A DNA stretch of 64,000 nt from Candidatus Eiseniibacteriota bacterium. Its GTDB lineage: Bacteria; Orphanbacterota; Orphanbacteria; Orphanbacterales; Orphanbacteraceae. Of the stretch, positions 1-64,000 are shown in pieces. The notes under the pieces are model-generated. The model saw only the letters and a program-made list of their open reading frames with translations, ran no database searches and was not told the origin of the DNA. Where the stretch lies: assembly GCA_029262235.1 (NCBI GenBank), contig JAJCZU010000008.1:259621-323620 (forward strand). Direction: 5' to 3'. Numbering within the stretch: the first letter of the stretch is position 1; the number at the start of each line of letters is the position of its first letter. Both the position numbers and the translations under genes were made by a program.

Positions 1-2302
1 TGTAGTCGTTCCCGCGGCCGCCGAAGTAGGTCGAGTAGGCCAAGGTGTCGGCAACAAACTCCGACAAAAAACCATCGTAGGGATTGTTGATTCCGCCGAT
101 CTGTGAGTTGTATGCGTTGATGGTCGGGAAGTCCGGAGATTCCGTTTCACCACCAACAACGATCCCGCCAGAACCTGTCAGCGCAACGTCCCAGCCCGCA
201 TCTGCGTTCTCTCCCCCAAGGTATTTTGAGTAAGAAAGGGAGGTGAAATTTGCGGAAAGTCGTGACACAAAAGCATCTTCGTCCCCAGACAGCGTCGAGC
301 TTAGTGGACCACCCGCAGTGGGGAAACTTGGGCTGTTCGATCGCGTCTTCCCGACTACAATCGGTCGCCTGCTTGAATCGAGAGCGATTGCCCGTCCATG
401 ATCATTCTGTCCGCCCCCCAAGAAGGAGTGCTTGAGTTTCTGCGACCCATCAGGAAGGAGCTTCGATACATAGACGTCATCGCCACCGTTGGGGCTGGTG
501 GCGTAGGCACCCGAGGTTGCAGGAAATGAGGCCGCGCTGGAGGTCGTCGTGCCGGCAACGTAGATTGTGTCTTGTGCGTCGAGTGTGATTGCATTGACGG
601 TATCCTGGCCGCCTCCGCCATGGAACGTGCTGAAGTCTAAATCTGTCCCGTTTACGTTGAAGCGAACAACAAAGCCATCCGTTCCCCCCAAACCGAAGCT
701 GTGGTCGTACCCGCTACCCTCTTTCGGGAAGTTATTCGACGCGGTCCAGCCTCCAACAACTGCACGTCCTGAGTTATCAACCTCGATCGCGCGACCCTCG
801 TCCTGGCCACCGTGCCCCAGAAACGTAGCGTAGACCAGGGCGTTGCCCACCCTTGAGAATTTCGCGACAAATGCGTCCCACTCAAGCAGTCCGGATCCGT
901 TCGTGCTGTCATATACGCCGGGAGTGGTTGGGAAGCTCGATTCAGAGGCATTGCGGCCAGTTACGTAAACGTCCCCGCTGCTGTCCACCGCAACGTCAAA
1001 CGCTCGATCGTTTCCTGTCCCTCCCAAGTAGGAACTCCAGTAGAGATCCGGGTCCACCACGAGAAGCTTTGTGTCGTCATACGTGCCGAGAGAGAATCCG
1101 ACTTCGTCACTACCCTTGACATCATAGCTGCCGGTCACGGACTCTACGTCGTTTTGCAGGATCATGGGCTTACCTTCAACAAGTTCTTGGTCACCTGCAA
1201 AAAGACTTAACGTCCCATCGGCACCGACGGACATGCTATCCACGCCCTCGTATGAAAGGCCGTAGTCTCCTACGTCGGCGCCCGCCGCAACCAGAAGTTC
1301 GCTCTTTAAGTGACTCCCGCTCACCCGATAGACGACGTCAATGCCAGAGTAGAGGTTCTTGTAGGTAAGCTTCTTGTAGGTCGGAACGTTTGTAATCCAC
1401 TGTGAAGAGGCGTCGCCACGAAGGAAGTTGTATGTGCCTGCGCCAGCTTCAGACGGAACAATTGTGGCCGCATTTGAGGCGTCGGCGAATTTATACCGAA
1501 CAACGATCCCCTGGACACGAACCGAGTCGGCGGAATCATCGTCTTCTCCACCGATGTACTCAACATTGGTTCGTCGGTCAACCGTGACCCCATCGCTCGT
1601 GAAGTAGATGCCGCCCGACGAAGACCGAGCGTAGTAGAGTACTTTTTCGGGAAGCTGACCCTGGTTCTGGATAATCGCGATTGGGCGCTCGGGAAGCTGT
1701 ACGATCGGATCGATGTCGGGGCTCCCGTCTTCTCCCCATCCCGGCCCGGTTTCTCCTCCGCCTGCTGCGGCTGCTTCCTGTTCGCCGCTCACACAAGCGA
1801 CCAGCCCCTCAAACGCGGAAAAGTCATATGCGTCCAAGTCTGTGTCCATCCAACCGGAATTATCGAGATCTCCTACTAGCGTTGCACACACTCCCGGCGC
1901 ACTCACGACAAAGCGAAGCCGGGCGATCTCGCTTGGAGTGTGAAGCGGTGTGCTGGCGACGAAATCGGTACTCTGAATCAAAACGGTTCCGTCCCCGTTG
2001 TCATGAACCGTTACGTCTGTCCAGCCGGCGGGAGTCAGATAGATTGCTATGGTCGTGTCCGGGATCCATTCGAGCGTGCCGGAAGTATCGCCAAAGGTGA
2101 CGCCGAATGCGTAGAGCGAATCCGCTTCTGTTATCCAAATCCGAACGAGGACGGTATCGCCCTCATCGACACCGATGGAGTCTGGTCCGTTCGTAGCGTT
2201 GGAATCAAGATCCGCCACGATCGAGAGGCCGGCCACGGCCGGGGAAGAAAGGGCAAACAACACGAGGATGATTGAGGTTCCTATGAAACGAGCGGAAAAC
2301 AT
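1..2302 (-). CDS. Secreted SBBP-repeat beta-propeller protein, C-terminus beyond window
   Basis: The frame is open from ATG at 2302 to the window edge, about 767 codons with no stop. AAGGAGG lies 6-7 nt before the ATG. Residues 1-24 form a signal peptide ending in AVAG. A beta-rich segment follows (LSIVADLDSNATNGPDS, then FGVTFGDTSG), then a region typical of SBBP proteins (GTYNFLRGDASSQW, SGIDVVYRVSG), then at least six propeller repeats ending in motifs such as WSSYLGGTGNDRA and YSTYFGGRGNDY. These proteins are secreted or surface-attached; a binding role is inferred and the ligand is unknown. It is a close paralogue of the protein at 44276-47176, and the two also share their upstream leader. 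The C-terminal anchor or sorting domain is not visible. Confidence 0.85.
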   Translation of the reverse strand, partial: MFSARFIGTSIILVLFALSSPAVAGLSIVADLDSNATNGPDSIGVDEGDTVLVRIWITEADSLYAFGVTFGDTSGTLEWIPDTTIAIYLTPAGWTDVTVHDNGDGTVLIQSTDFVASTPLHTPSEIARLRFVVSAPGVCATLVGDLDNSGWMDTDLDAYDFSAFEGLVACVSGEQEAAAAGGGETGPGWGEDGSPDIDPIVQLPERPIAIIQNQGQLPEKVLYYARSSSGGIYFTSDGVTVDRRTNVEYIGGEDDDSADSVRVQGIVVRYKFADASNAATIVPSEAGAGTYNFLRGDASSQWITNVPTYKKLTYKNLYSGIDVVYRVSGSHLKSELLVAAGADVGDYGLSYEGVDSMSVGADGTLSLFAGDQELVEGKPMILQNDVESVTGSYDVKGSDEVGFSLGTYDDTKLLVVDPDLYWSSYLGGTGNDRAFDVAVDSSGDVYVTGRNASESSFPTTPGVYDSTNGSGLLEWDAFVAKFSRVGNALVYATFLGHGGQDEGRAIEVDNSGRAVVGGWTASNNFPKEGSGYDHSFGLGGTDGFVVRFNVNGTDLDFSTFHGGGGQDTVNAITLDAQDTIYVAGTTTSSAASFPATSGAYATSPNGGDDVYVSKLLPDGSQKLKHSFLGGGQNDHGRAIALDSSRRPIVVGKTRSNSPSFPTAGGPLSSTLSGDEDAFVSRLSANFTSLSYSKYLGGENADAGWDVALTGSGGIVVGGETESPDFPTINAYNSQIGGINNPYDGFLSEFVADTLAYSTYFGGRGNDY

Positions 2303-2316
2303 CGACAGCCTCCTTG

Positions 2317-2457
2317 GGGTGAGAGGGCGGTCGATGCGGAAGCACACACGGCACGCCCTGGTCGGGCACTGCTAGCGGTGTTCAGGTTCTTGAGAACCGG
2401 AACAAGTACAGCGGACACGATGCTGATCTCAATCGCAGCAGTCTATACGTACGTTCC
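2317..2457 (-). promoter_or_regulatory. Conserved leader of SBBP gene (copy 1)
   Basis: This untranslated stretch before the SBBP gene at 2302 aligns with the leader of the second SBBP gene (47187-47329). Shared blocks are TACGTATAGAC at the far end, GAACCTGA, TGCCGTGT and GCCCTCT. A short self-complementary stretch (GGTTCT-CA-AGAACC) sits where copy 2 has a different hairpin (CTCAGG-GAA-CCTGAG). It may hold the promoter and a regulatory leader RNA. No convincing -35/-10 pair was identified. Confidence 0.5.
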
Positions 2458-2582
2458 GCACATCAGGACATGGCGCGCGCACCGGGAAAGAAAAAACTCG
2501 CTGCAGTGGCAAGCGGGCTAGTAGTCAGTGGGCAGAAGAGCGTTGGCGTAGGTTTCGTCGTCGATGAATGACCTTCGGCCCG

Positions 2583-3665
2583 CTAGTCGGACCCGGGAAT
2601 GACGCCTTCTGTCGTCTCCGCCCCCGCGGCGACGAGCTGCGCCGTGCTCTCGTCCAGAAGTTCTCGCGCGGCGGCGTGAATCGCTTCCGGGTCGAGTGTG
2701 TCCCAGCGCTCATCGCCGGCATCGAGCGGCGCTCCGAACAGCTTTGCAGACAGATCGCGCGCCACGGCCCAGTTCGCATAGGCATGCGGCGCTTCGGGGT
2801 TCGGCGACCCCGCTCCCCGGAAGTGCTTCAGCACGTTCATGAGTGACTCGTCGGCGTAGATCAATTCGGTCAGCTTTCCCCGATACTCGAGATCGATCTG
2901 CTGCAGGTTCGGGAAAATCGAGTAGTCGGCGAAGTGGCGGCTTTCATGCTTCAAATAACTGATCTTGAACTTCTCGGAGTCGAGGTCGTAGTCGTCCTTC
3001 AGACAGAAGAGCGCTTCGCGCGTCGCCCAGCCACCGGAATACGCGCGCCCGAACGTCGCAAAATGCGCCCAGCCCATCGAGGCGAAGTCCGTCAGAAAGA
3101 CGACCGTGGCGGACTGCGTTCCGTCAGTCAGATCCACTTCGTATTCGGTGGTGTCCTGGTTCGACCAGAGCATGAGCTCGAAGTACGGACGCGTAACGCC
3201 GCCAATGTGATGGTAACCGAGGCGATCAATCTCGCGGCTCATCCGATCGAACACGTCGGTCGTGTCGTTCGGTTCCTGCGGAACTTCGTACCGCACGAGC
3301 AGCGCGGCTACGTCGGCGCGCAGCGACTGCTCTCCCTCGTCGGCGGTCATGTTCCCGAGAAGAACGCTCGTCCAGTAGTCGCGATACACGGTGAAAAGAT
3401 CCTGAAGAAACGGCGGCGCGTCGACATCGAACGACTCCGTACGGTCGAGAAACCGGTCGCGGATCTTTCCGGCCAGCCGGAAAGACGACTCGCTCGAGTC
3501 GGCCGCCGCTTCGACCGAATCGACAGCACCCGCGAATGCGCTGATATCACCCTGCAGGGCGGCCGAAATATAGCCTCCGGCGAAGTCGGCGCGGGCTGGC
3601 ATCGCAAAAAGAGCGGCTAGAAACGCCGCAAGCGCGGTAAGTCGGAGTCGTGCGTCGATCTTCAA
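2583..3665 (-). CDS. Exported HExxH-motif protein, putative metallopeptidase
   Basis: A 360-residue protein with an N-terminal signal peptide (hydrophobic residues 8-22, cleavage near PARA-DF), so probably periplasmic or secreted. No family was recognised. The notable feature is HESRH at residues 240-244 followed by E260 in LEYRGKLTELIYAD. This is the HExxH...E arrangement of zinc-dependent metallopeptidases of the gluzincin type. The rest is acidic and mostly helical. It is a single gene transcribed with the cca-ispG side of the map. Peptidase function is inference from the motif alone. Confidence 0.6.
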   Translation of the reverse strand: MKIDARLRLTALAAFLAALFAMPARADFAGGYISAALQGDISAFAGAVDSVEAAADSSESSFRLAGKIRDRFLDRTESFDVDAPPFLQDLFTVYRDYWTSVLLGNMTADEGEQSLRADVAALLVRYEVPQEPNDTTDVFDRMSREIDRLGYHHIGGVTRPYFELMLWSNQDTTEYEVDLTDGTQSATVVFLTDFASMGWAHFATFGRAYSGGWATREALFCLKDDYDLDSEKFKISYLKHESRHFADYSIFPNLQQIDLEYRGKLTELIYADESLMNVLKHFRGAGSPNPEAPHAYANWAVARDLSAKLFGAPLDAGDERWDTLDPEAIHAAARELLDESTAQLVAAGAETTEGVIPGSD

Positions 3666-3777
3666 GTGGTCCCCCCTCGTGCAGCCGGCCGGCCCTGGTA
3701 CGTACTAATTGAAGGACGGAAATGCGGGACCGGGCGCTCAAAATTATCGACCTTCGGTCGCTCAGTGGCCCGTTCGC

Positions 3778-5142
3778 TCAGTCGCCCTCTCCGTTTGCTT
3801 CCAGCCACGCCAGCGCCCCCTCGAGGTCGTCGAAGGCGCCGTCGAGCTGCGCTTCAAAAGCGCGCTCAAGCACCTTGCCCATGCGCGGCCCCGCGACGAA
3901 AGAGCGCTCCAGCAGGTGACGGCCCATGAGGATCCGCTGCGGAGCGTGGTCGGCCACCTCGAGCTCCTTCGCCCGCGCAAGCAGCCAGTCGCCTGCCGCG
4001 TAATGCTTGTCGAGGGCGTCGGGGGTCGTGCGGCCGTAGTGGTCGGATCGCGCCAGACGTACCAGCCGTTCGATCGGGATCTTCGTCGCAAGCCGCCGGA
4101 TCGCGGACGCGCCTGCGCCGCTCTTGTGAAGCATGTGCGGGCGCAGGTGGTGCACGACGAGCGCGACCACGTCGTCGATGAACTTCTTCTCGTTCGTGAG
4201 CCTGCCCAGAAACGCGCGCGTCGGCTCTTCGCCCAGCGCCTCGTGATTCATCGAGCGAATGCGGCCGGCCGTGAACTCGGTCGTCGCGGGCTTGCCGAAA
4301 TCGTGACAGACCGCGGCCATCAGCACGACGAAGTCCTCGTAGTCATCGCCGATTTTGAGCGCCGCCGCCTGGTCCGTGACGAGCAACGTATGAAACCATA
4401 CGTCCCCTTCCGGATGCCATTCGTACTCCTGCGGGCAGTCGATCAATGCTTCGAGTTCGGGGAAGAAGCGAACCGCGTTCACGATCCGCATCGTCTGCAG
4501 CCCGACGCTCGGGAAGCGCGACCCAGTAAGCATGCGTTTGAACTCGTCGTAGATCCGCTCGCGCGGGAGTTCGGAGAGATCGAGCTCACGACAAAGATCG
4601 CGCGTGTCGGCGTCGACGTGAAACAGAAAGCGCGCCGCGAACCGGCACACGCGCAGCACGCGCAGCGGGTCCTCGCCGAAGTGATCGAGATCGACCGCGC
4701 GCAGCATGCGAAGCTCGAGATCGCGCTCGCCGCCGTACGGATCGAGCCGCTCGCCTGTCAATAAGTCTTCCGCCATCGCGTTGATCGTGAGGTCACGGCG
4801 CCGCGCCGCATCTTCGAACGACATGTGCGGATCCGAATCGACGACGAAACCACGATGGCCCACGGCCGTCTTCGTTTCGCGTCGCGGAATCGAAACGTCG
4901 AGCTGATTGACCTTGAGCACGCCGAACGCCTTCCCGACGAGATCGACACGCCCGAATCGCGCGAGAACCGTGATCAGGCGGTCCGGCTCGAGACCGAACA
5001 CTTCGAGATCGACGTCCTTTCGCGGTATCCCGAGCAGCTTGTCGCGCACGTAGCCGCCGACGGCAAACGCGCGCCCGCCCGCGTCACGCACCGCGCGTGA
5101 AACGTCGATCGCGAACTCCAGCTTGTCGAATTGCTCGCTCAT
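3778..5142 (-). CDS. cca: tRNA nucleotidyltransferase / poly(A) polymerase family protein with HD domain
   Basis: 454 residues of the class II CCA-adding family, which adds or repairs the 3' CCA of tRNA using CTP and ATP. The nucleotidyltransferase head is clear: GG at residues 29-30 in AVGGYVRDKLLG, the metal-binding D43/D45 in KDVDLEVFG, and the RRRDLTINAMA and DPLRVLRVCRFAARF motifs of the neck and body. A central HD domain carries VCHDFGKP. The family also contains poly(A) polymerases; the HD domain and length favour a multifunctional CCA enzyme. A GGAGA ribosome site lies 6 nt before the ATG and a TATAAT -10 lies at 5174-5179. Confidence 0.9.
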   Translation of the reverse strand: MSEQFDKLEFAIDVSRAVRDAGGRAFAVGGYVRDKLLGIPRKDVDLEVFGLEPDRLITVLARFGRVDLVGKAFGVLKVNQLDVSIPRRETKTAVGHRGFVVDSDPHMSFEDAARRRDLTINAMAEDLLTGERLDPYGGERDLELRMLRAVDLDHFGEDPLRVLRVCRFAARFLFHVDADTRDLCRELDLSELPRERIYDEFKRMLTGSRFPSVGLQTMRIVNAVRFFPELEALIDCPQEYEWHPEGDVWFHTLLVTDQAAALKIGDDYEDFVVLMAAVCHDFGKPATTEFTAGRIRSMNHEALGEEPTRAFLGRLTNEKKFIDDVVALVVHHLRPHMLHKSGAGASAIRRLATKIPIERLVRLARSDHYGRTTPDALDKHYAAGDWLLARAKELEVADHAPQRILMGRHLLERSFVAGPRMGKVLERAFEAQLDGAFDDLEGALAWLEANGEGD

Positions 5143-5173
5143 TGCGGTCTCCGGGAATCAGGTCTTCGTAATC

Positions 5174-5179
5174 ATTATA
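5174..5179 (-). promoter_or_regulatory. -10 box of cca promoter
   Basis: On the minus strand a perfect TATAAT lies about 30 nt before the cca start. The -35 is weak (TTCGCG is the best candidate). A perfect 8-bp inverted repeat, GGTCTCCG at 5146-5153 and CGGAGACC at 5213-5220, brackets the promoter. Confidence 0.5.
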
Positions 5180-5221
5180 TAGGAAGGGAACGGGTGGTCG
5201 CGAACTTCGAATCGGAGACCA

Positions 5222-5596
5222 CTACCCGAATGATAACTGGCTCAGTCCCCATAGCATGAAGGCGAAGAATCCCGCAACAATCGGAACGAAGAATGCCGCC
5301 AGATTGTTAGCCTTGAACAGATAGATCGATTCGATGTCCACCGCCGCAATCGTCCGGTCCTCCGGCCAGCTGCCGAGACCGTAAACGATTGTCGAGTCCG
5401 TGTACGATCGAAGCAATCCTGACACGCTCTTCCCGTCAGTCGTCTCGATCTTGATGCGGCTTCCGATATCTCCGGGTTTCAATACGATCGAGGGCGCAAC
5501 CATAGGGACACTCTTGATGCGACGCGACGAGCAGGATGTTGAGGCGAGAACGATTTGAGAGAGGATGAGCAGGATGGCGATCGCGCGCTGCATCAC
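5222..5596 (-). CDS. Small membrane-anchored protein coupled to ispG
   Basis: 124 residues, not assigned to a family. The N-terminus is a signal-like helix ending in LASTSC, a weak lipobox, so it may be a lipoprotein. Residues 38-90 are beta-rich (KPGDIGSRIKIETTDGKSVSG, TIVYGLGSWPEDRTIAAVDIESIYLF) and resemble a small SH3/Sm-like barrel. A hydrophobic C-terminal segment (AAFFVPIVAGFFAFMLWGL) should span a membrane. Its ATG overlaps the ispG stop (TGATG), indicating translational coupling. Function unknown. Confidence 0.65.
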   Translation of the reverse strand: MMQRAIAILLILSQIVLASTSCSSRRIKSVPMVAPSIVLKPGDIGSRIKIETTDGKSVSGLLRSYTDSTIVYGLGSWPEDRTIAAVDIESIYLFKANNLAAFFVPIVAGFFAFMLWGLSQLSFG

Positions 5597-7377
5597 GCGA
5601 CGGGCTCGGCCCAGCGCCCGTGCTCACGAATGAGATCGACCAGCTTGTCGACCGCTTCGTCTTCGGGGATGTTCTTCGTGACGCGCTCGTGCCCGATGTA
5701 GAGGTCGATCTTGCCGGGTCCGCTGCCGACGTAGCCGAAGTCCGCGTCGGCCATTTCGCCCGGTCCGTTCACGATGCAACCCATGACCGCGATCTTGACG
5801 TCCTTCAGATGGTCGGTGCGCGACGAAATGCGCTTCGTGACTTCTTCCAGATCGAACAGCGTGCGCCCGCACGAAGGGCACGATATGTACTCGACGCGCG
5901 TGATGCGCCGGCGCGTTGCCTGCAGAATGTCCCAGGCGCGCCGCGAACCTTCGCCTGGATCGAACGAGCCCGGTACGTAAATCGCATGCGTCAAGCCGTC
6001 GAGAAGCGGCGGCGACGACTCGATCACCGACTGCATGAGTGACGTGTCGCCCGGCGCAATCACGAACTGCGGCCACGCGAGGCCGCGCTCGAGTAGCGCC
6101 GCTTCGAGCGCCGGCACGGCGTCGATCGCCGGAAGCCCGTGCACGCCGAGAAGAACATTGGAACGCGCCCCGAGATGCTCGCGCAACGCGTCGACCGCCG
6201 GCCCGATCTCGTCAGGCGACGCCACGTTCAGCGTCACGATCACGGCCTTGTCGCCGAAATCAGGTGCCTGACCTTGCGCGCTCTCCGCCCTGACACCGGC
6301 GACATTCTCCGCACGAAGACGTGCGACATCTTCCGCACGAAAACGCACGGCGTGCTCGCCGATCACAACGTCCGGCGCAGGCTCGTCCGAACCCGCCCGC
6401 GGCCCGCGTTCATCCGCGATCACCGCGAACGGCTCGCCGGGGCCCACGGTCACGCTCCCCACCGTAACCGGCGTCACCACACGCTCCGGCACCACGGGCG
6501 ACCGCCCTGTTCCCGCGCGGCTTTCGATTACGCCCGCCGCAATCTTCAAGATCTCGCGCGCCGCCGGAATTTCGTGCACCGGGTTTTCGGTCAGCGAAAC
6601 GCGGATCGTGTCGCCGATGCCCTCCGAAAGCAGCGTGCCGATCCCGGCCGCGCTTCGAATGCGTCCTTCCTCGCCCATGCCCGCCTCGGTCACGCCGACA
6701 TGAAGCGGCGTATTCCAGCCGCGCTTGTCGACCTCTTCCGCAAACAGGCGGTTCGCAGCGACGGTCACCGCCGGAATCGAAGCCTTGAGCGACACGACCA
6801 CATCGTGAAAGTCGAGACGCTCGCACACTTCCAGATACTCGATCGCCGACTGCACCATGCCGTTCGGCGTATCGCCGTACTCGGCCGTCATGCGTCCGCT
6901 GAGCGAGCCGTGATTGACGCCCACGCGAAGTGCCGCCCCGTTCGCCTTCAGCTTCTCGACGAGCGGGCCGAACTGCTCGCGAACCCGCGCTGCGCCCGTC
7001 TCGAAATCAGCCTCGTCCCGCGAACGCCCGCGCCCGGGCCTGTCGAAATAGTTGCCCGGATTCACGCGCACCTTCTCCATGATGTCGGCTGCGAGCATCG
7101 CCGCGTTCGGCGTGTAATGAATGTCCGCCACGAGCGGAACGTCCACACCCGCCTCGCGCACGCGCCGGTGAATCTCCCGGCACGATTCCGCCGCCTTCAC
7201 CGACGGCACCGTAAGACGCACGATCTGCGCCCCCGCATTCGCCAGCGCGATCACCTCGTTCACCGAAGCCGCGATGTCGTTCGTATCCGACACCGTCATC
7301 GACTGGATCACGATCGGATTGCCGCCCCCGACCAGAACCCCGCCGATACGTGCCGTGCGTGTTTCTCTCCGTTTCAT
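5593..7377 (-). CDS. ispG: 4-hydroxy-3-methylbut-2-enyl diphosphate synthase, long form
   Basis: IspG/GcpE makes HMBPP from MEcPP in the non-mevalonate isoprenoid pathway using a [4Fe-4S] cluster. The N-terminal TIM barrel is clear (GGGNPIVIQSMTVSDTND). The C-terminal reductase-like domain holds the cluster cysteines C500 and C503 (CPSC) and C534, and the active-site NGPGE at 537-541. At 594 residues it is far longer than the two-domain E. coli type (about 370). The extra region (roughly 285-480) corresponds to the insert of the three-domain long form known from plants, Chlamydiae and Bacteroidetes. No Shine-Dalgarno is visible and AT-rich CAATATAGCT abuts the ATG, so the mRNA may have little or no leader. 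Confidence 0.93.
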   Translation of the reverse strand: MKRRETRTARIGGVLVGGGNPIVIQSMTVSDTNDIAASVNEVIALANAGAQIVRLTVPSVKAAESCREIHRRVREAGVDVPLVADIHYTPNAAMLAADIMEKVRVNPGNYFDRPGRGRSRDEADFETGAARVREQFGPLVEKLKANGAALRVGVNHGSLSGRMTAEYGDTPNGMVQSAIEYLEVCERLDFHDVVVSLKASIPAVTVAANRLFAEEVDKRGWNTPLHVGVTEAGMGEEGRIRSAAGIGTLLSEGIGDTIRVSLTENPVHEIPAAREILKIAAGVIESRAGTGRSPVVPERVVTPVTVGSVTVGPGEPFAVIADERGPRAGSDEPAPDVVIGEHAVRFRAEDVARLRAENVAGVRAESAQGQAPDFGDKAVIVTLNVASPDEIGPAVDALREHLGARSNVLLGVHGLPAIDAVPALEAALLERGLAWPQFVIAPGDTSLMQSVIESSPPLLDGLTHAIYVPGSFDPGEGSRRAWDILQATRRRITRVEYISCPSCGRTLFDLEEVTKRISSRTDHLKDVKIAVMGCIVNGPGEMADADFGYVGSGPGKIDLYIGHERVTKNIPEDEAVDKLVDLIREHGRWAEPVA

Positions 7378-7451
7378 AGCTATATTGTGGGTCAGAGCCC
7401 CCTCCCGTTCAACCCCGGGCGCCCCCCGGCCCCCAGCAACCCCCGTCCCGG

Positions 7452-7480
7452 TTGCTTTCGCCCCCCCGCCGCGCTACCTT
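7452..7480 (+). promoter_or_regulatory. Promoter of thioesterase gene
   Basis: TTGCTT at 7452-7457 and TACCTT at 7475-7480, separated by 17 nt, match a GC-rich-genome sigma-70 promoter. The predicted transcription start is about 33 nt before the TTG start at 7520. Confidence 0.5.
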
Positions 7481-7519
7481 CTGGAGGTTCCGGGCGATTC
7501 CCGGACGAAAGGAGCACCC

Positions 7520-7933
7520 TTGGCCGAACCGAAGAAAACCCCGCTCGCGATCTCCGACGGCTCCAAACCGCGCGATCCCGCGATCCGCGTTTCGCTGCTG
7601 CCCCGCGACACGAACGGCTACGGCACGATCTTCGGCGGCATCATGCTCTCCTACATCGATCAGGCCGGCGCCGTCGCCGCCAAGCGCGTCACCGACCACA
7701 TCATCGTGACCGTCAGCATGAAAGAAGTCATCTTCAAGAAGCCCGTGTACGTCGCCGACCTCATTTCGTTCTACGCCTGCGTCACGAAAATCGGCCGCAC
7801 TTCCATTACCACCAAAGTCTGGGTCGAAGCCGAACGCTCCGTGCTGCCGCGCGAAACCGTCCCCGTCACCGAGGCCGAGGTCGTGTTCGTATGCGTCGAC
7901 AAGAACGGCAACACGATTCCCGTGGAGAGCTAG
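7520..7933 (+). CDS. Hotdog-fold acyl-CoA thioesterase
   Basis: 137 residues of the YciA/acyl-CoA thioester hydrolase family, which hydrolyses acyl-CoA to free acid and CoA. Typical motifs are NGYGTIFGGIMLSYIDQAGA (active-site loop and helix with D), VTVSMKEVIFKKPV, and FYACVTKIGRTSI. The frame is open further upstream into sequence antisense to ispG. I chose TTG at 7520 because AAGGAG lies at 7509-7514 and because a promoter ends at 7480. It is divergent from ispG and stands alone. Confidence 0.85.
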   Translation: MAEPKKTPLAISDGSKPRDPAIRVSLLPRDTNGYGTIFGGIMLSYIDQAGAVAAKRVTDHIIVTVSMKEVIFKKPVYVADLISFYACVTKIGRTSITTKVWVEAERSVLPRETVPVTEAEVVFVCVDKNGNTIPVES

Positions 7934-8153
7934 TCGCACGCCCTCGCCCCTGCCCCCGCCCGTGTCGGATTGACGCGCCCGGCCGTGTCACGGCTACCAC
8001 ATCCCGTTCCCCGCGCTGAATCCCGCACACAACCCCCTTCGCACAACTCCTTCTGAACAGATCGTTTATCCGTCTTTGCCCCGCTTTGACGGCTCCGGCA
8101 TACCCCTTGCGTATATCAAGGGCAGGAAGTGCTCGCTCACACGGGAGGTATTG

Positions 8154-9443
8154 ATGAAAACGACAGCAACCGCATGGAATCTCGCCCTGGTGGGCCTTGT
8201 GGCCGCGGTCTGCATGGCCCTCGCGGCGCCCCTCGTCCGGGCCGATGGTTACGTTCGGATCGAGGCGGACAGCGACGGCCGGTACAACGTCGGCGTCGGG
8301 TATTCCAGCGACAACAACGACTATTATGATGACGGCGCCTGGTACGAAGACGAACTCGCGCCCTACGGGCGTTGGCGCTACATCGAATCGCTGCAGACCG
8401 AGATGTGGTTCCCGTACGTCGACGAAACCTGGCGTCCGTACACCGACGGCCACTGGATCAACACGAAACACGGCTGGACGTGGGTCGCCTACGAACCGTG
8501 GGGAGACACTCCGCATCACTTCGGGCGCTGGGTCTATCTGAAGCGCGCCGGATGGGGCTGGGTCCCCGGCGATGAATGGGGTCCCGCGTGGGTCACCTGG
8601 GGCGTTGCCGACGGCCATATCGGATGGGCTCCGATCCCGCCCGCCAACTGGGTCTATCACGACCGGTTCGACTACGCCTACTCAGGCAACGTCAGCTACG
8701 GCTACGGCGGCGACTTCGGCTATCACCGCAGTGGCCTCGACTTCAACTTGTGGGTGTTCGTCTCGAACGGACGCTTCTACGACTCCCACGTGCGACTGAA
8801 CCTGGTTTCCGCCGGCAGCTGTGCCGGATGGTTCCAGACACGTCGCGTGCTGCCCATCGGGCCGCGGCTCCACTCGCACTACGTGAGCCGTTATTGCGCG
8901 GCACCGATTCGCACCGTTGTTCTCGATCGTCACAATCATAGCTACGGCAATCACAAGATCGCGTACTACAAGCCGCACGGCCAGACGCAGAAGATCAAGG
9001 AACGCGGCCGCTACGGTGTGTACACGAAACGGCAGCCTGTCTATCGCGCCCAGTCCAAGCGAAGCGCAGACAATAGCCGCAGCGCCAAGATCGTGCCGAA
9101 GTCGAACGTGACCAATCGTTCGAACAAAGCAAACGCGCAATCAACGCGCTACAAGTCGAGCGATACGAGATCCACGCCATCGAAGTCGCAGGTCACGCGC
9201 TCGCAACAGCGATCCGCACCCGACAAGGCGCAGGTCACGCGCTCGCAGAAGCGATCCGCGCCCGACAAATCACAGGTCACGCGTTCGCAGAAACGATCCG
9301 CGCCCGACAAATCGCAGGTCACGCGTTCGCAGAAACGATCCGCGCCGTCCAAGACGACCGTTGCCGAGCGCTCCTCCTCGCGCGACATCAGCGACAAGCG
9401 CTCCGCGCCCTCTCGCTCACGCGACACCAAAAAACGCCGCTGA
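8154..9443 (+). CDS. Exported DUF6600-like protein with basic tandem-repeat tail
   Basis: 429 residues from the ATG at 8154 (GGGAGG about 9 nt upstream). A signal peptide ends near VRADG. The next 170 residues are rich in W, Y and G with repeated GxWxxxxxGWTWVxYEPWG-like units (APYGRWRYIES, ETWRPYTDGHW, WGWVPGDEWGPAWVTWG), the pattern of DUF6600/YXWGXW-type exported proteins of unknown function. Residues about 280-429 are low-complexity and strongly basic. They include four exact-length 14-residue repeats (consensus KSQVTRSQKRSAPD) encoded by 42-bp units at 9183-9350. The tail may bind an anionic partner such as polysaccharide or nucleic acid (inference). A strong terminator follows at once. 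Confidence 0.8.
   Translation: MKTTATAWNLALVGLVAAVCMALAAPLVRADGYVRIEADSDGRYNVGVGYSSDNNDYYDDGAWYEDELAPYGRWRYIESLQTEMWFPYVDETWRPYTDGHWINTKHGWTWVAYEPWGDTPHHFGRWVYLKRAGWGWVPGDEWGPAWVTWGVADGHIGWAPIPPANWVYHDRFDYAYSGNVSYGYGGDFGYHRSGLDFNLWVFVSNGRFYDSHVRLNLVSAGSCAGWFQTRRVLPIGPRLHSHYVSRYCAAPIRTVVLDRHNHSYGNHKIAYYKPHGQTQKIKERGRYGVYTKRQPVYRAQSKRSADNSRSAKIVPKSNVTNRSNKANAQSTRYKSSDTRSTPSKSQVTRSQQRSAPDKAQVTRSQKRSAPDKSQVTRSQKRSAPDKSQVTRSQKRSAPSKTTVAERSSSRDISDKRSAPSRSRDTKKRR
9183..9350 (+). repeat. Four 42-bp tandem repeats inside the DUF6600-like gene
   Basis: Four consecutive in-frame 42-bp units encode KSQVTRSQQRSAPD, KAQVTRSQKRSAPD, KSQVTRSQKRSAPD and KSQVTRSQKRSAPS. The units differ by a few mostly synonymous changes. 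Copy number is likely to vary between strains through slippage or unequal recombination. Confidence 0.9.
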
Positions 9444-9449
9444 TAAAAA

Positions 9450-9480
9450 GGGCGGTCCCTCGGGACCGCCCTTCCTTCTC
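9450..9480 (+). terminator. Rho-independent terminator
   Basis: A perfect 10-bp stem, GGGCGGTCCC (9450-9459) and GGGACCGCCC (9462-9471), with a 2-nt gap and a pyrimidine run rich in T follows the stop at 9443 by 6 nt. It ends the DUF6600-like transcript. Confidence 0.85.
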
Positions 9481-9553
9481 TTTCCGCTCTTTCTCTTCTC
9501 TTCTCTTCCCGCCGCCCTCTTTTCCAACCCTATCTTCGAGCAGAGATGAAACA

Positions 9554-9648
9554 AGCGGTGGAGAAATCGGTTCTCGGATCGGCGAGGCCTCTTTACTTGG
9601 CCATTTGGCCAGGCCGAGCCGTCGAGAGAACTGATTTCTCCAAACGCT
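9554..9648. repeat. Intergenic palindromic element, family 1 (copy A)
   Basis: A long imperfect palindrome. Outer stem GGAGAAATC (9560-9568) pairs with GATTTCTCC (9633-9641). GGTTCTC (9569-9575) pairs with GAGAACT (9626-9632). An internal loop GGAT/TCGA follows, then CGGC-GA-GGCC with GGCC-GA-GCCG, and an apical TGGCC-ATTT-GGCCA hairpin (9598-9611). The same architecture recurs at 39185-39281 with an identical apical TACTTGGCCATTTGGCCAGG but different outer stems. It lies between the 3' ends of two convergent genes and is flanked by pyrimidine-rich tracts (9472-9530, 9649-9697). Confidence 0.75.
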
Positions 9649-9679
9649 CCGTTCTTCTCTTCTCCTATCCCCTCTTATC

Positions 9680-10576
9680 CTACTCCCCTTCCATCTTAAA
9701 CAAATCCGTACTGAAGTACCGCTCCCCGCGATCGCAAACCAGCGTGACCACGTTCCCGCGGTCGATTCGCTCGGCAACCTTGCGCGCGGCGTAGAGGTTC
9801 GCGCCGGTCGAGATGCCGGCGATGATGCCTTCCTTGCGCGCGATGAGTTTGCCGTTCGCGATCGCGTCTTCGTCCGTGACTTCGAACGTTTCTTCGATCC
9901 GGGCGCGATCGTAAATCGGCGGCTGGTATCCTTCGGAGCTGTGCTTGAGTCCGTCGATGCGGCTCCCCTGGCCCGCGGGCTCCACTGCGTACACTTTCGC
10001 GTCTACGCCGGCCTGTTCGAACGCGCGGCTCACTCCCATGAGACAACCGCCGGTACCGAATCCGCTCACGAACGCCGCCACGTCACCCTTCAGGTCGCGC
10101 ACGATCTCGGCGCCGGTTCCGATGCAGTGCGCGTTCACGTTGTCTTCGTTTTCGTTCTGATCGATATAGAAATATTTCTCCGGATCGGCCGCCGCGAGTT
10201 CCTTGGCGCCGTAAATATGGCTGTCCGGATTGTCTTTCGTCGTAAGGCAGAGTTCGGCTCCCCAGAACGCGAGCATCTTCCTGCGCTCGATCGTTTTGCG
10301 CTCCGACATGAAGAACCGGAGCTTGTAGCCCTTCGCGGCGCACACCATCCCGAGTGCGATGCCGGTGTTACCACTCGTCGCTTCGATGATCGTCATGCCC
10401 GGTTTCAGACGGCCCGACTTCTCGGCCTCTTCGATCATGTGAAGCGCGATGCGATCTTTGAGCGACCCGCTGGGATTGCAGAATTCGAGCTTCGCCCAGA
10501 TCCGCACAGCGGGATTCGGGCTCTGGCTTTTCAGTTCGATCAGTGGCGTATTGCCGATGCACTGCAGAATGCTCAT
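9680..10576 (-). CDS. cysK: PLP-dependent cysteine synthase family protein
   Basis: 298 residues of the O-acetylserine sulfhydrylase / cystathionine beta-synthase fold, making cysteine from an activated serine and sulfide. The PLP lysine is K40 in NPSGSLKDR. The phosphate/substrate loop is EATSGNTGIALG, and SGFGTGGCLMG is the second PLP phosphate-binding glycine loop. I start at ATG 10576 (GAGGA 5 nt upstream, and MSILQCIGNTPLIEL matches family N-termini) rather than the longer frame to 10627. CysK, CysM or a CBS-like variant cannot be separated by eye; the SERKTIERRKML segment is close to CysM/CBS-type enzymes. Confidence 0.85.
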   Translation of the reverse strand: MSILQCIGNTPLIELKSQSPNPAVRIWAKLEFCNPSGSLKDRIALHMIEEAEKSGRLKPGMTIIEATSGNTGIALGMVCAAKGYKLRFFMSERKTIERRKMLAFWGAELCLTTKDNPDSHIYGAKELAAADPEKYFYIDQNENEDNVNAHCIGTGAEIVRDLKGDVAAFVSGFGTGGCLMGVSRAFEQAGVDAKVYAVEPAGQGSRIDGLKHSSEGYQPPIYDRARIEETFEVTDEDAIANGKLIARKEGIIAGISTGANLYAARKVAERIDRGNVVTLVCDRGERYFSTDLFKMEGE

Positions 10577-10759
10577 GACTTCCTCTTTGGCACGTTCGTT
10601 CCCTTCGCCCGGCGCTGAATCTCTCATACTGGCATAAATTGCCCGATCCCGCTACAGGGGGAGAAAAGGAGTGGCAGATCGCCGTGGCATCTTGCACACT
10701 GACGGTGCGCGCTCACGCGAAGACCACATAAATGGCCATATAATTGAGGGAGTTGATAT

Positions 10760-11473
10760 ATGCGTATCGGATTCATAGTGCTTTGTATCGCGATGTTCGG
10801 GCTCGGGGCGGGCTGCACGTCGACCGAAATCGCCCAGACGCTGGAAACGATCACGGGCGGCAGCGATGAGGGGACTGTTGCCGCGGGCCTGAAAGAGGCG
10901 CTGCGGGTCGGGACCGGCCGCACCGTGACGCGGACCAATATCGAAAACGGCTACTTCGGGAACCCGCTCATTCGGATCGGCATTCCGGCGGATCTCGAGA
11001 AGGTGGCTTCCACGCTCCGGACGATCGGCCTCGGCTCGCACGTCGACGAACTCGAACTCGCGATGAACCGCGCCGCGGAGAAAGCGGCGGGCGAGGCAAC
11101 GGACGTTTTCGTGTCAGCGATCACGAAGATGACGCTGCAGGACGCGCTCGGCATATTGAACGGGAACGAAACGGCGGCTACGGATTACTTCTACGGGAAA
11201 ACCGCGGACGAGCTGCGCGAACGGTTTCATCCGATTGTCGTAGAGAAGATGAGCGAGGTGGGCGTCTACAACGTGTACGACCGTGCAATCAAAGCATACG
11301 AAGCGCTGCCGCTCGTTTCGAAGCCGTCGCTCGACCTCGAAGGCTACGTGACCGAGCGCAGCCTGGGCGGACTCTTCACGGTGCTCGGCGAGGAAGAAAC
11401 GCGCATTCGCGAAGATCCCGCGGCGCGAACGACAGATCTGCTGCGCGAAGTGTTCGGCTCGCGGGCGGGCTGA
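10760..11473 (+). CDS. DUF4197 family lipoprotein
   Basis: 237 residues beginning with a lipoprotein signal peptide (lipobox LGAGC, C19). The remainder matches DUF4197: LKEALRVGTGRTVTR near residue 45, VNDxFxxAI-type FVSAITKMTLQDALGIL, and a conserved YFYGKT segment. The family is found in many diderm bacteria and its function is unknown. A TATAAT lies at 10739-10744, only 15 nt before the ATG, so the leader must be very short if this is the promoter. Confidence 0.85.
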   Translation: MRIGFIVLCIAMFGLGAGCTSTEIAQTLETITGGSDEGTVAAGLKEALRVGTGRTVTRTNIENGYFGNPLIRIGIPADLEKVASTLRTIGLGSHVDELELAMNRAAEKAAGEATDVFVSAITKMTLQDALGILNGNETAATDYFYGKTADELRERFHPIVVEKMSEVGVYNVYDRAIKAYEALPLVSKPSLDLEGYVTERSLGGLFTVLGEEETRIREDPAARTTDLLREVFGSRAG

Positions 11474-11500
11474 TCGCAGGGGGTTGCGGGCTGGGCGCGA

Positions 11501-11540
11501 ATTCGCCTATTTTGGCGCGACTTCGCCTATTTTGGCGCGG
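11501..11540. repeat. Two 20-bp direct repeats, each an inverted repeat
   Basis: Two adjacent 20-bp units (11501-11520 and 11521-11540) differ at two positions. Each contains CGCC-TATTTT-GGCG, a small hairpin. They lie between the ends of two convergent genes, and the second covers the stop codon of the beta-hydroxylase. They may assist termination. Confidence 0.6.
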
Positions 11541-12357
11541 GGTCCTTCCACCAGTCGCTCGACTGAAGCGCGGCACGCCGGTCGAGCGCGCGCCTTCGAA
11601 TTCGCTTCGCGCTCCCTGACGTGCTCAGATATTGCGCGACGCCCGCGATTTCCGCCTTCGAGAGCTCGGGATGCCAGAAGTCGAAGACGAGCACGACCCG
11701 GGTCGCGCTGCCGCGATTCCAGGCGGAGTGATAGTACGAGTCGTCGAAGACGAGGCACTCGCCCTCTTTCGATGTACGCGCCTCCCCGTTCACTTCCAGA
11801 GCACAGCTCCCCGGCACCTCCACACCGAAATGGGCGCGGAGCCGCGTATTCGTCGGTCCGTAATGCGGCGCGATCATGGCGCCGGGCTGAAGCGCGCTGA
11901 AATACGCGTTCCCCGGCGAGCCTTCGGGAAGAATGCTGTCCAGAATCGCCGCTGTCTCCGGGCAGAGGTCGCAGTTCCTGTGCAGCCTGGCCCCGGCCCC
12001 GTAAAAGTAGAAGACGTTCCAGTCGGCCGCTTTCTGCGTAAGCAGCTTGTCGTGGTGCTGGAATCCGCCCGCATTCCGAAGGGCGCGCAGCTCGCGCCGA
12101 ATCTTCGAATGGGCGTCCTTGAGCCGTGGGTGCCATGGGAATTGATCGGGATCGTGCCACGGGGTGGCCGTGAGGCCGGGAAAATAACTGGCCGGGCGCT
12201 GATGAGGATCCGCAAACAGAGGTTCGGTGGCGGAGACGCCGTTGCGGACAAAGCTCCGCAGCCTCTCCTCGCTCGCAGGATCGACTCCCACACTTCTCAG
12301 GCTCCGCTTTACGTTCTGCCAGAGATACGCGGCTTTGATTTCGCCGATAATGCTCAT
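11527..12357 (-). CDS. Aspartyl/asparaginyl beta-hydroxylase family dioxygenase
   Basis: 276 residues of the AspH-like 2-oxoglutarate/Fe(II) dioxygenase family (PF05118). H165 in APHYGPTNTRLRAH and H210 in FDDSYYHSAWN are the expected iron ligands, spaced 45 residues apart as in AspH. The R of NTRLR and the distal R of ATRVVLVFDFWHPEL fit 2-oxoglutarate binding. In eukaryotes the enzyme hydroxylates Asp/Asn in EGF domains; bacterial substrates are mostly unknown, and some members act on lipids or peptides. Start chosen at ATG 12357; an in-frame TTG at 12408 is the alternative. It stands alone and is convergent with the DUF4197 gene. Confidence 0.87.
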   Translation of the reverse strand: MSIIGEIKAAYLWQNVKRSLRSVGVDPASEERLRSFVRNGVSATEPLFADPHQRPASYFPGLTATPWHDPDQFPWHPRLKDAHSKIRRELRALRNAGGFQHHDKLLTQKAADWNVFYFYGAGARLHRNCDLCPETAAILDSILPEGSPGNAYFSALQPGAMIAPHYGPTNTRLRAHFGVEVPGSCALEVNGEARTSKEGECLVFDDSYYHSAWNRGSATRVVLVFDFWHPELSKAEIAGVAQYLSTSGSAKRIRRRALDRRAALQSSDWWKDPAPK

Positions 12358-12571
12358 ACCTGACCCCGGGGGCAATGCATTTCCCGCGTAGCTCCAGGCG
12401 CCACGCAACCGTACAGAAACATCGACATGAGGCCGCGCTCGATCTCTACGGTGTCATGCATTCGGGCAGGCAACCTTACTTGAATGCTAACTCCTTGGGA
12501 GGGACGATTGCAAACAATACGCGCGTGGCTTCCATAAGTGACCGGAGCGCGCACGGCCACGGGGGGAGAAC

Positions 12572-13675
12572 TCATCCGAAAAGGGCCATGAGCTCTTCTT
12601 CGTCGAGCGGCTTCTCACGCGTGACGGCCATGTTTTCGGCCACGTGAAACGGGTCGCTCATGCCGACCAAAACGGTGTGAATCCCGGGGATGGACCGGGC
12701 GAACTGAAGCGCGCGCGCCGCGTGCGTGTCATAGCCCTTCATACCCGCCGTGAGGAACGCCGGGAACGCTTTCAGCAGGCGCCCCTGAAGCAGCGGGGCA
12801 CTCGTGGCGCACAGCAGGTTCTCCGACGCGATCGCTTCGAATGCCGAAACGAGCCCCCCCTCACGAGGCTGCCCGTTCAGCGCGAATCCTTCCATCATCG
12901 CCGGATTGAACGGAAGCTGTACGCCGGCGAAGTGATGGGAACCGCCCGCAACACGCTCGGCCTGCTCGAGCAGATCCTCGAGCGCCACGTGCTGGCGCGC
13001 GGCGGGGGCTACGCGAAACGCATCCCAGCTCGAAACACCGTACGACCGGATCGCGCCCTCCTCGACGCACTCTTCCATCACGTCGAACGCGGCCCGCATG
13101 CGCGCTAAAAAATCGTCTTTCGCGAGCACCGCGGCCTGCACCTCGGGATTGTGCAGGTAGTAGAGGTCGATGCAGTCGACGCCGAGATTCGCGCGACTCC
13201 GTTCGACCTGATCGCGAAGAAAGCGGCGACCAAGGCAGTGGGTACCCCCGGCCAGTTCGCTCTTCTTCACGAGCCCGGAGTCGAGATAGCGGCGTTTGAA
13301 GTAGGCGTCGGTGTCGGGAGGGGGCTCGTCTTCGAACGGGAGATAGCCGCCCTTCGTCGCGAGGAAGATCTCGTCGCGGGTCACGACCGCCTCTTCGATC
13401 AGCTTCGCCAGCGCCCGACCGACCGCGCGCTCGCTTCGCATGCAGCGGTAGTTGATCGCAGTGTCGATATGGTTGGCGCCGGAACGGACCGCTTCGAGAA
13501 TCGCGGCTTCGTAGCGTGCGTCGGTTTCGTCGTCGGGATCGCCGAGGTAGGTTCCGATGCCGATCGAGGAGATCCGAAGGTCGCGCCACGTGCGGTAGTG
13601 GCCCGTCGCCGTGCGGCCGCCGAAGCGTTCGGCATAACGGGCGGTGCCTTGCGGCGTGGCGTAGGGGGTTGTCAT
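12572..13675 (-). CDS. Aldo/keto reductase
   Basis: 367 residues with the NAD(P)H-dependent aldo/keto reductase barrel. The catalytic tetrad is visible: D71 and Y76 in NHIDTAINYR, K108 in LATKGGYL, and H175 in LYYLHNPEVQ. The cofactor region near the C-terminus reads SIPGIHTVLVGMSDPFHVAEN. The substrate cannot be predicted. The next gene on the same strand (SpoU methyltransferase) ends 12 nt upstream of this start, so the two are probably cotranscribed. Confidence 0.88.
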   Translation of the reverse strand: MTTPYATPQGTARYAERFGGRTATGHYRTWRDLRISSIGIGTYLGDPDDETDARYEAAILEAVRSGANHIDTAINYRCMRSERAVGRALAKLIEEAVVTRDEIFLATKGGYLPFEDEPPPDTDAYFKRRYLDSGLVKKSELAGGTHCLGRRFLRDQVERSRANLGVDCIDLYYLHNPEVQAAVLAKDDFLARMRAAFDVMEECVEEGAIRSYGVSSWDAFRVAPAARQHVALEDLLEQAERVAGGSHHFAGVQLPFNPAMMEGFALNGQPREGGLVSAFEAIASENLLCATSAPLLQGRLLKAFPAFLTAGMKGYDTHAARALQFARSIPGIHTVLVGMSDPFHVAENMAVTREKPLDEEELMALFG

Positions 13676-13687
13676 GACGCGTTTACG

Positions 13688-14620
13688 CTAGCAGCCGCTT
13701 TCATCGGGCGCAAGCGAATCCCCGGTGGCGGGGGGCGCGGTCGTCTCCGCGCTCGCAGCCGGTTTCGCAGCCGCGCTCGCCTTCGCGTTCGCGTTCTGCT
13801 TGGAACCGATGATCGGGCCCCGGATCCGCTGCGCGATCGAATGAAACGTATTCACGTCTTCTTCGCGGAGTTCGGCGCGCTGCAGGATCATACGCAGATT
13901 GCGCATGACGGAGCGAAGGCGCCGGCCGTCGAGCGACGCGGCGAGAAGCGACTTCTCCATGTTCTCGTACATGCACTCGAGCTCGGCGGCGGTCGCGCGA
14001 TCGAGCGTTCCGTCGTCGGCGCCCGCAACGCGCGATGCGTCCGACGCGCCCGGCGCCCCCGCATCATCGGATGCGCCCGGCGCCCCCGCCACAACATGGT
14101 TCGGCATGCCCAGAAGGCCCATGGTCGATTCGTACGCCATCACCATCACGGCCTGCGAAAGATTCATGGATGGATAGTCGGTCGGGCTCGGTGCGGTGAC
14201 GATCCAGCGGGCGCGCAGAATGTCGTCGTTCGAAAGGCCGGTCTTTTCGGGGCCGAACAGAATCGCGATGCGTTCCTGCGAGGAGGATGAGGAGAGGCGT
14301 CCGGACCATTCGCGCGGGGTGAGAACGGCGGGCTGATCGCGGCGCGTCCTTCGCGTTGTCGCCACGACCAGAGTGCGGTCGGCGATCGCGTCGTCGAGCG
14401 TGTCGTGTACGGTGAGTTCGTCCAGGATCTCTTCGGCGCCGTGGCCCATCGCGATGCAGTGATCGGTCTTCCACGGTTTGCGCGGAGCGACGAGCGCAAG
14501 ATCACGAAAACCCATCGTCTTGATCGCGCGCGCTGACGAACCGATGTTGCCCGGCTCCGTCGTGCCGATCAGAACGAAGCGAACCGAGTCGAACGAGCCC
14601 TGGTTCGCGCCGGCGGACAT
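13688..14620 (-). CDS. trmJ: TrmJ-like SpoU family RNA 2'-O-methyltransferase
   Basis: 310 residues. The N-terminal half is a SPOUT domain: VLIGTTEPGNIGSSARAIKTMG, ILFGPEKTGLSNDD, and the knot motif PSPTDYPSMNLSQAVMVMAYE. This is the pattern of TrmJ, which 2'-O-methylates tRNA position 32, and other TrmH-class enzymes. The region after about residue 175 has a duplicated GAPGASD-type linker and then a helical tail. It starts 2 nt after the stop of the giant greA gene and so probably forms an operon with it. Confidence 0.82.
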   Translation of the reverse strand: MSAGANQGSFDSVRFVLIGTTEPGNIGSSARAIKTMGFRDLALVAPRKPWKTDHCIAMGHGAEEILDELTVHDTLDDAIADRTLVVATTRRTRRDQPAVLTPREWSGRLSSSSSQERIAILFGPEKTGLSNDDILRARWIVTAPSPTDYPSMNLSQAVMVMAYESTMGLLGMPNHVVAGAPGASDDAGAPGASDASRVAGADDGTLDRATAAELECMYENMEKSLLAASLDGRRLRSVMRNLRMILQRAELREEDVNTFHSIAQRIRGPIIGSKQNANAKASAAAKPAASAETTAPPATGDSLAPDESGC

Positions 14621-14622
14621 CT

Positions 14623-17256
14623 CTAGTCTGCTGCGGCGGGAAGCCGGGGCCGAATTTGAGTCACGACCATCGTCTCGTCGTTGAACGTTTCGGTCTCTTC
14701 GCCCACTTTCTTGCCGAGCAGAGCGGCGCCGATCGGCGCGCGATACGAAACGACTTCGGGCGCAAGCTCGCCGTCGCCCTCACCGAGCACCCAGTACGTC
14801 TGCGTTTCGCCCTTGGACGTCTTCACGGTAACTTCCGTACCGGGCGAGACGGCATCCTCGGGAAGATGCATGTCTTCGATCAGCGACGCCAGACGAACGC
14901 GTTCGTACATCTGCTCGAGGCGCTGGCTCGCGTCACGCTGCTTCTTCTTCGCGGCATGATATTCCGCGTTTTCTTTGAGGTCGCCGAGTTCGCGTGCTTC
15001 GCGGATCATTTTCGGAATCGTCGTTTTGAGATCCCAGTCGAGTTCTTCGACTTCTTTTCGCAGACGCTCCAGAGTCGGCTTCGTCATCAGAATGCGGCCG
15101 CCGTACTGGTCGAGCATCGACGTCTCGGCCACCGGCCTGAGCGCCTGACGCTTTTCTTCGACGGCAGCGGCAATATCAGAGAGCGGCGTATCCGTGAACA
15201 GCTCGAGAAGCGGGAACAGATAGCGCTCCGAATGTTTCCAGTGTGCGAGCCGGTTCGTGAGGAACTCACGCTCCGCTTCGTTCAGTTCGCAGGCCTGGAT
15301 CGCCTTCTTGAACGACGGCGTTTCGACAAGCTTCTGCGCGTCCTTGCGATGCGTCTCTTTCTCAGGCTCTTCGAGCAGGTAGATGATCGAGTGCATCATG
15401 CGTACGAGCAGATCCGGACGCGTATCGAGCAGCTCTTTCACGAGGAAGAGAACCGCATTGCCGCATCGCGGACTTTCGTCGAGCAGGTCGAGAATGATCA
15501 GGTCGCGAACGGTCGGTTCCATCACATCGAGCAGGCTCCACGCCTCTTTGCGAACGGAAAGAATACGCGAAGTCAGAAGCAGCCGCACGGCGCGTGTCTG
15601 TTCTTCGTCCGGCGCCACCTGCAGCAGCAGCTTCTGCTGTTCGGTCGCGAGTACGCCGAGTTCGGGATCGCGCTCGAGCGCGTGCAGCGCGTCGACGAAT
15701 CCGGCCTCGTCGGGGATCCCGACACGGTAGAGCATCATGTGCCCGAGCATGCGGAGCCCGGCGGGGCGTTCGTCGTTGTTCGCGATGTTGCGGATTTCGT
15801 TGCCGTAACGATCGGCCACGTCCTGCAGCCCGTCGGGATGCTGATCCAGGAAATTCGAAAGCAGCCCCATCGACTTCTTGAAGTTTCCGGCGAGGATCAC
15901 GTCAGGCGCGCGCACGTGCGCGTCGTCGCCGTCCTTCAGGCTGACAATGTTGCGGAAAGACTGCGTCCAGTCGAAGCGCGGATCCTTCTCCGCCTCCTTT
16001 TTGACGTTCTTCCACCAGTCGGCCCAGCTCTGGGCCGTCAGCAGTTCGAGATGAACGAGCTGTTTCTTGATCTGGTCGCGCGTGGCCTTGCCGCCGAGAT
16101 GTTCGAGAACGTGCTCGAGCAGATCGGGGCGACGTTCGGAAACGGCGCGCAGAACACCGTCGCGGTCGTGATACATCTTGACGCGCAGATCGGTGGAGTC
16201 CAGGAACTCGAGCGCGGTCTTCGCGAGCTGAAGGCTCATCTTGTGCTTCGGCTTGTCGAGGAAGTCGATCAGCAGATTCTCACCGTCGTTGTCCGTTACC
16301 TGCCCGACGCCCCATCCGTAATGGTAGACGTGCTTGCCGGCCGGAAGTTCCAGGAGCTTTTTCAAATTCTTGAGCGCCTCTTTGATCGGCACGTTTTCGT
16401 CGGCAATTCCCGTGCGCTCGAAAAGCTTCACGGGCTCGGTAAGATCCGGATACGCCTCGGGGCCGAAACGGACCGCGATCTTGCGAAGGGGACTGTCGTC
16501 GTTCGCCTTCGCCAGATGCTTGTGCAGAATCTTCCAGACGCGCCGGCCCATGCCATGCCTCTGGAACGGCTCCGTCACGAACTCGAAGATCGTCGTTACG
16601 CGGTCGAACTCTTCGATCTTGATGAGTTCGGTCATCGCGTCGAGGATGTGATCCGCTTCCACGGCGTCGACAGTTTCGACGAGCGCAAGAACGCCTTCTT
16701 CCAACCTGTCGAAATCTTTTTTCTTGGCGAATGTGGGAAGCGATGCGGCGATCAGTTTTCTTCCGGAGCGGTCACTGTCATCGATGCGGGATTGTCCGAG
16801 GGCCCAGAGCAGTTTGTGATCTTCGGGGGCGATCTCGTGGGCCCGTTCCAGAAGCGCCCTCGGCGCGTTCTCGGATCCCCCCTTCTCCCAGAGTCTCGCC
16901 GCGAACCGCGAAAACTCCGGGGTCGGCATCTCCTCGAGGAACCGTTCGAGAATCGGCCGGAGCCCCTCCCACTTTTTGTGCTGCTCGAGTCGCTCGCACA
17001 AGTGAGCGGTCATCCGCATGCCGATCGGACGGTCGCCGGCAACGAATTGCCCGCGCGCCGCGGCGTAGGCGAGAGTATCGCCTACCTCCTTGCCCTTCAC
17101 CAATGGTGCTACAAAAGTAAGTAGATTCGAACCCTTGCCATCTTCGACGATGTCTTCAACCGCCGTGACGATCAGTTCGACCGTTTCTTCATTGAGGGGG
17201 GTGGCCCCTCCCGTGGGATCCTGCTGAAGCTTCAGGATTTCCTTCAGTCTGTCCAA
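14623..17256 (-). CDS. greA: GreA-type transcription elongation factor with about 700-residue N-terminal extension
   Basis: 877 residues. Only the last ~165 are GreA: a coiled-coil segment (ELDWDLKTTIPKMIREARELGDLKENAEYHAAKKKQ, shown here in part; key tip residues D and E in GDLKENAEY) and the C-terminal FKBP-like domain (SPGTEVTVKT, SYRAPIGAALLGKKVGEE). GreA rescues backtracked RNA polymerase by stimulating transcript cleavage. The N-terminal ~700 residues are helical repeat-like; a similar long extension exists in chlamydial GreA. I start at TTG 17256 because GGAGG lies 7 nt before it. The frame continues to 17334 without a ribosome site. Confidence 0.85.
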   Translation of the reverse strand: MDRLKEILKLQQDPTGGATPLNEETVELIVTAVEDIVEDGKGSNLLTFVAPLVKGKEVGDTLAYAAARGQFVAGDRPIGMRMTAHLCERLEQHKKWEGLRPILERFLEEMPTPEFSRFAARLWEKGGSENAPRALLERAHEIAPEDHKLLWALGQSRIDDSDRSGRKLIAASLPTFAKKKDFDRLEEGVLALVETVDAVEADHILDAMTELIKIEEFDRVTTIFEFVTEPFQRHGMGRRVWKILHKHLAKANDDSPLRKIAVRFGPEAYPDLTEPVKLFERTGIADENVPIKEALKNLKKLLELPAGKHVYHYGWGVGQVTDNDGENLLIDFLDKPKHKMSLQLAKTALEFLDSTDLRVKMYHDRDGVLRAVSERRPDLLEHVLEHLGGKATRDQIKKQLVHLELLTAQSWADWWKNVKKEAEKDPRFDWTQSFRNIVSLKDGDDAHVRAPDVILAGNFKKSMGLLSNFLDQHPDGLQDVADRYGNEIRNIANNDERPAGLRMLGHMMLYRVGIPDEAGFVDALHALERDPELGVLATEQQKLLLQVAPDEEQTRAVRLLLTSRILSVRKEAWSLLDVMEPTVRDLIILDLLDESPRCGNAVLFLVKELLDTRPDLLVRMMHSIIYLLEEPEKETHRKDAQKLVETPSFKKAIQACELNEAEREFLTNRLAHWKHSERYLFPLLELFTDTPLSDIAAAVEEKRQALRPVAETSMLDQYGGRILMTKPTLERLRKEVEELDWDLKTTIPKMIREARELGDLKENAEYHAAKKKQRDASQRLEQMYERVRLASLIEDMHLPEDAVSPGTEVTVKTSKGETQTYWVLGEGDGELAPEVVSYRAPIGAALLGKKVGEETETFNDETMVVTQIRPRLPAAAD

Positions 17257-17409
17257 TCGATTTCCTCCGAGTAGAGAAGGAGTATGGTATCGCATACCCC
17301 GAGTCCTGACAAGGTAAGGGGAATTTTCTATCACGCCAAGTCCCCCCCTTGAACCTCTCCCCGGCGAGTGGGATCATAGCCTGATATTCACCCTTTCAGG
17401 AGAAGTTTG

Positions 17410-19089
17410 ATGGCGCTGGTCGAGTGCGTACCGAATATCAGTGAGGGACGCGATCCTTCGATAATTCAAGCGGTTACGGCGGAACTGGGACACGTGGAGG
17501 GGGTCACGCTCCTCGATGTGGACCCCGGAAAAGCCACAAATCGGACGGTCATTACTTTTGTGGGCGGTCCGGACGCCGTTGTCGAGGGCGCGTTTCGAAT
17601 CATCGCAAAAGCGGCGGAATTGATCGATATGAGCCGCCACGAGGGGGAACACCCCCGGATGGGAGCCACGGACGTGTGCCCGTTCATCCCCGTTTCGGGG
17701 ATCACGATGGACGAATGCGCGGAGCTCGCCCGGCGGCTCGGCAAGCGTGTCGGGCGTGAACTCGGCGTTCCCGTCTATCTATATGAACACGCGGCCACGA
17801 GCCCCGAGCGCGCGAACCTGGCCACGATACGCGCCGGCGAATACGAAGGGCTCGCGAAAAAACTGCAGGACCCGCACTGGAAACCCGATTTCGGCGACGC
17901 GAAGTTCAACGCGCGGGCCGGCGCCACCGTGATCGGCGCGCGCAAGTTCCTGATCGCGTACAACGTGAATCTGAACAGCGTGAACAAAGCGCTCGCGCAC
18001 GACATCGCTTTGAACATCCGCGAGGCGGGACGCAACATGCGCGGCGCGGACGGCAAGTTCGTGCGCGGTGCCGACGGCAAGCCGAAAATACAGCCGGGGC
18101 TTTTCAAGGACGTGAAAGCGGTCGGCTGGTACATCGACGAATATCAGCGCGCGCAGATTTCGATCAACTTCACCGACCACGAAGTGTCTCCGATTCATGA
18201 GGTGTTCGAAGAGATTCGCAGGCAGGCGGCCGAGCGCGGCATGCGCGTCACGGGAAGCGAACTCGTGGGGCTCATTCCGAAGAGCGCGCTCGTTGCGGCC
18301 GGACTCTACTATCTCGAAAAGCAGGACGCGTCGCTCGGCGTTCCCGAAGCGCGTGTGATCGAAACGGCGATTCAGTCGCTCGGGCTGCACGACCTCGGCC
18401 CGTTCGACCCGGCCGAAAAAGTGATCGAGTATCGCGTGGGCGGCGAGCATGGCGCGCTTGCCGCCATGACCGTCAAACAGTTTGTGGATGAAGTGTCGAC
18501 CGAATCTCCCGCCCCCGGCGGCGGCAGCGTGGCCGCGCTCTGCGGTTCGCTCGGCGCGGCACTTTCGTCAATGGTCGCGAATCTCACGGTGGGCAAGAAG
18601 GGATACGAGGATCACTGGAAGACGATGAGCGATATCGCCGTCGAGGCGCAGGCGCTCAAGGTCTTCTTCGTCGACATGATCGATCGCGACACCGAAGCGT
18701 TTACGGGCGTGCTTGTCGCGCGGCGCCTTCCGAACGGGAGCCCGGCCGAGAAAAAGGCGCGCGAAGACGCGATTCTCGCCGCGATGAAGGACGCGAGCAT
18801 GGTCCCGTTCGCGACGCTCGAAGCGTGCCTGCGCGCAACCGACCTCGCGGAACGCTCCGCGAAAAACGGGAATTCCGCCGTGCTCTCGGACGCGGCGGTC
18901 GGCGCGCTCTGCGCAGAAGCGGCGGCGGAAAGCGCCTGGTTCAACGTGCTCATCAATATCGGCGATATCGACGATCCCGCATTCGTGCAGGATCTGAAAG
19001 CCAGGGCCGACGGCGTGCTCGAAGCCGTACGCAACCAGTCGAGGAGCGTGCGCGATTCCGTTCGAATCGCGATCGAATCGGGTTCCTGA
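17410..19089 (+). CDS. ftcD: Bifunctional glutamate formimidoyltransferase / formimidoyl-THF cyclodeaminase
   Basis: 559 residues from ATG 17410 (AGGAG 8 nt upstream). Residues 1-350 are the formimidoyltransferase (LVECVPNISEGRDPS, SRHEGEHPRMGATDVCPF, FNARAGATVIGARKFLIAYNVNL region). Residues about 358-559 are the cyclodeaminase (TVKQFVDEVSTESPAPGGGS, AALCGSLGAALSSMVANLT). Together they move the formimino group of histidine breakdown onto tetrahydrofolate and release ammonia. The fusion is typical of animals and occurs in some bacteria; most bacteria encode the two parts separately. No other hut gene is in the window. Confidence 0.92.
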   Translation: MALVECVPNISEGRDPSIIQAVTAELGHVEGVTLLDVDPGKATNRTVITFVGGPDAVVEGAFRIIAKAAELIDMSRHEGEHPRMGATDVCPFIPVSGITMDECAELARRLGKRVGRELGVPVYLYEHAATSPERANLATIRAGEYEGLAKKLQDPHWKPDFGDAKFNARAGATVIGARKFLIAYNVNLNSVNKALAHDIALNIREAGRNMRGADGKFVRGADGKPKIQPGLFKDVKAVGWYIDEYQRAQISINFTDHEVSPIHEVFEEIRRQAAERGMRVTGSELVGLIPKSALVAAGLYYLEKQDASLGVPEARVIETAIQSLGLHDLGPFDPAEKVIEYRVGGEHGALAAMTVKQFVDEVSTESPAPGGGSVAALCGSLGAALSSMVANLTVGKKGYEDHWKTMSDIAVEAQALKVFFVDMIDRDTEAFTGVLVARRLPNGSPAEKKAREDAILAAMKDASMVPFATLEACLRATDLAERSAKNGNSAVLSDAAVGALCAEAAAESAWFNVLINIGDIDDPAFVQDLKARADGVLEAVRNQSRSVRDSVRIAIESGS

Positions 19090-19153
19090 CGCCTGTACCG
19101 ATCGTGCCGGTCCGTTTCTTTCCTGATGAGCGCGACGAACCTGCGGGGCAGTT

Positions 19154-21352
19154 GTGGATTTTTCGATTCTGAGAATCGCGCTCGATCTGACGTACGGTCT
19201 GGCTTTGAACGCCCTGCTTGTTTGCGCCGCCGTTTCCCTCTCCAGGCGCGGCGCGAAGCGCGGGAACGACGACGACCGCACGGCAACGATCGGCGCCATC
19301 GAAAGCGTGCTTTCACTCGGGCTCGCGTTTGCAGCGCTACTCGTACTTATCGTGACCGTCGCCGGATCGTGCGGCGTACTCGACAACCGGCCGGCCGTTC
19401 TGGCACTTACGGCCGTTGCCGCCTGGATCTGCGGTCTGCTTCCTTCGCGGCGCACGAAGAACTGGCGGTCCACCGCAACCCGGGCCCTGGATAGCGGGCG
19501 CGGCCTCTCGCACCTTCTGCTGCGCGGCCGGGCCGGCTTCGTCGCCCTCGGCCTCCTTCTGATTCCCTGGCTCGCGATCTTCTGCGATCAGGCGTTCGTT
19601 CCGCCCGTAGCGTGGGACGCGCTGACGTATCATCTCGTGCAGCCCGTGCACTGGATCCAGACGGGTACTCTTTCCACGCTTCCTCAGCCATTCGGTGAAC
19701 CGGGCATCCCCTACTTTCCGCTGGTCGTCGAAATCCTCTACTGCTGGGGCTATCTTTCGACCGGCAGCGACGCATGGACTGTCTTCGCGCAGGTTCCCGC
19801 CGCCCTCGCAGGCGCGCTTGCGATCGCGGGAACCGTCGTGCAGCTCGGCGCCCGGCCGCGCGCGGGAGCCATTGCCGGCATTCTCTGGATCAGCCTGCCG
19901 CTCGTCATCCGGCAGACGGTCGAGCCGATGGTGGACATCTGGATCGGCGCGTTTTTTCTCGCGGCACTCTTTTTCGTGATCCGATGGCGGGAAGCCGGCG
20001 AGACGGGAAGAATCTGGTTCGCAAGCGCCGCGGCCGGGCTCATGGTCGGAACGAAATACACGGGCGCGGTATACCTGCTCCCGCTCTTTCTCCTCGTGGC
20101 CGTCGCGATTCCGTTCCGCCTGCGGAGCGGCACGAAGCCCGGCGAAATCGTGCGCGCCGTCGGAGCCGGCACGGTCGTGGCACTGCTTCTCGGCGGCTAC
20201 ACGTACGCGCGCAACCTGTGGGCGGGCGGGAATCCGTTTCTGCCGCTCGAAGTCGCGATCGGCGAAACCGTCCTCTTCCCGGGGCTCGTCTCTCCGGACC
20301 GCTATTTCGCGATGGAGCTCTTCGACGACGCGCATTCGCGTCTGACGATGGTCCGGTTCCTCTTCTCGCCACGCGCGATCCTGGACTTCGGCCCGGGCTT
20401 CGCCGCACTCGCTTTCGTTCCGTTTCTCGCGATCGGCATCGCCGCGGCTCGTCGCTCCGGGGCACGCGCGCTTCCTGCGGCCCTGGCCGTGGTCGCGCTG
20501 CTACTGCTCGCGGCCCACCTCTTCCTGATTCCGTACAAGTCGAACCGCTACCTGTTTCCGTTCGCAGGGACGGCCATCGCGCTGGCCCTGCTGATCGTTC
20601 CCGCGCGCATGCAGAACCTGCTGCTGTTCTTCCCCGCAGTCTCGCTGCCTCTCACTCTGTTTTACTGGGGGAAGGAAATGGCCTGGGGCGGAGTGACCGG
20701 GCACCACGTGTTCTACTTCGCTCTGATTGCCGCCTGCGCGCCGATCGCTTTCCTCTTGATGAAGCGTGGGCGAAGAAGCGGCACGACCAGGCGCCGGCTG
20801 ATCACGACCGCCGTTCTGCTCCTCGCGTGCGCCGGCGCGCAGACGTTTTACGAATCGCAGCGCTATCCGCAGTGGCTCCGGTTCTGGAGTACGCGTTTTG
20901 AGTGGGAGAGCGGCGGCAAGGCGCGCGAAGATCTGGCGGCAACCGCGGCAGCGTGGAGCGCGCTTGCCGATCTCACGCGCGACGAACCGGCCACGATCGC
21001 CCACACGGGCAACAACCTCCCCTACCCGCTCACGGGAACGAGGCTTCGGAACCGCATTCTCTTTGTTCCCCGCAACGAGAATCGAGAGGGTGTGGTGTTC
21101 GACTGGAACGTGCGGCCGCACGACATTCTGGCGGGCGAGTCAAAGCAGGCCTGGCTTCCAAACGTGTTCGATCTGGAGGTGGATTATCTCTGTGTTTTTC
21201 GGATGGATGAACGGTTCGATCCGGAACTCGGCTTCCCCGTTGAGGACGCATGGGCCCGGGAACACCCGGCGTGGTTCGTGCCTGTGCACACTTCACACTG
21301 GGCCCGGATTTATCGGGTGGACGCCGTCGTAGTGCCTGCCGCGGACGAGTGA
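19154..21352 (+). CDS. Polytopic membrane protein, GT-C-like glycosyltransferase
   Basis: 732 residues with about 12 hydrophobic segments and a soluble C-terminal tail from about residue 590. The first external loop after VPPVAWDALTYHL contains the acidic D/YH signature of the dolichyl-phosphate-mannose/ArnT-like GT-C fold, in which lipid-linked sugars are transferred at the periplasmic face. GTG start at 19154; the ribosome site is weak. It opens the polysaccharide locus, so a role in glycan or lipid modification is likely, but donor and acceptor are unknown. Confidence 0.7.
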   Translation: MDFSILRIALDLTYGLALNALLVCAAVSLSRRGAKRGNDDDRTATIGAIESVLSLGLAFAALLVLIVTVAGSCGVLDNRPAVLALTAVAAWICGLLPSRRTKNWRSTATRALDSGRGLSHLLLRGRAGFVALGLLLIPWLAIFCDQAFVPPVAWDALTYHLVQPVHWIQTGTLSTLPQPFGEPGIPYFPLVVEILYCWGYLSTGSDAWTVFAQVPAALAGALAIAGTVVQLGARPRAGAIAGILWISLPLVIRQTVEPMVDIWIGAFFLAALFFVIRWREAGETGRIWFASAAAGLMVGTKYTGAVYLLPLFLLVAVAIPFRLRSGTKPGEIVRAVGAGTVVALLLGGYTYARNLWAGGNPFLPLEVAIGETVLFPGLVSPDRYFAMELFDDAHSRLTMVRFLFSPRAILDFGPGFAALAFVPFLAIGIAAARRSGARALPAALAVVALLLLAAHLFLIPYKSNRYLFPFAGTAIALALLIVPARMQNLLLFFPAVSLPLTLFYWGKEMAWGGVTGHHVFYFALIAACAPIAFLLMKRGRRSGTTRRRLITTAVLLLACAGAQTFYESQRYPQWLRFWSTRFEWESGGKAREDLAATAAAWSALADLTRDEPATIAHTGNNLPYPLTGTRLRNRILFVPRNENREGVVFDWNVRPHDILAGESKQAWLPNVFDLEVDYLCVFRMDERFDPELGFPVEDAWAREHPAWFVPVHTSHWARIYRVDAVVVPAADE

Positions 21353-21355
21353 TCC

Positions 21356-22108
21356 CTACTCCTGATCGCGCCGTCGCGCACTCACGATCAGGTTCGGCTC
21401 CAGAATGACCTTGCGGGCGCTGATGCCGGACGCGAAGAGCGCGGCGCGGGCCACGAACCGCACCGGGTGCCAGACGACCTTGCGCATCATCTCCATACCG
21501 GCCGAAGGCATCCTCACGAGACCGGGCAGAATTCTCACGTCGCGATATCCGAGACTCGTGAAAAGCTCCTCCGCGGAGTAGTGATTCAGAATGCACTCGT
21601 GTGTGAAGTCGCCGTGAGAGAAGACGGTGCCGAACAGCGAGTCGATGTTCGGCGTGCGGAAGATCACCTGCCCGCCCGGCCGCAGCGCCTTCTGCGCGGC
21701 GGCGAGAAGCGTGACGAGTTCGCTTTTCGTGTAGTGCTCGATGATGTCGATTCCGGTAATGAGATCGTAGCGGTTCCCGGCCCCCTCGAGGAACGGAATC
21801 GCGTCCGCCGCGCGCACTTCGGCGTGCCCGAGGGCGTGGGCGAGCGCGACCTGGTCTTCGCTGATATCGATGCCGGCAATATCGGTGTAGCCCGCGCGCT
21901 TCAGCGCCCCGATCATCGACCCCGTGCCGGAGCCGATATCGAGCACGGCCGCATGCGTCGGCACATCCAGCAGCGGCATGATCTCGCTCTCGAGATGGAG
22001 TGACGCCGCATTCACGGAATCGGCCGTCTTTTCGAGGCTTTCGAAGCGCCCCTGGCTCCGCGAGTAGTCGCGATAAAGCGTCTCACGATAGCGGGTCGAT
22101 TCCTCCAT
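21356..22108 (-). CDS. SAM-dependent methyltransferase (class I)
   Basis: 250 residues with Rossmann motifs VLDIGSGTGSMIGAL (motif I), GIDISEDQVALAHA, NRYDLITGIDIIEHY, and LRPGGQVIFRTPN. This UbiG/COG2227-like type often methylates sugars or lipids in polysaccharide loci. ATG 22108 is chosen over longer starts because a promoter (22187-22216) fits it with a 72-nt leader. It is divergent from wzz and convergent, 3 nt apart, with the GT-C-like gene. Confidence 0.82.
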   Translation of the reverse strand: MEESTRYRETLYRDYSRSQGRFESLEKTADSVNAASLHLESEIMPLLDVPTHAAVLDIGSGTGSMIGALKRAGYTDIAGIDISEDQVALAHALGHAEVRAADAIPFLEGAGNRYDLITGIDIIEHYTKSELVTLLAAAQKALRPGGQVIFRTPNIDSLFGTVFSHGDFTHECILNHYSAEELFTSLGYRDVRILPGLVRMPSAGMEMMRKVVWHPVRFVARAALFASGISARKVILEPNLIVSARRRDQE

Positions 22109-22186
22109 GCGGGCCACCTTCGCGCCCTTCGAGGGGCGGCACTGTCCTGGGACGAACACGTTTCCGGGAACTGCGGTCTGACCGCG

Positions 22187-22216
22187 ATAGTACGCCCTGC
22201 CCGATATGCCTGTCCA
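22187..22216 (-). promoter_or_regulatory. Promoter of methyltransferase gene, with palindrome at start site
   Basis: On the minus strand TGGACA (22216-22211) and TACTAT (22192-22187) are separated by 18 nt. The palindrome GCGGTC-T-GACCGC (22173-22185) overlaps the expected start site and could be an operator. Confidence 0.5.
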
Positions 22217-22246
22217 CCGGGCCCCCGCCCCCCCGGGGACCCTCGA

Positions 22247-22276
22247 TTGACATGCTCTCGAACCGCGGGATACTAT
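22247..22276 (+). promoter_or_regulatory. Promoter of the wzz-wzy-wzx operon
   Basis: A perfect TTGACA at 22247-22252 and TACTAT at 22271-22276 are spaced by 18 nt, about 50 nt before the GTG of wzz. The divergent methyltransferase promoter has the same spacer length and the same -10 hexamer. Confidence 0.7.
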
Positions 22277-22328
22277 CTCACGGCCCATTCCTGTCGGCCT
22301 AACCGTTCAAACGTTCAGGGATATCAGC

Positions 22329-23549
22329 GTGAGCGAATCTGAAAACAAGCAGGATCAGCGCGACTTCTCCGTGCTGGGAGCCCTCGAGGTTCTGGTACGG
22401 CACCGGCGCCTCATCGTGGCGAACGTAATCATTGTTACGCTCATCGCGGTGATCGTTTCGCTCCTGCTGCCGAAATGGTACCGCAGCACGGCCGTGATCC
22501 TGCCGCCGGAGTCGAGCTTCGATCCGCTCATGACCATGGGCGCCGTGGCGCGGGTGGCTGCCACCGCCAACCTTCCGTGGTTCGCGACGAAGTCCGACGT
22601 GTACGGCGTGGTACTTACGAGCCGTTTTCTGGCCGAGAAACTCATCGAGCGCTACGACCTGATCAACGTCTACGAAGCCGACAATATCGAAGAGGCGATC
22701 AAGGCCCTGAACCGGCATCGGTGGATCCGCGTAACGGACGAAGGATTGATCGAAGTCAGCGTGGAGGCGCGCGATCCGCAGATGGCGGCCGACATGGCGA
22801 ACACGTCGCTCGAATATCTCGACGAATTCAACCGCAACACCCGCATGACGGACGGCAAGAAAACGCTGCTGTTCGTCGAAGAGCGCATCCGGGAAACCGA
22901 AATCGACCTCGAAGCCGCCGAGAACGCGCTGCAGGATTTCCAGGAGGAGTTCGGGGCCGTCGAGCTCACGGTGCAGACCGAGGCGCTGATCACGGCCGCG
23001 GTCGAAATCGAAACGCAGATCCGGGCCATCGACCTGCAGCTCACGAACCTCAGGAGCTTCGCCACCGAGAGCTTTCCCGAAGTGCAGAATTTCCGCGCGC
23101 AGAAACGAAACCTCGAAGCACAGCTGCAGGAGCTCATCGGCAAGACCGAGCAGGACCCGCTCGATTCAGGCATAGGCGATTCTCCGATCTCGCCCGCGCT
23201 TCGTCGCCTGCCCGATGTCGGCATTCGCTACGTACGCCTCCGGCGCCAGGTGGAGCTGCTTTCGAACGTGTATTCGTTTCTCGCGCAGGAGCTGGAGCGA
23301 TCGAAGATTCTGGCCAAGCGCGATACGCCCACGATCCAGCTGCTCGACAGCGCTTCGCCGCCCGTAAAAAGACACCGCCCACGGAGAACGCTGATCGTGA
23401 TCGTCGCGTTCATCGCCTCCATATTCGGCAGCGTGTTTCTCGCCTTCGGTCTCGATTTCATGAGTCGCTGGCGCGAGGACGAGGAAAACCACCGTCGCCT
23501 CACGCGGATCATCGGCACGCTGCGGAACGACTGGCGGGGGTCGCGCTGA
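22329..23549 (+). CDS. wzz: Wzz/GumC-type polysaccharide chain-length determinant
   Basis: 406 residues with the two-TM layout of polysaccharide co-polymerases: TM1 at about 29-48 (LIVANVIIVTLIAVIVSLL) and TM2 near 352-372, with a long periplasmic coiled-coil region between (TRMTDGKKTLLFVEERIRE to ELIGKTEQD). There is no C-terminal tyrosine kinase, so it is a class 1/2-like or kinase-less GumC form. It should set polymer length together with the Wzy product encoded next. GTG start at 22329. Confidence 0.85.
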   Translation: MSESENKQDQRDFSVLGALEVLVRHRRLIVANVIIVTLIAVIVSLLLPKWYRSTAVILPPESSFDPLMTMGAVARVAATANLPWFATKSDVYGVVLTSRFLAEKLIERYDLINVYEADNIEEAIKALNRHRWIRVTDEGLIEVSVEARDPQMAADMANTSLEYLDEFNRNTRMTDGKKTLLFVEERIRETEIDLEAAENALQDFQEEFGAVELTVQTEALITAAVEIETQIRAIDLQLTNLRSFATESFPEVQNFRAQKRNLEAQLQELIGKTEQDPLDSGIGDSPISPALRRLPDVGIRYVRLRRQVELLSNVYSFLAQELERSKILAKRDTPTIQLLDSASPPVKRHRPRRTLIVIVAFIASIFGSVFLAFGLDFMSRWREDEENHRRLTRIIGTLRNDWRGSR

Positions 23550-23572
23550 TCCGCTGACCGCTTCCGGGTCGC

Positions 23573-25114
23573 ATGATGCGACGTCTCTTCCTGCCAAAGG
23601 CATGGACCATGATGCACGACTCGAACGGTACGGTCGATTTCCCCGTCGCGGGCGGACCGCCCCCTCTCACGACACGCGTCATGCGCGCGCTTCTCGTCGC
23701 GGGAATCCTGGCAGCCGAAGGCGTGATCCTGCTCGCGCTCGGGTTTCAGGGCCCCCTGTCAGCCGGTCTGATTCTCGGCGGCATCTTTTTCGTCGTACTC
23801 GCGCTGGCAACACCTGCCGTGGCGTGGCTTGCGATCGTGGCCGCCGTTCCCTTCTCGATCGAAATTCTGCTGCCCGGAGTCGGGGCCGCGTTTCAGGCGC
23901 CCACCGAGCCGATGATCCTGATGCTCGTGCCGCTATGGGGCATCGGACTCATGCAGGGCGCCGCGAGAAAATGGCCGCCCCGCAACTTCGTAATCGCCCT
24001 TCTCGGCATCACGATCGTGCCGTACCTCACCTGCGTCTATACCGCCAAACCCGCTGAAACGTTCAAGGTCGCGTCGAACCTCGTGATGTATGCCGCGTTC
24101 GGCATCTTCCTCGGCTGCTCCGCATTGAAAAATGTGCGCGACCTGAAGAAGTTCGCGGCGGCGTTCGCGATCCCGGCCGCGCTCGCAAGCATCTACTATC
24201 TCTTCAACCTCTCGCGCACGAGCCTTTACATTCACGACGTGAATGCCGCCGGCCGGCCGATTTTCAACGAGCACGGCACATTCGCGGCCTATCTCTGCTT
24301 CGCGTTTCCGATGGCCGTGATCTGCGTTCTCTGGTCCGAACGGCGGGGCGGACGCCTCTGGTACGGGCTCACGGCCGGGCTGATCTTCGCCGGCATCGTC
24401 TTCTCGCTGACGCGCGCCGCCTGGCTCGGGTTCCTCGGCATGGCCGGGGTCGTCACGATCTACTTCCTCTCGCATTCGCGGAACGCGCGGGCATGGGGCG
24501 CCGGCGCACTCGTCGGCGTCGCGCTCGTAGCCGCCCTGATCGCGGCCGCGCCCGAGTCACCGATTGCCGTGCACGTTCTTTCGATCGCGGACACGAAGAG
24601 CAATGTGTCGAACCTGGAGCGCTTCAACCGGTGGATGGCCGCCATCGACATGTTCGTGGATCGCCCGCTCGGCGGTGTCGGTTACGGCGCGTACAAATAC
24701 AACTTCGGGGACTACCAGCGCATCGGCCTTTCCACGACCGAGTCGGGCCCCGGTGCGGGAGCGCACAGTCTCTACCTGAGTATTCTTGCCGAAACCGGAC
24801 TCGCCGGGGCAGCAGTGAACATCGCGTTTGCCGTGACATTGTTTCTGCTCGTAAAAGCCACGCTGAAGAGGGCGAGCCGGATGGGAGAACACGGGCGCCG
24901 GCTCGAACAGATGACCCTCGCGCTCGGCGCGGGCGTGGTTGCGTTCGCCATTCACGGCATATTCAACTATTACCATTCCACTGATAAAGTAAATGTGCCG
25001 TTCTGGACGTTCGTCGGGGCGCTCGTCGTGTGCGCCGAACTGACACGCGCGCCGGAACGAGGCTCCGCGGATGCCGGAGAAGGCTCCGAAAGCTCCGGGC
25101 GCCATGCTTCGTAA
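23573..25114 (+). CDS. wzy: O-antigen polymerase/ligase family membrane protein
   Basis: 513 residues with about 11 hydrophobic segments. The large periplasmic loop has the Wzy_C signature: RFNRWMAAIDMFVDRPLGGVG, YGAYKYNF, and GAHSLYLSILAETGLAG, where the H of AHS is characteristic. It is either the polymerase of the repeat unit or the ligase attaching polymer to lipid A core or another carrier. Two adjacent ATGs (23573, 23576) and a later one at 23609 are possible starts. It overlaps the following wzx gene by 44 nt. Confidence 0.82.
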   Translation: MMRRLFLPKAWTMMHDSNGTVDFPVAGGPPPLTTRVMRALLVAGILAAEGVILLALGFQGPLSAGLILGGIFFVVLALATPAVAWLAIVAAVPFSIEILLPGVGAAFQAPTEPMILMLVPLWGIGLMQGAARKWPPRNFVIALLGITIVPYLTCVYTAKPAETFKVASNLVMYAAFGIFLGCSALKNVRDLKKFAAAFAIPAALASIYYLFNLSRTSLYIHDVNAAGRPIFNEHGTFAAYLCFAFPMAVICVLWSERRGGRLWYGLTAGLIFAGIVFSLTRAAWLGFLGMAGVVTIYFLSHSRNARAWGAGALVGVALVAALIAAAPESPIAVHVLSIADTKSNVSNLERFNRWMAAIDMFVDRPLGGVGYGAYKYNFGDYQRIGLSTTESGPGAGAHSLYLSILAETGLAGAAVNIAFAVTLFLLVKATLKRASRMGEHGRRLEQMTLALGAGVVAFAIHGIFNYYHSTDKVNVPFWTFVGALVVCAELTRAPERGSADAGEGSESSGRHAS

Positions 25115-26537
25115 GGTCCTCTTCAACTCGGGGATGCTGTTCACGGGGCAGCTGGTCGTGAAGATCCTGGGCCTTGTCTGGATCGCGATCATCGCGCGGC
25201 ACCTGGGCGACGCCGGATTCGGGTACCTCTCCTACGCGCTCTCGCTCGCAGGCCTCTTCGGCGTTCTCGTGGAATTCGGTTTTTCGTACGTGCTCACGCG
25301 GGCCGTGGCGCGCAGCCCGGGTGACACGGCGGCCTACGTTTCGAATATCCTCGGCATGCGGCTCGCGCTGACATGCGTTTCCGTTCCGCTCACGCTGGCG
25401 GCATCGCTCTACACGGGCGCCACGACGAGCACGCTGCTTCCGATTCTGATCGCCGCGCTCGCCACCGCGGTTGCGGGAATCGGCGCGACGTCGACTTCCG
25501 TCTTCTTCGGCAGAGAGCGGATGGAGTACCCGTCCGTCATCATGGTCGGAAGCAAAGTCGTGTCGATCCTGATCGGGCTGCTCGTGGTGCGCATGGGCGG
25601 CGGCATCGCCTGGATCGCGCTGCTGTTTCTGCTGGAACCACTACTCAACCTCGTCATTTCGATTCCGATCCTTTCGCGCGAGTTCGGGGTGCGGTTCGTC
25701 CCGGTGCTGCGGCGATCTTCGGGCATGCCGCTCTTTCGTGAAGCGCTCCCTTTCGTTCTTACGATGGCTCTCGGCATGATCTACTTTCGGATCGACGTCG
25801 TGATGCTCTCCGCGATGCAGGGCGCGCAGGCCGTGGGGTGGTACAGCGCGGGCTATCGTCTGCTGGAAGGGCTCGTGTATCTGCCGGGCGCGTTCATCAA
25901 CACGCTGTTTCCGGTGATGGCGCGGCTCAAGTCGTCGTCCGACGCGAAGCTCGCGCCCGCCGTTTCCCGCGCGTGGGAGTTCATGGCCGCGCTGGCGCTT
26001 CCTGCGGCGCTCACGCTGATCATTCTGAGCGACGGCATCGTGGCCGTTCTCTTCGGCGATCAGTTCACGGAAACGGTGCCGGTTCTGCGGCTCATCGGGG
26101 CCGCGCTCTTCTTCGTATTCGTGAACAATCTGCTTGGCACGATGCTGGGCGCGATCGACAGACAGATGGCGCATTTCTACGCCTCGCTTGGGGGCGTTTT
26201 AGTGAACGTGCTGCTGAACCTGTGGTGGATTCCGAAGTACGCGCACGTGGGCGCGGCCAGAGCGACGCTGCTCACGCAGGGACTGGTCTTCGCGCTCCTC
26301 TCCTTTCTCGTGTTCCGCTATCTCGGCGCGCGCCCGGGCGGTCTGCGGCTGCTGAAACTCGCCGCGTGCGGTATCCTGATGACCGTCGTTCTTCTCGCGA
26401 CCAGGAGCCTGCCGCTTGGCGTCGCGCTCGCTTCCGGCGGCGCCACGTATATTGCCGCGCTCTTCCTCGTGAACGCGCTCACTCCCGAAGAGAAAGCACT
26501 CGTCGGAAGCGCGATCGGCATGCGGCGCAGCAGCTGA
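25071..26537 (+). CDS. wzx: Polysaccharide flippase (Wzx/MATE-like)
   Basis: 488 residues with about 14 TM helices and a typical start to TM1 (FNSGMLFTGQLVVKILGLVW, then RHLGDAGFGYLSYALS). Members flip undecaprenyl-linked oligosaccharide repeat units across the inner membrane. GAGG lies 8 nt before ATG 25071; ATG 25104 is an alternative that would still overlap the previous gene. Confidence 0.87.
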   Translation: MPEKAPKAPGAMLRKVLFNSGMLFTGQLVVKILGLVWIAIIARHLGDAGFGYLSYALSLAGLFGVLVEFGFSYVLTRAVARSPGDTAAYVSNILGMRLALTCVSVPLTLAASLYTGATTSTLLPILIAALATAVAGIGATSTSVFFGRERMEYPSVIMVGSKVVSILIGLLVVRMGGGIAWIALLFLLEPLLNLVISIPILSREFGVRFVPVLRRSSGMPLFREALPFVLTMALGMIYFRIDVVMLSAMQGAQAVGWYSAGYRLLEGLVYLPGAFINTLFPVMARLKSSSDAKLAPAVSRAWEFMAALALPAALTLIILSDGIVAVLFGDQFTETVPVLRLIGAALFFVFVNNLLGTMLGAIDRQMAHFYASLGGVLVNVLLNLWWIPKYAHVGAARATLLTQGLVFALLSFLVFRYLGARPGGLRLLKLAACGILMTVVLLATRSLPLGVALASGGATYIAALFLVNALTPEEKALVGSAIGMRRSS

Positions 26538-26594
26538 AGCGCGCCCCCCGGTAAGAAGCGCGGGCTCTTGCTCCGAGACGGAAAGGAATGGCCC

Positions 26595-27776
26595 TTGCGG
26601 GTTCTTGTCATCGACCACACGGGCGGGATTGAAGTATTTCGCGAGAAGTACCGGCTGCTCGCGGCCGCGCCGGACATGGATCTCACGCTGTTCGCGCCCG
26701 TATCATGGATCGAAAACGGTCGCGAAGTACGTTGCGACACGAACGCCGACGGCTATCGAATCCGCACGGGACGCGCGAGTTTCCGCGGGTACGAGAATCG
26801 CGGCTTCTTCTACACCGGCCTTGCCGCCACGATCCGCGAAGCGCGCCCGCACGTGATTCATCTTCTCGAAGAGCCGTACAGTCTGATCGCCCTTCAGAGC
26901 GTGATGCTCGCGCGGATCTTCTGCCCCGACGCGCGCATCGTCTTCTATACATTCGACAACCTGCAAACCGGATTTCGCTATCCGTACCGGCCGTCCTGGT
27001 TCTACGGGCTGGTGCAGCGTCATGTGCAGCGGCACGCGGACATGGGAACGGCCAGCTGTATCGATGCGGGGAATGTTCTGCGATCGCGCGCATTCGACAA
27101 GCCGATTCGCTTTACTCCCCTTGCCGTCGACGAGAAGCGATATCGTAGGAAGGACGTGGCGCAGAAACGCGCCGATCAGGGGCTCGGGGCGTTCGTGATC
27201 GGTTTTGTCGGACGCATGCTGCCGGCGAAGGGAATCGCGGTGCTGCTCGACGCGCTGCTGCGGCTCGAAGGCGACTGGTCGTGTGTTTTTCTCGGCTCCG
27301 GGAGCGAGGCGGACACGATTCGAAAGTTTACGGCAGAGCACGACCTTGCGGACAGGATTCGGATCGTGCCGGGTGTGCCGCACGCCGAAGTTCCCGACTA
27401 CATCAATCTCATGGACGTGCTGGTCGTTCCTTCGCAGACCACGCACAAATGGAAAGAACAGTTCGGCCGTGTGCTGATCGAGGCGATGGCATGTTCGGTG
27501 CCCGTGATCGGTTCCGACAGCGGCGCCATACCGGAAGTCGTCGGTGACGCGGGCGTCATCTTTCCCGAGCGTGATTCGGAAGAGCTGGCCCGCATTCTCA
27601 TTGCACTGCAGGGCGACCCGAAACGGCGCGAAGCGATGGGCGACGCGGGCAGGGCGCGCGTGCTGCAATACTTTACATGGAAACGGGTCGCCGAATCGTA
27701 CCGCTCGATCTACGACGATCTCATGAGCGGCGCACCCGTTTCCGAAAGGGCTCCTGCATGGAGTATCTCTTCCTGA
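26595..27776 (+). CDS. Group 1 (GT4-like) glycosyltransferase
   Basis: 393 residues, GT-B fold. The donor-binding half carries FVIGFVGRMLPAKGIAVLLDAL, VPGVPHAEVPDYINLMDVLVVPS, and the EX7E-type segment EQFGRVLIEAMACSVPVIGSDSG with a nucleotide-sugar contact E. TTG 26595 is chosen as start because AAGGA precedes it by 8 nt; the frame extends 27 nt further. The glycosylation step is unknown. Confidence 0.83.
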   Translation: MRVLVIDHTGGIEVFREKYRLLAAAPDMDLTLFAPVSWIENGREVRCDTNADGYRIRTGRASFRGYENRGFFYTGLAATIREARPHVIHLLEEPYSLIALQSVMLARIFCPDARIVFYTFDNLQTGFRYPYRPSWFYGLVQRHVQRHADMGTASCIDAGNVLRSRAFDKPIRFTPLAVDEKRYRRKDVAQKRADQGLGAFVIGFVGRMLPAKGIAVLLDALLRLEGDWSCVFLGSGSEADTIRKFTAEHDLADRIRIVPGVPHAEVPDYINLMDVLVVPSQTTHKWKEQFGRVLIEAMACSVPVIGSDSGAIPEVVGDAGVIFPERDSEELARILIALQGDPKRREAMGDAGRARVLQYFTWKRVAESYRSIYDDLMSGAPVSERAPAWSISS

Positions 27777-28918
27777 CAGTTTCCGCGCTCGTGAGCCTCT
27801 GGGTGAACGGAATCGGATTGCTTCGCCGCGCTCCGGTGACGAACATCCTCGTCTTCAAGCTCGATCATCTCGGCGACATCGTGACGGCAACGCCGGCCTT
27901 CGACTATCTGCGCCGCACCCATCCGGGCGCGCATATCACCGTGGTGGTCGGTTCGTGGGTGGCGCCGATTCTGAAGGGGCATCCGGCGATCGACGAGCTG
28001 ATCGAGTACGACAGTCCCGTTTTCGACCGGGGCGACCGATCGAAGGGCAAGCCGCCGCTGCAATCCGTGCTTCCGAAGCGCCGGTACGATCTCGTGATCG
28101 GTCTGCGGGACGACCGGGCCTCGCTTCGCCTGTCGCTCACTGTCGGCGCGACGCGGCGGCGCGACAGGGGAACGATTCGGCTTCTTGCGAAGCTGCCCGG
28201 GTTCGGACGTGGAAAATCCGCCGCTTCGCCGGCCGGCGGGATGCATGAAGTGGAAACGAACCTCCGCATCGCGGGCGCGGGCGCCGACGCGGATCCCGCA
28301 GGTGAAAACGCGGTTCCCTCGCTGACGGTCCGCGAGGAGGATCGGGAGTGGGTGAAGCGGGAGCTTGCGGGCGCGCGCACGAACGGGCGCAGGTATGTGG
28401 TACTGCACCCGGGCGCGTTCTCCCCCCTGCGGCTCTGGCCCGCGGAACGGTTCGCGGCCGTGGCGCGACAGATCCGCGCGGATGGTCGCTTCGACGTCAT
28501 CGTGACGGGGAGCGCGGCGGAAGCCCCCCTCGCGAAATCGATCGCGGAAATGGCGGGAGCGGGCGTCCATTCGCTGGCGGGCGAGACTTCACTCACGCGC
28601 GTCATCGCCGTGATCGCAGGAGCGCAGGCGATGGTCTCGCTCGACACGGGAGTCATGCACATTGCCACCGCGGTCGGCACACCGGTCGTCGCGCTCGTCG
28701 GTCCCGAGAATCCTGCGCGTTTCGGCCCCTACGGTCCGGGTCACGTCGTGATCTATCACGCACTTTCCTGTTCCCCGTGCGATCAGGTTCACTGTGTCCG
28801 CGCTTCGAACGAGTGCATGGAGCTGATCACGGTCGCGCAGGTGAATCAGGCACTCACGCGCGTTCTCCCTCCCGCTCCACCGTCAGGCCCGGCTGTTGAT
28901 CGAGCCGCGGACCGCTGA
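27758..28918 (+). CDS. Heptosyltransferase-like glycosyltransferase (GT9)
   Basis: 386 residues of the ADP-heptose:LPS heptosyltransferase family: VFKLDHLGDIVTATPAFDYLR at the start, YVVLHPGAFSPLRLWPAERF in the middle, and the donor site MVSLDTGVMHIATAVGTPVVALVGPENPARFGPYG (in part). A C-terminal Cys-rich segment (SCSPCDQVHCVRASNECM) is typical. ATG 27758 has GAAAGGG 7 nt upstream and overlaps the previous gene by 19 nt. It suggests LPS-core-like or related heptose-containing glycans. Confidence 0.87.
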   Translation: MEYLFLTVSALVSLWVNGIGLLRRAPVTNILVFKLDHLGDIVTATPAFDYLRRTHPGAHITVVVGSWVAPILKGHPAIDELIEYDSPVFDRGDRSKGKPPLQSVLPKRRYDLVIGLRDDRASLRLSLTVGATRRRDRGTIRLLAKLPGFGRGKSAASPAGGMHEVETNLRIAGAGADADPAGENAVPSLTVREEDREWVKRELAGARTNGRRYVVLHPGAFSPLRLWPAERFAAVARQIRADGRFDVIVTGSAAEAPLAKSIAEMAGAGVHSLAGETSLTRVIAVIAGAQAMVSLDTGVMHIATAVGTPVVALVGPENPARFGPYGPGHVVIYHALSCSPCDQVHCVRASNECMELITVAQVNQALTRVLPPAPPSGPAVDRAADR

Positions 28919-28930
28919 TAGGGTACTTTG

Positions 28931-30130
28931 ATGAAGGTGCTCTTCCTCACGTCCCGCCTGCCGTTCCCTCCGCACCGCGGGGACCGCGTGCGCACGTTTC
29001 ACTTCTTGAAAACGCTCGCCCGCGACCATGAAGTTCACCTGATCTCGTTCATTCAGTCCGACGAGGAACGGGCTCTTCTGCCTCAGCTCGAACGATTCTG
29101 CAAAGTCGAAACCGTACTGCTCAAACGCCGTGACTCGTGGTGCAACATGATCCGGAACGCGGCTTCCCCGCTGCCGTTCCAACTGCTTTACTACCGGTCC
29201 GGCGCGATGCGCGATCTCGTGGCGCGCCGCGCGGCCGCGACGAAATTCGATCTCGTGTACACGCACCTGTTTCGCATGGTTCCGTACGCGCCCGAGCCGA
29301 CCGGAGCCGTCCGCGTGCTCGACCTCACCGACTGCATCTCCCGTGAACTTTCCGCTTCGCTCGCGTACAGAAACCCGCTCTTGCGACCGCCGCTTCGCAT
29401 GGAGGCGGACAAGATCCGGCGTTACGAAGCCGACGCCGCAAACCGTTTCGATGAAGTCTGGACGATCTCGGAAGCGGACGGGCGCGACATTGCGGAGCGC
29501 GCGCCGAACGCCCCGCTCGTTGCCGTGCCGAACGGTGTCGAGCCCGCGCTTTTCGACTGTACGCCCCGGCGCAACGGGACACGCCTCGGATTCCTCGGGA
29601 ACTTCAGCGTGCCTCATAATATCGACGCGGCAGGATTCCTGGCCCTCGAGATCATGCCGCTCGTTCGGGAAGCCGTTCCCGGCGCCGAGCTCGAACTGAT
29701 CGGCCACGGCGTCGGCGATGAAGTCATGCGGCTCCACGGCACGAACGGCACCATCGTGTCAGGTCCGGTCGAACGACTGGAAGACGGGTTCGCGAATCTC
29801 ACGGTGTTCGCCTCTCCGCTCCGTTTCTCAGCCGGCATTCAGAACAAGATCATCGAGGCGATGGCGGCCGGCGTTCCCGTCGTGACGACCTCTCTCGGCA
29901 ACCGCGGGCTCGGGGCCGCGCTCGACGACGAGATCGTCGTGCGGGACGGCGCCGGCGTATTCGCGGAAGCAGTTGTCGCGCTTCTCGGAGACCCGGCCCG
30001 CGCCGAGCGCATCGGCGAGAACGGCAGGGCGTTCGTGCGAGAGCGCTTCTCGTGGGAGATCGTGGCACAGCGTGTCGCGGCACTCGGCACCGCCGGAACC
30101 GCCTCCGCGGCAGTTTCGCCGGGCGCCTGA
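28931..30130 (+). CDS. Glycosyltransferase of the TIGR03087-like sugar transferase family (paralogue 1)
   Basis: 399 residues beginning MKVLFLTSRLPFPPHRGDR, a GT-B enzyme. The C-terminal half has VAVPNGVEPALFD, LGFLGNFSVPHNIDAAGF and FSAGIQNKIIEAMAAGVPVV. It resembles the sugar transferases associated with exopolysaccharide/PEP-CTERM loci. A close paralogue lies at 33004-34203 and a more distant one at 31778-33001. It starts 12 nt after the heptosyltransferase-like gene and is probably in the same operon. Confidence 0.83.
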   Translation: MKVLFLTSRLPFPPHRGDRVRTFHFLKTLARDHEVHLISFIQSDEERALLPQLERFCKVETVLLKRRDSWCNMIRNAASPLPFQLLYYRSGAMRDLVARRAAATKFDLVYTHLFRMVPYAPEPTGAVRVLDLTDCISRELSASLAYRNPLLRPPLRMEADKIRRYEADAANRFDEVWTISEADGRDIAERAPNAPLVAVPNGVEPALFDCTPRRNGTRLGFLGNFSVPHNIDAAGFLALEIMPLVREAVPGAELELIGHGVGDEVMRLHGTNGTIVSGPVERLEDGFANLTVFASPLRFSAGIQNKIIEAMAAGVPVVTTSLGNRGLGAALDDEIVVRDGAGVFAEAVVALLGDPARAERIGENGRAFVRERFSWEIVAQRVAALGTAGTASAAVSPGA

Positions 30131-30221
30131 GGGTTCGGCGCGGACTTCCCCTCGACGGGAAAACGGTGTTCTGGGATAATCCGCTTCTCATACGATTCGC
30201 AATTTTCCCGAGGTGGTATTC

Positions 30222-31793
30222 ATGGTTCCGATCGAGAGGTCATTGTTCCGCGCCCTCATCATGCCTTTGCTCGCCCTGCTGGTGTTCCCGCTGACTCCGG
30301 CGATGGCCCAGAACAGCCCGACCGACGTCTCCACGTTCCTGATCACCGAGGGCCCCGTCGACGAAACGGTCTACGAGGTCGGCCCGGGCGACGGTTTCAC
30401 GATCACGATTCTCGGCCAGGCGCAGCAGTCGTGGAGAGTGCCGGTCACGCCCGAGGGAACCGTGATCGTGCCCCCCGCCGGCGCGATTCCGGTCGCGGAA
30501 ATGACGCTGCGCGAGGCGAAAAAGCGCGTCAAGACCGCTCTTGCGAACTACTACCGGAACGTAGAAGTGCAGGTCACGCTCACGGAGCTTCGCCGATTCG
30601 AAATCCATGTGCTCGGCCAGGTCGAGAACCCGGGCACCTACATCGTGACCGCGGTCACGCGCGTTTCATCGGCCGTCGAACTGGCGGGTGGGTTTCTGGA
30701 GCCGGGATCACGGCGTCGGATCATGATCCGCGGCAGAGAAGGCGACACGGATTACGCCGACGTGCTTCGCTTCGAAATGCTCGGGGAGCGCGAAGGGAAT
30801 CCGTTCGTCACCGACGGCGACCTCGTTTACGTCCCTGTAAAGCTCAAAGAGGCCTCGATCTACGGTCAGGTGGCCCTTCCCGGCCGGTACGAGATCGTCG
30901 AGGGAGAAACGCTCGAAGACTTCATTCGTATCGCGGGCAGCTTTACCGACAACGCGGTGCTCGACAGCGTCGAAGTGCAGCGCTTTCGACCGGACGACCC
31001 GTCACGCACATCGCGTTTCTTCGTCAACTTCCGCGAGAACGCACCGGCGGCCGAGGCCACCGAATATCGCATTCAATCGGGCGACGAAGTCTTCGTGCGC
31101 AGCATTCCGCAGTGGCATCTGCACCGCGGCGTGCAGGTGGGCGGCGAAGTCCGCTTCCCCGGTGTGTACGTAATCGACGAGGGCACGGAGCACCTCAGCG
31201 ATCTCATCGTACGCGCGGGCGGGTTTACGGAAGACGCCGATCTGTTCGAGGCCACAGTCACCCGGAGCTCGTTCCGGAGCGAGGCGCTTGACCGCGAGTT
31301 CGAACGGCTTCGGACCGTACCCGTTGCCGACATGACCGATGACGAATACGCGTACTTCAAAATGCGCTCCCGCGAGAAGAAGGAAGACGTTGTCGTTGAT
31401 TTCGTTTCGCTGTTTCAGGAAAAGAACGAGACGAAGGACATCCTGCTGCGGCGCGGGGACGTTATCAGCATTCCGCAGGTATCGAGAACCGTCACGCTGA
31501 GCGGCCAGGTCGTGAACCCGGGCAAGCTCCCGTTCGAAGAGGGCGAAAGCTACCGATTCTATGTCGAAAGGGCGGGCGGTTACGCGCGACGCGCTGCAAA
31601 GGGAGACGTTCGGATCATCAAGGGGTCCACAGGGATCTGGTTCGACAAGGGGAAGACAAAACTCGAGCCGGGCGACACGATCTGGATCCCCGAAAAGCCC
31701 GATCGCGATTACTGGGCACTCTTCAAGGACTTCATGACGGTGGCCGCGCAGGTCGCCACGGTTTATCTCGTGGTCGATCAGGCGTCCAAGTAG
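30222..31793 (+). CDS. wza: Wza-like polysaccharide export protein with several SLBB domains
   Basis: 523 residues with a signal peptide ending PAMAQ. A Poly_export domain follows (YEVGPGDGFTITILGQAQQS, VIVPPAGAIPVAEMTLREAKK), then SLBB repeats (FEIHVLGQVENPGTYIVT; ASIYGQVALPGRYEIVEGE; VQVGGEVRFPGVYVIDEG; VTLSGQVVNPGKLPFEEGE). It is longer than E. coli Wza (about 380) because of extra SLBB units and has no lipobox cysteine. A hydrophobic helix close to the C-terminus (FMTVAAQVATVYLVV) may be an inner-membrane or outer-pore helix. ATG 30222 has GAGG 8 nt upstream. It overlaps the convergent glycosyltransferase by 16 nt. Confidence 0.88.
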   Translation: MVPIERSLFRALIMPLLALLVFPLTPAMAQNSPTDVSTFLITEGPVDETVYEVGPGDGFTITILGQAQQSWRVPVTPEGTVIVPPAGAIPVAEMTLREAKKRVKTALANYYRNVEVQVTLTELRRFEIHVLGQVENPGTYIVTAVTRVSSAVELAGGFLEPGSRRRIMIRGREGDTDYADVLRFEMLGEREGNPFVTDGDLVYVPVKLKEASIYGQVALPGRYEIVEGETLEDFIRIAGSFTDNAVLDSVEVQRFRPDDPSRTSRFFVNFRENAPAAEATEYRIQSGDEVFVRSIPQWHLHRGVQVGGEVRFPGVYVIDEGTEHLSDLIVRAGGFTEDADLFEATVTRSSFRSEALDREFERLRTVPVADMTDDEYAYFKMRSREKKEDVVVDFVSLFQEKNETKDILLRRGDVISIPQVSRTVTLSGQVVNPGKLPFEEGESYRFYVERAGGYARRAAKGDVRIIKGSTGIWFDKGKTKLEPGDTIWIPEKPDRDYWALFKDFMTVAAQVATVYLVVDQASK

Positions 31794-33001
31794 TCCGCGG
31801 CGCCCCCCGCAAGTTGCGCGACGATCGAGTCGAGCCTGTCCAGAATCGCATTCCAGCCGAATTCCGTTTCCGCAAGAAGGCGCCCCGCACCTGCGATTCG
31901 CCGCGCACGGCTCCGGTCACGCAGAAGCTCCGCCGTATCCCGCGCTATCGTGCGGGCGTCGTCGCCGATAAGCGCGTTCGTGCCGTGAACGAGCGGGATC
32001 CCTTCCCCACCGAGTGACGTCGTCACGACAGGGCGTTCGTTCGCGAGCGCTTCGAGAATCTTGAGCCTGACACCGCTTCCGATTCTGAGCGGCACGACGC
32101 AGACCACCGCCTCACGTATGGCGCGACCGGCATGGGGCACGCGGCCAAGCAGACGCACGCCCGGCACCTCGCGCAGACGCTCCAGCTTCCCCGCCGAATC
32201 GTTGCCCGCAAGATGCAGCACCGCTTCCGGCACCTCTTTGCGAATCAGCGGAAGGATCTCGTCCCCAAGCCAGAACGCGGCATCACGGTTCGGCTCCCAT
32301 GCGTAGTCTCCCAGAAAAAGCACCACCGGATCGTCCGGCGGGGGCGCGATGGTCTCGCCGGGAAACACGTCGGCGCCTGGCGGCAGCGTGGCGATTTCTG
32401 CATCGGGAGCGAGTTTCAGCAAGTGCGCGCGGTCCTCTTCCGAGAGGGCGATCGTCATGTCGGCGCCCCTCAGCGCGGCCGCTTCCGCCCTGCGAATTCG
32501 CGCGAGTTCCACGCGCCCGGCGATCCGCGCGGGCGCACCCTGCCGCTGCAGGTATCGCTCGAACAGAACGCTTTCCGCGTTGTGATCGACGAGCAGTACC
32601 GGCATGCGCGGCGCCGCTTCTTCGAGTACCGGGAGCAGATGCGCGGTAAAGAGAGTGTCGAGAATGGCAACGTCGAAAGTTTCGCGCGCGAGAAGCTCGC
32701 GGCATGCCTTGCGAGTTTCCGGAAGCGAATGGCGTGTAACGCGAAGCGAGTCGCCTGTCGCGGCGAAACGCATCGCAAGCGCGGCGCTCGAGACACGCGC
32801 GCACGAAACGGGAATCACGCGAACCGGGCCGGGCATCTTTTCGAGCGCGGCGGCGTCGCCGCTCCGCCGCACGGGCGCGAGGAAAGTGATGTGGTGGCCG
32901 CGTGCGGCGAGACCGGTGATGTGATGAAACGGGACGAGTTTTCCGCCGGAATCCGGTGGAAGTGGAATGAACGGGGTCGTGTGAAGGATGCGGAGTGGCA
33001 C
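31778..33001 (-). CDS. Glycosyltransferase group 1 (GT4-like)
   Basis: 407 residues, GT-B fold: LRILHTTPFIPLPPDSGGKL at the N-terminus, VVLFLGDYAWEPNRDAAFWL in the middle, and VVPLRIGSGVRLKILEALANERPVV near the C-terminus. GTG 33001 begins 2 nt after the stop of the upstream glycosyltransferase, so the pair is an operon and this start is well supported by position. The frame remains open far upstream inside that gene, but that part is low-complexity basic sequence and not coding. Confidence 0.82.
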   Translation of the reverse strand: MPLRILHTTPFIPLPPDSGGKLVPFHHITGLAARGHHITFLAPVRRSGDAAALEKMPGPVRVIPVSCARVSSAALAMRFAATGDSLRVTRHSLPETRKACRELLARETFDVAILDTLFTAHLLPVLEEAAPRMPVLLVDHNAESVLFERYLQRQGAPARIAGRVELARIRRAEAAALRGADMTIALSEEDRAHLLKLAPDAEIATLPPGADVFPGETIAPPPDDPVVLFLGDYAWEPNRDAAFWLGDEILPLIRKEVPEAVLHLAGNDSAGKLERLREVPGVRLLGRVPHAGRAIREAVVCVVPLRIGSGVRLKILEALANERPVVTTSLGGEGIPLVHGTNALIGDDARTIARDTAELLRDRSRARRIAGAGRLLAETEFGWNAILDRLDSIVAQLAGGAADYLDA

Positions 33002-33003
33002 CG

Positions 33004-34203
33004 TCAGCTGTTCGAACTCTCTTCGGCCAGGCTCTTCTCGATTGCGTTCATGCGGCTTCGCACGACGTCCCAGCTGAAACGGGACTTCACATACGCGCGG
33101 CCGGCTTCGCCGATTTTGTGCGCGAGCGTATCGTCGTTCAGGATGCGGACGGTTTCGCGGGCCCATTCGTCGGGCGTCGAAGCCACAATGACTTCCTTGC
33201 CGACCTTCGCGCCGAGACCTCGCTGGACGTCGGGCGATACGATGCACGGCGTGCCGACCGCCATGGCCTGCAGCACTTTGTTCTGTGTGCCCGCCGCGAA
33301 ACGAAGCGGCGCGACGAACACGGATGCTTCCGCGTGGAACTCCGCGATGTTCTTGACGAAACCGCGCAGCGAAACGCCGTCGCGCGTCGCGAGGTCCTGC
33401 ACGGCTTTCAAGTCGCCCGCGCCCGCGATCACGAAGTCGACGACGTCGCCGAGCTCGTCGCGCACCTTCGGGAGAATGTCGTCGCAGTAGAAACGAACCG
33501 CGTCCGTATTATGAAAGACCTCGAGGTGGCCGAGGAAATTGATGCGTCCGGGTACGCGCATCTTGTCGACGCTCTGAAAGAGGCGCTCGTCGACGCCGTT
33601 CGGAACCACCTGAATGTTTCCGCCCGCGCCCACCGCTTCCAGAATGTCCTTCTCCGCCTGCGAGATCACCCAGCATTCGTCGGCCTTCTCGGCAATCCAC
33701 TTTTCGTAGCGGCGAATGCGCGTCGCTTCCATGCGATAGACCGAACGCAGGAACCACTGGCGATACGGAACGGCCTGCAGCGTTTCGCGCGAGACGACAT
33801 CCGTGAAATCGACGAGGTTGTACGCGCCCTTCACGAGCTGCGCGTACGGGAACACGCGAAACAGATGCGAGTAGACCACATCGTAACCGCCTGCCGAGGA
33901 CATCTCCTCGATCAGGTTCTCCATCTGATTGTCGCGGTAATACCAGACCTGCAGCGGGTCGGACGACAGAATGCCCTGCGCCGCATGCGTATACGACTTG
34001 TTCTTGCTGAGAGCGACCGTTTCGACGCGGTTGCAGACCTTCTCGAGCGTTTTGCGTGAATCCACCTTCACAGGCCCATCGACGAACGTCACGAGATCGA
34101 TCTCGTGGTCGGCCGACAGAACCTGCAGGATATTGAACGCACGCAGGCGATCGCCCTGGTCCGGCGGGTACGGCAGTCTTGATGTCAGAAACAGGATCTT
34201 CAT
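33004..34203 (-). CDS. Glycosyltransferase of the TIGR03087-like sugar transferase family (paralogue 2)
   Basis: 399 residues from ATG 34203 (MKILFLTSRLPYPPDQGDR), the same length as and clearly related to the protein at 28931-30130. Donor half: IQVVPNGVDERLF, INFLGHLEVFHNTDAVRF, RFAAGTQNKVLQAMAVGTPC. The two paralogues sit on opposite strands either side of wza. An inverted repeat TTCCCA/TGGGAA (34224-34244) lies in the upstream region. Confidence 0.83.
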   Translation of the reverse strand: MKILFLTSRLPYPPDQGDRLRAFNILQVLSADHEIDLVTFVDGPVKVDSRKTLEKVCNRVETVALSKNKSYTHAAQGILSSDPLQVWYYRDNQMENLIEEMSSAGGYDVVYSHLFRVFPYAQLVKGAYNLVDFTDVVSRETLQAVPYRQWFLRSVYRMEATRIRRYEKWIAEKADECWVISQAEKDILEAVGAGGNIQVVPNGVDERLFQSVDKMRVPGRINFLGHLEVFHNTDAVRFYCDDILPKVRDELGDVVDFVIAGAGDLKAVQDLATRDGVSLRGFVKNIAEFHAEASVFVAPLRFAAGTQNKVLQAMAVGTPCIVSPDVQRGLGAKVGKEVIVASTPDEWARETVRILNDDTLAHKIGEAGRAYVKSRFSWDVVRSRMNAIEKSLAEESSNS

Positions 34204-34305
34204 GATTGAGGTTCGGCCTTTCCTTCCCAATACTGTAATGGGAACGGCGGCTGCGCTCCACCGAAATCAGGCGGGCGCGGGCCGAATCACGAGGCTGCAG
34301 CGCGA

Positions 34306-35667
34306 TTATTCGAGCGGCGTTTCCTTGTCGAGCAGATCGGGAGCGTCGGTACGGCGCTCCGCCGCGATCTCGTCGTCCAGATGCCGGTCGGGTGCGGTAC
34401 TCTGCGATTCCGCCGCGTCCGGGGTGCCGCCTTGCGCGGCCGGTTCGGGCGCGGCAGCGGCGCGATCCGGCGCCGGTTTCACGCGTTCGAGCAGGACACG
34501 CTGGATCGGCTCCGGCATCGCGATTCCGGCGCGATCGAACGCCTCCTTCACGAGACGAATCGCCTCGCTTCGCGCGCGGCTGAAGTCCGCCTTCCGCTGG
34601 TCGACCCAGGCGAAAGTGCGCAGGTTCACTGTGGAATCGCCGAGTTCGCGGACGAGCGTGAACGGTTCGGGGTCGTTCTTGATGCCGTTGATCCCCGCCA
34701 CCGTACTTTGAATCAGCGCCTGCGCGGTCGTGATGTCTTCCTCGTTCCCGAGGCCGAGATCGAACTGGAAGCGGCGCTCGTCCTTTCGCGAAAAGTTCAC
34801 GATGGTCGATTTGAACACGGTCGCGTTCGGAATGCGCACGTGATTGCCGTCGAACGTCATGAGTATCGTGGCGCGCGAAGTGAGCCGCACCACTTTCCCC
34901 TCGTGCCCTTCGATCAGCACGTGATCGTTCGGTGCGAACGGCTGGCGCAGACTGAGCAGAACGCTGGCTATATAGTTTTCGACGAGGTCGCGAAACGCGA
35001 AGCCGATGGCGAGACCAGCGACTCCGGCCGCGCCGAGTACGGTGCCGACAAGCGCCGTCGCGTCGAGAAGTTCGAGCGCCATCAGCAGACCGGTCAGGAT
35101 CACGGCAAGATGGATGGCGCGACGAACGAGGTCGCGCAGAAAGACGTTGTCCGTCGTCCAGCGGAAGAGCGGTTCCCATGCAGTGAGCACACGCCCGAGC
35201 ATCACGAAGAGCGCGACAAGCAGAATGGCCACGATCACGAGCGGGATCGCGCTGATCGCGCCCCACCCCCGGTCCTCGAGTTCGCCGAGAGCCGCGCGCA
35301 GTCGGCGCTTGATCGAACGCGACTGCTTGATCTCGTTTTCGATCGCGACCACGCCTTCGACCTGGCTGGCCAGATCGGCCGCAAGCTGCAGCGCGCCCGC
35401 CGTCAATACTTCGCCCGTCAGGCGTACCACGCCGACGCGCACTTCAACTGAAACGCCGTTCAGCGATTCGATCCGTGAGTACGTCGCGACTAGACGCTCT
35501 TCGATCTCGAGGTCGCTCCCCGCGTCGATTTCCGCCGCGACCGTGCCGTCGTTCACGACAGTTTCCTGCGCGATGGCAGAGGACGGGATCGCGGCGCTGC
35601 CGGCCAAACCGGCGCACACACAGCAGAGCGAAAGGAACAGCATTCGCAAAAGTCGGTTCGTCATCAT
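34306..35667 (-). CDS. MscS-family mechanosensitive channel with BON domain
   Basis: 453 residues. A signal peptide ends near SAIAQE. A BON-like domain follows at about 50-110 (RIESLNGVSVEVRVGVVRLTGEV). There are three to four TM segments (AIPLVIVAILLVALFVMLG; LAVILTGLLMALELL). The pore helix is glycine/alanine-rich (GTVLGAAGVAGLAIGFAFRDLVENY), followed by the MscS beta domain (FAPNDHVLIEGHEGKVVRLTSRATIL, IPNATVFKSTIVNFSRKD). The family releases solutes on hypo-osmotic shock. ATG 35667 overlaps the pdxT stop (ATGA), so it is translated from the pdx transcript. Confidence 0.88.
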   Translation of the reverse strand: MMTNRLLRMLFLSLCCVCAGLAGSAAIPSSAIAQETVVNDGTVAAEIDAGSDLEIEERLVATYSRIESLNGVSVEVRVGVVRLTGEVLTAGALQLAADLASQVEGVVAIENEIKQSRSIKRRLRAALGELEDRGWGAISAIPLVIVAILLVALFVMLGRVLTAWEPLFRWTTDNVFLRDLVRRAIHLAVILTGLLMALELLDATALVGTVLGAAGVAGLAIGFAFRDLVENYIASVLLSLRQPFAPNDHVLIEGHEGKVVRLTSRATILMTFDGNHVRIPNATVFKSTIVNFSRKDERRFQFDLGLGNEEDITTAQALIQSTVAGINGIKNDPEPFTLVRELGDSTVNLRTFAWVDQRKADFSRARSEAIRLVKEAFDRAGIAMPEPIQRVLLERVKPAPDRAAAAPEPAAQGGTPDAAESQSTAPDRHLDDEIAAERRTDAPDLLDKETPLE

Positions 35668-36281
35668 TTCCCCGTGCCGGCGTGATTGGGTTTCGAGATC
35701 CGGCTCGCCATCTCGATGAACTGTCCATGGATCGCTGTGCAGTCGCTCAGCTCCGGATGAAACGTCGCGGCGAGAATGTTCCCGTGCCGCACGAGAACAG
35801 GATCGTTTTCGTACGTGAGCAGCGTTTCCACTTCGGGCCCGGTTCGCGTAATGCGCGGGGCGCGAATGAAGACGAGATCGAACGTTTCCCCCGCGAAAGT
35901 CGCCTGCGCTTCGAACGACTCGACCTGGCGCCCGTAGGAGTTGCGTTCGACATCGACGGGCAGCAGCCCGAAACTGCGCTGCGGCGGATTCGTGACATTC
36001 TCCGCCAGCAGAATAACACCCATGCACGTGGCGAGCACCGGGCGCCCGGACTGCACGAACGCGCGGAGCGCCTCTTCGAACACGAACGCGTCGATGAGCT
36101 TCAGAAGCGTGGTCGACTCGCCACCCGGAAGCACGAGCGCGTCGACCTCGTTCAGCTGCGCCGGCAGCCGCACTTCGGTCGTGTCGGCTCCGAGCCTGCG
36201 GAGCAGTCGTCCGTGCGCATCGTACGCGCCCTGGAGCGCGAGCAGGCCGATGCGTGGCGAACCGGCCGTACTACCAGCCAC
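35664..36281 (-). CDS. pdxT: Pyridoxal 5'-phosphate synthase glutaminase subunit
   Basis: 205 residues of class I glutamine amidotransferase, giving ammonia to PdxS for PLP synthesis. Seen: [14 protein letters not shown] at the start, [10 protein letters not shown] (glycine oxyanion region), the nucleophile Cys in [15 protein letters not shown], and the His-Glu pair in [11 protein letters not shown]. The only sensible start is GTG 36281, which overlaps the end of pdxS by 11 nt, consistent with coupled translation of a two-subunit complex. Confidence 0.93.
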
Positions 36282-37155
36282 GTGTCTGCAGGAGCTCCGC
36301 TTCGGGAAGTTTCGCGACATCGATCCCGCGCATCGCCTGGCCGATTCCTTCGCTCACCTGCGCGAGAATCTCGGGATCACGGTAGTGCGTGGCGGCCTTC
36401 ACGATCGCCTTCGCGCGCGCCGACGGATCCTCGGACTTGAAGATTCCCGAGCCCACGAACACGGCTTCGGCCCCGAGCTGCATCACGAGCGCCGCGTCGG
36501 CCGGCGTCGCGATTCCGCCCGCCGAAAAGTTCGGCACGGGAAGCTTGCCCTCCTTCGCGACCATGCGCAGCAGTTCATAGGGCGCGCCGAGATCCTTCGC
36601 TTCCGTCATGAGCTCTTCGTCGCCGAGCATCGTAAGACGCTTTACGCCCGAAACGACGGCGCGAATGTGTCGCACCGCTTCCACGATATCGCCCGAGCCC
36701 GCCTCCCCCTTCGTGCGGATCATCGCCGCGCCTTCGCTGATGCGACGAAGCGCTTCGCCGAGATTCCGGCAGCCGCACACGAACGGCACCTTGAACGCGT
36801 GCTTGTCGATATGGAACTTCTCGTCGGCCGGCGTCAGCACTTCGCTTTCATCGATGAAGTCGACGTTCAGCGTTTCGAGAATCTGGGCCTCGACGAAGTG
36901 ACCGATCCGCACTTTCGCCATCACGGGAATCGAAACCGCCTTCTGGATCGCGCGGATCATGAGGGGGTCCGACATACGCGCTACGCCGCCGTCACGCCGA
37001 ATGTCCGACGGCACCCGCTCGAGCGCCATCACGGCCGTCGCGCCCGCGTCTTCGGCGATCTTCGCCTGATCGGCGTCGGTCACATCCATGATCACGCCGC
37101 CCTTCAGCATCTCGGCCAACCCCGTCTTCAGTCGGAGCGTTCCTCTTTCGCTCAT
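36271..37155 (-). CDS. pdxS: Pyridoxal 5'-phosphate synthase lyase subunit
   Basis: 294 residues. PdxS condenses ribose-5-phosphate, glyceraldehyde-3-phosphate and ammonia to PLP. The catalytic lysines are K81 ([16 protein letters not shown]) and K149 ([13 protein letters not shown]), and D24 is in [13 protein letters not shown]. The highly conserved [29 protein letters not shown] region is complete (shown in part). It follows the PdxR-like regulator by 50 nt on the same strand. Confidence 0.96.
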
Positions 37156-37205
37156 TTCATTCTCCTTGTGCGCGGGCCTGTTGGGGCCCCGCTTGTGGTT
37201 TCTGT

Positions 37206-38780
37206 CTAAAGTAAAACGTTCGAAGATTCGGTGCGGCGCGATCCCGCGTCCGCCGTTTGTCGTCTGGTGATCAGTTCGCCGATCGTGCGTATCCCCTGTT
37301 CGATGCGATCTTCCGGTTCTTTTGTAAACGAGAGCCGGAACGTGTTCGTTCCGGAGCCGTCGAGATGAAACAGTTCGCCCGGCGCGAAATTGACGCCGGC
37401 GCGGCGCGCCTCGATCAGAAGATCCACCGTGTTCATGGAAACGGGGAGTTCGATCCAGAGCGACATGCCGCCGTCCGGCTTCGTCCAGCGAACGTCAGAC
37501 GGAAAAAAGCGCTCGATGGCGCTCAGCATGGCCTGCATGCGATTGTTGTTGATCGCGAGAACGCGCTCCAGATGCTCGTCGAGAAGCCCGCGTTCGCAGA
37601 AGCGGTGAATCGCGACCTGGGCGAGGCGGCTCGGCGCGAGATCCGTGTACGTCCGGATCTTGCGGAACGGATCGCAGAACGCTTTCGGAACCGCAAGCCA
37701 TCCGAGGCGGAGCCCCGGGAAGAGCATCTTCGAGAACGTGCCGAGGTAGAGCACGTGCTCGTGCCCTTTGAGCGCCTTGAACGACGCAACCGGCTCGCCG
37801 GTGTAACGGAGATCCGCGTCGAAATGATCTTCGAGCAGCGGGACGCCGTGGCGCACCGCGACTTCGAGCACCTCTTTGCGCCGCGCGAGCGGCATCGTAA
37901 TCCCGGTCGGATTCTGGAAGTTCGGCATCGAATAAATCAGTTTGGCGCTGCGGCGCGTCAGTTCGTCGTCGAGCAGGTCCGGACGCATGCCGTGCTCGTC
38001 CATCGCGATCGGGACGAGTTCCGTTTCGTAGAGCTGAAATACGCCGATCGCGTTGTGATACGTCGGCGACTCCACCATGATGCGGTCACCGCGATCGAAG
38101 AGCAGCTTGCTGACGAGATCGAGGCCCTGCTGCGAACCGCCGAGTATGAAGATTTCGTCCTCGTTGATCGACGCCCCCTGCTCGCGAAGGCGGTTTGCGA
38201 GCCATGCCCGCAGAGGCGGGTACCCTTCGCGTGAGCCGTAATCGAGAATGCCCGGCCCCATTTCGGCCATCGTTTCGTTCATGACCGCGCGGAAGTCTTC
38301 GAGGGGAAAGTGATCGGAGTCGGGCACGAGGCCGCCCAGTTCGATGCGCGGCACGTTGTCGGTAACGGAGAGCCGGGCGAGGGCGTCAGGTCCCGATCGC
38401 GTGCGGCGCGACAGCGTGTGCTCGATGCTTCCGCGATTCGCGCCGCGGGGTCGGTTCCGGCCGCGCCCTGTCGGGGCCGCTTCGCCGGTACGAACGCCCG
38501 CGCGGTCCGGACCGCCCATGATCCCACTCGGGCCACGGTCGCCGACATACGTACCGCTCCCGACGCGCGTTTGGACCGAGCCGCGGCGTTCGAGTTCGGA
38601 ATAAGCCTGGGCGACGGTGTTACGGTTCACGCTAAGCAGAACCGCGAGCCGCCTGATCGACGGCAGGCGCTCTCCCGCCCCGAGCTCGCCTTCACGCACG
38701 AGCGCGTCGATGCCGTCCGCGATCTGCTGATGGATCGGCCTGGTTTCCGATCGATCTATGACAATGTTCTGCATGAGCAT
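37206..38780 (-). CDS. pdxR: MocR-family regulator (GntR wHTH plus aminotransferase domain), PdxR-like
   Basis: 524 residues. Residues about 12-80 are a GntR winged helix ([51 protein letters not shown]). The remainder is a fold-type I aminotransferase-like domain with [16 protein letters not shown], whose K would bind PLP. MocR proteins next to pdxST are usually PLP-sensing activators named PdxR. Here it is upstream and co-directional with pdxST, whereas PdxR genes are usually divergent. ATG 38780 fits the promoter at 38812-38840 with a 25-nt leader, ruling out the longer frame. Confidence 0.8.
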
Positions 38781-38811
38781 GACACTTACCACCCCGGCTG
38801 TTGATCCACCT

Positions 38812-38840
38812 ATTATATCGGCAAGATTTCTTACAGACAA
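38812..38840 (-). promoter_or_regulatory. Sigma-70 promoter of the pdxR-pdxS-pdxT-mscS operon
   Basis: On the minus strand TTGTCT (38840-38835) and a perfect TATAAT (38817-38812) are 17 nt apart. The predicted start is about 25 nt before ATG 38780. Confidence 0.8.
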
Positions 38841-38851
38841 TACGAATTGTC
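38836..38851. promoter_or_regulatory. Palindromic operator candidate over the -35
   Basis: GACAAT-ACGA-ATTGTC is a perfect 6-bp inverted repeat with a 4-nt spacer covering the -35 of the pdxR promoter. It is a good place for autoregulation by PdxR, though PdxR sites described elsewhere are mostly direct repeats. Confidence 0.5.
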
Positions 38852-38876
38852 ACAAAGTGTCCCATGACGGTGGTGA

Positions 38877-38960
38877 GTGGGGGTGGGTCCTGACGCGCCG
38901 GGACACCCCGATCTCGACGGGGCTCGATCGGGGCCCCGTCCGGCGCGCCACCCACCCCAC
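38877..38960. repeat. Intergenic palindromic element, family 2 (copy C)
   Basis: Stem GTGGGGGTGGGT (38877-38888) pairs with ACCCACCCCAC (38950-38960) with one bulged G. CGCGCCG (38894-38900) pairs with CGGCGCG (38941-38947). Inside, CCCCGATC (38906-38913) pairs with GATCGGGG (38926-38933), and its loop GACGGGG (38916-38922) pairs with CCCCGTC (38934-38940), a possible H-type pseudoknot. The same layout recurs at 59545-59625. A purine tract (38962-39047) follows. Confidence 0.75.
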
Positions 38961-38961
38961 T

Positions 38962-39184
38962 TTTCGAGCGAGAAGAAGGGGGAAGGGAAAAGGGAATAGA
39001 AAGGAGATGGAGAGAAGAAAGAGGAGAAAGAGAATGGAGGGCCAAGGGGAGCCGGAACTGCATGGGAACAGAAAGAGAGGACAGGATCGGGGCGTCTGGG
39101 GACTGACACGCTCCCCGGGCACGACTCCTGACTCGCCTCCAGGGTGCCGGTCCGGAAGTCGGCGAGGAATACGGGACGGCGAGT
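38962..39184. other. Polypurine tract and featureless spacer
   Basis: Between family-2 copy C and family-1 copy B lies a stretch that is almost entirely A/G on the plus strand to about 39047, followed by mixed sequence. I see no coding pattern in any frame. Confidence 0.5.
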
Positions 39185-39281
39185 GAGGCGCGAGGAGTTG
39201 TTCTCCGTATCCCGCTCGGCCTCCGTACTTGGCCATTTGGCCAGGTCGAGCGGGTCGAGGAGAACAACGACCTCGCGCCTC
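39185..39281. repeat. Intergenic palindromic element, family 1 (copy B)
   Basis: GAGGCGCGAGG (39185-39195) pairs perfectly with CCTCGCGCCTC (39271-39281). GTTGTTCTCC (39197-39206) pairs perfectly with GGAGAACAAC (39259-39268). An internal loop GTAT/TCGA follows, then CCCGCTCGGCC (39211-39221) with GGTCGAGCGGG (39244-39254), and the apical TGGCC-ATTT-GGCCA. Copy A at 9554-9648 has the same order of stems, internal loop and apical sequence. Confidence 0.8.
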
Positions 39282-39344
39282 TCCACCATACGTCCCTCTC
39301 CGCTTCCGGAGCCGAACGCCCGACTCTGGGGTATGCTAGCCAGA

Positions 39345-40394
39345 ATGAGTGCTGCCCGTACCATTATTACCGTTCTGTGCATGGTCGCCGGATTCGCCGC
39401 GACGTTGTCGCTGATCCCGTTCGAGGCGTGGCCGGTCGAGCTTGCGGCAAGCTTCCGCCTGCAGATCGCCGTGGTCGCAACGCTGGCGGCTGCGCTGGCG
39501 CTCGGCCTGCGGGCCCGCGCGCCGGCCATGATCGCGGGAGCCGCGGCCCTGATCTGCTGGGCTTCTGTCCTTCCGTTTGCCGTCCCCGGGCCGAAGGACG
39601 ATACGGCGGAGGCGTTTGGGCGGGAGGCCTCTTCATTCCGCGTTCTGACGATCAACCTCGAATGGTCGAATCGAAATGCAAATGCCGTGCTCGGCGCGGT
39701 GCGCGAGGCGAACCCGGACATCCTCGTCCTTCAGGAAGTGGACAACTGGTGGCGCGAGCAGTTCGGCGCGCTCACGGACATCTTTCCGATGCAGCGATTC
39801 GATCCCCTTTCGCGCCGGCCGGGAGTCGCGGTTCTTCTCGGGAAGAAGATCGAACTCCGCGACGAGGCGTGGCTGCCGCTTCACGGACGCCCGTATGCCG
39901 ATTTCGTGCTCGCGGTCGCGCGGGAAGGCGGCTCCGGATCGGAGGGTGGCCTCGAATCGCCCGGCTCGACAATGGCGCCCGCGTTTCGCCTTACGGCGCT
40001 GCATGCGCTCCCGCCACGGTCGGCCCTGCTTTATCGCGCGCGGAAACGCCAGCTCGACGACGTGCGCGGGCATCTGCTCGCGCACGCAACGACGGAACCG
40101 CAGCTCGTGGTCGGCGACTTCAACACGACGATCTGGTCCCCTTCCTATAGAAAATTCACGCGTGAACTGCATCTCGAACGGGCTCGCCTCGGCTACGGTC
40201 TCGTGCCCACATGGCCTACATGGAATACGTTGCTTCAAGTGCCGATTGACCATATTCTGCACTCGCCAGGTTTCGTCGCGACCAATACGAGATCGATCAC
40301 GATCCCGGGCAGCGACCATCACGGCCTCCTCGCCGACGTGCGACTGAAAGCGCACGCACACGGGGACGAGCCTGCACCGGCGAAGGATTCATGA
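39345..40394 (+). CDS. Membrane-anchored endonuclease/exonuclease/phosphatase-fold protein
   Basis: 349 residues. Three hydrophobic segments occupy about 1-90, then an EEP domain: VLTINLEWSNRNANAVLGAV, DILVLQEVDNWW (metal-binding E), QLVVGDFNTTIW (D and N), and GSDHHGLLADVRL (catalytic H). EEP members cleave nucleic acids, phosphoinositides or other phosphodiesters; the substrate here is unknown. ATG 39345 is preferred to ATG 39333. A TATGCT at 39332-39337 would be a very close -10, so the promoter is uncertain. The stop overlaps the next start (ATGA). Confidence 0.8.
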   Translation: MSAARTIITVLCMVAGFAATLSLIPFEAWPVELAASFRLQIAVVATLAAALALGLRARAPAMIAGAAALICWASVLPFAVPGPKDDTAEAFGREASSFRVLTINLEWSNRNANAVLGAVREANPDILVLQEVDNWWREQFGALTDIFPMQRFDPLSRRPGVAVLLGKKIELRDEAWLPLHGRPYADFVLAVAREGGSGSEGGLESPGSTMAPAFRLTALHALPPRSALLYRARKRQLDDVRGHLLAHATTEPQLVVGDFNTTIWSPSYRKFTRELHLERARLGYGLVPTWPTWNTLLQVPIDHILHSPGFVATNTRSITIPGSDHHGLLADVRLKAHAHGDEPAPAKDS

Positions 40395-42244
40395 GCAATT
40401 CGTCTTCCACAACCTGGCTCCAGCGCCTCTTTCTTCTCCTGTTCGGCATCGGGCTGATCGCGCTCGTCGAAGTGGCGCTCCGTCTCGTCGGCATCGGCGG
40501 GGCAAGCACGCTCTTCGTCACGATGAAAGCCCCCGACGGCAACACCTGGTGGGTCACGAACGACAAGCTGAACGAACGGCTCTTCTTTCCCGCGACCGAC
40601 GCCGATAGCGATTTCCCGCGCCCGCAGGTTCCGTTCGCGCAGTTCGCGCGGGAAAAACCGGCGGGGACATTCCGGGCGTTCGTCGTGGGGGCTTCGTCTT
40701 CGGTCGGCTTCCCGTTCTCGCCGAACGTTTCGTTCGCAGGCTACCTGCGCGAAATGATGGCCGTGGGGAGCGAGGGCGACGTGGAGGTCATCAACACGTC
40801 GATGACGGCGATCAGCTCGTATCAGGTCGGGCAGTGGGTGCGCGAGATCGTCGGCCGCTACGACCCCGATCTCGTCATCGTCTACTCCGGACACAACGAA
40901 CTGTACGGCGTGCTCGGCGCGGGCTCGGCGATGTCGGTCGGCTCGAATCGCTTCATGACGAATCTGTTTCTCGAAATGCAGGGAACGGCGCTCTACTCAC
41001 TGGTCGCGAAATCGCTCGAACGCTTCAATCGTTCCGCAACGGAAAGCGACGGCCCGAAGGGGCAGCCGCTCGAGGCGCTCACGCAGAACCGCGAAGTGCG
41101 CCCGTATTCGGAACTGTACGATTCCGTTGTCGAGAACTACCGGAAGAATCTGGAAGGGATGGTGGGCGCGGCGAAGAAAAAGGGCGTGCCGATCTTTCTC
41201 TGTACGACGGCCGCGAACCGCGCGGGTTGCAGCCCGATGGTGCCGCTGCACGACGTTTCGTTCGACGCGGAAAACGAGCGCGAATGGGACCTGCGGCTGC
41301 GCCAGGGCGACACGAAGCGGAAGACGGGCGACGCGGCCGGTGCGCGCGCGGAGTACGAGAAGGCGCGCGCGATCGACAGCACGCATGCGGCGCTCTCGTT
41401 CCGCTTCGGCATGCTCGCGCTCGAAGCGGGCGACGTGGACGCGGCCGGGCACGAGTTCGCGCGGGCGCTGCTCTACGACGGGCTGCAGCTGCGCGCGAAC
41501 GACCGGCTCGTCGGTACCGTGCGCGAAGTGGCGGGCAGCGTGGCCGGCGCACGCGGCGCGGGCGACGGCGTCTCTCTCGTCGACTGCGTGGACAGGCTCG
41601 ACCGCGAGTCCGAGGCCGGCGTCGTAGGAACCGACCTCATCTTCGAGCACGTGCATCCGAACGCGCGCGGTCACTATTTCATCGCCTGCGAGATCTACGA
41701 AACACTGATCGAGCAGGGCTTTCCGTTCACGCGTGACGGACTGCTGTCGTTTGAGGAAGCCTCGGCGCGCACGGGCTATTCGGAAGTCGACGGCGCGTAC
41801 GCCAACGGTTTCATGCGCTTCATGCTGAGGCAATGGCCGTTCGAGGGGACGTTCGAAAACAGTCGCGCCGTGACGCGTACGGAAGAAGCGTTCCGCGAGT
41901 CGCGCGATGCGCTCGATCCGATCGCGCGCGAAACGTACGACTCCCACCCCATGGGCGCAACGGTGCTGCATCTGCATCACCGGCTCGGCCTGGCGTATCT
42001 GGAGGCGGGCAGGCCCGGCGACGCGGCGGGCGAGTTCGAACTGATCGCACGGATGCTGCCCAATCTGGCTGACGTGCAGGTGATGCGGGCGAAATCGCTC
42101 GCGCTTGCGGGGCGCGAACAGGTGGCGATCGCGAATCTCGAAACGGCGCTCGCCCGCGGCTCGATCACGAAGGGCGAGCTCGGCGCGCACCCTCAGTGGG
42201 CTTCGTTCGCCTCGTCTCCCGCCTGGAACAGGCTGATCGACTGA
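40391..42244 (+). CDS. Membrane-anchored SGNH/GDSL hydrolase with TPR-like C-terminus
   Basis: 617 residues. TM helix at about 10-33. SGNH hydrolase blocks: VVGASSSVGFPF (nucleophile S region), INTSMTAISSYQVGQW (G/S region), VIVYSGHNELYG (N), and the D-x-x-H analogue FEHVHPNARGHYF. Residues about 300-360 (GDTKRKTGDAAGARAEYEKA, ALSFRFGMLALEAGDVDAA) and about 530-600 are TPR-like helices. SGNH hydrolases include esterases and O-acetyl-group enzymes; substrate unknown. Coupled to the EEP gene by a 4-nt overlap; its 3' end overlaps mutY by 52 nt on the opposite strand. Confidence 0.8.
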   Translation: MSNSSSTTWLQRLFLLLFGIGLIALVEVALRLVGIGGASTLFVTMKAPDGNTWWVTNDKLNERLFFPATDADSDFPRPQVPFAQFAREKPAGTFRAFVVGASSSVGFPFSPNVSFAGYLREMMAVGSEGDVEVINTSMTAISSYQVGQWVREIVGRYDPDLVIVYSGHNELYGVLGAGSAMSVGSNRFMTNLFLEMQGTALYSLVAKSLERFNRSATESDGPKGQPLEALTQNREVRPYSELYDSVVENYRKNLEGMVGAAKKKGVPIFLCTTAANRAGCSPMVPLHDVSFDAENEREWDLRLRQGDTKRKTGDAAGARAEYEKARAIDSTHAALSFRFGMLALEAGDVDAAGHEFARALLYDGLQLRANDRLVGTVREVAGSVAGARGAGDGVSLVDCVDRLDRESEAGVVGTDLIFEHVHPNARGHYFIACEIYETLIEQGFPFTRDGLLSFEEASARTGYSEVDGAYANGFMRFMLRQWPFEGTFENSRAVTRTEEAFRESRDALDPIARETYDSHPMGATVLHLHHRLGLAYLEAGRPGDAAGEFELIARMLPNLADVQVMRAKSLALAGREQVAIANLETALARGSITKGELGAHPQWASFASSPAWNRLID

Positions 42245-43248
42245 GCGAGCCGGATCCCCTTCTTCGCCATGGTCGTGAGGGGGAGCGCCGCGATCCTTTC
42301 GCGCGCGATCCACTCCCAGTTCTTCCGGCCGCGCGTGCTCGCTTCGGTTCGCGACGAATACACCGTCACCTCATATCGCTTGTTCAAGATGGAGTGCTTG
42401 AAACTTCCCAGCGACTCGGGTTCGCTCGATCGCGCGGGCAGTTCGTCGAGAAGATCGAGCATGCCCGCCATGCGCCCGCTGTCGGGGCGGCGCCGCATGA
42501 GCAGGCGCCCGGCCTTGTCGCTCAGCACGTAGAGAGTGCGTTCGGCCGCGATCGGCTTCTCCTTCACACGAGGCGTCGGCAGCTCGCCCACGCGTCCGCT
42601 CGCGAGCGCGCCGCACTTCGCGCGCACGGGGCACCCGGAACAGCCGGGGGAAACGGGCGTGCAGATCATCGCGCCCCATTCCATCATCGCCTGGTTAAAG
42701 TCACCCGGGCGCTGCTGCGAAACGAGCCGGCCCGCGATCTCCCAGAACTGCTTCTTGTCTTTCGTCGAAGTCCAGGCCCCTTCCACTTCGAAGAAGCGCG
42801 CGACCACACGAAACACGTTGCCGTCGAGAATCGGCGCCGGAATCCCGAACGCGATCGAACGGATCGCGCCTGCCGTGTACGCGCCGATGCCGGGAAGCGC
42901 GAGCAGCTCGCTTTCGTCCGACGGAACGACACCGCCGTGACGCTCCATGACCGCTTCGGCACCGGCTTTCAGGTGCCGCGCGCGCCGGTAATACCCGAGC
43001 CCCGACCATTGCGCGAGCACGTCGTCGATCGGCGCCTCGGCCAGGCTTCTGACGTCCGGAAACTCGGAAAGAAACCGCTTGTAGTGCTCGATGACAGCCG
43101 CCACGCGCGTCTGCTGCAGCATGATTTCCGAAACCCACACGCAGTACGGGTCGTTCGTCTCCCGCCACGGGAGATCACGCTTGTTCGCGTCGTACCAGCG
43201 CAGCAGTGCGCGCCGTAGATACGCCGTGTGTTTCGGTTGCGTGGGCAT
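42193..43248 (-). CDS. mutY: A/G-specific adenine DNA glycosylase
   Basis: 351 residues from ATG 43248. MutY removes adenine mispaired with 8-oxoguanine. Seen: catalytic E41 (VSEIMLQQTRV), the helix-hairpin-helix LPGIGAYTAGAI, catalytic D142 (ILDGNVFRV), the [4Fe-4S] cysteines C196, C203, C206 and C212 in C-x6-C-x2-C-x5-C, and a C-terminal NUDIX-like domain that reads 8-oxoG. Its 3' end overlaps the SGNH gene by 52 nt (convergent). Confidence 0.94.
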   Translation of the reverse strand: MPTQPKHTAYLRRALLRWYDANKRDLPWRETNDPYCVWVSEIMLQQTRVAAVIEHYKRFLSEFPDVRSLAEAPIDDVLAQWSGLGYYRRARHLKAGAEAVMERHGGVVPSDESELLALPGIGAYTAGAIRSIAFGIPAPILDGNVFRVVARFFEVEGAWTSTKDKKQFWEIAGRLVSQQRPGDFNQAMMEWGAMICTPVSPGCSGCPVRAKCGALASGRVGELPTPRVKEKPIAAERTLYVLSDKAGRLLMRRRPDSGRMAGMLDLLDELPARSSEPESLGSFKHSILNKRYEVTVYSSRTEASTRGRKNWEWIARERIAALPLTTMAKKGIRLAQSISLFQAGDEANEAH

Positions 43249-43749
43249 GTTCCGAGCGTAGGGGGCGTCCGTTCGTGATGTCAACCGAGGGCGCGCCCCG
43301 CGGTCGAGCGAAAGAAATCGTGCTCGGGGACTCCGGGACTGGCGGGAAGCGGCGCTTGATTACGAGGCAGCATAGGGAGCGCTTTGGCGGCTCCGTGAGT
43401 TCGTGATATTGTTTTGTATCACGAACTATGACCGCGCTGCCAGAAAATTTGTTCGGGGTTCTGGTCTGGCAACGGCCGGCTCGGATTCGCGCAGAGGTAG
43501 GGCCGAACCGAGCCCAGCCGATAAACTCAGCAGAAAACTGGCGGCGTCTTGGCCATGGCCCGAAATCCGGGGGCCACCTCTGACTCCGGCTCGAACGCGG
43601 CGCCCCCCCGTCCAAGGCGCATTCCAAGAAAGGGGTACCGGCAGCGGTCAACCCAAAGCTTCCGACTTCGCGCCCCGAGCAACAAGAAAGTCTTCCCCGG
43701 GGGTCACGGTTTTGTCGGGAGGAGGAGTGCCGTGGGCTAGGCTCGGTGC
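43249..43749. other. Non-coding gap of 500 nt
   Basis: I see no convincing gene. Frames that stay open lack ribosome sites and have low-complexity translations. The one clear structure is the 10-bp inverted repeat at 43399-43426. Composition changes from GC-rich on the mutY side to more balanced on the SBBP side. Confidence 0.5.
43399..43426. repeat. Perfect 10-bp inverted repeat
   Basis: GTTCGTGATA (43399-43408) and TATCACGAAC (43417-43426) flank an 8-nt loop TTGTTTTG. It has no adjacent T-run and is more than 300 nt from the nearest gene end, so it resembles an operator or the end of a lost element rather than a terminator. Confidence 0.6.
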
Positions 43750-44304
43750 TCATCTAAAGAGACTCTTGATGTCCGTCCAAGAGGATGGCGCCGATTCGGT
43801 GCTGCCGGCGACGACAACGAGAGCGCCAAACTCGTTCGTCACGGATCCATCCTCGAATACCTGATCGACCCACGTTGCATCATTAATTGTCAACTCAATT
43901 TGTCCAGTCGCAATCGCCCTGTATCGAGCTGTGGCAGCAAGCAGCTGACTAGGAAAGTCGCCAGCACCACCGATGCCGAGACACAACGAATCATGTGATG
44001 GGCCCGACGGAAATGTTGTCTCAGGGTGAAAGGTCACATCCAAAAACTCAAGCCCGTCATTGGACTCGCAAAGATACAGATTCCACGTAAAGAGGTTCTC
44101 GGACCACGTAAACCAAGCATCCACCGATATGGTGTCATATAGAGAGACGTAGACGGTGTCGGGGGGGCCAAGAAATCCGTTCAAGTCCAAATCGACCGGA
44201 CCAGCACCCGCCTTACCTACCACGCAACTAGAAGCAATCAGCCAGGCGAGCGCATACGGTGCCCAGACACTGGCATTACCGGAGCAATGTAATCTTACTA
44301 GCAT
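43750..44304 (-). CDS. Small secreted protein, cohesin-like beta fold possible
   Basis: 184 residues with a signal peptide ending near GKAGA. The mature part is beta-rich, with few charged residues and two widely spaced Cys (C in LYLCESNDG and SLCLGIGG). The pattern NLYLCESNDGLEFLDVTF and ATARYRAIATGQIELTI resembles cohesin-like or dockerin-partner domains and the N-terminal domain of the SBBP proteins; this is a visual impression only. ATG 44304 has GGAGGG upstream and overlaps the preceding SBBP gene by 29 nt in a different frame, so the two are coexpressed. GC content is lower than in neighbouring housekeeping genes. Confidence 0.65.
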   Translation of the reverse strand: MLVRLHCSGNASVWAPYALAWLIASSCVVGKAGAGPVDLDLNGFLGPPDTVYVSLYDTISVDAWFTWSENLFTWNLYLCESNDGLEFLDVTFHPETTFPSGPSHDSLCLGIGGAGDFPSQLLAATARYRAIATGQIELTINDATWVDQVFEDGSVTNEFGALVVVAGSTESAPSSWTDIKSLFR

Positions 44305-47176
44305 AGGTACTCCCTCCTTGGCGCAGCCTTACAAGATACACCCCACTACCAACGGGGCGCCCCCTGTCGTCTGTTCCGTTCCAACTCTCATTGGCGAGGC
44401 CACTTTTCCGGTGTCCATCGAAAAGTGTACGTATCAAGCGTCCTTCTACTGAATAAACTTGCAACGATACTGGCCCAGAATGCGCCACCCAATAACTGAT
44501 GTTCGTAACTGGATTGAACGGTGATGGTTGAACCATAAGATAAGTCGGGTCAGCTTGGTCATCACTTGCTTCGAAGGGTGGCGTGGATGTCTGGATTCCG
44601 AGCGGAAATCTCAACAAAAAGACATCCCAATGTGATGGAGAGGAGCCCCCTGCGTATGACGTATCGTATGCATCTCGCGTAACAGGGAAATCCAAAGATT
44701 CCGTAAATCCACTCAGAGTCACATCTTGCCCGACTATGGCAGTTCCGCCTCTTGAGATGTCGCTCCCCGATCCACCAATGTAGGTTGAGTATAGGATCGT
44801 TTGCAGGTTCGAGTCCAACTGTGAAACAACTATATCGGATTCCCCATTGGGGAGAAGGTCAATCGCACTGAAAGTTGTCGGGTAGTCATCCGAGTCAGTG
44901 TGTCCGACTATTACCGGCCGACAACCGTCGTCAACAACAACTCCCCATATTTGGTCATCAAGGGCCCCTCCAATGTACGTAGAGTAGACTGGCGCCTGAA
45001 TGTCCGGGTCATATACCACTAGGAACCCATCGGTCTGACCGGCCTTTGTTTCGCTATGAGCACCGGAGCTAGTGGGGAAGCTATCCGAAGTTGTGTAGCC
45101 AGCAACCACGATGCGCCCCTGGCAATCCGCAACCGCCGACAGGGCTCGGTCACTCAGTTCACCACCTAAGTATGTGCTATGGATGATATTGCTCCGAGAC
45201 GAGTCAAGTACCGTAATGAATCCGTCCCGGGGCCCTCCCAATGTCGCGTCATATGGTGACTCAAGTGGGAAGTCAGACGAGTTTGTGTTCCCACAAATGG
45301 TCAGGACATTGCCGCCACCAACAACCAAATCCCGAGGCTGGTCATAGTCATTACCCCCCAAGTACGTGGAATACAAGAGCGATTGGGCCCGGTCATCGAA
45401 CTCTGAGACGAATACATCTGCGTCATCGTTCAAGGCGTCCTGAATCGCGCCGGCAGTTGTAGGGAAATTCTCACTTGCCGTGTCCCCGGTTACAATGATT
45501 CGACCGGGCCTCTCAAGGGATAGGTCTCTCCCGTATTCACCGTTGTCACCCCCAAGAAACGTCGAGGCGATTAGGGTATCACCGCCTGCTGAGAGTATAA
45601 AGAGAGTTAGGTCCCCAAAGCTCGTTGAGTCAGCCAACGTGACATCATAGGCATTGGGGCTTGTCGGGAAGTCAGGCGAGTTTGATCTCCCCACTACGAA
45701 AGCCCTTCCAGTTGTGTCCAGTTTTACTTTTCTCGCAACATCATCCCTTCTCCCACCGATCAGCGTTGAATAGATTAGCTCATTACCGGCGGCGTTTATC
45801 TCCGTTACAATCGCGTCAAAAAGCCCGTCCAGGGTATCATCGTAGCTTCCGGGCGTTGTTGGAAACCCATCGAAGTAGCTTGTCTCCCCCACCGAGACAA
45901 CGTTTCCCGAGGAATCCGTAGCCAGGCTATAAGACGACTCACTGCCTATTCCGCCAAGGTATGTGCTCCACTCGAGACCGGGGTCGATCGTGAAACCCTT
46001 GGTTGAATCAACTCCCCGCACCTCATATGTCAGCGTATCCCTTCCAAGTATGACGTACGCCACGCCCGCAAAATCGTTGCCGTCCTGAATAATTGTTGGG
46101 GCAGTTTCACGGTAGGTGTCAAAGCCAAGATGCAACGATAGCGTCTCATCGCTTCTTATGGTCAACGAATCAACACCCTCGTAAAGTATCCTCAGCTGCT
46201 GGAGGTCAGCTCCTGGAGCAACCTCCACATCATACTTGAGCAGGCCCCCTAGACTTCGGTACACAATATCAATGCCTTCGTAGACATTGCTGTACTCAAC
46301 GGTTTCATATGGATTTGCACCAGTAACCCACTTGGCCCGGTCATCTCCCAAAAAGAAATTGTAGGTGCCCGGCGCTTGAGTACCCCCTTCAACAGAACCG
46401 CCTTCGCTGCGATCAAGAAATGTGCATTGAATTGCGTTACCGATGCGCCGGCGGCTGTTTGGGCCGTCGACTATGTCTCGCACAATATCGACCAATATTC
46501 CATCAGTCCGAAACGATACCGAGCCGCTCGACCTAGCTGTGTAATACAGAGTCGAGCGTGGCAATTGCCCTTTGTTCTCAATAAAGTGTGCTCCCACTGA
46601 ATAGGGACGTGCAGCGTCTTCGCGGCCTCCCCCCTCGCCGCTCTGCGCTTCCTCGGTACCGCTTGCGCAGACCGTTGCGATCGAACCCACTACGAACTCT
46701 CGTTGTGCCAGCGTGTCATCCATCCAAGCAGACATTTCCAGGTCAGAGATGAAATCGGAGCAATCTCCAGGCTCAGTCACCAAGAACCGCAATCGCGCAA
46801 CCTCTACAGGTGTGTGCAGCAGGGTGCTCATGGAGAAATCCGTCGCCTGTAACAGCACAGTTCCGTCACTGTTTTCCGAAACTGGGACACACTCCCATCC
46901 ACTCGGGCTGACGTAAATCTCGGTCAGAGTGTCCTGAATCCACTCTAAGCTCCCGGACGTATCGCCGAAGGTCAGGCCGAACGCGTAAAGCGAGTCTGTT
47001 TCGGTTAGCCAAATCCGAACAAGGACAGTGTCGCCTTCGTCGACACCGACCGAATCAGGCCCGTTCGTAGCATTGGAATCGAGGTCTGCCACAATCGAGA
47101 GGCCAGCAACGGCCGAAGAAGAAAGGGCAAACAGCGCGAGAACGATTGAGATTCCTAAGAAGCGAGTAGGGAACAT
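44276..47176 (-). CDS. Secreted SBBP-repeat beta-propeller protein with FlgD/T9SS-like C-terminal domain
   Basis: 966 residues from ATG 47176 (AAGGAGG 7 nt upstream; the frame runs to 47446 but that part is leader). Signal peptide ends SAVAG. Then come a cohesin-like beta domain (about 24-165), the SBBP N-terminal region (HFIENKGQLPRSTLYY; TYNFFLGDDRAKWV; GIDIVYRSLGG), and seven propeller repeats with YSTYLGG-type motifs. The C-terminal ~85 residues (QPSPFNPVTNISYWV; LQVYSVEGRLIRTLFDG; GRPVGSGVYLVRL) are the FlgD-Ig/type IX secretion sorting-like domain. No T9SS gene is in the window. Third positions are visibly AT-richer than in flanking genes. Confidence 0.9.
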   Translation of the reverse strand: MFPTRFLGISIVLALFALSSSAVAGLSIVADLDSNATNGPDSVGVDEGDTVLVRIWLTETDSLYAFGLTFGDTSGSLEWIQDTLTEIYVSPSGWECVPVSENSDGTVLLQATDFSMSTLLHTPVEVARLRFLVTEPGDCSDFISDLEMSAWMDDTLAQREFVVGSIATVCASGTEEAQSGEGGGREDAARPYSVGAHFIENKGQLPRSTLYYTARSSGSVSFRTDGILVDIVRDIVDGPNSRRRIGNAIQCTFLDRSEGGSVEGGTQAPGTYNFFLGDDRAKWVTGANPYETVEYSNVYEGIDIVYRSLGGLLKYDVEVAPGADLQQLRILYEGVDSLTIRSDETLSLHLGFDTYRETAPTIIQDGNDFAGVAYVILGRDTLTYEVRGVDSTKGFTIDPGLEWSTYLGGIGSESSYSLATDSSGNVVSVGETSYFDGFPTTPGSYDDTLDGLFDAIVTEINAAGNELIYSTLIGGRRDDVARKVKLDTTGRAFVVGRSNSPDFPTSPNAYDVTLADSTSFGDLTLFILSAGGDTLIASTFLGGDNGEYGRDLSLERPGRIIVTGDTASENFPTTAGAIQDALNDDADVFVSEFDDRAQSLLYSTYLGGNDYDQPRDLVVGGGNVLTICGNTNSSDFPLESPYDATLGGPRDGFITVLDSSRSNIIHSTYLGGELSDRALSAVADCQGRIVVAGYTTSDSFPTSSGAHSETKAGQTDGFLVVYDPDIQAPVYSTYIGGALDDQIWGVVVDDGCRPVIVGHTDSDDYPTTFSAIDLLPNGESDIVVSQLDSNLQTILYSTYIGGSGSDISRGGTAIVGQDVTLSGFTESLDFPVTRDAYDTSYAGGSSPSHWDVFLLRFPLGIQTSTPPFEASDDQADPTYLMVQPSPFNPVTNISYWVAHSGPVSLQVYSVEGRLIRTLFDGHRKSGLANESWNGTDDRGRPVGSGVYLVRLRQGGSTYASKITLLR

Positions 47177-47186
47177 TGACGGCCTC

Positions 47187-47329
47187 CTTAGTACCAGAGG
47201 GCAGTCGCTGAAGAACACGGCACCCCTGGTTAGGGCATTGCAAGGAGTGCTCAGGTTCCCTGAGAGGCGAACCCGAATAGATGTGACCATAGGATGCAGG
47301 TCCTTATCCAAACGGTCTATACGTATGTT
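47187..47329 (-). promoter_or_regulatory. Conserved leader of SBBP gene (copy 2)
   Basis: It aligns with 2317-2457. Shared blocks are TACGTATAGAC, GAACCTGA, TGCCGTGT and GCCCTCT. The hairpin here is CTCAGG-GAA-CCTGAG. Further upstream, CACATAA-CGTT-TTATGTG (47332-47349) is a perfect 7-bp inverted repeat not seen in copy 1. The remaining stretch to 47527 shows no gene. Confidence 0.5.
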
Positions 47330-47527
47330 CCACACATAAAACGTTATGTGAGCGAAAGCCTCGTAAAATCCGCGCTTCTTCCGGTTTGGTCCAGTATCTT
47401 CGCGGGGAGGTCGGCGCGGCTTAACGGGGTCCGTCATCACCGACACTCCGGCCTTGACTCCAGCGAATCAGGACTCCAACCGGTCGCGCCCGGCTCGTAA
47501 TCGCACCCTCCCCTCCCTCCGATGCCG

Positions 47528-47553
47528 CGTGCCTCCGCTCTCTTTGAGAGGCA
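47528..47553. repeat. Small inverted repeat before the 91-residue membrane protein
   Basis: GTGCCTC and GAGGCAC form a 7-bp stem around a 12-nt pyrimidine-rich loop, about 30 nt before ATG 47586. It could be a leader hairpin or operator. Confidence 0.4.
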
Positions 47554-47585
47554 CGGGGCTTCTCGGTTTCAGGGAGGAACAAGCT

Positions 47586-47861
47586 ATGCACGAACCAAAC
47601 GAACTCATCTTCGGAACTCACTTCGAAAGGCTTCTCCGGGCGAAACTGCTTGGCGCTCAGAAAGTGAAGTACGCTCTCGCGCTTCTCTTCGGATTCTGGC
47701 TCTGCGGACTTTTGGTCGAAGCGCTTCGCGCCTTATCCGGATTGAACCGTATGGAACTCTTCCGGAGACGGAGCAAAGGAAAAGGGCCCGACCCCCGAAC
47801 GAGGATCGGGCCCACGTGGTCGTTAGGCCCGCGGATGAACCGGGGAGCCGAGCTCGCTTAA
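47586..47861 (+). CDS. Small single-pass membrane protein (hypothetical)
   Basis: 91 residues from ATG 47586, preceded by GGGAGG at 8-nt spacing. An amphipathic N-terminal half (FERLLRAKLLGAQKVKY) leads into one clear TM helix (ALALLFGFWLCGLLVEALRAL), then a basic tail. No family recognised. The tail runs through the hairpin at 47784-47813 and overlaps the convergent small gene at its 3' end, so either the tail or the gene itself is doubtful. Confidence 0.45.
   Translation: MHEPNELIFGTHFERLLRAKLLGAQKVKYALALLFGFWLCGLLVEALRALSGLNRMELFRRRSKGKGPDPRTRIGPTWSLGPRMNRGAELA
47773..47813 (-). terminator. Rho-independent terminator of small minus-strand gene
   Basis: On the minus strand GGGCCCGA (47813-47806) and TCGGGCCC (47791-47784) form an 8-bp stem followed by TTTTCCTTT. 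It lies 10 nt beyond the stop at 47823. There is no T-run on the plus strand. Confidence 0.75.
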
Positions 47862-47984
47862 GCGCTCGGGCGTGAAATGAAGGTCGCGCTCGATGCGAAG
47901 ACCGGAAGGACTCTGAGCAGCCTCGAGCTCGCGAAGACTGAAGTAGCCAGGCAAATCGCTGCTCCAAACTCGCCCCGCCCCCAC
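47823..47984 (-). CDS. Small protein of 53 residues (hypothetical)
   Basis: GTG 47984 has GGAGG 7 nt upstream. The product contains LPGYFSLRELEAAQSPSGL followed by IERDLHFTPERLSELGSP, a soluble, proline-capped helical pattern that looks coding. The TAA is followed at once by a strong terminator on the same strand, which supports a real transcription unit. Divergent from the HAD-ECH gene. Family unknown. Confidence 0.55.
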   Translation of the reverse strand: MGAGRVWSSDLPGYFSLRELEAAQSPSGLRIERDLHFTPERLSELGSPVHPRA

Positions 47985-48102
47985 TGGCCCGCCTCCAGCC
48001 GACGTGATATCTTCTCCCTGTCCGGAATACGCAGTCAACCATTTCAGTTCATAGAGCTCGCATCGGCTTTTCGAAGCTCGCACCGAGACGGAGGATTCGC
48101 AC

Positions 48103-50145
48103 GTGTCAGGGAAGACGCAATGGAACAAGGTCGCCGTTGTCGGCGGCGGCAACATGGGGAGCGGAATCGCGCAGAAGATCGCGACCGAGGGGATTCCGGT
48201 GGTTCTCGTCGACCTGAACGAAGCCGCCGTGGCTGCCGGCCTCGAGCGGATCAAGACGACGCTTGCCGAGGGCGTGGAGCGCCGCATCTTTCGCGCCGAG
48301 CAGGCCGAGCAGATCCTGGCGCGCGTGACGGGAGCGCACGATCTCGCGGAAATCGCGGACGCCGATCTCGTGATCGAAGCGGTGTTCGAAGATCTGGACG
48401 TGAAGCGCAAGCTGTTCCGCGATCTCGACAAGGCGTGCGGCCCGGATACGATCCTGGCGACGAACACGTCTTCGTTCTACGTGCAGTCTGTCGCCGACGC
48501 GACGAAGCGCGCCGACCGCGTGGTCGGCCTTCACTACTTTTATCATCCCGCAAAAAACCGTCTCGTCGAAGTGATCCCGGCGAAGGAAACGTCCGACGCC
48601 ACGTACAAGCGCGCCTGGTCGCTGCAGGAGATGATCGGCAAGACGCCCATTCACTCCGAAGACGCGCCCGGTTTCGTCGTGAACCGCTACTTCGTGCCCT
48701 GGCTGAACGCGGCCGTACGCCTGCTCGAAGAGGGCAAGGGGAACGAGGCGACGATCGACGCGGCGGCGAAGAAGGCGTTTCGGATCGGCATGGGGCCCTT
48801 CGAGCTCATGAACGTGACGGGCGTTCCGATCGCGTTTCATGCGGCGACGACGCTCGGCAAGGAGCTGGGCGACTTCTACGCGCCCGCGCGCGGCCTCGCC
48901 GGCCAGGTGGAGAAGGGCGAAAACTGGTCGCTCGACGGCGCTATCGAAGAGGCGAGGTTCGCGGAAATCGGCGACCGCCTGCTTGCCGTCACGGTGTACG
49001 TCGCGGCCAGGCTCGTCGAAGAGAACGTCGCCTCGATCGAAGACACGGATATCGGCGCCCGCGTCGGCCTTCGCTGGGCGAAGGGTCCGTTCGAGCTCGC
49101 GAACCTTGTCGGCCTCGCAAAAATAAAGTCGAGCGTCGACGCGCTCCGCGCACAGTACGACCTGCCGCCGGCAACGCTGCTCGACGAGCGCGCCGCAAAG
49201 AACCTGCCGTTCACGTTCGAGGTCGTGACGCTCGGCGTGACAGGCGGCATCGCCACGCTCACAATCCGGCGCCCCGACGCGATGAACGCGCTGAACGAAG
49301 CAGTGGTCCGTCAACTGACGCAGCGGTTCGACGAAGCGGAGAAGCGGGGGGATGTAAAAACGATCGTGCTCGACGGTTCGGGCAAGGCGTTCGTGGCGGG
49401 CGCCGACATTCGCTACTTCGTGAAGAACATCAAGGCGAACCGTCTCGACCGCATCCGGGAATTCACGCGCGCCGGGCAGGATCTGCTGAAGCGCATCGAC
49501 CGCTCGAAGAAACAGATCATCGCGAAGGTCGACGGACTTTCGCTCGGCGGCGGCAGTGAACTCGCGCTCTGCGCGGACGAAATCGTCGTGACCGACCGCG
49601 GCATGTTCGGCTTCCCGGAAACGGGCATCGGTATCTATCCCGGCCTCGGCGGCACGCAGCGCACGCGCGAGCGAATCGGCGTCGCGATGGCGAAATACCT
49701 CGTGTACACGGGCCAGATGATCGACGGGAAAACCGCGGTCGCGATCGGCCTCGCGGACCATTTCGTTCCGCGGGACCAGGTGGACGCGAAAATTCGCGAA
49801 CTCGCCGCGAATCCGACGCCGAAGGAACGCGCCGTGAAGCCCGCGCCCCCTCAGTTCGAAGCCGTGACGAAGTATCTGACCGCGCACACTGCCATGGAGA
49901 TCTTCGCGGGCAGGGCGGACCCCGGCGATGACGTCGCGACGCAGAAAACGGCGAAGAAAATCGCTTCGAAGGCGCCGATCGCGCTTCGGATCGCGGAAAA
50001 ACTGATTGAAGGTGGGGATGGAAGGCCCCTCGACGAAGGCCTCGAGATGGAACTCGCCCATCTCGAGGAAATCTTCTCGTCGGAGGATGCTCTTACCGGT
50101 CTATCCTCGCTCGGAGGGGGCCGTCCCGAGTTCAAGGACCGGTAG
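48103..50145 (+). CDS. 3-hydroxyacyl-CoA dehydrogenase / enoyl-CoA hydratase fusion
   Basis: 680 residues, catalysing two consecutive steps of beta-oxidation or of a 3-hydroxybutyryl/crotonyl-CoA pathway. HAD comes first: NAD-binding VAVVGGGNMGSGIAQKIA (14-19 glycines), the His of VGLHYFYHPAKNRLVEVI, and two C-terminal HAD domains (APGFVVNRYFVPWLNAA; IGARVGLRWAKGPFEL). ECH is C-terminal from about 405: FVAGADIRYFV oxyanion region, GLSLGGGSELALCADEIV (catalytic E) and GFPETGIGIYPGLGGTQR (second E). FadB-type proteins have the opposite domain order; the HAD-ECH order is known mainly from archaea and some bacteria. GTG start with GGAGG upstream. No thiolase nearby. Confidence 0.9.
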   Translation: MSGKTQWNKVAVVGGGNMGSGIAQKIATEGIPVVLVDLNEAAVAAGLERIKTTLAEGVERRIFRAEQAEQILARVTGAHDLAEIADADLVIEAVFEDLDVKRKLFRDLDKACGPDTILATNTSSFYVQSVADATKRADRVVGLHYFYHPAKNRLVEVIPAKETSDATYKRAWSLQEMIGKTPIHSEDAPGFVVNRYFVPWLNAAVRLLEEGKGNEATIDAAAKKAFRIGMGPFELMNVTGVPIAFHAATTLGKELGDFYAPARGLAGQVEKGENWSLDGAIEEARFAEIGDRLLAVTVYVAARLVEENVASIEDTDIGARVGLRWAKGPFELANLVGLAKIKSSVDALRAQYDLPPATLLDERAAKNLPFTFEVVTLGVTGGIATLTIRRPDAMNALNEAVVRQLTQRFDEAEKRGDVKTIVLDGSGKAFVAGADIRYFVKNIKANRLDRIREFTRAGQDLLKRIDRSKKQIIAKVDGLSLGGGSELALCADEIVVTDRGMFGFPETGIGIYPGLGGTQRTRERIGVAMAKYLVYTGQMIDGKTAVAIGLADHFVPRDQVDAKIRELAANPTPKERAVKPAPPQFEAVTKYLTAHTAMEIFAGRADPGDDVATQKTAKKIASKAPIALRIAEKLIEGGDGRPLDEGLEMELAHLEEIFSSEDALTGLSSLGGGRPEFKDR

Positions 50146-50187
50146 TCGAACCGGCGGTTGCGCGATTCGACTTATGCTGATCAGCGT

Positions 50188-50457
50188 CTAAACGTGAATG
50201 AGGTTTTCCGAACCCCAGACACTGACTCGTCGAATCTGCGTGAACGGAATGAACTGCGTCACTCCCTGTACTTCGCCCTTTTTCTTGGCTTCGTACGCGA
50301 CTTCAATGTAGTCGCCGCCGACACTCACGAGCTTGGCTTCGAACGTTTCCAGGTCGATAGCGTCCGTAATGGCGCCGCGACGGAAACTCTGCGGATTCAC
50401 GACCGTAACAGGGCTACCTTCCCACCCTCTCAGGGTGTCGGCAAAGCTTCCCGACAT
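50188..50457 (-). CDS. Small Sm/SH3-like protein (hypothetical)
   Basis: 89 residues from ATG 50457 (AGGAGA 4-5 nt upstream; the longer frame to 50793 is not coding). The pattern LRGWEGSPVTVVNP, then AKLVSVGGDYIEVAYE, then QFIPFTQIRRVSVWG suggests a five-strand Sm-like or SH3-like barrel, as in small proteins with LxxxxGxxVxV...IPxxxI. RNA binding is possible but not shown. Convergent with the HAD-ECH gene, divergent from the histidine kinase. Confidence 0.7.
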   Translation of the reverse strand: MSGSFADTLRGWEGSPVTVVNPQSFRRGAITDAIDLETFEAKLVSVGGDYIEVAYEAKKKGEVQGVTQFIPFTQIRRVSVWGSENLIHV

Positions 50458-50659
50458 TCGGCTCTCCTTTCGCTGACGTTGTGAAGATCGTCCAGAATTC
50501 CAGCTAAGCCGTAATGATAGCAACAACTTCTCATGGGGGAAAGAGTCAAAATGTCCCCCCGGTACCGCGATACGCCCACGGGGCCCCTGCGGGACCCTCG
50601 GTCCTAGACTCATGTTATCAGGGAACTTACCGATATTCAGATTGGAAGGACCAGTGAAC

Positions 50660-51769
50660 ATGACCTGGATAGAATCACGTCTGCGCCCGGAAGTGCAGGG
50701 CGACCCGTATCGCCAGATTTGTCGCGCGCTCATGAAGGAGTCGAGTGACGGCGTCGTCATTCTGGGCCCCGACTGGACCGTCGACGACATCAACTACCGC
50801 GCGCGCAAATACCTCGACCTCGTCGGCAGGAGTCTGGCCGGACTGCGACTGCTCGATCATCTCTATTCGACCTATACGCCCACGTTGAGCCGCGGCATTC
50901 TCGAGAGCGCGAACACGGACGAAGTGCGCTTTCAGATTCACCGCATCGAAGAAGGACCACTTCCCGGGCTGACGCTGAACGCGTTCCTGCGCAAGTGGCG
51001 CGACCCGCAGGGCGGCAACGACATCATCATGCTCTTTCTTCGCGACTACACGCAAAGCCGCCAGCGCGAGTCGATGATGAACGATTTTCTTTCGACCGTT
51101 TCGCACAAGCTTCGCACGCCGCTTGCCATTGTAATGGCGAACGCCGAGATGCTCACCGATCCCGGAACCGGCGATCTGAACGAGCATCAGAACGAAGCCC
51201 TGCAGGAGATTCAGGGGGGCGCGAAAAAGCTGGAGAAGCTGATCGAAAAGCTGCTTTCGTTTGCGACGCCCACGATCGCGGCCGAACTCGACACGTCGGT
51301 GGAGGTGCTCTCCGATTTCCTGACCAGCTATGTGAACGACGTCACGCGGAAGGAGCGGCCGCGTTCGTTCGCACTCACCCTGGAAATCGAAGACACGGCG
51401 AAGGCGGTGCAGTTCCGCTTCGCGCTGCTTCGCATGGTTCTCGACAACCTGATCGAAAACGCGGTGAAGTTCAACACGCGTGAGAACGCCGAGATCAGCA
51501 TCGAAGCGTGTGTGCGGGACGAAGATCGTGTCGAAATCGCGATTCGCGATAATGGCACGGGGATTCCGGCCGAAGACATCGACCGCGTGTTCGACAAGTT
51601 CTATCAGATCGACCGCTTCCAGACGGGGCGCGTGGACGGCGCCGGACTCGGTCTCGCGCTCGTGAAGCGCATCATGCAGACGCAGGGCGGTTCGATCGAA
51701 GTCGCCTCCGAACTCGGCAAGGGCTCCGAGTTCAAGATCACCTTTCCGACGGCGAACGCAGTTTCGTAA
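50660..51769 (+). CDS. Soluble PAS-sensor histidine kinase
   Basis: 369 residues without TM segments. A PAS-like domain occupies about 20-135 (ESSDGVVILGPDWTVDDIN; RDPQGGNDIIMLFLRDYT). The HisKA H-box is FLSTVSHKLRTPL, with K where E is usual. The HATPase_c has N-box LIENAVKF, G1 IRDNGTGIP, F-box VFDKFYQID and G2 GAGLGLALVKRI. A cytoplasmic signal is expected. No response regulator is adjacent, so it is an orphan. ATG 50660 has AAGGA at 9-nt spacing; GTG 50654 is an alternative. The 3' end overlaps rluA-like by 32 nt. Confidence 0.86.
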   Translation: MTWIESRLRPEVQGDPYRQICRALMKESSDGVVILGPDWTVDDINYRARKYLDLVGRSLAGLRLLDHLYSTYTPTLSRGILESANTDEVRFQIHRIEEGPLPGLTLNAFLRKWRDPQGGNDIIMLFLRDYTQSRQRESMMNDFLSTVSHKLRTPLAIVMANAEMLTDPGTGDLNEHQNEALQEIQGGAKKLEKLIEKLLSFATPTIAAELDTSVEVLSDFLTSYVNDVTRKERPRSFALTLEIEDTAKAVQFRFALLRMVLDNLIENAVKFNTRENAEISIEACVRDEDRVEIAIRDNGTGIPAEDIDRVFDKFYQIDRFQTGRVDGAGLGLALVKRIMQTQGGSIEVASELGKGSEFKITFPTANAVS

Positions 51770-52703
51770 TCGCGTCGAGGCCGTCTCCACCGAACCATTT
51801 TTCCGTAAAGTGCAGGAAGTCGGCGGGCGGGTCCGCGAAGAAGAAGCGCTCTTCGTCGCCGGGTACCGTAAGCGTGAGCGCGAAGGCGTGCAGCAGCAGG
51901 CGGTCCGTTTCTTCTCCACCGCCGTACACCGTGTCGCCCGAAACCGGATGCTCCGCGTCGGCCGTGTGCAGACGGATCTGGTGCCGCCTCCCCTCGCGGA
52001 TCTCGACTCGGGCCAGCGTGCGCCGCTCGTTCTTCGCGCGCGCGATCGGCGTCACGAACGTCTGCGCTGCAATCCCGTTCGCGTCGATCTTCATCCGCTT
52101 GCCGCTCTGATGCGCCATCCCTTTGCGAATGTTCAGCGAGCGCACGAGATTGCCGTCGAGAATCGCAACGTACTCTTTCTTCACGCGATGGAGCCGCCAG
52201 AGCAGGCGCAGATCTTCGTAGTCGTCCTGGGTGCGGGCGGCGAGAATGACGCCCGAAGTCGCGGTATCGAGCCGGTGTACGAGCCCGCCTTCGAGCGGCC
52301 CGCCGACGTCCGCCAGCGCCGGGTAGCGCGCGACGATTCTGCACGCGAGTGCGTTCGTATCGCGATGGGATTTCGGAAGTGTGGGAAGGCCCGGCTGCTT
52401 GTTGAACGCGATCATGCGCGCCGTTTCTTCGATCACGACGAGTTCGCCTTCGGGGTCGGGCAGAATCGTGGCCTGGCGAAGGGCGTGATACCAGGCAAGC
52501 GGGATGCGATCGCCCGGCTGCACGGGGTAGCTCTTGCGGACCGGGCGGCCGTTTACGAGCAGGCGTTTCTCTTCGATCTCGCGACGGATGATCGCGCGCG
52601 ACAGGCCCTCCAGCCGTGCGGGCAGGAACACGTCGATACGAGTCCCCGCGTCTTCCTCGCCCACGAGGATCTCGGCCTGCTCGAAACTGTCGTCCTTTGT
52701 CAC
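51738..52703 (-). CDS. RluA-family pseudouridine synthase
   Basis: 321 residues. N-terminal S4 RNA-binding domain ([37 protein letters not shown]). The RluA catalytic domain has D146 in [13 protein letters not shown] and the KEYVAILDG and HQIRLHTA motifs. It isomerises uridine in rRNA or tRNA; the exact site cannot be inferred. GTG 52703 overlaps the stop of the upstream gene (GTGA), so the pair is coupled. Confidence 0.9.
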
Positions 52704-54913
52704 CGCGCGCTCTCCCCTGTTTCGTATGGCGCCGCCATCGCCGTTTGCAGCGTTTCGGCCGACGTGATCGGCGCGTCACAGACGTAATCGCGGCAGATGA
52801 ACGCAGTCGTTTCGTCCACGTTCTCTTTCCCTTCGAGGATCGGCATGAGCTTCGCAGCCCTGCGATCCTTACCATCCCAATATACGAAGATTGCGTCAGG
52901 GATGAAACGCCTGCTCACGGTTTCGACGAACGCCTCGGTCGCGGGGTCGTCGTCGCCACCCACAATCACGATCTCGCGCGGGCCGCGGGTGTGAAACGCG
53001 AACGCGCAGAGCATCGCCGCGGTACCGCCCGGGCTCCGGCCCATGGGACCGGCGAACGTGCTGAACAGGCTCTGCAGTTCCATCTCGTACCGCTTGTTCC
53101 CGGTGTAGCGCTCGAGCCTCGCGAGGTTCATCGCCGCGATCGAATTCCCCGAAGGCACCGAGCCGTCGAAAAAGTTTTTCGCCTGCGCGATCAGCTCTTC
53201 GTTCTCGTCCCCCGAGTAATGAAACCCGCCGCCGGCAGGATCCATGAAGAGCTCCATCGTACGGTCGTTCCACTTTACGGCGCGTTCCAGATAGTCGACA
53301 TCGAACGTCGTTTCGTAGAGGTCGACAAGCGCCTGCACATAGAACGTGTAGTCGTCGAGGTAGCCCGGAATCTTCGCCTCGCCTTCTTTGTACGTGTGCA
53401 TCAGAATGTCGCCCTTGACCATGTTCTCCTGGATGAACCGCGCGGCCTTCTTCGCGCGTTCGACATAGCGCGCATCCCCGAGGCCACGCCCCGCTCGGGC
53501 AAACGCCGAGATCGCGAGCGCGTTCCACGACGCCAGCGCCTTGTCGTCGAGCCCCGGCCGGATCCGTTTCGCGCGGACGGCGAGCATCTTCGAATCGGCC
53601 TTCGCGAGCGCTTCGCGCACGTCGCTCTCCGAGCGCCCGGTCTCGGCCGCGATATCTTCGATCGTACGCGCGAGAAAGAGCGTCGTCGTGTTGTGCTCGA
53701 AATTGCCCTGCGCGGTCACGCCGTAGCGCGCCATCACGAGGTCCGCGTCATCCGCGCCAACGACAGCGCGAACCTCGTCCGGAGTCCATACGTAGAACTT
53801 CCCTTCCTCGCCCTCGCTGTCCGCGTCTTCCGACGAAAAGAAACCGCCGCGATCGAACGACATTTCGTTCATGAGGTACCCGAGAATCTCGTCCGTAATC
53901 CGGCGATACTCGGGCTCGCCCGTCATCTGATACGCCGCGAGGTACACGGGCGCGAGCAGCGCGTTGTCGTAAAGCATCTTCTCGAAGTGCGGGATGAGCC
54001 ATTTCTCGTCGACCGAGTAGCGATGAAAGCCGCCGCCGAGCTGATCGTACATGCCGCCCTTCAACATGCCGTCCAGCGTCCCTTTGATGACGTTCAGTGT
54101 CTGGGCATCGCCCGTTTCATAATAGTGGCGAAGAAGGAGCATGAGCCGCGCGCTCGGCGGAAACTTCGGCGCGCCGCCGAACCCCCCGAACCTGCGGTCG
54201 TACGATCGGTTGAACTGGTTGACAGCGACCTCGACGTCCACACCAGCGAGCGACTCGGCCCCCGCGGGACCCTTCGAACTCTCCCGAATGCGCTCCAGGA
54301 GCTCCTCCATCTTCGCCACAGTCTCCGGATCGTTCTTCGACTCCTGATAGAATCCCGAGACCTGCCCGAGCAGCGTGCGGAAGCCGGGGCGGCCGCCCTG
54401 ATCCTCCGGCGGGAAGTACGTGCCCCCGAAGAACGGCTTCTTCTCAGGCGTCAGAAATACCGTGAGCGGCCAGCCGCCGCGCCCCGTCATGATCTGGACG
54501 GCGGTCATGTAGATGCCGTCGACGTCGGGGCGCTCTTCGCGGTCGACCTTGATGTTCACAAAGAGCTCGTTCATGATGGCAGCGATCTCTTCGTTCTCGA
54601 ACGACTCGTGCTCCATCACGTGGCACCAGTGGCAGGCGCTGTAACCGATGGAGAGCAGGATCGGTTTGCCTTCTTCGCGCGCCTTCTCGAACGCCTCTTC
54701 GCCCCACGGGTACCAGTCGACCGGATTGTGCGCGTGCTGGAGCAGATAGGGGCTCGTTTCGCGCGCCAGACGGTTCGTGTGCGCGTGCTTCGCGTCGCCC
54801 GCATCGCCTTCATCGCCTGCGGCGGAAGGTGTGCCGCCCGAGTCGTCGCGGCACGACATGCCGGAGATGAACAGAACGAGCGCGCAGCATAGAATGGAGA
54901 TCGAACGGGTCAC
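52700..54913 (-). CDS. Thioredoxin-domain DUF255/YyaL-like protein
   Basis: 737 residues. Short N-terminal hydrophobic segment ending ISGMSC, possibly a lipoprotein. DUF255 thioredoxin-like domain: [36 protein letters not shown] (CHWC redox motif), [19 protein letters not shown]. Then a (alpha/alpha)6 barrel resembling N-acyl-glucosamine epimerase/cellulase folds ([21 protein letters not shown]). Members are known as SSP411/YyaL; function is unsettled. GTG 54913 is chosen because a TATACT -10 lies at 54955-54950, downstream of the alternative ATG 54961. Confidence 0.88.
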
Positions 54914-54949
54914 GGAATCGCTTTCGATGAGAGTGCGGGGCTTTCCCGC

Positions 54950-54955
54950 AGTATA
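54950..54955 (-). promoter_or_regulatory. -10 box candidate of YyaL-like gene
   Basis: TATACT on the minus strand about 37 nt before GTG 54913. The -35 is poor. It helps decide the start codon of the gene. Confidence 0.35.
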
Positions 54956-55008
54956 GGGCATACGGTTTTAGCGTGCGACCGAATCACCGGCACGCGTGAG
55001 GGACGTTC

Positions 55009-55803
55009 GTGAAGCCAGCAGCGGCAGACAAACTGACATTCGCGTTTCACCGCCTGCAGGAACGGCTGAGCGCGGACGGCCGCTTCGTTCCGATCGAGGA
55101 CCTGATCGGCATCAGCGGCGCGCTCTTTCGCATGAACTGGAAAGCGTGGGACGCACACTCTGCCGCCGTCTGCAGCGGCGACCCGCTCCGGAGGGCCGCG
55201 CACGCCTACGGGTTCGACCTCGCGCCCGACGACCCGTACGCGGAGCGCGAGGGATTTCGGCCGGTCGAAGACCAGGGACCGATGACGCTCCGCGACCGCA
55301 TTACACTCTTCAAGCAATCGATCGAAGAAGGGCAGCGGCTCGCGCACGAAGAAGAGTTGGATGACGCGGACGGGGGCGAGGGCACGGACGCGAATGGGGG
55401 CGAGGGCGTGAATGGGGCCGACGGCGAGAACGGGTCCCCCCGGGTTTACGCGTCGGGGTTCGCGGCCTACCGCGCGCTCGCCGGTGACATTGCCCCCGTG
55501 CGACGGACTTCCGCGACCGAAGACGTGTGGCTTTCCTTGCGCGCCGTGTTCGAATCGATCAGTATCAGCCGCAGAATGTGCGCGCTCTACCTGAACCATC
55601 TCGCGAACTTCATCGGCGTCGCTCCCGCCATCGCACCGTTTCGCCGTGAATCGCAGGCGCTCGGGGATGCATCGCGCATCGTCACTTCGATCCTGTCCGG
55701 CCGTGACGAAGACGAACGCTCGCTCGTCATTCCCGTGCTCGAAGCCGAAGTCGCCTATCGCGAAGCGATCGAGGCGCTCGCAAACGCCAGGGAGCCCGCA
55801 TGA
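55009..55803 (+). CDS. Hypothetical soluble protein with acidic G/D linker
   Basis: 264 residues, not recognised. GTG 55009 has GAGGGAC upstream. A helical N-terminal part (KLTFAFHRLQERL) is followed by a low-complexity D/G/E/N-rich linker at about 118-145, then a helical C-terminal half (DVWLSLRAVFESISISRRM; IVTSILSGRDEDERSLVIP). No signal peptide or TM. Its stop overlaps the start of the glycosyltransferase (ATGA), implying a shared pathway. Confidence 0.65.
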   Translation: MKPAAADKLTFAFHRLQERLSADGRFVPIEDLIGISGALFRMNWKAWDAHSAAVCSGDPLRRAAHAYGFDLAPDDPYAEREGFRPVEDQGPMTLRDRITLFKQSIEEGQRLAHEEELDDADGGEGTDANGGEGVNGADGENGSPRVYASGFAAYRALAGDIAPVRRTSATEDVWLSLRAVFESISISRRMCALYLNHLANFIGVAPAIAPFRRESQALGDASRIVTSILSGRDEDERSLVIPVLEAEVAYREAIEALANAREPA

Positions 55804-56933
55804 AAGTAGCGATCACGGGCATTTATCCCGAGAGCGAAGACCGTATACGCGGCGGCGTCGAAGCCGCCACGCTCCGCCTCAGCCAGGGACTCGCGCGCCG
55901 CGGCGACATCGACGTGCATGTCGTGATCTGCAACTCGGGCCGCGCGCCCGGCATCACGAACCCCGAGCCCAATCTCACACTGCATTCGATCGGCGGCTCG
56001 AAACGCTTCGGCAATGTGCTGTTCTCGATTCCCGACCGCCGCCGGATCTCGTCGTATCTCCGCAAGCTGAAACCCGACGTCGTGCACGCGCACAGCCTCG
56101 ACCGCTTCGCGCTCGGTGCGATCGCGAGCCGCCTTCCCACCGTTGTTACGATTCACGGCATCATCGAAATGGAGTCCGCGCTCGAAACCGAGTTCGCGCA
56201 CAAACTGCGCGGATCGATGCGGAACCGCCTCGTGCACGCCGCGCTTCGCAAAGCGAGAAACGTGATTCTGCTGAGTCCCTACGTCGCCGAACACTACGCC
56301 GGCGACCTCCGGCGCGCCAACACCTGGACCATCGAAAATCCCGTAGCCGACTCGTTCTTTGCGATCGACGAACCAGAAGAACGCAACACTGTTCTGCATG
56401 CCGGGCTGCTCATCCCGCGCAAGGGCATCGACAACCTGCTGCAGGCTGCGCGCATCGCCCGCGCCGAAATTTCGGACATCAAGATTCGCTTCGCCGGCGG
56501 CGCCACGATCCCCGACTATAAAGAGGAGATCGATCGTACCGTCAGCGAACTCGGCCTCGAAGAGAATGTAGTGTTCCTGGGCAACCTTTCGCCCGACGCG
56601 CTCGCGCTCGAGTACGGACGGTGCGAGCTGATGGTCATGGTATCGAAGCAGGAAACCCTTCCCGTTGCGATCGCCGAATGCATGGCCGCGGGGAAGCCCG
56701 TCATCGCCTCGCCCGTCGGCGGCATTCCGTACATCGTGCGCGAAAACGAAACCGGCTACCTCGTTCCCTACGGCGAGCCCGAACATCTCGCCGAGAAACT
56801 CGTTTCGCTGCTAAGCAATCGCAGAATGCGCGAGAAGATGGGCGCCGCGGCCAAAGCATACGCGCGCGAGAGATTTACGATGGAGAGCGTCTGCGACCGG
56901 ACGGTGGCGGTGTATCGGGAGATCGCGAAGTGA
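55800..56933 (+). CDS. Group 1 (GT4) glycosyltransferase
   Basis: 377 residues, GT-B fold: GGVEAATLRLSQGLARRG, KPDVVHAHSLDRFALGAI, VLHAGLLIPRKGIDNLLQA, and the donor-binding KQETLPVAIAECMAAGKPVIASPVGGIPYIV (in part) with the two E residues of EX7E-type enzymes. Coupled to the upstream unknown gene by a 4-nt overlap. It lies outside the main polysaccharide locus. Confidence 0.86.
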   Translation: MKVAITGIYPESEDRIRGGVEAATLRLSQGLARRGDIDVHVVICNSGRAPGITNPEPNLTLHSIGGSKRFGNVLFSIPDRRRISSYLRKLKPDVVHAHSLDRFALGAIASRLPTVVTIHGIIEMESALETEFAHKLRGSMRNRLVHAALRKARNVILLSPYVAEHYAGDLRRANTWTIENPVADSFFAIDEPEERNTVLHAGLLIPRKGIDNLLQAARIARAEISDIKIRFAGGATIPDYKEEIDRTVSELGLEENVVFLGNLSPDALALEYGRCELMVMVSKQETLPVAIAECMAAGKPVIASPVGGIPYIVRENETGYLVPYGEPEHLAEKLVSLLSNRRMREKMGAAAKAYARERFTMESVCDRTVAVYREIAK

Positions 56934-56986
56934 GCGAGCGACGGGCGAGCGCCAAGGCACGCGCCGGCTCCGTGCGAAACGAACCG

Positions 56987-57448
56987 CTACGCATTCAGCC
57001 GCCACAGCTGATAATTGAGCGCCGCCGCGAATCCCACCCAGCAGAGATACGGAACGAGCAGCGCGCCCGCGATCGGGCGCACTTTCCAGAAACTTACGAG
57101 CGTCAACAGAATCACGACCCAGAGGACTACGATTTCCACGAAGGCCACCATCGGGAGATGAGCGCCGAAGAATAGATACGACCAGGCACCGTTCAAAACG
57201 AGCTGGATGAAGAAAAGCGAAAGCGCACCCCGCGCGCCGCTGAATCCGGCTTGGCGCCAGACGAACCATGCCGCGACGCCCATCATCACGTAGAGCGTGG
57301 TCCAGACAGGGGCGAAGACGGTGCCGGGCGGATTCCAGGACGGCTTCGCGAGAGCCGCGTACCATTCACCCGGCATGAACTGCGATCCGACCAGGCCGGC
57401 CCCGAGCGATACAAGCACCCAGAGCGCAAGCCCCGCGACATTCTTCAT
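56987..57448 (-). CDS. tspO: TspO/MBR family protein
   Basis: 153 residues with five TM helices. Conserved blocks: AKPSWNPPGTVFAPVWTTLYVMMG (in part), FIQLVLNGAWSYLFFGAH, and VGFAAALNYQLWRLN. TspO binds tetrapyrroles and is implicated in porphyrin and stress responses. Single gene, ATG 57448. Confidence 0.93.
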   Translation of the reverse strand: MKNVAGLALWVLVSLGAGLVGSQFMPGEWYAALAKPSWNPPGTVFAPVWTTLYVMMGVAAWFVWRQAGFSGARGALSLFFIQLVLNGAWSYLFFGAHLPMVAFVEIVVLWVVILLTLVSFWKVRPIAGALLVPYLCWVGFAAALNYQLWRLNA

Positions 57449-57514
57449 GACGTCCCCTTCACTGTCATCACGGCGCTTCCGGCAGCGGCAATCCCTGGAG
57501 CCGCAGGAACCTTC

Positions 57515-57853
57515 TCAAACATCCGGGCGCCCCCGCGTCTTCTTCTTCTCGCTCGTCTTGCGCTTCGCGTCGAGCCTGCGTTCTTTCGACGCGCGGGTCG
57601 GCTTCGTCTTGCGGCGACGTTTCGGCTTCTTGAGGCGCGCTTTCAGCTTCGCAATCAGACGCTCCCACGCCATCACGCGATTGCGAACCTGCGAACGGCT
57701 TTCGGTCGCCGTCACGACAATGCCCGTCGGAATGTGCCGCAGGCGAACACCCGTCTCGTTCTTGTTCTTGTGCTGTCCGCCCGGACCGCCGACGCGTATG
57801 AAGTCTTCCAGCGTCTCTTTGCGTATCTGGTCTTCGTCGAGGTGAATCGTCAT
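57515..57853 (-). CDS. Release-factor-like ribosome rescue protein (GGQ domain only)
   Basis: 112 residues from ATG 57853. The peptidyl-tRNA hydrolysis motif GGPGGQHKNKNETGVRL has GGQ at residues 25-27. The tail is highly basic (KARLKKPKRRRKTKPTRASK), as in ArfB/YaeJ and related single-domain RF homologues that enter the empty mRNA channel of stalled ribosomes. It lacks stop-codon-recognition domains. The tail differs enough that assignment as ArfB itself is not certain (it could be the RF-H/YaeJ-like group). Confidence 0.82.
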   Translation of the reverse strand: MTIHLDEDQIRKETLEDFIRVGGPGGQHKNKNETGVRLRHIPTGIVVTATESRSQVRNRVMAWERLIAKLKARLKKPKRRRKTKPTRASKERRLDAKRKTSEKKKTRGRPDV

Positions 57854-57964
57854 CGCTGCATTTCTCGTTCCTGATTTTGTTCCGGGTCTCCTTCGCGATC
57901 TCGTTCGCGATCCTCTTCCATCTATCGGCCGTGCCGTCAACGGTGCCGCTAACCGTGCCGTCTG

Positions 57965-59455
57965 CTAACCGTGTTGCAGATTCGCGAGACCGATCGCGTG
58001 CATGCTCTCGAAAACGCGATCGATATCCGCCGGCGTCGTCCGATGCGAGCAGACGGAAATGCGTATCACCACGCGGCCGTTCAGCTGCGTTGTCATGACA
58101 AATGCTTCGCCCGAGAGCTGCAGCTCATCGCAGATCGTCTGGTTCAACCTGTCGATCTCGGCTTCGGTCGCCTCGTCGCGCCGTCCCCCCTGCATGCTCG
58201 CGGGCACGAACCGGAACGAGTAGATGTAGAGGTTCGGCTCATGCAGCACCTCGAAGTCAGGCGACCGCTTCACGAGCTCGTGCATATGCTGCGCGCACTC
58301 GTTGTTCTGCCTGAGCAGCTTGCGATACCCGGCTAGCCCGTACTGCTTGATCATCATCCACACTTTGAGCGCGCGAAAGCCGCGCGACATCTGCGGCCCG
58401 AAGTCGTAATAGTTGAGCCCGTCATACTCCGTGGGGATCGTGCCGCGCAGATAAGGCGCCGACATGGAAAACGACCGTCGCAGGCGCTCGGCATCACGCA
58501 CGAGTACCGCCCCGCATTCGTACGGCACGTAGAGCCATTTGTGCGGGTCGAGAGTGAGCGAGTCCGCGCGCTCCATGCCCCGATACTGGTCGCGTTTTTC
58601 GGGAAGCATCGCGCCGAACGCGCCGCATGCGCCATCCGCATGAAACCAGAGGCCGTATTCCTCACAGACATCCGCGATCTGCTCGATCGGATCGACCACG
58701 CCCACGTTGATCGAACCGACCTGCGCGACCACGCAGAACGGAATCTCTCCCGCCGCAAGGTCCCCCTCAATCGCCCGACGGAGCTCGCCGACGTCCATCG
58801 ACAGATCATCCCGCGACGGCACCGGCACGACCGCGCTCCGTCCGATGCCGGTCATGTCGGCCGCCGCCTTGATCGAAACGTGGCCTTCGTGATCGGACAT
58901 ATAGAGCCGGAAACGGCCGGTTCGCTCCGGCGACTGCAGCCCCGACTCCGCCATGTCGTACTGCGCCGTGTTCCGGAGCGCGGCCGTGAGCGCCGTGAAG
59001 TTCGCCATCATGCCGCCCGACGTAAAGAGCCCGCCGCAATCGACCGGGTAGCCGATCGCTTCCGCGATCCATCGAATCGTGCGCCGCTCGATCTCCGTCG
59101 CCGCCGGCGCCGGCTTCCAGCCCCCGGCGTTCATGTTCACGGCCGCCGCCAGCGCCTCCGCCAGCGTCGCGATCATCGCGCCCGAGCCGTTCACGTATCC
59201 GAAGTAGCGCGGGGAGCCGAGATGCGTTGCGTTCGGCAGGATCTTCTCATCCCAGGCGTCCAGAATCGAGTCCGGGGACTGCCCTTGCTCCGGCAGCTCC
59301 TCCTCGAACGCGCCCGCGACTTCATCCGCCGTCTTTCTCGGATAGACGGGGAGATCGCGAATCGACTCGTAATATTCCGCGATCATGTCGATCGTTCGAT
59401 ACCCGAGCCTGCGGAATTCCTCGGAACTCATGTCAGGGTCGTACCAGTCCGACAC
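57965..59455 (-). CDS. Aromatic-L-amino-acid decarboxylase-like group II PLP enzyme
   Basis: 496 residues. PLP lysine K306 in LTLDPHKWLYVPYECG, D274 in WFHADGACGAF, and the stacking H192 in SDHEGHVSIKAAA. An N-terminal helical domain starts EFRRLGYRTIDMIAEYYE, as in DOPA/tyrosine/tryptophan decarboxylases. It decarboxylates an aromatic or related amino acid; substrate not predictable. GTG 59455 has AAGGAGG 5 nt upstream. Confidence 0.88.
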   Translation of the reverse strand: MSDWYDPDMSSEEFRRLGYRTIDMIAEYYESIRDLPVYPRKTADEVAGAFEEELPEQGQSPDSILDAWDEKILPNATHLGSPRYFGYVNGSGAMIATLAEALAAAVNMNAGGWKPAPAATEIERRTIRWIAEAIGYPVDCGGLFTSGGMMANFTALTAALRNTAQYDMAESGLQSPERTGRFRLYMSDHEGHVSIKAAADMTGIGRSAVVPVPSRDDLSMDVGELRRAIEGDLAAGEIPFCVVAQVGSINVGVVDPIEQIADVCEEYGLWFHADGACGAFGAMLPEKRDQYRGMERADSLTLDPHKWLYVPYECGAVLVRDAERLRRSFSMSAPYLRGTIPTEYDGLNYYDFGPQMSRGFRALKVWMMIKQYGLAGYRKLLRQNNECAQHMHELVKRSPDFEVLHEPNLYIYSFRFVPASMQGGRRDEATEAEIDRLNQTICDELQLSGEAFVMTTQLNGRVVIRISVCSHRTTPADIDRVFESMHAIGLANLQHG

Positions 59456-59544
59456 GCCGGCCTCCTTGGCGATAGGGTCCCCCGGTGAGTTCGAACACTA
59501 CCACATGGCTCCTTGCGCCGAGCTTTCCTGGGCGGCGGGGTGGC

Positions 59545-59625
59545 GTGGCGGGTCCTGTCGCGCCGCGACACCCCACACCTCGTCAGGCTCGGTGCGGGGT
59601 CCCCGTCCGGCGCGCCACCCGCCAC
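59545..59625. repeat. Intergenic palindromic element, family 2 (copy D)
   Basis: GTGGCGGGT (59545-59553) pairs with ACCCGCCAC (59617-59625). CCTGT follows, then CGCGCCG (59559-59565) with CGGCGCG (59608-59614). Inside, CCCCACACC (59571-59579) pairs with GGTGCGGGG (59591-59599) with one A-C mismatch. Relative to copy C, a T-A pair in the outer stem becomes C-G and the inner stem is largely rebuilt. The pseudoknot pairing possible in C is not possible here. A purine-rich tract follows (59661-59712). Confidence 0.75.
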
Positions 59626-59741
59626 GGTCCCGCACAGGACAACCTCAACACCCCTCGCCCGCGAGGGGAAAGGGGAAAGGAGATAAGAGGGGGAAGGAGA
59701 AAGAAAGGGATCGGAGTATCCATTCCCCATCCCCTCCTATC

Positions 59742-60166
59742 CCCTCCTGTTCCTTACTTCGCGCGGAGGCGTCGGCACTGCCGCAGCATAGGACGGGGAA
59801 TGAGTACTCGAATGAATGCGAAACTCCCTCCTCCCGCCCTCGTGCATCGGCCCCCGCAGGCCGAGCCCCATTGGAGGACCGCGGGCACGGTGCCCCTCGT
59901 TCCGAACCCGATGACAGACGGTCCGACAGGGCGAGGCCGAGAGGGAAACCTATCTCCTCCCACTCCCTCCTGTTCCTCACTTCGCGCGGAGGCGTCGGCA
60001 CTGCCGCAGCATAGGACGGGGAATGAGTAATCGAATGAATGCGAAACTCCCTCCTCCCGCCCTCGTGCATCGGCCCCCGCAGGCCGAGCCCCATTGGAGG
60101 ACCGCGGGCACGGTGCCCCTCGTTCCGAACCCGATGACAGACGGTCCGACAGGGCGAGGCCGAGGA
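59742..60166. repeat. 223-bp tandem duplication upstream of top6B
   Basis: Unit 1 (59742-59964) and unit 2 (59965 to about 60166) are nearly identical, with a period of exactly 223 bp. The two differences I saw are TTCCTTAC versus TTCCTCAC and AGTACTCG versus AGTAATCG. Open frames exist on both strands but show low-complexity translations, no ribosome sites, and the same peptide twice because of the duplication. I treat the region as non-coding. Confidence 0.85.
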
Positions 60167-60187
60167 GGCCGATACACGAGGGCGGGA
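60055..60187. repeat. 133-nt foldable element closed by a 21-bp inverted repeat
   Basis: Arms 60055-60075 and 60167-60187 are complementary over 21 bp with a single C-A mismatch (60068/60174). Inside, GGACCG (60099-60104) pairs with CGGTCC (60142-60147), and GGGCA-CGG-TGCCC forms a hairpin (60106-60118). Unit 1 of the tandem duplication has only the left arm. It could be a structured RNA or a small MITE-like element with terminal inverted repeats. Confidence 0.6.
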
Positions 60188-60231
60188 TCTTAGGGGATCC
60201 TCGCATTCACCTCGCGCCATCACCCCAGTCC

Positions 60232-60260
60232 TTGCCTGCGCGCCTGTGCGCGCCTATAAT
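60232..60260 (+). promoter_or_regulatory. Sigma-70 promoter of the topoisomerase VI operon
   Basis: TTGCCT (60232-60237) and a perfect TATAAT (60255-60260) are spaced by 17 nt, 20 nt before ATG 60281. GGAGGG at 60271-60276 is the ribosome site. Confidence 0.8.
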
Positions 60261-60280
60261 CGCCGCGTCAGGAGGGTGAT

Positions 60281-61993
60281 ATGAAGAAGGGTCGTGCGAG
60301 TCAGAAAGGCGGCGGAACCGCGCAGGCGGAACTGTTCGGCGAAGAAACATCAAGTGAGATGGCAGAGCAGAAAACCAGGGGCTCAAGCAAGACGTCGCAG
60401 CTCAAAGTGACGAAGAAGAACCGGACACCGAGCCCGAAAACGCCGAAGTCCAGGGGCGTACACAAGGTCGCGAAGCAGCGCGAGATCTCGGTCAGCGAGT
60501 TTTTCGCGAAGAACCGCCACCTGCTCGGGTTCGATAATCCGTCGAAAGCGCTCCTGACGACCGTGAAAGAGGCGGTCGACAACTCCCTGGACGCGTGCGA
60601 CGAAGCGGGCATCACGCCCGAGATCCACGTCGCGATCACGCAGACACAGGACGACCGCTATCTGGTTTCGGTGCAGGACAACGGCCCCGGGATCACGCCG
60701 AAGGAGATCCCGCGCATCTTCGGATCGCTCCTCTACGGCAGCAAATTCCATCGCCTGCGCCAGTCGCGCGGACAGCAGGGCATCGGCATCTCCGCCGCGG
60801 GCATGTACGGACAGCTCACGACGGGCAAGCCGATGACAATCGTTTCGCGCGTCAAACGGAACAAGGCCCACCGCTTCAGCATCATGCTCGACACGAACAC
60901 GAACCTGCCGGTCATCAAATCGGACGAGGAAGTCGAGTGGGAGTCGAAGCACGGCACGTGCGTCGAACTGGAGCTCGAAGCCAGCTACAAATCGGGCCGC
61001 CATTCCGTTGACGACTATCTATGGCAGATCGCGCTCGCGAACCCGCACGTCGAGATCCACTACACGCCGCCGAAGGGCGACGCACGCACGATTGCGCGCG
61101 CCACGAAAGTGCTCCCGGCCGAAGCGAAGGAGATCAAGCCGCATCCGCGCGGGGTCGAGCTCGGCCAGCTCATGAAGATGCTGAAGGATACGCGCGCGCG
61201 CAATCTGAGCGCGTTCCTGCAGACCGAGTTCAGCAGGGTGAGCGGCAAGGTCGCGAGCGAAATTCTCGCCAAGACGAAGCTGAGTGAGAAAACGAGCCCC
61301 GCGCGCGCGCATCGCGACGCCGCGGAGTCGCTCTACAAGGCCATTCAGTCGACGAAGATCATGAATCCGGCCACGAACTGTCTTTCGCCGATCGGCGACG
61401 ACCAGTTGATCGCGTCGCTCATGGAGCGGCACGACGCGGACTTCTGCGCCGCGATCACGCGTCCGACGGCCGTGTATCGCGGCAACCCGTTTCTGATCGA
61501 AGCGGCCATCGCGTACGGCGGCAAGTCGTTCAGCGCCGACGAGCCGATCAAGCTCTACCGTCTCGCGAACCGCGTGCCGCTCATGTATCAGAAGATGGCA
61601 TGCGCGATTTCGAAGAGCGTGATCGATGTTGCCTGGCGCAACTACCTCGTGCAGCAGAGCCGCGGCGCGATGCCGGTGGCGCCGATGGCGGTGCTCGTTC
61701 ACATCGCGTCGGTCTGGGTGCCATTCACGTCGGAATCGAAAGAGGCGATTGCTTCGTACCCCGAGATCACGAAGGAAGTGAAGCTCGCGGTACAGGAGAG
61801 CGGGCGCAAGGTCGCGACGCACATTCGCCGCGGACGCCGGCTTGCGGACCAGGAAAAGAAGAAGAGCTACATCGAAAAGTATATTCCGCATATCGGCATC
61901 GCACTGCAGGAGATTCTCGGCCTGACCGACGCGAAGCGGACGACGACCGAAAACAACCTGAAGGACATTCTCGAGAAAAGCCGGAAGCTCTAG
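60281..61993 (+). CDS. top6B: DNA topoisomerase VI subunit B
   Basis: 570 residues. GHKL ATPase motifs: E97/N101 in VKEAVDNSLDACDEAG, D133 and G135 in VQDNGPGI, GQQGIGISAAGMYGQLTTGKP (164 onward) with the transducer-facing K of LTTGK. The first ~65 residues are a basic, S/T/K-rich extension not seen in typical archaeal Top6B. The subunit clamps and hydrolyses ATP to drive duplex passage by the A2B2 type IIB topoisomerase. Topo VI is standard in archaea and plants and sporadic in bacteria, suggesting old horizontal transfer. A clear promoter and ribosome site precede it. Confidence 0.95.
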   Translation: MKKGRASQKGGGTAQAELFGEETSSEMAEQKTRGSSKTSQLKVTKKNRTPSPKTPKSRGVHKVAKQREISVSEFFAKNRHLLGFDNPSKALLTTVKEAVDNSLDACDEAGITPEIHVAITQTQDDRYLVSVQDNGPGITPKEIPRIFGSLLYGSKFHRLRQSRGQQGIGISAAGMYGQLTTGKPMTIVSRVKRNKAHRFSIMLDTNTNLPVIKSDEEVEWESKHGTCVELELEASYKSGRHSVDDYLWQIALANPHVEIHYTPPKGDARTIARATKVLPAEAKEIKPHPRGVELGQLMKMLKDTRARNLSAFLQTEFSRVSGKVASEILAKTKLSEKTSPARAHRDAAESLYKAIQSTKIMNPATNCLSPIGDDQLIASLMERHDADFCAAITRPTAVYRGNPFLIEAAIAYGGKSFSADEPIKLYRLANRVPLMYQKMACAISKSVIDVAWRNYLVQQSRGAMPVAPMAVLVHIASVWVPFTSESKEAIASYPEITKEVKLAVQESGRKVATHIRRGRRLADQEKKKSYIEKYIPHIGIALQEILGLTDAKRTTTENNLKDILEKSRKL

Positions 61994-62066
61994 CGCCCTC
62001 GCGAAAGACCGCGCATCGCGCCGGTCGCTTTGACGCGGGGGCCAGGCCAGACAACGAGGGTAAGAC

Positions 62067-63170
62067 GTGGCAACGAAAAAGAAAAACGGCAACAGCATCG
62101 TCGATCAGATTCGCGACGAAGCTTCGAGCGTCGAGACGAAAGTAAACCGCGGCGCGAAGCCGGCCATGAAGTTCCCGATCCGCTCGCTTCAGAACGTCAA
62201 GTACGACCCGAAAAAGGGCTTCTTCGAAATGCGCGGGCGGAAGAAAGAGCGCACGCTCACGGTCAACACCGTGAAGACGTTCGCGCAGACGCTGCGCATG
62301 ATGTCGCTCTCGAAGGAACTGGTCGAAACGGACGATATCGCCACGAAGCGAGAAGCGTACTACGTTTCGAAGAACTGGGAAGAGGCGCGGTTCAAGGAGC
62401 AGCCCGAGTCGGACACGGTGATGGACGACGTCGAGGCGCTGTTCGGCGTGAACCGCGAGCAGCTCGGCTTCATCCCGGAAGAGAAAGGCGGCGACGTGGC
62501 CGGGCAGCTGGTCGTGATCGACAACGACCCCAGCACGGGACAACCGCTCCGTATCGACTGCACGAAGTTCGGCTCCGGCGCGTACTCGATTCCGATTTCC
62601 GTGGAACAGCTCAAGTTCGAAACGAAGGCGAAGTTCATTCTCGTCATCGAAACGGCGGGGATGTTTCAACGTCTCGTGAAGCACAGCTACTGGAAAAGCG
62701 CGAACTGCATTCTGATTTCGATGGGGGGCGTTCCGACGCGCGCGTGCCGGCGCTTCATCCGGCGGCTTTCAGACGACAAGCGCATTCCCGTATACGTTTT
62801 CGTCGACGGCGACCCGTACGGCATTTCGAATATCTACCGCACGCTCAAAGTGGGCTCGGGAAGCGCGGCGCATCTGAACGAATTCTTCTGCGTGCCGAAA
62901 GCGCGTTTTCTGGGCATCACGCCGCAGGACATCATCGACTACGAGCTTCCCACGCATCCGATGAAGGAAGTCGACATCAAGCGGGCGAAGGACGCGCTCA
63001 AGAACGATCCCTTCTTCCTGCATCATAAAGCGTGGCAGACCGCCGTGCGGCAGCTTCTCAAAATGGGCGTGCGCGCAGAACAGCAGGCGCTTGCAAAGCA
63101 CGGCCTGAACTACGTGATCGAAGAGTACCTTCCGAACAAGCTCGCGAACACTAAAGCGTTCCTGCCATAG
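62067..63170 (+). CDS. top6A: DNA topoisomerase VI subunit A (Spo11-like)
   Basis: 367 residues. The winged-helix domain carries TKREAYYVSKNW; by motif the second tyrosine (Y99) is the nucleophile that attaches to the 5' DNA end. The Toprim domain has E195 (LVIETAGMF) and D247/D249 (VFVDGDPYG) for Mg2+. The C-terminus has the conserved VDIKRAKDAL and EEYLPNKL segments. GTG 62067 lies 73 nt after top6B, so the two form an operon. It gives two-nucleotide-overhang double-strand breaks in characterised relatives. Confidence 0.95.
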   Translation: MATKKKNGNSIVDQIRDEASSVETKVNRGAKPAMKFPIRSLQNVKYDPKKGFFEMRGRKKERTLTVNTVKTFAQTLRMMSLSKELVETDDIATKREAYYVSKNWEEARFKEQPESDTVMDDVEALFGVNREQLGFIPEEKGGDVAGQLVVIDNDPSTGQPLRIDCTKFGSGAYSIPISVEQLKFETKAKFILVIETAGMFQRLVKHSYWKSANCILISMGGVPTRACRRFIRRLSDDKRIPVYVFVDGDPYGISNIYRTLKVGSGSAAHLNEFFCVPKARFLGITPQDIIDYELPTHPMKEVDIKRAKDALKNDPFFLHHKAWQTAVRQLLKMGVRAEQQALAKHGLNYVIEEYLPNKLANTKAFLP

Positions 63171-63172
63171 CC

Positions 63173-64000
63173 TTGCGCTCCCTCGCGGACATACGCAGCG
63201 ACTTTCCGATTCTCGCGCGCGAAATCGCGGGGCGTCCGCTCGTCTATCTCGACAACGCCTCCACGACGCAGAAGCCGGCATGCGTGATCGACGCCGTTGC
63301 CGATTACTATCGCGGGCATTGCGGGAACGTGCACCGGGGCGTGCACACTCTTTCGATCGAGTCGACGGACATGCTGGAGTCGGCGCGCGCCCGCATCGCG
63401 CGGTTCATCGGCGCGCGCGACGCTTCCGAGATCATCTTCACACGAAACACCACCGAATCCATTCATCTCGCCATGCACTCGTGGGCACGCGCGCATCTAC
63501 GCCCGGGTGATTCGGTTGTCGTCTCTGAGATGGAACACCATTCGAATCTGCTTCCGTGGCAGACGCTCGCGCGCGAACGCAACGTTACGCTTCGCTTTTT
63601 ACCAATCGGGGCGCGCGAACGTCTTGACCCGCGCGACCTCGATCGCGTCATGGACGACACGACAAAACTCGTCACGTTTACGCATGCCTCGAACTCGCTC
63701 GGCATTCTGAACCCGGCGGCGGAACTCATTCGCGCGGCGCACGACCGGGGCGCTCTCGTTCTGCTCGACGCGGCGCAGACGATCGGGCATATGCCGTTCG
63801 ACGCGCAGGAACTGGACGCCGACTTCGTGGCATTCTCGGCGCACAAGATGCACGGCCCGGCCGGCGCGGGCGCGCTCTACGGAAAGCGCGCCGTGCTCGA
63901 CACGATGGAACCGTTCATCGCGGGCGGCGGCACGATCGCGAACATCGACCGCACGGGCGCTTCGTTTCTCTCCGTGCCGCACAAGTTCGAGGCGGGAACG
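63173..64000 (+). CDS. sufS: Cysteine desulfurase, SufS/CsdA type, C-terminus beyond window
   Basis: 276 residues visible. It takes sulfur from cysteine for Fe-S clusters. Seen: LVYLDNASTTQKP at the start, H123 in SEMEHHSNLLPW, D199 in LVLLDAAQTIGH, and PLP lysine K225 in AFSAHKMHGPAG. The TTG at 63173 is 2 nt after the top6A stop. No ribosome site is visible, so translation is probably coupled, which would place it in the top6 operon. The catalytic Cys loop and C-terminus are outside the window. Confidence 0.88.
   Translation, partial: MRSLADIRSDFPILAREIAGRPLVYLDNASTTQKPACVIDAVADYYRGHCGNVHRGVHTLSIESTDMLESARARIARFIGARDASEIIFTRNTTESIHLAMHSWARAHLRPGDSVVVSEMEHHSNLLPWQTLARERNVTLRFLPIGARERLDPRDLDRVMDDTTKLVTFTHASNSLGILNPAAELIRAAHDRGALVLLDAAQTIGHMPFDAQELDADFVAFSAHKMHGPAGAGALYGKRAVLDTMEPFIAGGGTIANIDRTGASFLSVPHKFEAGT

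Follow-up and report, generated by a model that had tools for sequence, protein, structure and literature searches.

The palindrome at positions 39185-39281 of the window, the 64,000-nt stretch of DNA analysed here, belongs to a dispersed repeat family in which a hairpin core of about 55-100 nt is conserved. It is the '+' strand of this core, the one in a pyrimidine context, that folds; its apical head is fixed and its internal loops are of the purine (G.A) type. With moderate confidence we read the family as a non-autonomous mobile palindromic repeat of the REP/RPE kind, confined to one genus and spread by head-recognised hairpin copying, with outer arms that arise locally. Selection for an RNA is usually proved by compensatory changes in its stems. 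Here, some 90 copies within a single genome combine a strand-specific inner zone with an outer zone of strand-symmetric, locus-private pairing, and selection on a shared RNA hardly explains the pairing of the outer zone. With this family it can be tested whether long hairpins in bacteria are made and kept by DNA-level template switching. It also gives this lineage a REP/RPE-like family for which no transposase is known, and we found no such family described there.

Two copies in the window

Two copies of the hairpin, A and B, are considered first, with the following features in window coordinates:

39185..39281, + strand: Family-1 (class 1) hairpin, copy B; fold z -8.9, covariance-model match 120.6 bits
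39226..39245, + strand: conserved head of copy B, TACTTGGCCATTTGGCCAGG, a 5' bulge plus an apical GGCC-ATTT-GGCC hairpin
39211-39222/39243-39254: arms of the inner stem of copy B
39197..39206, + strand: left arm of the middle stem of copy B, pairing with 39259-39268, in the zone of strand-specific mismatches
39259..39268, + strand: right arm of the middle stem of copy B, pairing with 39197-39206
39185..39195, + strand: left arm of the outer stem of copy B, pairing with 39271-39281
39271..39281, + strand: right arm of the outer stem of copy B, pairing with 39185-39195
9554..9648, + strand: Family-1 hairpin, copy A, an inverted repeat; fold z -8.5, covariance-model match 115.5 bits
9594..9613, + strand: conserved head of copy A, the same 20 nt as in copy B

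Folding bears out where a sequence-only reading had placed copy B and its three stems, which measure 11, 10 and 11-12 bp: positions 39175-39295 fold with a minimum free energy of -78.3 kcal/mol, whereas 200 shuffles give -44.4 ± 3.8 (z = -8.9). Copy B lies in the gap between the divergent predicted genes 37206-38780(-) and 39345-40394(+), copy A between the convergent genes 8154-9443(+) and 9680-10576(-), and both belong to the window's set of seven short-gap inverted repeats that measure 20 nt or more. The 20-nt head is identical in the two copies, as had been claimed, with a chance expectation of 0.00. The internal loop, said to be kept, is similar but not identical (GTAT/TCGA in copy B, GGAT/TCGA in copy A), and the statement that the outer stems pair perfectly in both copies is slightly overstated: copy A has a GA/GA mismatch in its inner stem and a G.T pair in its middle stem. 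An Rfam scan of the window gave no match at the gathering score, and below threshold there were only chance miRNA-like matches.

Family size and taxonomic range

The genome around the window (G000; 4.47 Mb in 11 contigs, 95.5% complete) contains 34 matches to the head pattern at up to two mismatches, against 0 for a reversed-pattern control. A covariance-model search of the genome, which the sequence-only reading had proposed as the test of its claim, reveals many more copies, and their stem differences preserve pairing. Models built from 35 copies (R1, class 1) and from 21 with a second type of head (R2, class 2) together find about 92 distinct copies; the class 1 head is GGCCTCCGTACTTGGCCATTTGGCCAGG and the class 2 head GAGGCCCATTGGCCGTACGCCAGGACGAG. 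Some copies form arrays (C7:123683-124554, C8:381143-381988 and C8:128896-129355, given as contig:position). The first two of these (L045 and L048) are paralogous, with two class-1 sub-families in the same order and in opposite orientations, within otherwise unrelated gene neighbourhoods.

The sister species G001 (depositor's name Gemmatimonadetes bacterium SS_bin_27) yielded a handful of family matches from a fragmented assembly of 830 contigs, 82% complete, and five other members of the family-level lineage, in four genera, yielded zero copies. The repeat is found only in one genus, within a lineage that is thinly sampled, since a phylum-wide search returned seven genomes, all from one family. 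A phage or plasmid origin was rejected, as viral contigs contain no exact pattern match and plasmids no blastn match. No earlier published description of the family was located among open-licence papers.

Covariation and the strand-specific inner fold

Class 1 copies show two-sided changes in 17 of the 25 pairs, with 89% of cells paired and a covariation score of 0.333, compared with 0.135 for shuffled data; in slid structures the pairing drops to at most 48%. In class 2, 94% of cells are paired and the score is 0.235, compared with 0.111. None of 500 shuffles reached the observed score in either class, with the reservation that kinship among copies inflates covariation shuffles of this kind. 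The conserved head and the stems that vary while keeping their pairing, first described from copies A and B, are thus a genome-wide property of both classes. Covariation does not by itself prove selection for an RNA.

Because relatedness inflates shuffle statistics, we turned to strand-specific mismatches, scored strand-symmetrically: where a structure matters on one strand, G.T and G.A should be tolerated, whereas A.C and C.T, their complements, should not. In class 1, the distinct contexts located 17-30 nt away from the head include 22 G.T against 2 A.C and 3 G.A against 0 C.T, whereas at 28-60 nt the corresponding counts are 23 and 26, and 13 and 14. Distinct events in class 2 are few (2 G.T v 2 A.C). 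A whole-stem count of G.T v A.C (90 v 54 in class 1; 14 v 34 in class 2) is misleading because it mixes fixed head positions with the outer zone, and the split by distance resolves it for class 1. The asymmetry therefore marks the inner part, but not the outer, as constrained as a single-stranded '+' fold, RNA or ssDNA: within about 35 nt of the head, the '+' strand of class 1 is the folding strand. G.T pairing within REP stems has been noted earlier (PMC3733652). The suggestion of selection on structure accordingly stands for this inner zone of class 1, but does not extend to the outer arms, which are strand-symmetric and locus-specific. Outer covariation of this kind is better explained by inverted DNA copying or by insertion into a palindrome than by slow compensation.

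Outer arms are private to each locus

Beyond 35 nt from the head, complementarity between the left and right flanks is 6.0, against 1.1 ± 1.5 for shuffled partners. Class-2 copies whose cores are, pair by pair, 0.9 or more identical (mean 0.93) retain an identity of 0.57-0.63 in the first 5 nt outward and 0.2-0.35 beyond, while their arms pair within each copy (6.6 vs 1.4 ± 1.6; 0 of 20000 permutations). Substitution with compensation cannot easily account for both an intact core and wholly replaced arms, and the outer arms are most simply read as locally acquired. A single element-free site, that of C4:769230, argues for local copying of one arm: the alignment with the sister there takes in the right arm but not the left. 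Orthologous copies at C3:367089 show a coordinated change, a T/A pair inserted in both arms.

On the reading that we prefer, copying would proceed through a single-stranded hairpin, with a putative trans-acting enzyme recognising the head. The outer arms would not be inherited with the core but would arise at each locus by one of two routes: replication forks may change templates at the hairpin and so duplicate the adjacent arm or host flank in inverted orientation, or the core may land in existing short hairpins. Either route would give each copy a self-pairing stem unlike those of the other copies. Template switching, which is documented as creating and mending stems (PMC8794818), is slightly preferred, because it fits the one-arm alignment at C4:769230 and the coordinated arm changes at C3:367089; landing in existing hairpins is suggested by arms that look like terminators, yet the readable sister sites are without such hairpins. 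An element that carries the head only, and builds a long perfect hairpin with private arms by inverted copying of adjacent host DNA, is a version of the mechanism that we consider doubtful.

A separate explanation makes the outer arms old target hairpins of the host, for example terminators, into whose loops the core inserts. The abrupt boundary between core and arms speaks for it, as do the arms themselves, unrelated between copies and self-complementary. Several class-2 copies (C2:405469, C8:67776 and C4:106727) resemble terminators of A-tract, stem and T-tract split by the core, and insertion sequences that target REP palindromes are known (PMC1525189). However, at the element-free G001 sites corresponding to C4:941775, C4:48058, C4:726418 and C4:948959 the two arms are not present as a hairpin, within the limits that divergence sets to this test, and the T content past the stems is low on average. 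We regard this explanation as unlikely.

Genomic position and polarity

The copies are predominantly intergenic (80 of 86 placeable copies). The intergenic copies occupy 37 convergent, 38 codirectional and 5 divergent gaps, compared with 29/82/46 for all intergenic gaps that span 100 nt or more within the same fetched DNA, with genes from a home-made caller. Their orientation is strongly polar, the '+' strand having its right side turned to the closest gene border: a gene 3' end lies within 150 nt to the right of the '+' strand in 44 copies and to the left in 10 (p = 3e-6), with a median distance to the gene 3' end of 36 nt on the right and 332 on the left. Gene 5' ends are found to the right in 13 copies and to the left in 2. 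Inverted neighbours within 600 nt are in the '-+' arrangement 15 times and in the '+-' arrangement 0 times; a composite transposon bounded by the '-+' pairs is ruled out, as the enclosed DNA is unrelated between pairs. Neither strand has a U-tract directly past the stem (T makes up a fraction of 0.15-0.28 of the next 8 nt), which rules out an intrinsic terminator. Both '+' strand flanks are pyrimidine-rich. Long GA-rich or TC-rich intergenic tracts also occur, for example at window positions 38960-39060 and 9478-9530, and the polarity of the repeat tracks the pyrimidine-rich strand.

Element-free sites and in-frame insertions

G001 DNA is about 87-93% identical to G000 across shared regions, and comparison of the two species reveals sites with and without the repeat. 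Well-aligned G001 sites without a copy correspond to C4:941775, C4:48058, C4:726418, C4:769230, C4:948959 and C8:67776, while the copies at C4:79356, C6:112868 and C3:367089 are common to both species. Headless remnants seem, from our reading of the alignments, to persist in G001 at C2:405469 and C2:258004, and at C2:342403 the sister contig breaks off. The pair of copies at C4:940907/941030 coincides with 177 bp (59 codons) that are extra in G000 and leave the gene in frame; the gene product is membrane-protein-like, and where the G001 protein reads GGRHRDAATPPARGHLFAM the G000 protein has about 58 residues more. No target-site duplication or exact boundary is visible, the boundaries being blurred by the 7-15% divergence and fragmentation of the sister assembly. 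At some of the sites the sister may have lost a copy, rather than G000 having gained one. From these comparisons the repeat family looks mobile.

The DnaE polymerase gene (C2:113646-117968; L089:4647-8966) encodes two inserts of about 185 residues relative to Thermus DnaE, at query positions 81-287 and 992-1179, with three repeat copies inside. These inserts contain nested palindromic repeats of at least two families, and the gene remains one open frame. No DnaE orthologue was found in the sister assembly.

One shared copy behaves differently from its surroundings. The gene before C4:79356 is, in our reading of the ribosomal-protein/rpoA gene order, rplQ, and the copy after it is nearly identical in the sister whereas the intergenic flanks diverge; it is better conserved even than the adjacent coding DNA. 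This hints at a host function for the copy, at least there. In the sister copy (L111, G001:C595, 427-559), a 26-bp insert in the right arm is itself a small hairpin, GTGCAGCC-GGA-GGCTGCAC.

The conservation after rplQ is among the observations expected of a host structured RNA (a 3'-UTR element, antisense RNA or terminator-like insulator) that is transcribed from the '+' strand and kept paired by selection. Such an RNA would also account for the strand-specific tolerance of G.T and G.A near the head, the strong covariation in both classes, and the placement of copies next to gene 3' ends with enrichment between convergent genes. It is nevertheless distinctly unlikely as an explanation of the family: copies are absent from orthologous sister sites, some lie in frame within genes, the other genera of the lineage are without copies, the missing U-tracts set the repeats apart from standard intrinsic terminators, and no Rfam family matches at threshold.

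Comparison with known repeat systems

The sequence-only reading had offered a REP-like element with a dedicated transposase as one of three possibilities. The REP-like part is the best of the three, the repeat being dispersed, polar and mobile, but no such transposase was found: G000 has no match to the IS200-type or RAYT transposase (PF01797), although positive controls worked, and a RAYT-driven REP was rejected for this genome. REPs are dispersed downstream of genes or between convergent genes and occur in inverted pairs, with complementary stem changes in sub-families and G.T pairs (PMC3733652), and the repeat described here is likewise intergenic, 3'-flanking or convergent, and found in inverted pairs. 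The GTAG/CGTC REPs measure 20-40 nt and have stems of 5-13 bp; one of their ends carries the tetranucleotide GTAG or CGTC, which stays unpaired (PMC3733652). By contrast, the present repeat has a core of 55-100 nt, hairpins of up to ~140 nt and no end tag: class-2 identity reaches background within 5 nt outward on both sides, and the conserved columns of class 1 are located in the head. The lack of a RAYT is a further difference from GTAG REPs.

Rickettsia palindromic elements (RPEs) are palindromes of 100-150 nt, with many families per genome and in-frame insertions in genes (PMC10969869). They are assigned to the CGTC type, which has no dedicated transposase, and the dnaE gene of Rickettsia carries a REP element; REP-type insertions are also reported in DnaE2/DnaE and repair genes (PMC3733652). 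In-frame palindromes within genes, seen here in the 177-bp insertion and the DnaE inserts, are a likeness to RPEs. The repeat differs from them in its unrelated lineage, its mostly intergenic location with strict polarity, its conserved centre with locus-specific arms and its lack of a CGTC end tag. Hairpins made by template switching (PMC8794818) share a mutational mechanism by which perfect stems can be both formed and restored, which fits the coordinated changes in orthologous arms, but they form no repeat family, and their origin leaves the dispersal and the fixed head unexplained.

ERIC/Correia-type MITEs are also imperfect palindromes of about 100-150 bp that flank genes in variable copy number, and a classical MITE, two terminal inverted repeats moved by the trans-acting transposase of an insertion sequence, would suit the inverted-repeat anatomy, the copy number, the presence and absence between species and the in-frame insertions; it is very improbable, as MITEs conserve their ends, whereas this repeat conserves its centre and has ends that are non-homologous between copies. 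In addition, no target-site duplication could be seen across boundaries blurred by the divergence of the sister, and the conserved '-+' pairs enclose unrelated DNA. We file the repeat with the REP/RPE kind despite its missing REP tag, its larger size, the absence of a RAYT and its inversion of the MITE rule.

Other repeats nearby

Window positions 60055-60187 contain an inverted repeat that is not of Family 1; its 24-nt arms are 92% complementary and stand 85 nt apart. A second, unrelated family of hairpin repeats, GACGGACGGGGCCCC...GGGTCCGTCGTGACAGGACCCG, occurs at the following positions:

38881-38958 of the window (C8:298501-298578): second hairpin family
59547-59627 of the window (C8:319167-319247): second hairpin family
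L037:10310-10420: second hairpin family

This second family has about 20 matches in G000 and 25 in the sister species, and often adjoins Family-1 copies.

What the first reader, a model, noticed from the sequence alone, without database searches (positions are those of the whole stretch)
59545..59625. Family-2 structured element, copy D, upstream of decarboxylase and top6 genes
It shares CCTG[A/T]CGCGCCG, GACACCCC, CCCCGTCCGGCGCGCCACCC and the full stem order with copy C. A compensatory T-A to C-G change occurs in the outer stem and a largely rebuilt inner stem keeps 8 of 9 pairs. Two copies of two different families in one 64-kb window imply many per genome.
Basis: seen in the sequence. Interest (0 to 1): 0.6.

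Follow-up and report, generated by a model that had tools for sequence, protein, structure and literature searches.

The report
Gene-invading palindrome shared across bacterial phyla
This is one of about thirty copies of a short hairpin-forming DNA repeat found in unrelated bacteria, mostly lying between genes here but sitting in frame inside essential protein genes in distant relatives, and what moves it is not known.

Summary
Copy D (59544-59626) belongs to a genome-wide family: 29 covariance-model matches in the window's 4.47-Mb genome, 24 in a congener, none in five other genomes of the family. Three nested helices with an asymmetric internal loop (GGGT-CCTGTC / CC-ACCC) show strong covariation. 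There many copies lie in frame inside conserved genes (DnaX, S5, S9, L10, FtsZ, NuoC, RibD, Lhr), and orthologs in relatives lack them. In the window's genome 4 of 28 copies examined lie in genes. Best reading: a mobile, tolerated palindromic element that works like Rickettsia palindromic elements but is another family: no CGTC/GTAG tag, no Y1 transposase in 6 of 6 genomes. Its outer arms differ between copies yet pair almost strictly Watson-Crick, pointing to a DNA-level process. The mover is unknown.

The parts
59544..59626 (+). Copy D of the palindromic element (complete hairpin)
   Evidence: G000:C8:319160-319250, 86.3 bits with R1; ortholog in congener G001 C756
59544..59553 (+). 5' outer arm: copy-specific bases plus conserved GGGT; pairs with 59617-59626
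59554..59558 (+). CCTGT, 5' side of the conserved asymmetric internal loop
   Evidence: CCTG invariant in 31 of 31 aligned copies from six genomes
59559..59614 (+). Middle stem and apical stem-loop: variable, compensated interior; loop TCGTCAGGCTC 59580-59590; CCCC bulge 59601-59604
59615..59626 (+). CC bulge (59615-59616) and 3' outer arm ACCC plus copy-specific bases (59617-59626)
38875..38963 (+). Copy C, the only other copy of the family found in the window (hairpin with short flanks)
   Evidence: G000:C8:298495-298583, 90.8 bits
57965..59455 (-). Neighbouring pyridoxal-dependent decarboxylase gene; the element lies about 85 nt upstream of its start
   Evidence: PF00282 1.7e-73
60281..61993 (+). 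Neighbouring topoisomerase VI subunit B gene; start about 650 nt from the element
   Evidence: PF09239 9.4e-55

Best explanation
Copy D is one member of a non-autonomous mobile palindromic element family, about 90-110 bp, without a gene of its own. Its identity lies in a hairpin whose conserved asymmetric internal loop (GGGT-CCTGTC ... CC-ACCC) is presumably what a trans-acting DNA-processing activity recognises; that activity is inferred, not found. Copies spread within a genome, and insertions survive where harmless: between genes, or in frame in linkers and tails of proteins, where the element reads as an Ala/Pro/Gly-rich peptide. After insertion the interior is repeatedly overwritten by sequence from other copies (concerted evolution). 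The arms are kept paired by a DNA-level process, most simply replication template switching within the hairpin, or insertion at a palindromic target. In the window's genome most copies are intergenic and old. Shown: the family, its structure, its spread across phyla, in-frame insertions with presence/absence in orthologs, interiors closer to paralogs than to orthologs. Inferred: the mobilising activity, single-stranded DNA or a cruciform as the working form, and template switching.
For: Copy number and distribution. Covariation across six genomes: 92.8% of cells paired against 74.4% shuffled, 88 two-sided changes against 28.7. In-frame insertion: 15 of 23 G012 copies examined fall inside predicted genes; Pfam confirms DnaX, an E2 acyltransferase and Lhr and S9, L10, S5, NuoC, FtsZ, RibD and a second E2. 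Presence/absence: elements in S9, S5 and NuoC of G012, G409 and G214; none in S9 of G204, G071, G145, in S5 of G204, G071, G192, G304, or in NuoC of G053, G105, G071. Opposite orientations in one loop: Lhr, G012 forward and G409 reverse; RibD, G310 forward and G012 reverse. DNA level: at arm positions 1-5, Watson-Crick / G.T / A.C / other = 189 / 2 / 3 / 26 in the genus and 242 / 1 / 6 / 21 in Thermoleophilia. Recent copies in G310 have near-identical interiors but different arm triplets that pair in nearly all. Concerted evolution: at 8 of 10 orthologous sites the G000 interior is closer to a G000 paralog than to its ortholog (an 11th row was dropped because its G001 end is truncated).
Against: No transposase or other mobilising gene is identified; Y1_Tnp is absent from 6 of 6 genomes. 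No target-site duplication is evident: direct 5-mer sharing between flanks is 20 against 26 +/- 6 shuffled (genus) and 64 against 47 +/- 8 (Thermoleophilia). In the window's genus no clean empty site was seen, so mobility there is inferred from paralogs and from other taxa. Persistence at orthologous sites with compensated change could also mean selection for a function. Three of 16 copies whose flanks both score as coding on one strand are out of frame. The Rokuibacteriota matches are weaker and few (2 at E <= 1, 1).
Confidence: 0.66

Rival explanations
1. A cis-acting RNA element (3'-UTR stabiliser, attenuator or terminator) kept by selection for structure.
For: Strong covariation; orthologous positions kept between congeners; in 17 of 20 intergenic G000 copies with a called gene on both sides the 5' side is nearer a gene (counted from the distances).
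Against: Almost no G.U in the variable arms; only a 14 to 10 split of orientation relative to the upstream gene (counted); 0 terminator-like sites in 59440-60300; both orientations inside genes.
Confidence: 0.14
2. A REP-type element mobilised by a RAYT / IS200-IS605 tyrosine transposase.
For: Hairpin repeat with a conserved CCTG beside the stem; intragenic REPs are known (PMC3733652, passages read).
Against: PF01797 absent in 6 of 6 genomes while the same search rings in 5 of 14 control genomes; no GTAG or CGTC end tag in the aligned copies.
Confidence: 0.04
3. A host DNA site (nucleoid, supercoiling or recombination site) kept by selection on DNA structure and dispersed by duplication.
For: Watson-Crick arms, invariant internal-loop region across phyla, conserved intergenic placement in the genus.
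Against: In-frame invasion of ribosomal-protein and replication genes in some lineages, absence from relatives, and presence in only 16 of 399 class genomes fit a parasite better than a host site.
Confidence: 0.1
4. Passive by-product: palindromes created and polished by template switching, with similarity spread by gene conversion only.
For: Covarying arms without G.U and opposite orientations in one loop; abstracts of PMC8794818 and PMC8604942 (start of abstract in the listing) describe hairpin maintenance, arm homogenisation and spacer inversion.
Against: Cannot by itself place near-identical interiors at many unrelated loci, as in G310.
Confidence: 0.06

Closest known systems
Rickettsia palindromic elements (RPE)
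   Same: Short palindromes, intergenic and in frame in unrelated protein genes, encoding a peptide (PMC10969869 and PMC3733652, passages read).
   Different: Different core; no CGTC end tag; other phyla; outer arms that differ per copy and pair; an asymmetric internal loop conserved across phyla.
GTAG/CGTC-tagged REPs and RAYT REPtrons
   Same: Hairpin repeats, some intragenic, some clustered (PMC3733652, passages read).
   Different: About 90-110 bp rather than 20-40; no tag; no Y1 transposase in 6 of 6 genomes; G.T pairs scarce in the arms, whereas that paper notes frequent G.T pairing in REP stems.
MITEs (ERIC, RUP, NEMIS)
   Same: Small, non-autonomous, palindromic, mobile (PMC10969869 and PMC3733652, passages read).
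   Different: No conserved terminal repeats at the outer ends and no target-site duplication detected.
Mitochondrial GC clusters and double-hairpin elements
   Same: Mobile GC-rich hairpins without an enzyme of their own (recalled; papers seen in a search listing only).
   Different: Organelle genomes; no sequence comparison was made here.

Membership tests
Rickettsia palindromic elements (RPE) | Palindromic repeat of roughly 100-150 bp, many copies | tested here: met
   Matches of 51-109 bp, mostly 90, 99 or 102, in 149 Thermoleophilia copies; 29 copies in G000
Rickettsia palindromic elements (RPE) | In-frame insertion in unrelated conserved genes | tested here: met
   flank-only test 13 of 16 in frame. 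In the window's own genome only 4 of 28 copies lie in genes
Rickettsia palindromic elements (RPE) | End tag CGTC, as PMC3733652 reports for R. conorii RPEs | tested here: not met
   No CGTC at the element ends in 31 aligned copies
REP / RAYT REPtron | GTAG tag at one end | tested here: not met
REP / RAYT REPtron | Y1 tyrosine transposase in the genome | tested here: not met
   0 of 6 genomes; controls ring in 5 of 14
MITE of a DDE insertion sequence | Target-site duplication | tested here: inconclusive
   No 5-mer enrichment in the genus, weak excess (about 2 sd) in Thermoleophilia; element ends uncertain
MITE of a DDE insertion sequence | Cognate insertion sequence with the same terminal repeats | not tested
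   No genome search was left for it
Intrinsic terminator | T-run after a GC-rich stem | tested here: not met
   and the sequence
Described RNA family (Rfam 15) | Match at gathering score | tested here: not met
   0 in the window; the permissive scan of 59400-59800 gives only matches far below gathering scores

The most novel reading that the evidence does not exclude
A cross-phylum class of mobile DNA hairpins defined by a conserved asymmetric internal loop, moved by an unidentified non-Y1 activity, whose insertion step itself produces short self-complementary arms that differ at each site, and which adds new linker peptides to essential proteins in frame.
Probability: 0.35. Interest if true: 0.82.

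Novelty: new variant of a known kind. Interest (0 to 1): 0.63.

Why it matters
In-frame palindromic elements are best known from Rickettsia, and how they move is unresolved. This family lies far from Rickettsia, occurs in several phyla, has left presence/absence patterns in ribosomal and replication proteins, and shows arms that vary by copy but still pair. That makes two questions testable: what moves palindromes that have no transposase, and whether apparent compensatory change can arise from DNA copying rather than from selection on RNA. It also warns that covariation alone does not prove a functional RNA.

Tried and rejected
RNA regulator or terminator: not favoured as the main reading. 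RAYT/IS200: rejected for the genomes held. Viral, phage or plasmid carriage: no match in IMG/VR with two patterns, PLSDB or INPHARED; these searches are insensitive to diverged copies. Pattern hits in a Streptomyces (L082) and a Sandaracinus (L092) contig were dropped: no match in either genome with R1. Predicted genes around copies in SZAS-16 and SZAS-9 (L116, L121, L117, L120) were not counted as hosts: the two that I scanned (L121, L120) have no Pfam match, and they look like spurious high-GC frames. The length test (114 of 149 Thermoleophilia copies a multiple of 3) is suggestive only: copies share lengths by descent, so its binomial p-value is inflated; the 149 are the rows that one search listed for 17 genomes, the Rokuibacteriota row left out. 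A first alignment of Thermoleophilia copies had four rows in the wrong orientation and was redone. The search for empty sites in G001 gave 6 matches covering 5 of 12 flanks: two sites with half-elements, one occupied, two ending at a contig end. The loop TCGACARGCTC reminded me of a common repeat (recalled); one search listed no paper that bears on it. Searches for the sequence or for such elements in Actinobacteria or Thermoleophilia gave nothing relevant in the rows listed, so I found no earlier description; only openly licensed PMC text was searched.

Full report
Observation. Copy D is a three-helix hairpin at 59544-59626 with CCTGT unpaired on the 5' side and CC on the 3' side between the outer and middle stems. 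Copy C is at 38875-38963. Both strands of copy D fold better than all 200 shuffles. The window is G000:C8:259621-323620, in an 11-contig assembly of 4,466,145 bases.

Copy number. blastn with copy D and with copy C each gives 27 matches in the genome. A covariance model, R1, built from 24 of those copies gives 29 matches; the 24 training copies match by construction. Three further copies carry an extra hairpin, and one is very divergent yet well paired. The congener G001 has 24 matches at E <= 0.01. Five other genomes of the family have none. The phylum search held the same 7 genomes and no more.

Structure. On the 24 copies, 27 pairs are 94.1% paired (shuffled 83.9%), with 65 two-sided changes (shuffled 19.0); sliding the partner by 1-3 columns drops pairing to 29-43%. 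A combined alignment of 31 copies from six genomes (G000, G001, G012, G009, G010, G008) keeps 16 invariant columns, all within GGGTCCTG.C and C.CCACCC, and shows 88 two-sided changes against 28.7 shuffled. Both alignments rest on copies chosen by similarity to the core.

Other taxa. One pattern scan of the genome-contig collection returned 15 stretches. Nine are the congener; the rest are Solirubrobacterales CRAIB_MAG25, Actinomycetota SZAS-16 and SZAS-9, a Rokuibacteriota MAG, a Streptomyces and a Sandaracinus. At E <= 1, R1 gave 24 matches in CRAIB_MAG25 (G012), 3 in SZAS-16, 2 in SZAS-9, 2 in the Rokuibacteriota MAG, and none in the last two. The combined model R2 found the family in 16 of 399 genomes drawn from the class of G012, with only ten candidates scored per genome. 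A deeper search of 18 chosen genomes gave 40 (G409), 34 (G012), 14 (G310), 11 (G296 and G379), 10 (G214) and fewer elsewhere.

Genes invaded. Own-genome hosts are an Fer4/NrfD fusion (two copies), an Atg22-like transporter and DnaE. G012 hosts include DnaX, two E2 acyltransferases, Lhr, L10, S9, S5, FtsZ, RibD and NuoC; NuoC's domain is matched in two stretches. Forward copies read like AGPVAAGDPPPPPVAKASSG...PTAPPA and reverse copies like AGGAVGGPTPEEALATGGGGGSPAATGPA. A test that used only the flanks found 13 of 16 copies with both flanks coding on one strand to be in frame; 33 other rows, a few of them repeats through overlapping loci, could not be scored as coding on both sides.

Presence and absence. 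A search of G012 and 24 relatives let me align five proteins from chosen genomes. S9 and S5 carry elements in G012, G409 and G214; S9 of G204, G071 and G145 and S5 of G204, G071, G192 and G304 do not. The NuoC loop carries elements in G012, G409 and G214; G053, G105 and G071 have short loops; G145, G160 and G077 have other insertions or intermediate loops that I did not assign, and two loci (G410, G041) gave no readable frame. The L10 tail is low-complexity in all and less clear. The Lhr loop has a forward copy in G012 and a reverse copy in G409; G214, G160, G204, G053 and G077 have none, and a long insert in G041 is unassigned. RibD has a reverse copy in G012 and a forward one in G310.

Window's genus. 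Comparing loci of G000 with those of G001, most sites that can be compared are occupied in both, copy D included, in flanks of about 82-94% identity. Two G000 copies correspond to 5' half-elements in G001 (C93, C760), which may be deletions or short-read assembly losses. At 8 of 10 orthologous sites the G000 interior is closer to another G000 copy than to its ortholog (an eleventh row was dropped). At two sites the G000 copy has an extra hairpin beside CCTG that its ortholog lacks. This is concerted evolution, by gene conversion or by re-insertion.

Arms. Outside GGGT/ACCC, positions 1-5 pair in 55-100% of copies and position 6 is at or near background, in the genus (44 copies) and in Thermoleophilia (54 copies) alike. 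Positions 3 and 4 vary in sequence yet are 89-95% paired, against 31-54% when arms are exchanged between copies. G.T pairs are 3 of 490 cells at positions 1-5 (all). A folded RNA under selection would be expected to tolerate more G.U; that step is inference. In G310, where ten copies are nearly identical inside, the arm triplet still differs between copies and pairs in nearly all. So the arms are set at or after insertion. Template switching is reported to create and maintain hairpins, to homogenise inverted-repeat arms and to invert spacers (PMC8794818, PMC8604942; start of abstracts in the listing only).

Mechanism. The likeliest scheme is a non-autonomous DNA hairpin recognised through its internal loop by an unknown activity, tolerated where it does no harm, with arms perfected by DNA copying. 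Recognition, mover and DNA form are inferred. No Y1 transposase was found in six genomes, and no clear direct repeats mark the ends.

Known relatives. It works like Rickettsia palindromic elements and intragenic REPs (passages of PMC10969869 and PMC3733652) but fails their tag and transposase tests. I file it as a new family of that general kind, a new variant because of its paired copy-specific arms, conserved internal loop and spread across phyla.

Noticed in passing
The same arm behaviour suggests a genome-wide DNA-level process.
   Followed up: partly
window 59726-59941 and 59949-60164: A 97% identical tandem duplication of 216 bp between copy D and top6B.
   Followed up: no
L014 2579, L016 2455, L013 1776, L027 2676 and others: A motif like GCGAAGTGAGGAATC followed by purine-rich sequence recurs within about 100 nt downstream of many copies; it may be part of a longer unit in this genus.
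   Followed up: partly
L021 2484-2593, L025 2500-2608, L027 2533-2641: Three G000 copies carry an extra hairpin of about 20 nt beside CCTG; the two with comparable orthologs in G001 lack it there.
   Followed up: partly
L106 2961-3464 (G001); L018 455-738 and L014 2476-2733 (G000): Copies occur in tandem arrays with periods of about 139, 195 and 168 bp.
   Followed up: no
window 60281-63170: Adjacent topoisomerase VI B and A genes in a bacterium; unusual outside archaea (recalled).
   Followed up: no
L118, L122 (Rokuibacteriota): The two copies share arm and flank sequence beyond the core and seem to sit in a longer palindromic repeat.
   Followed up: no
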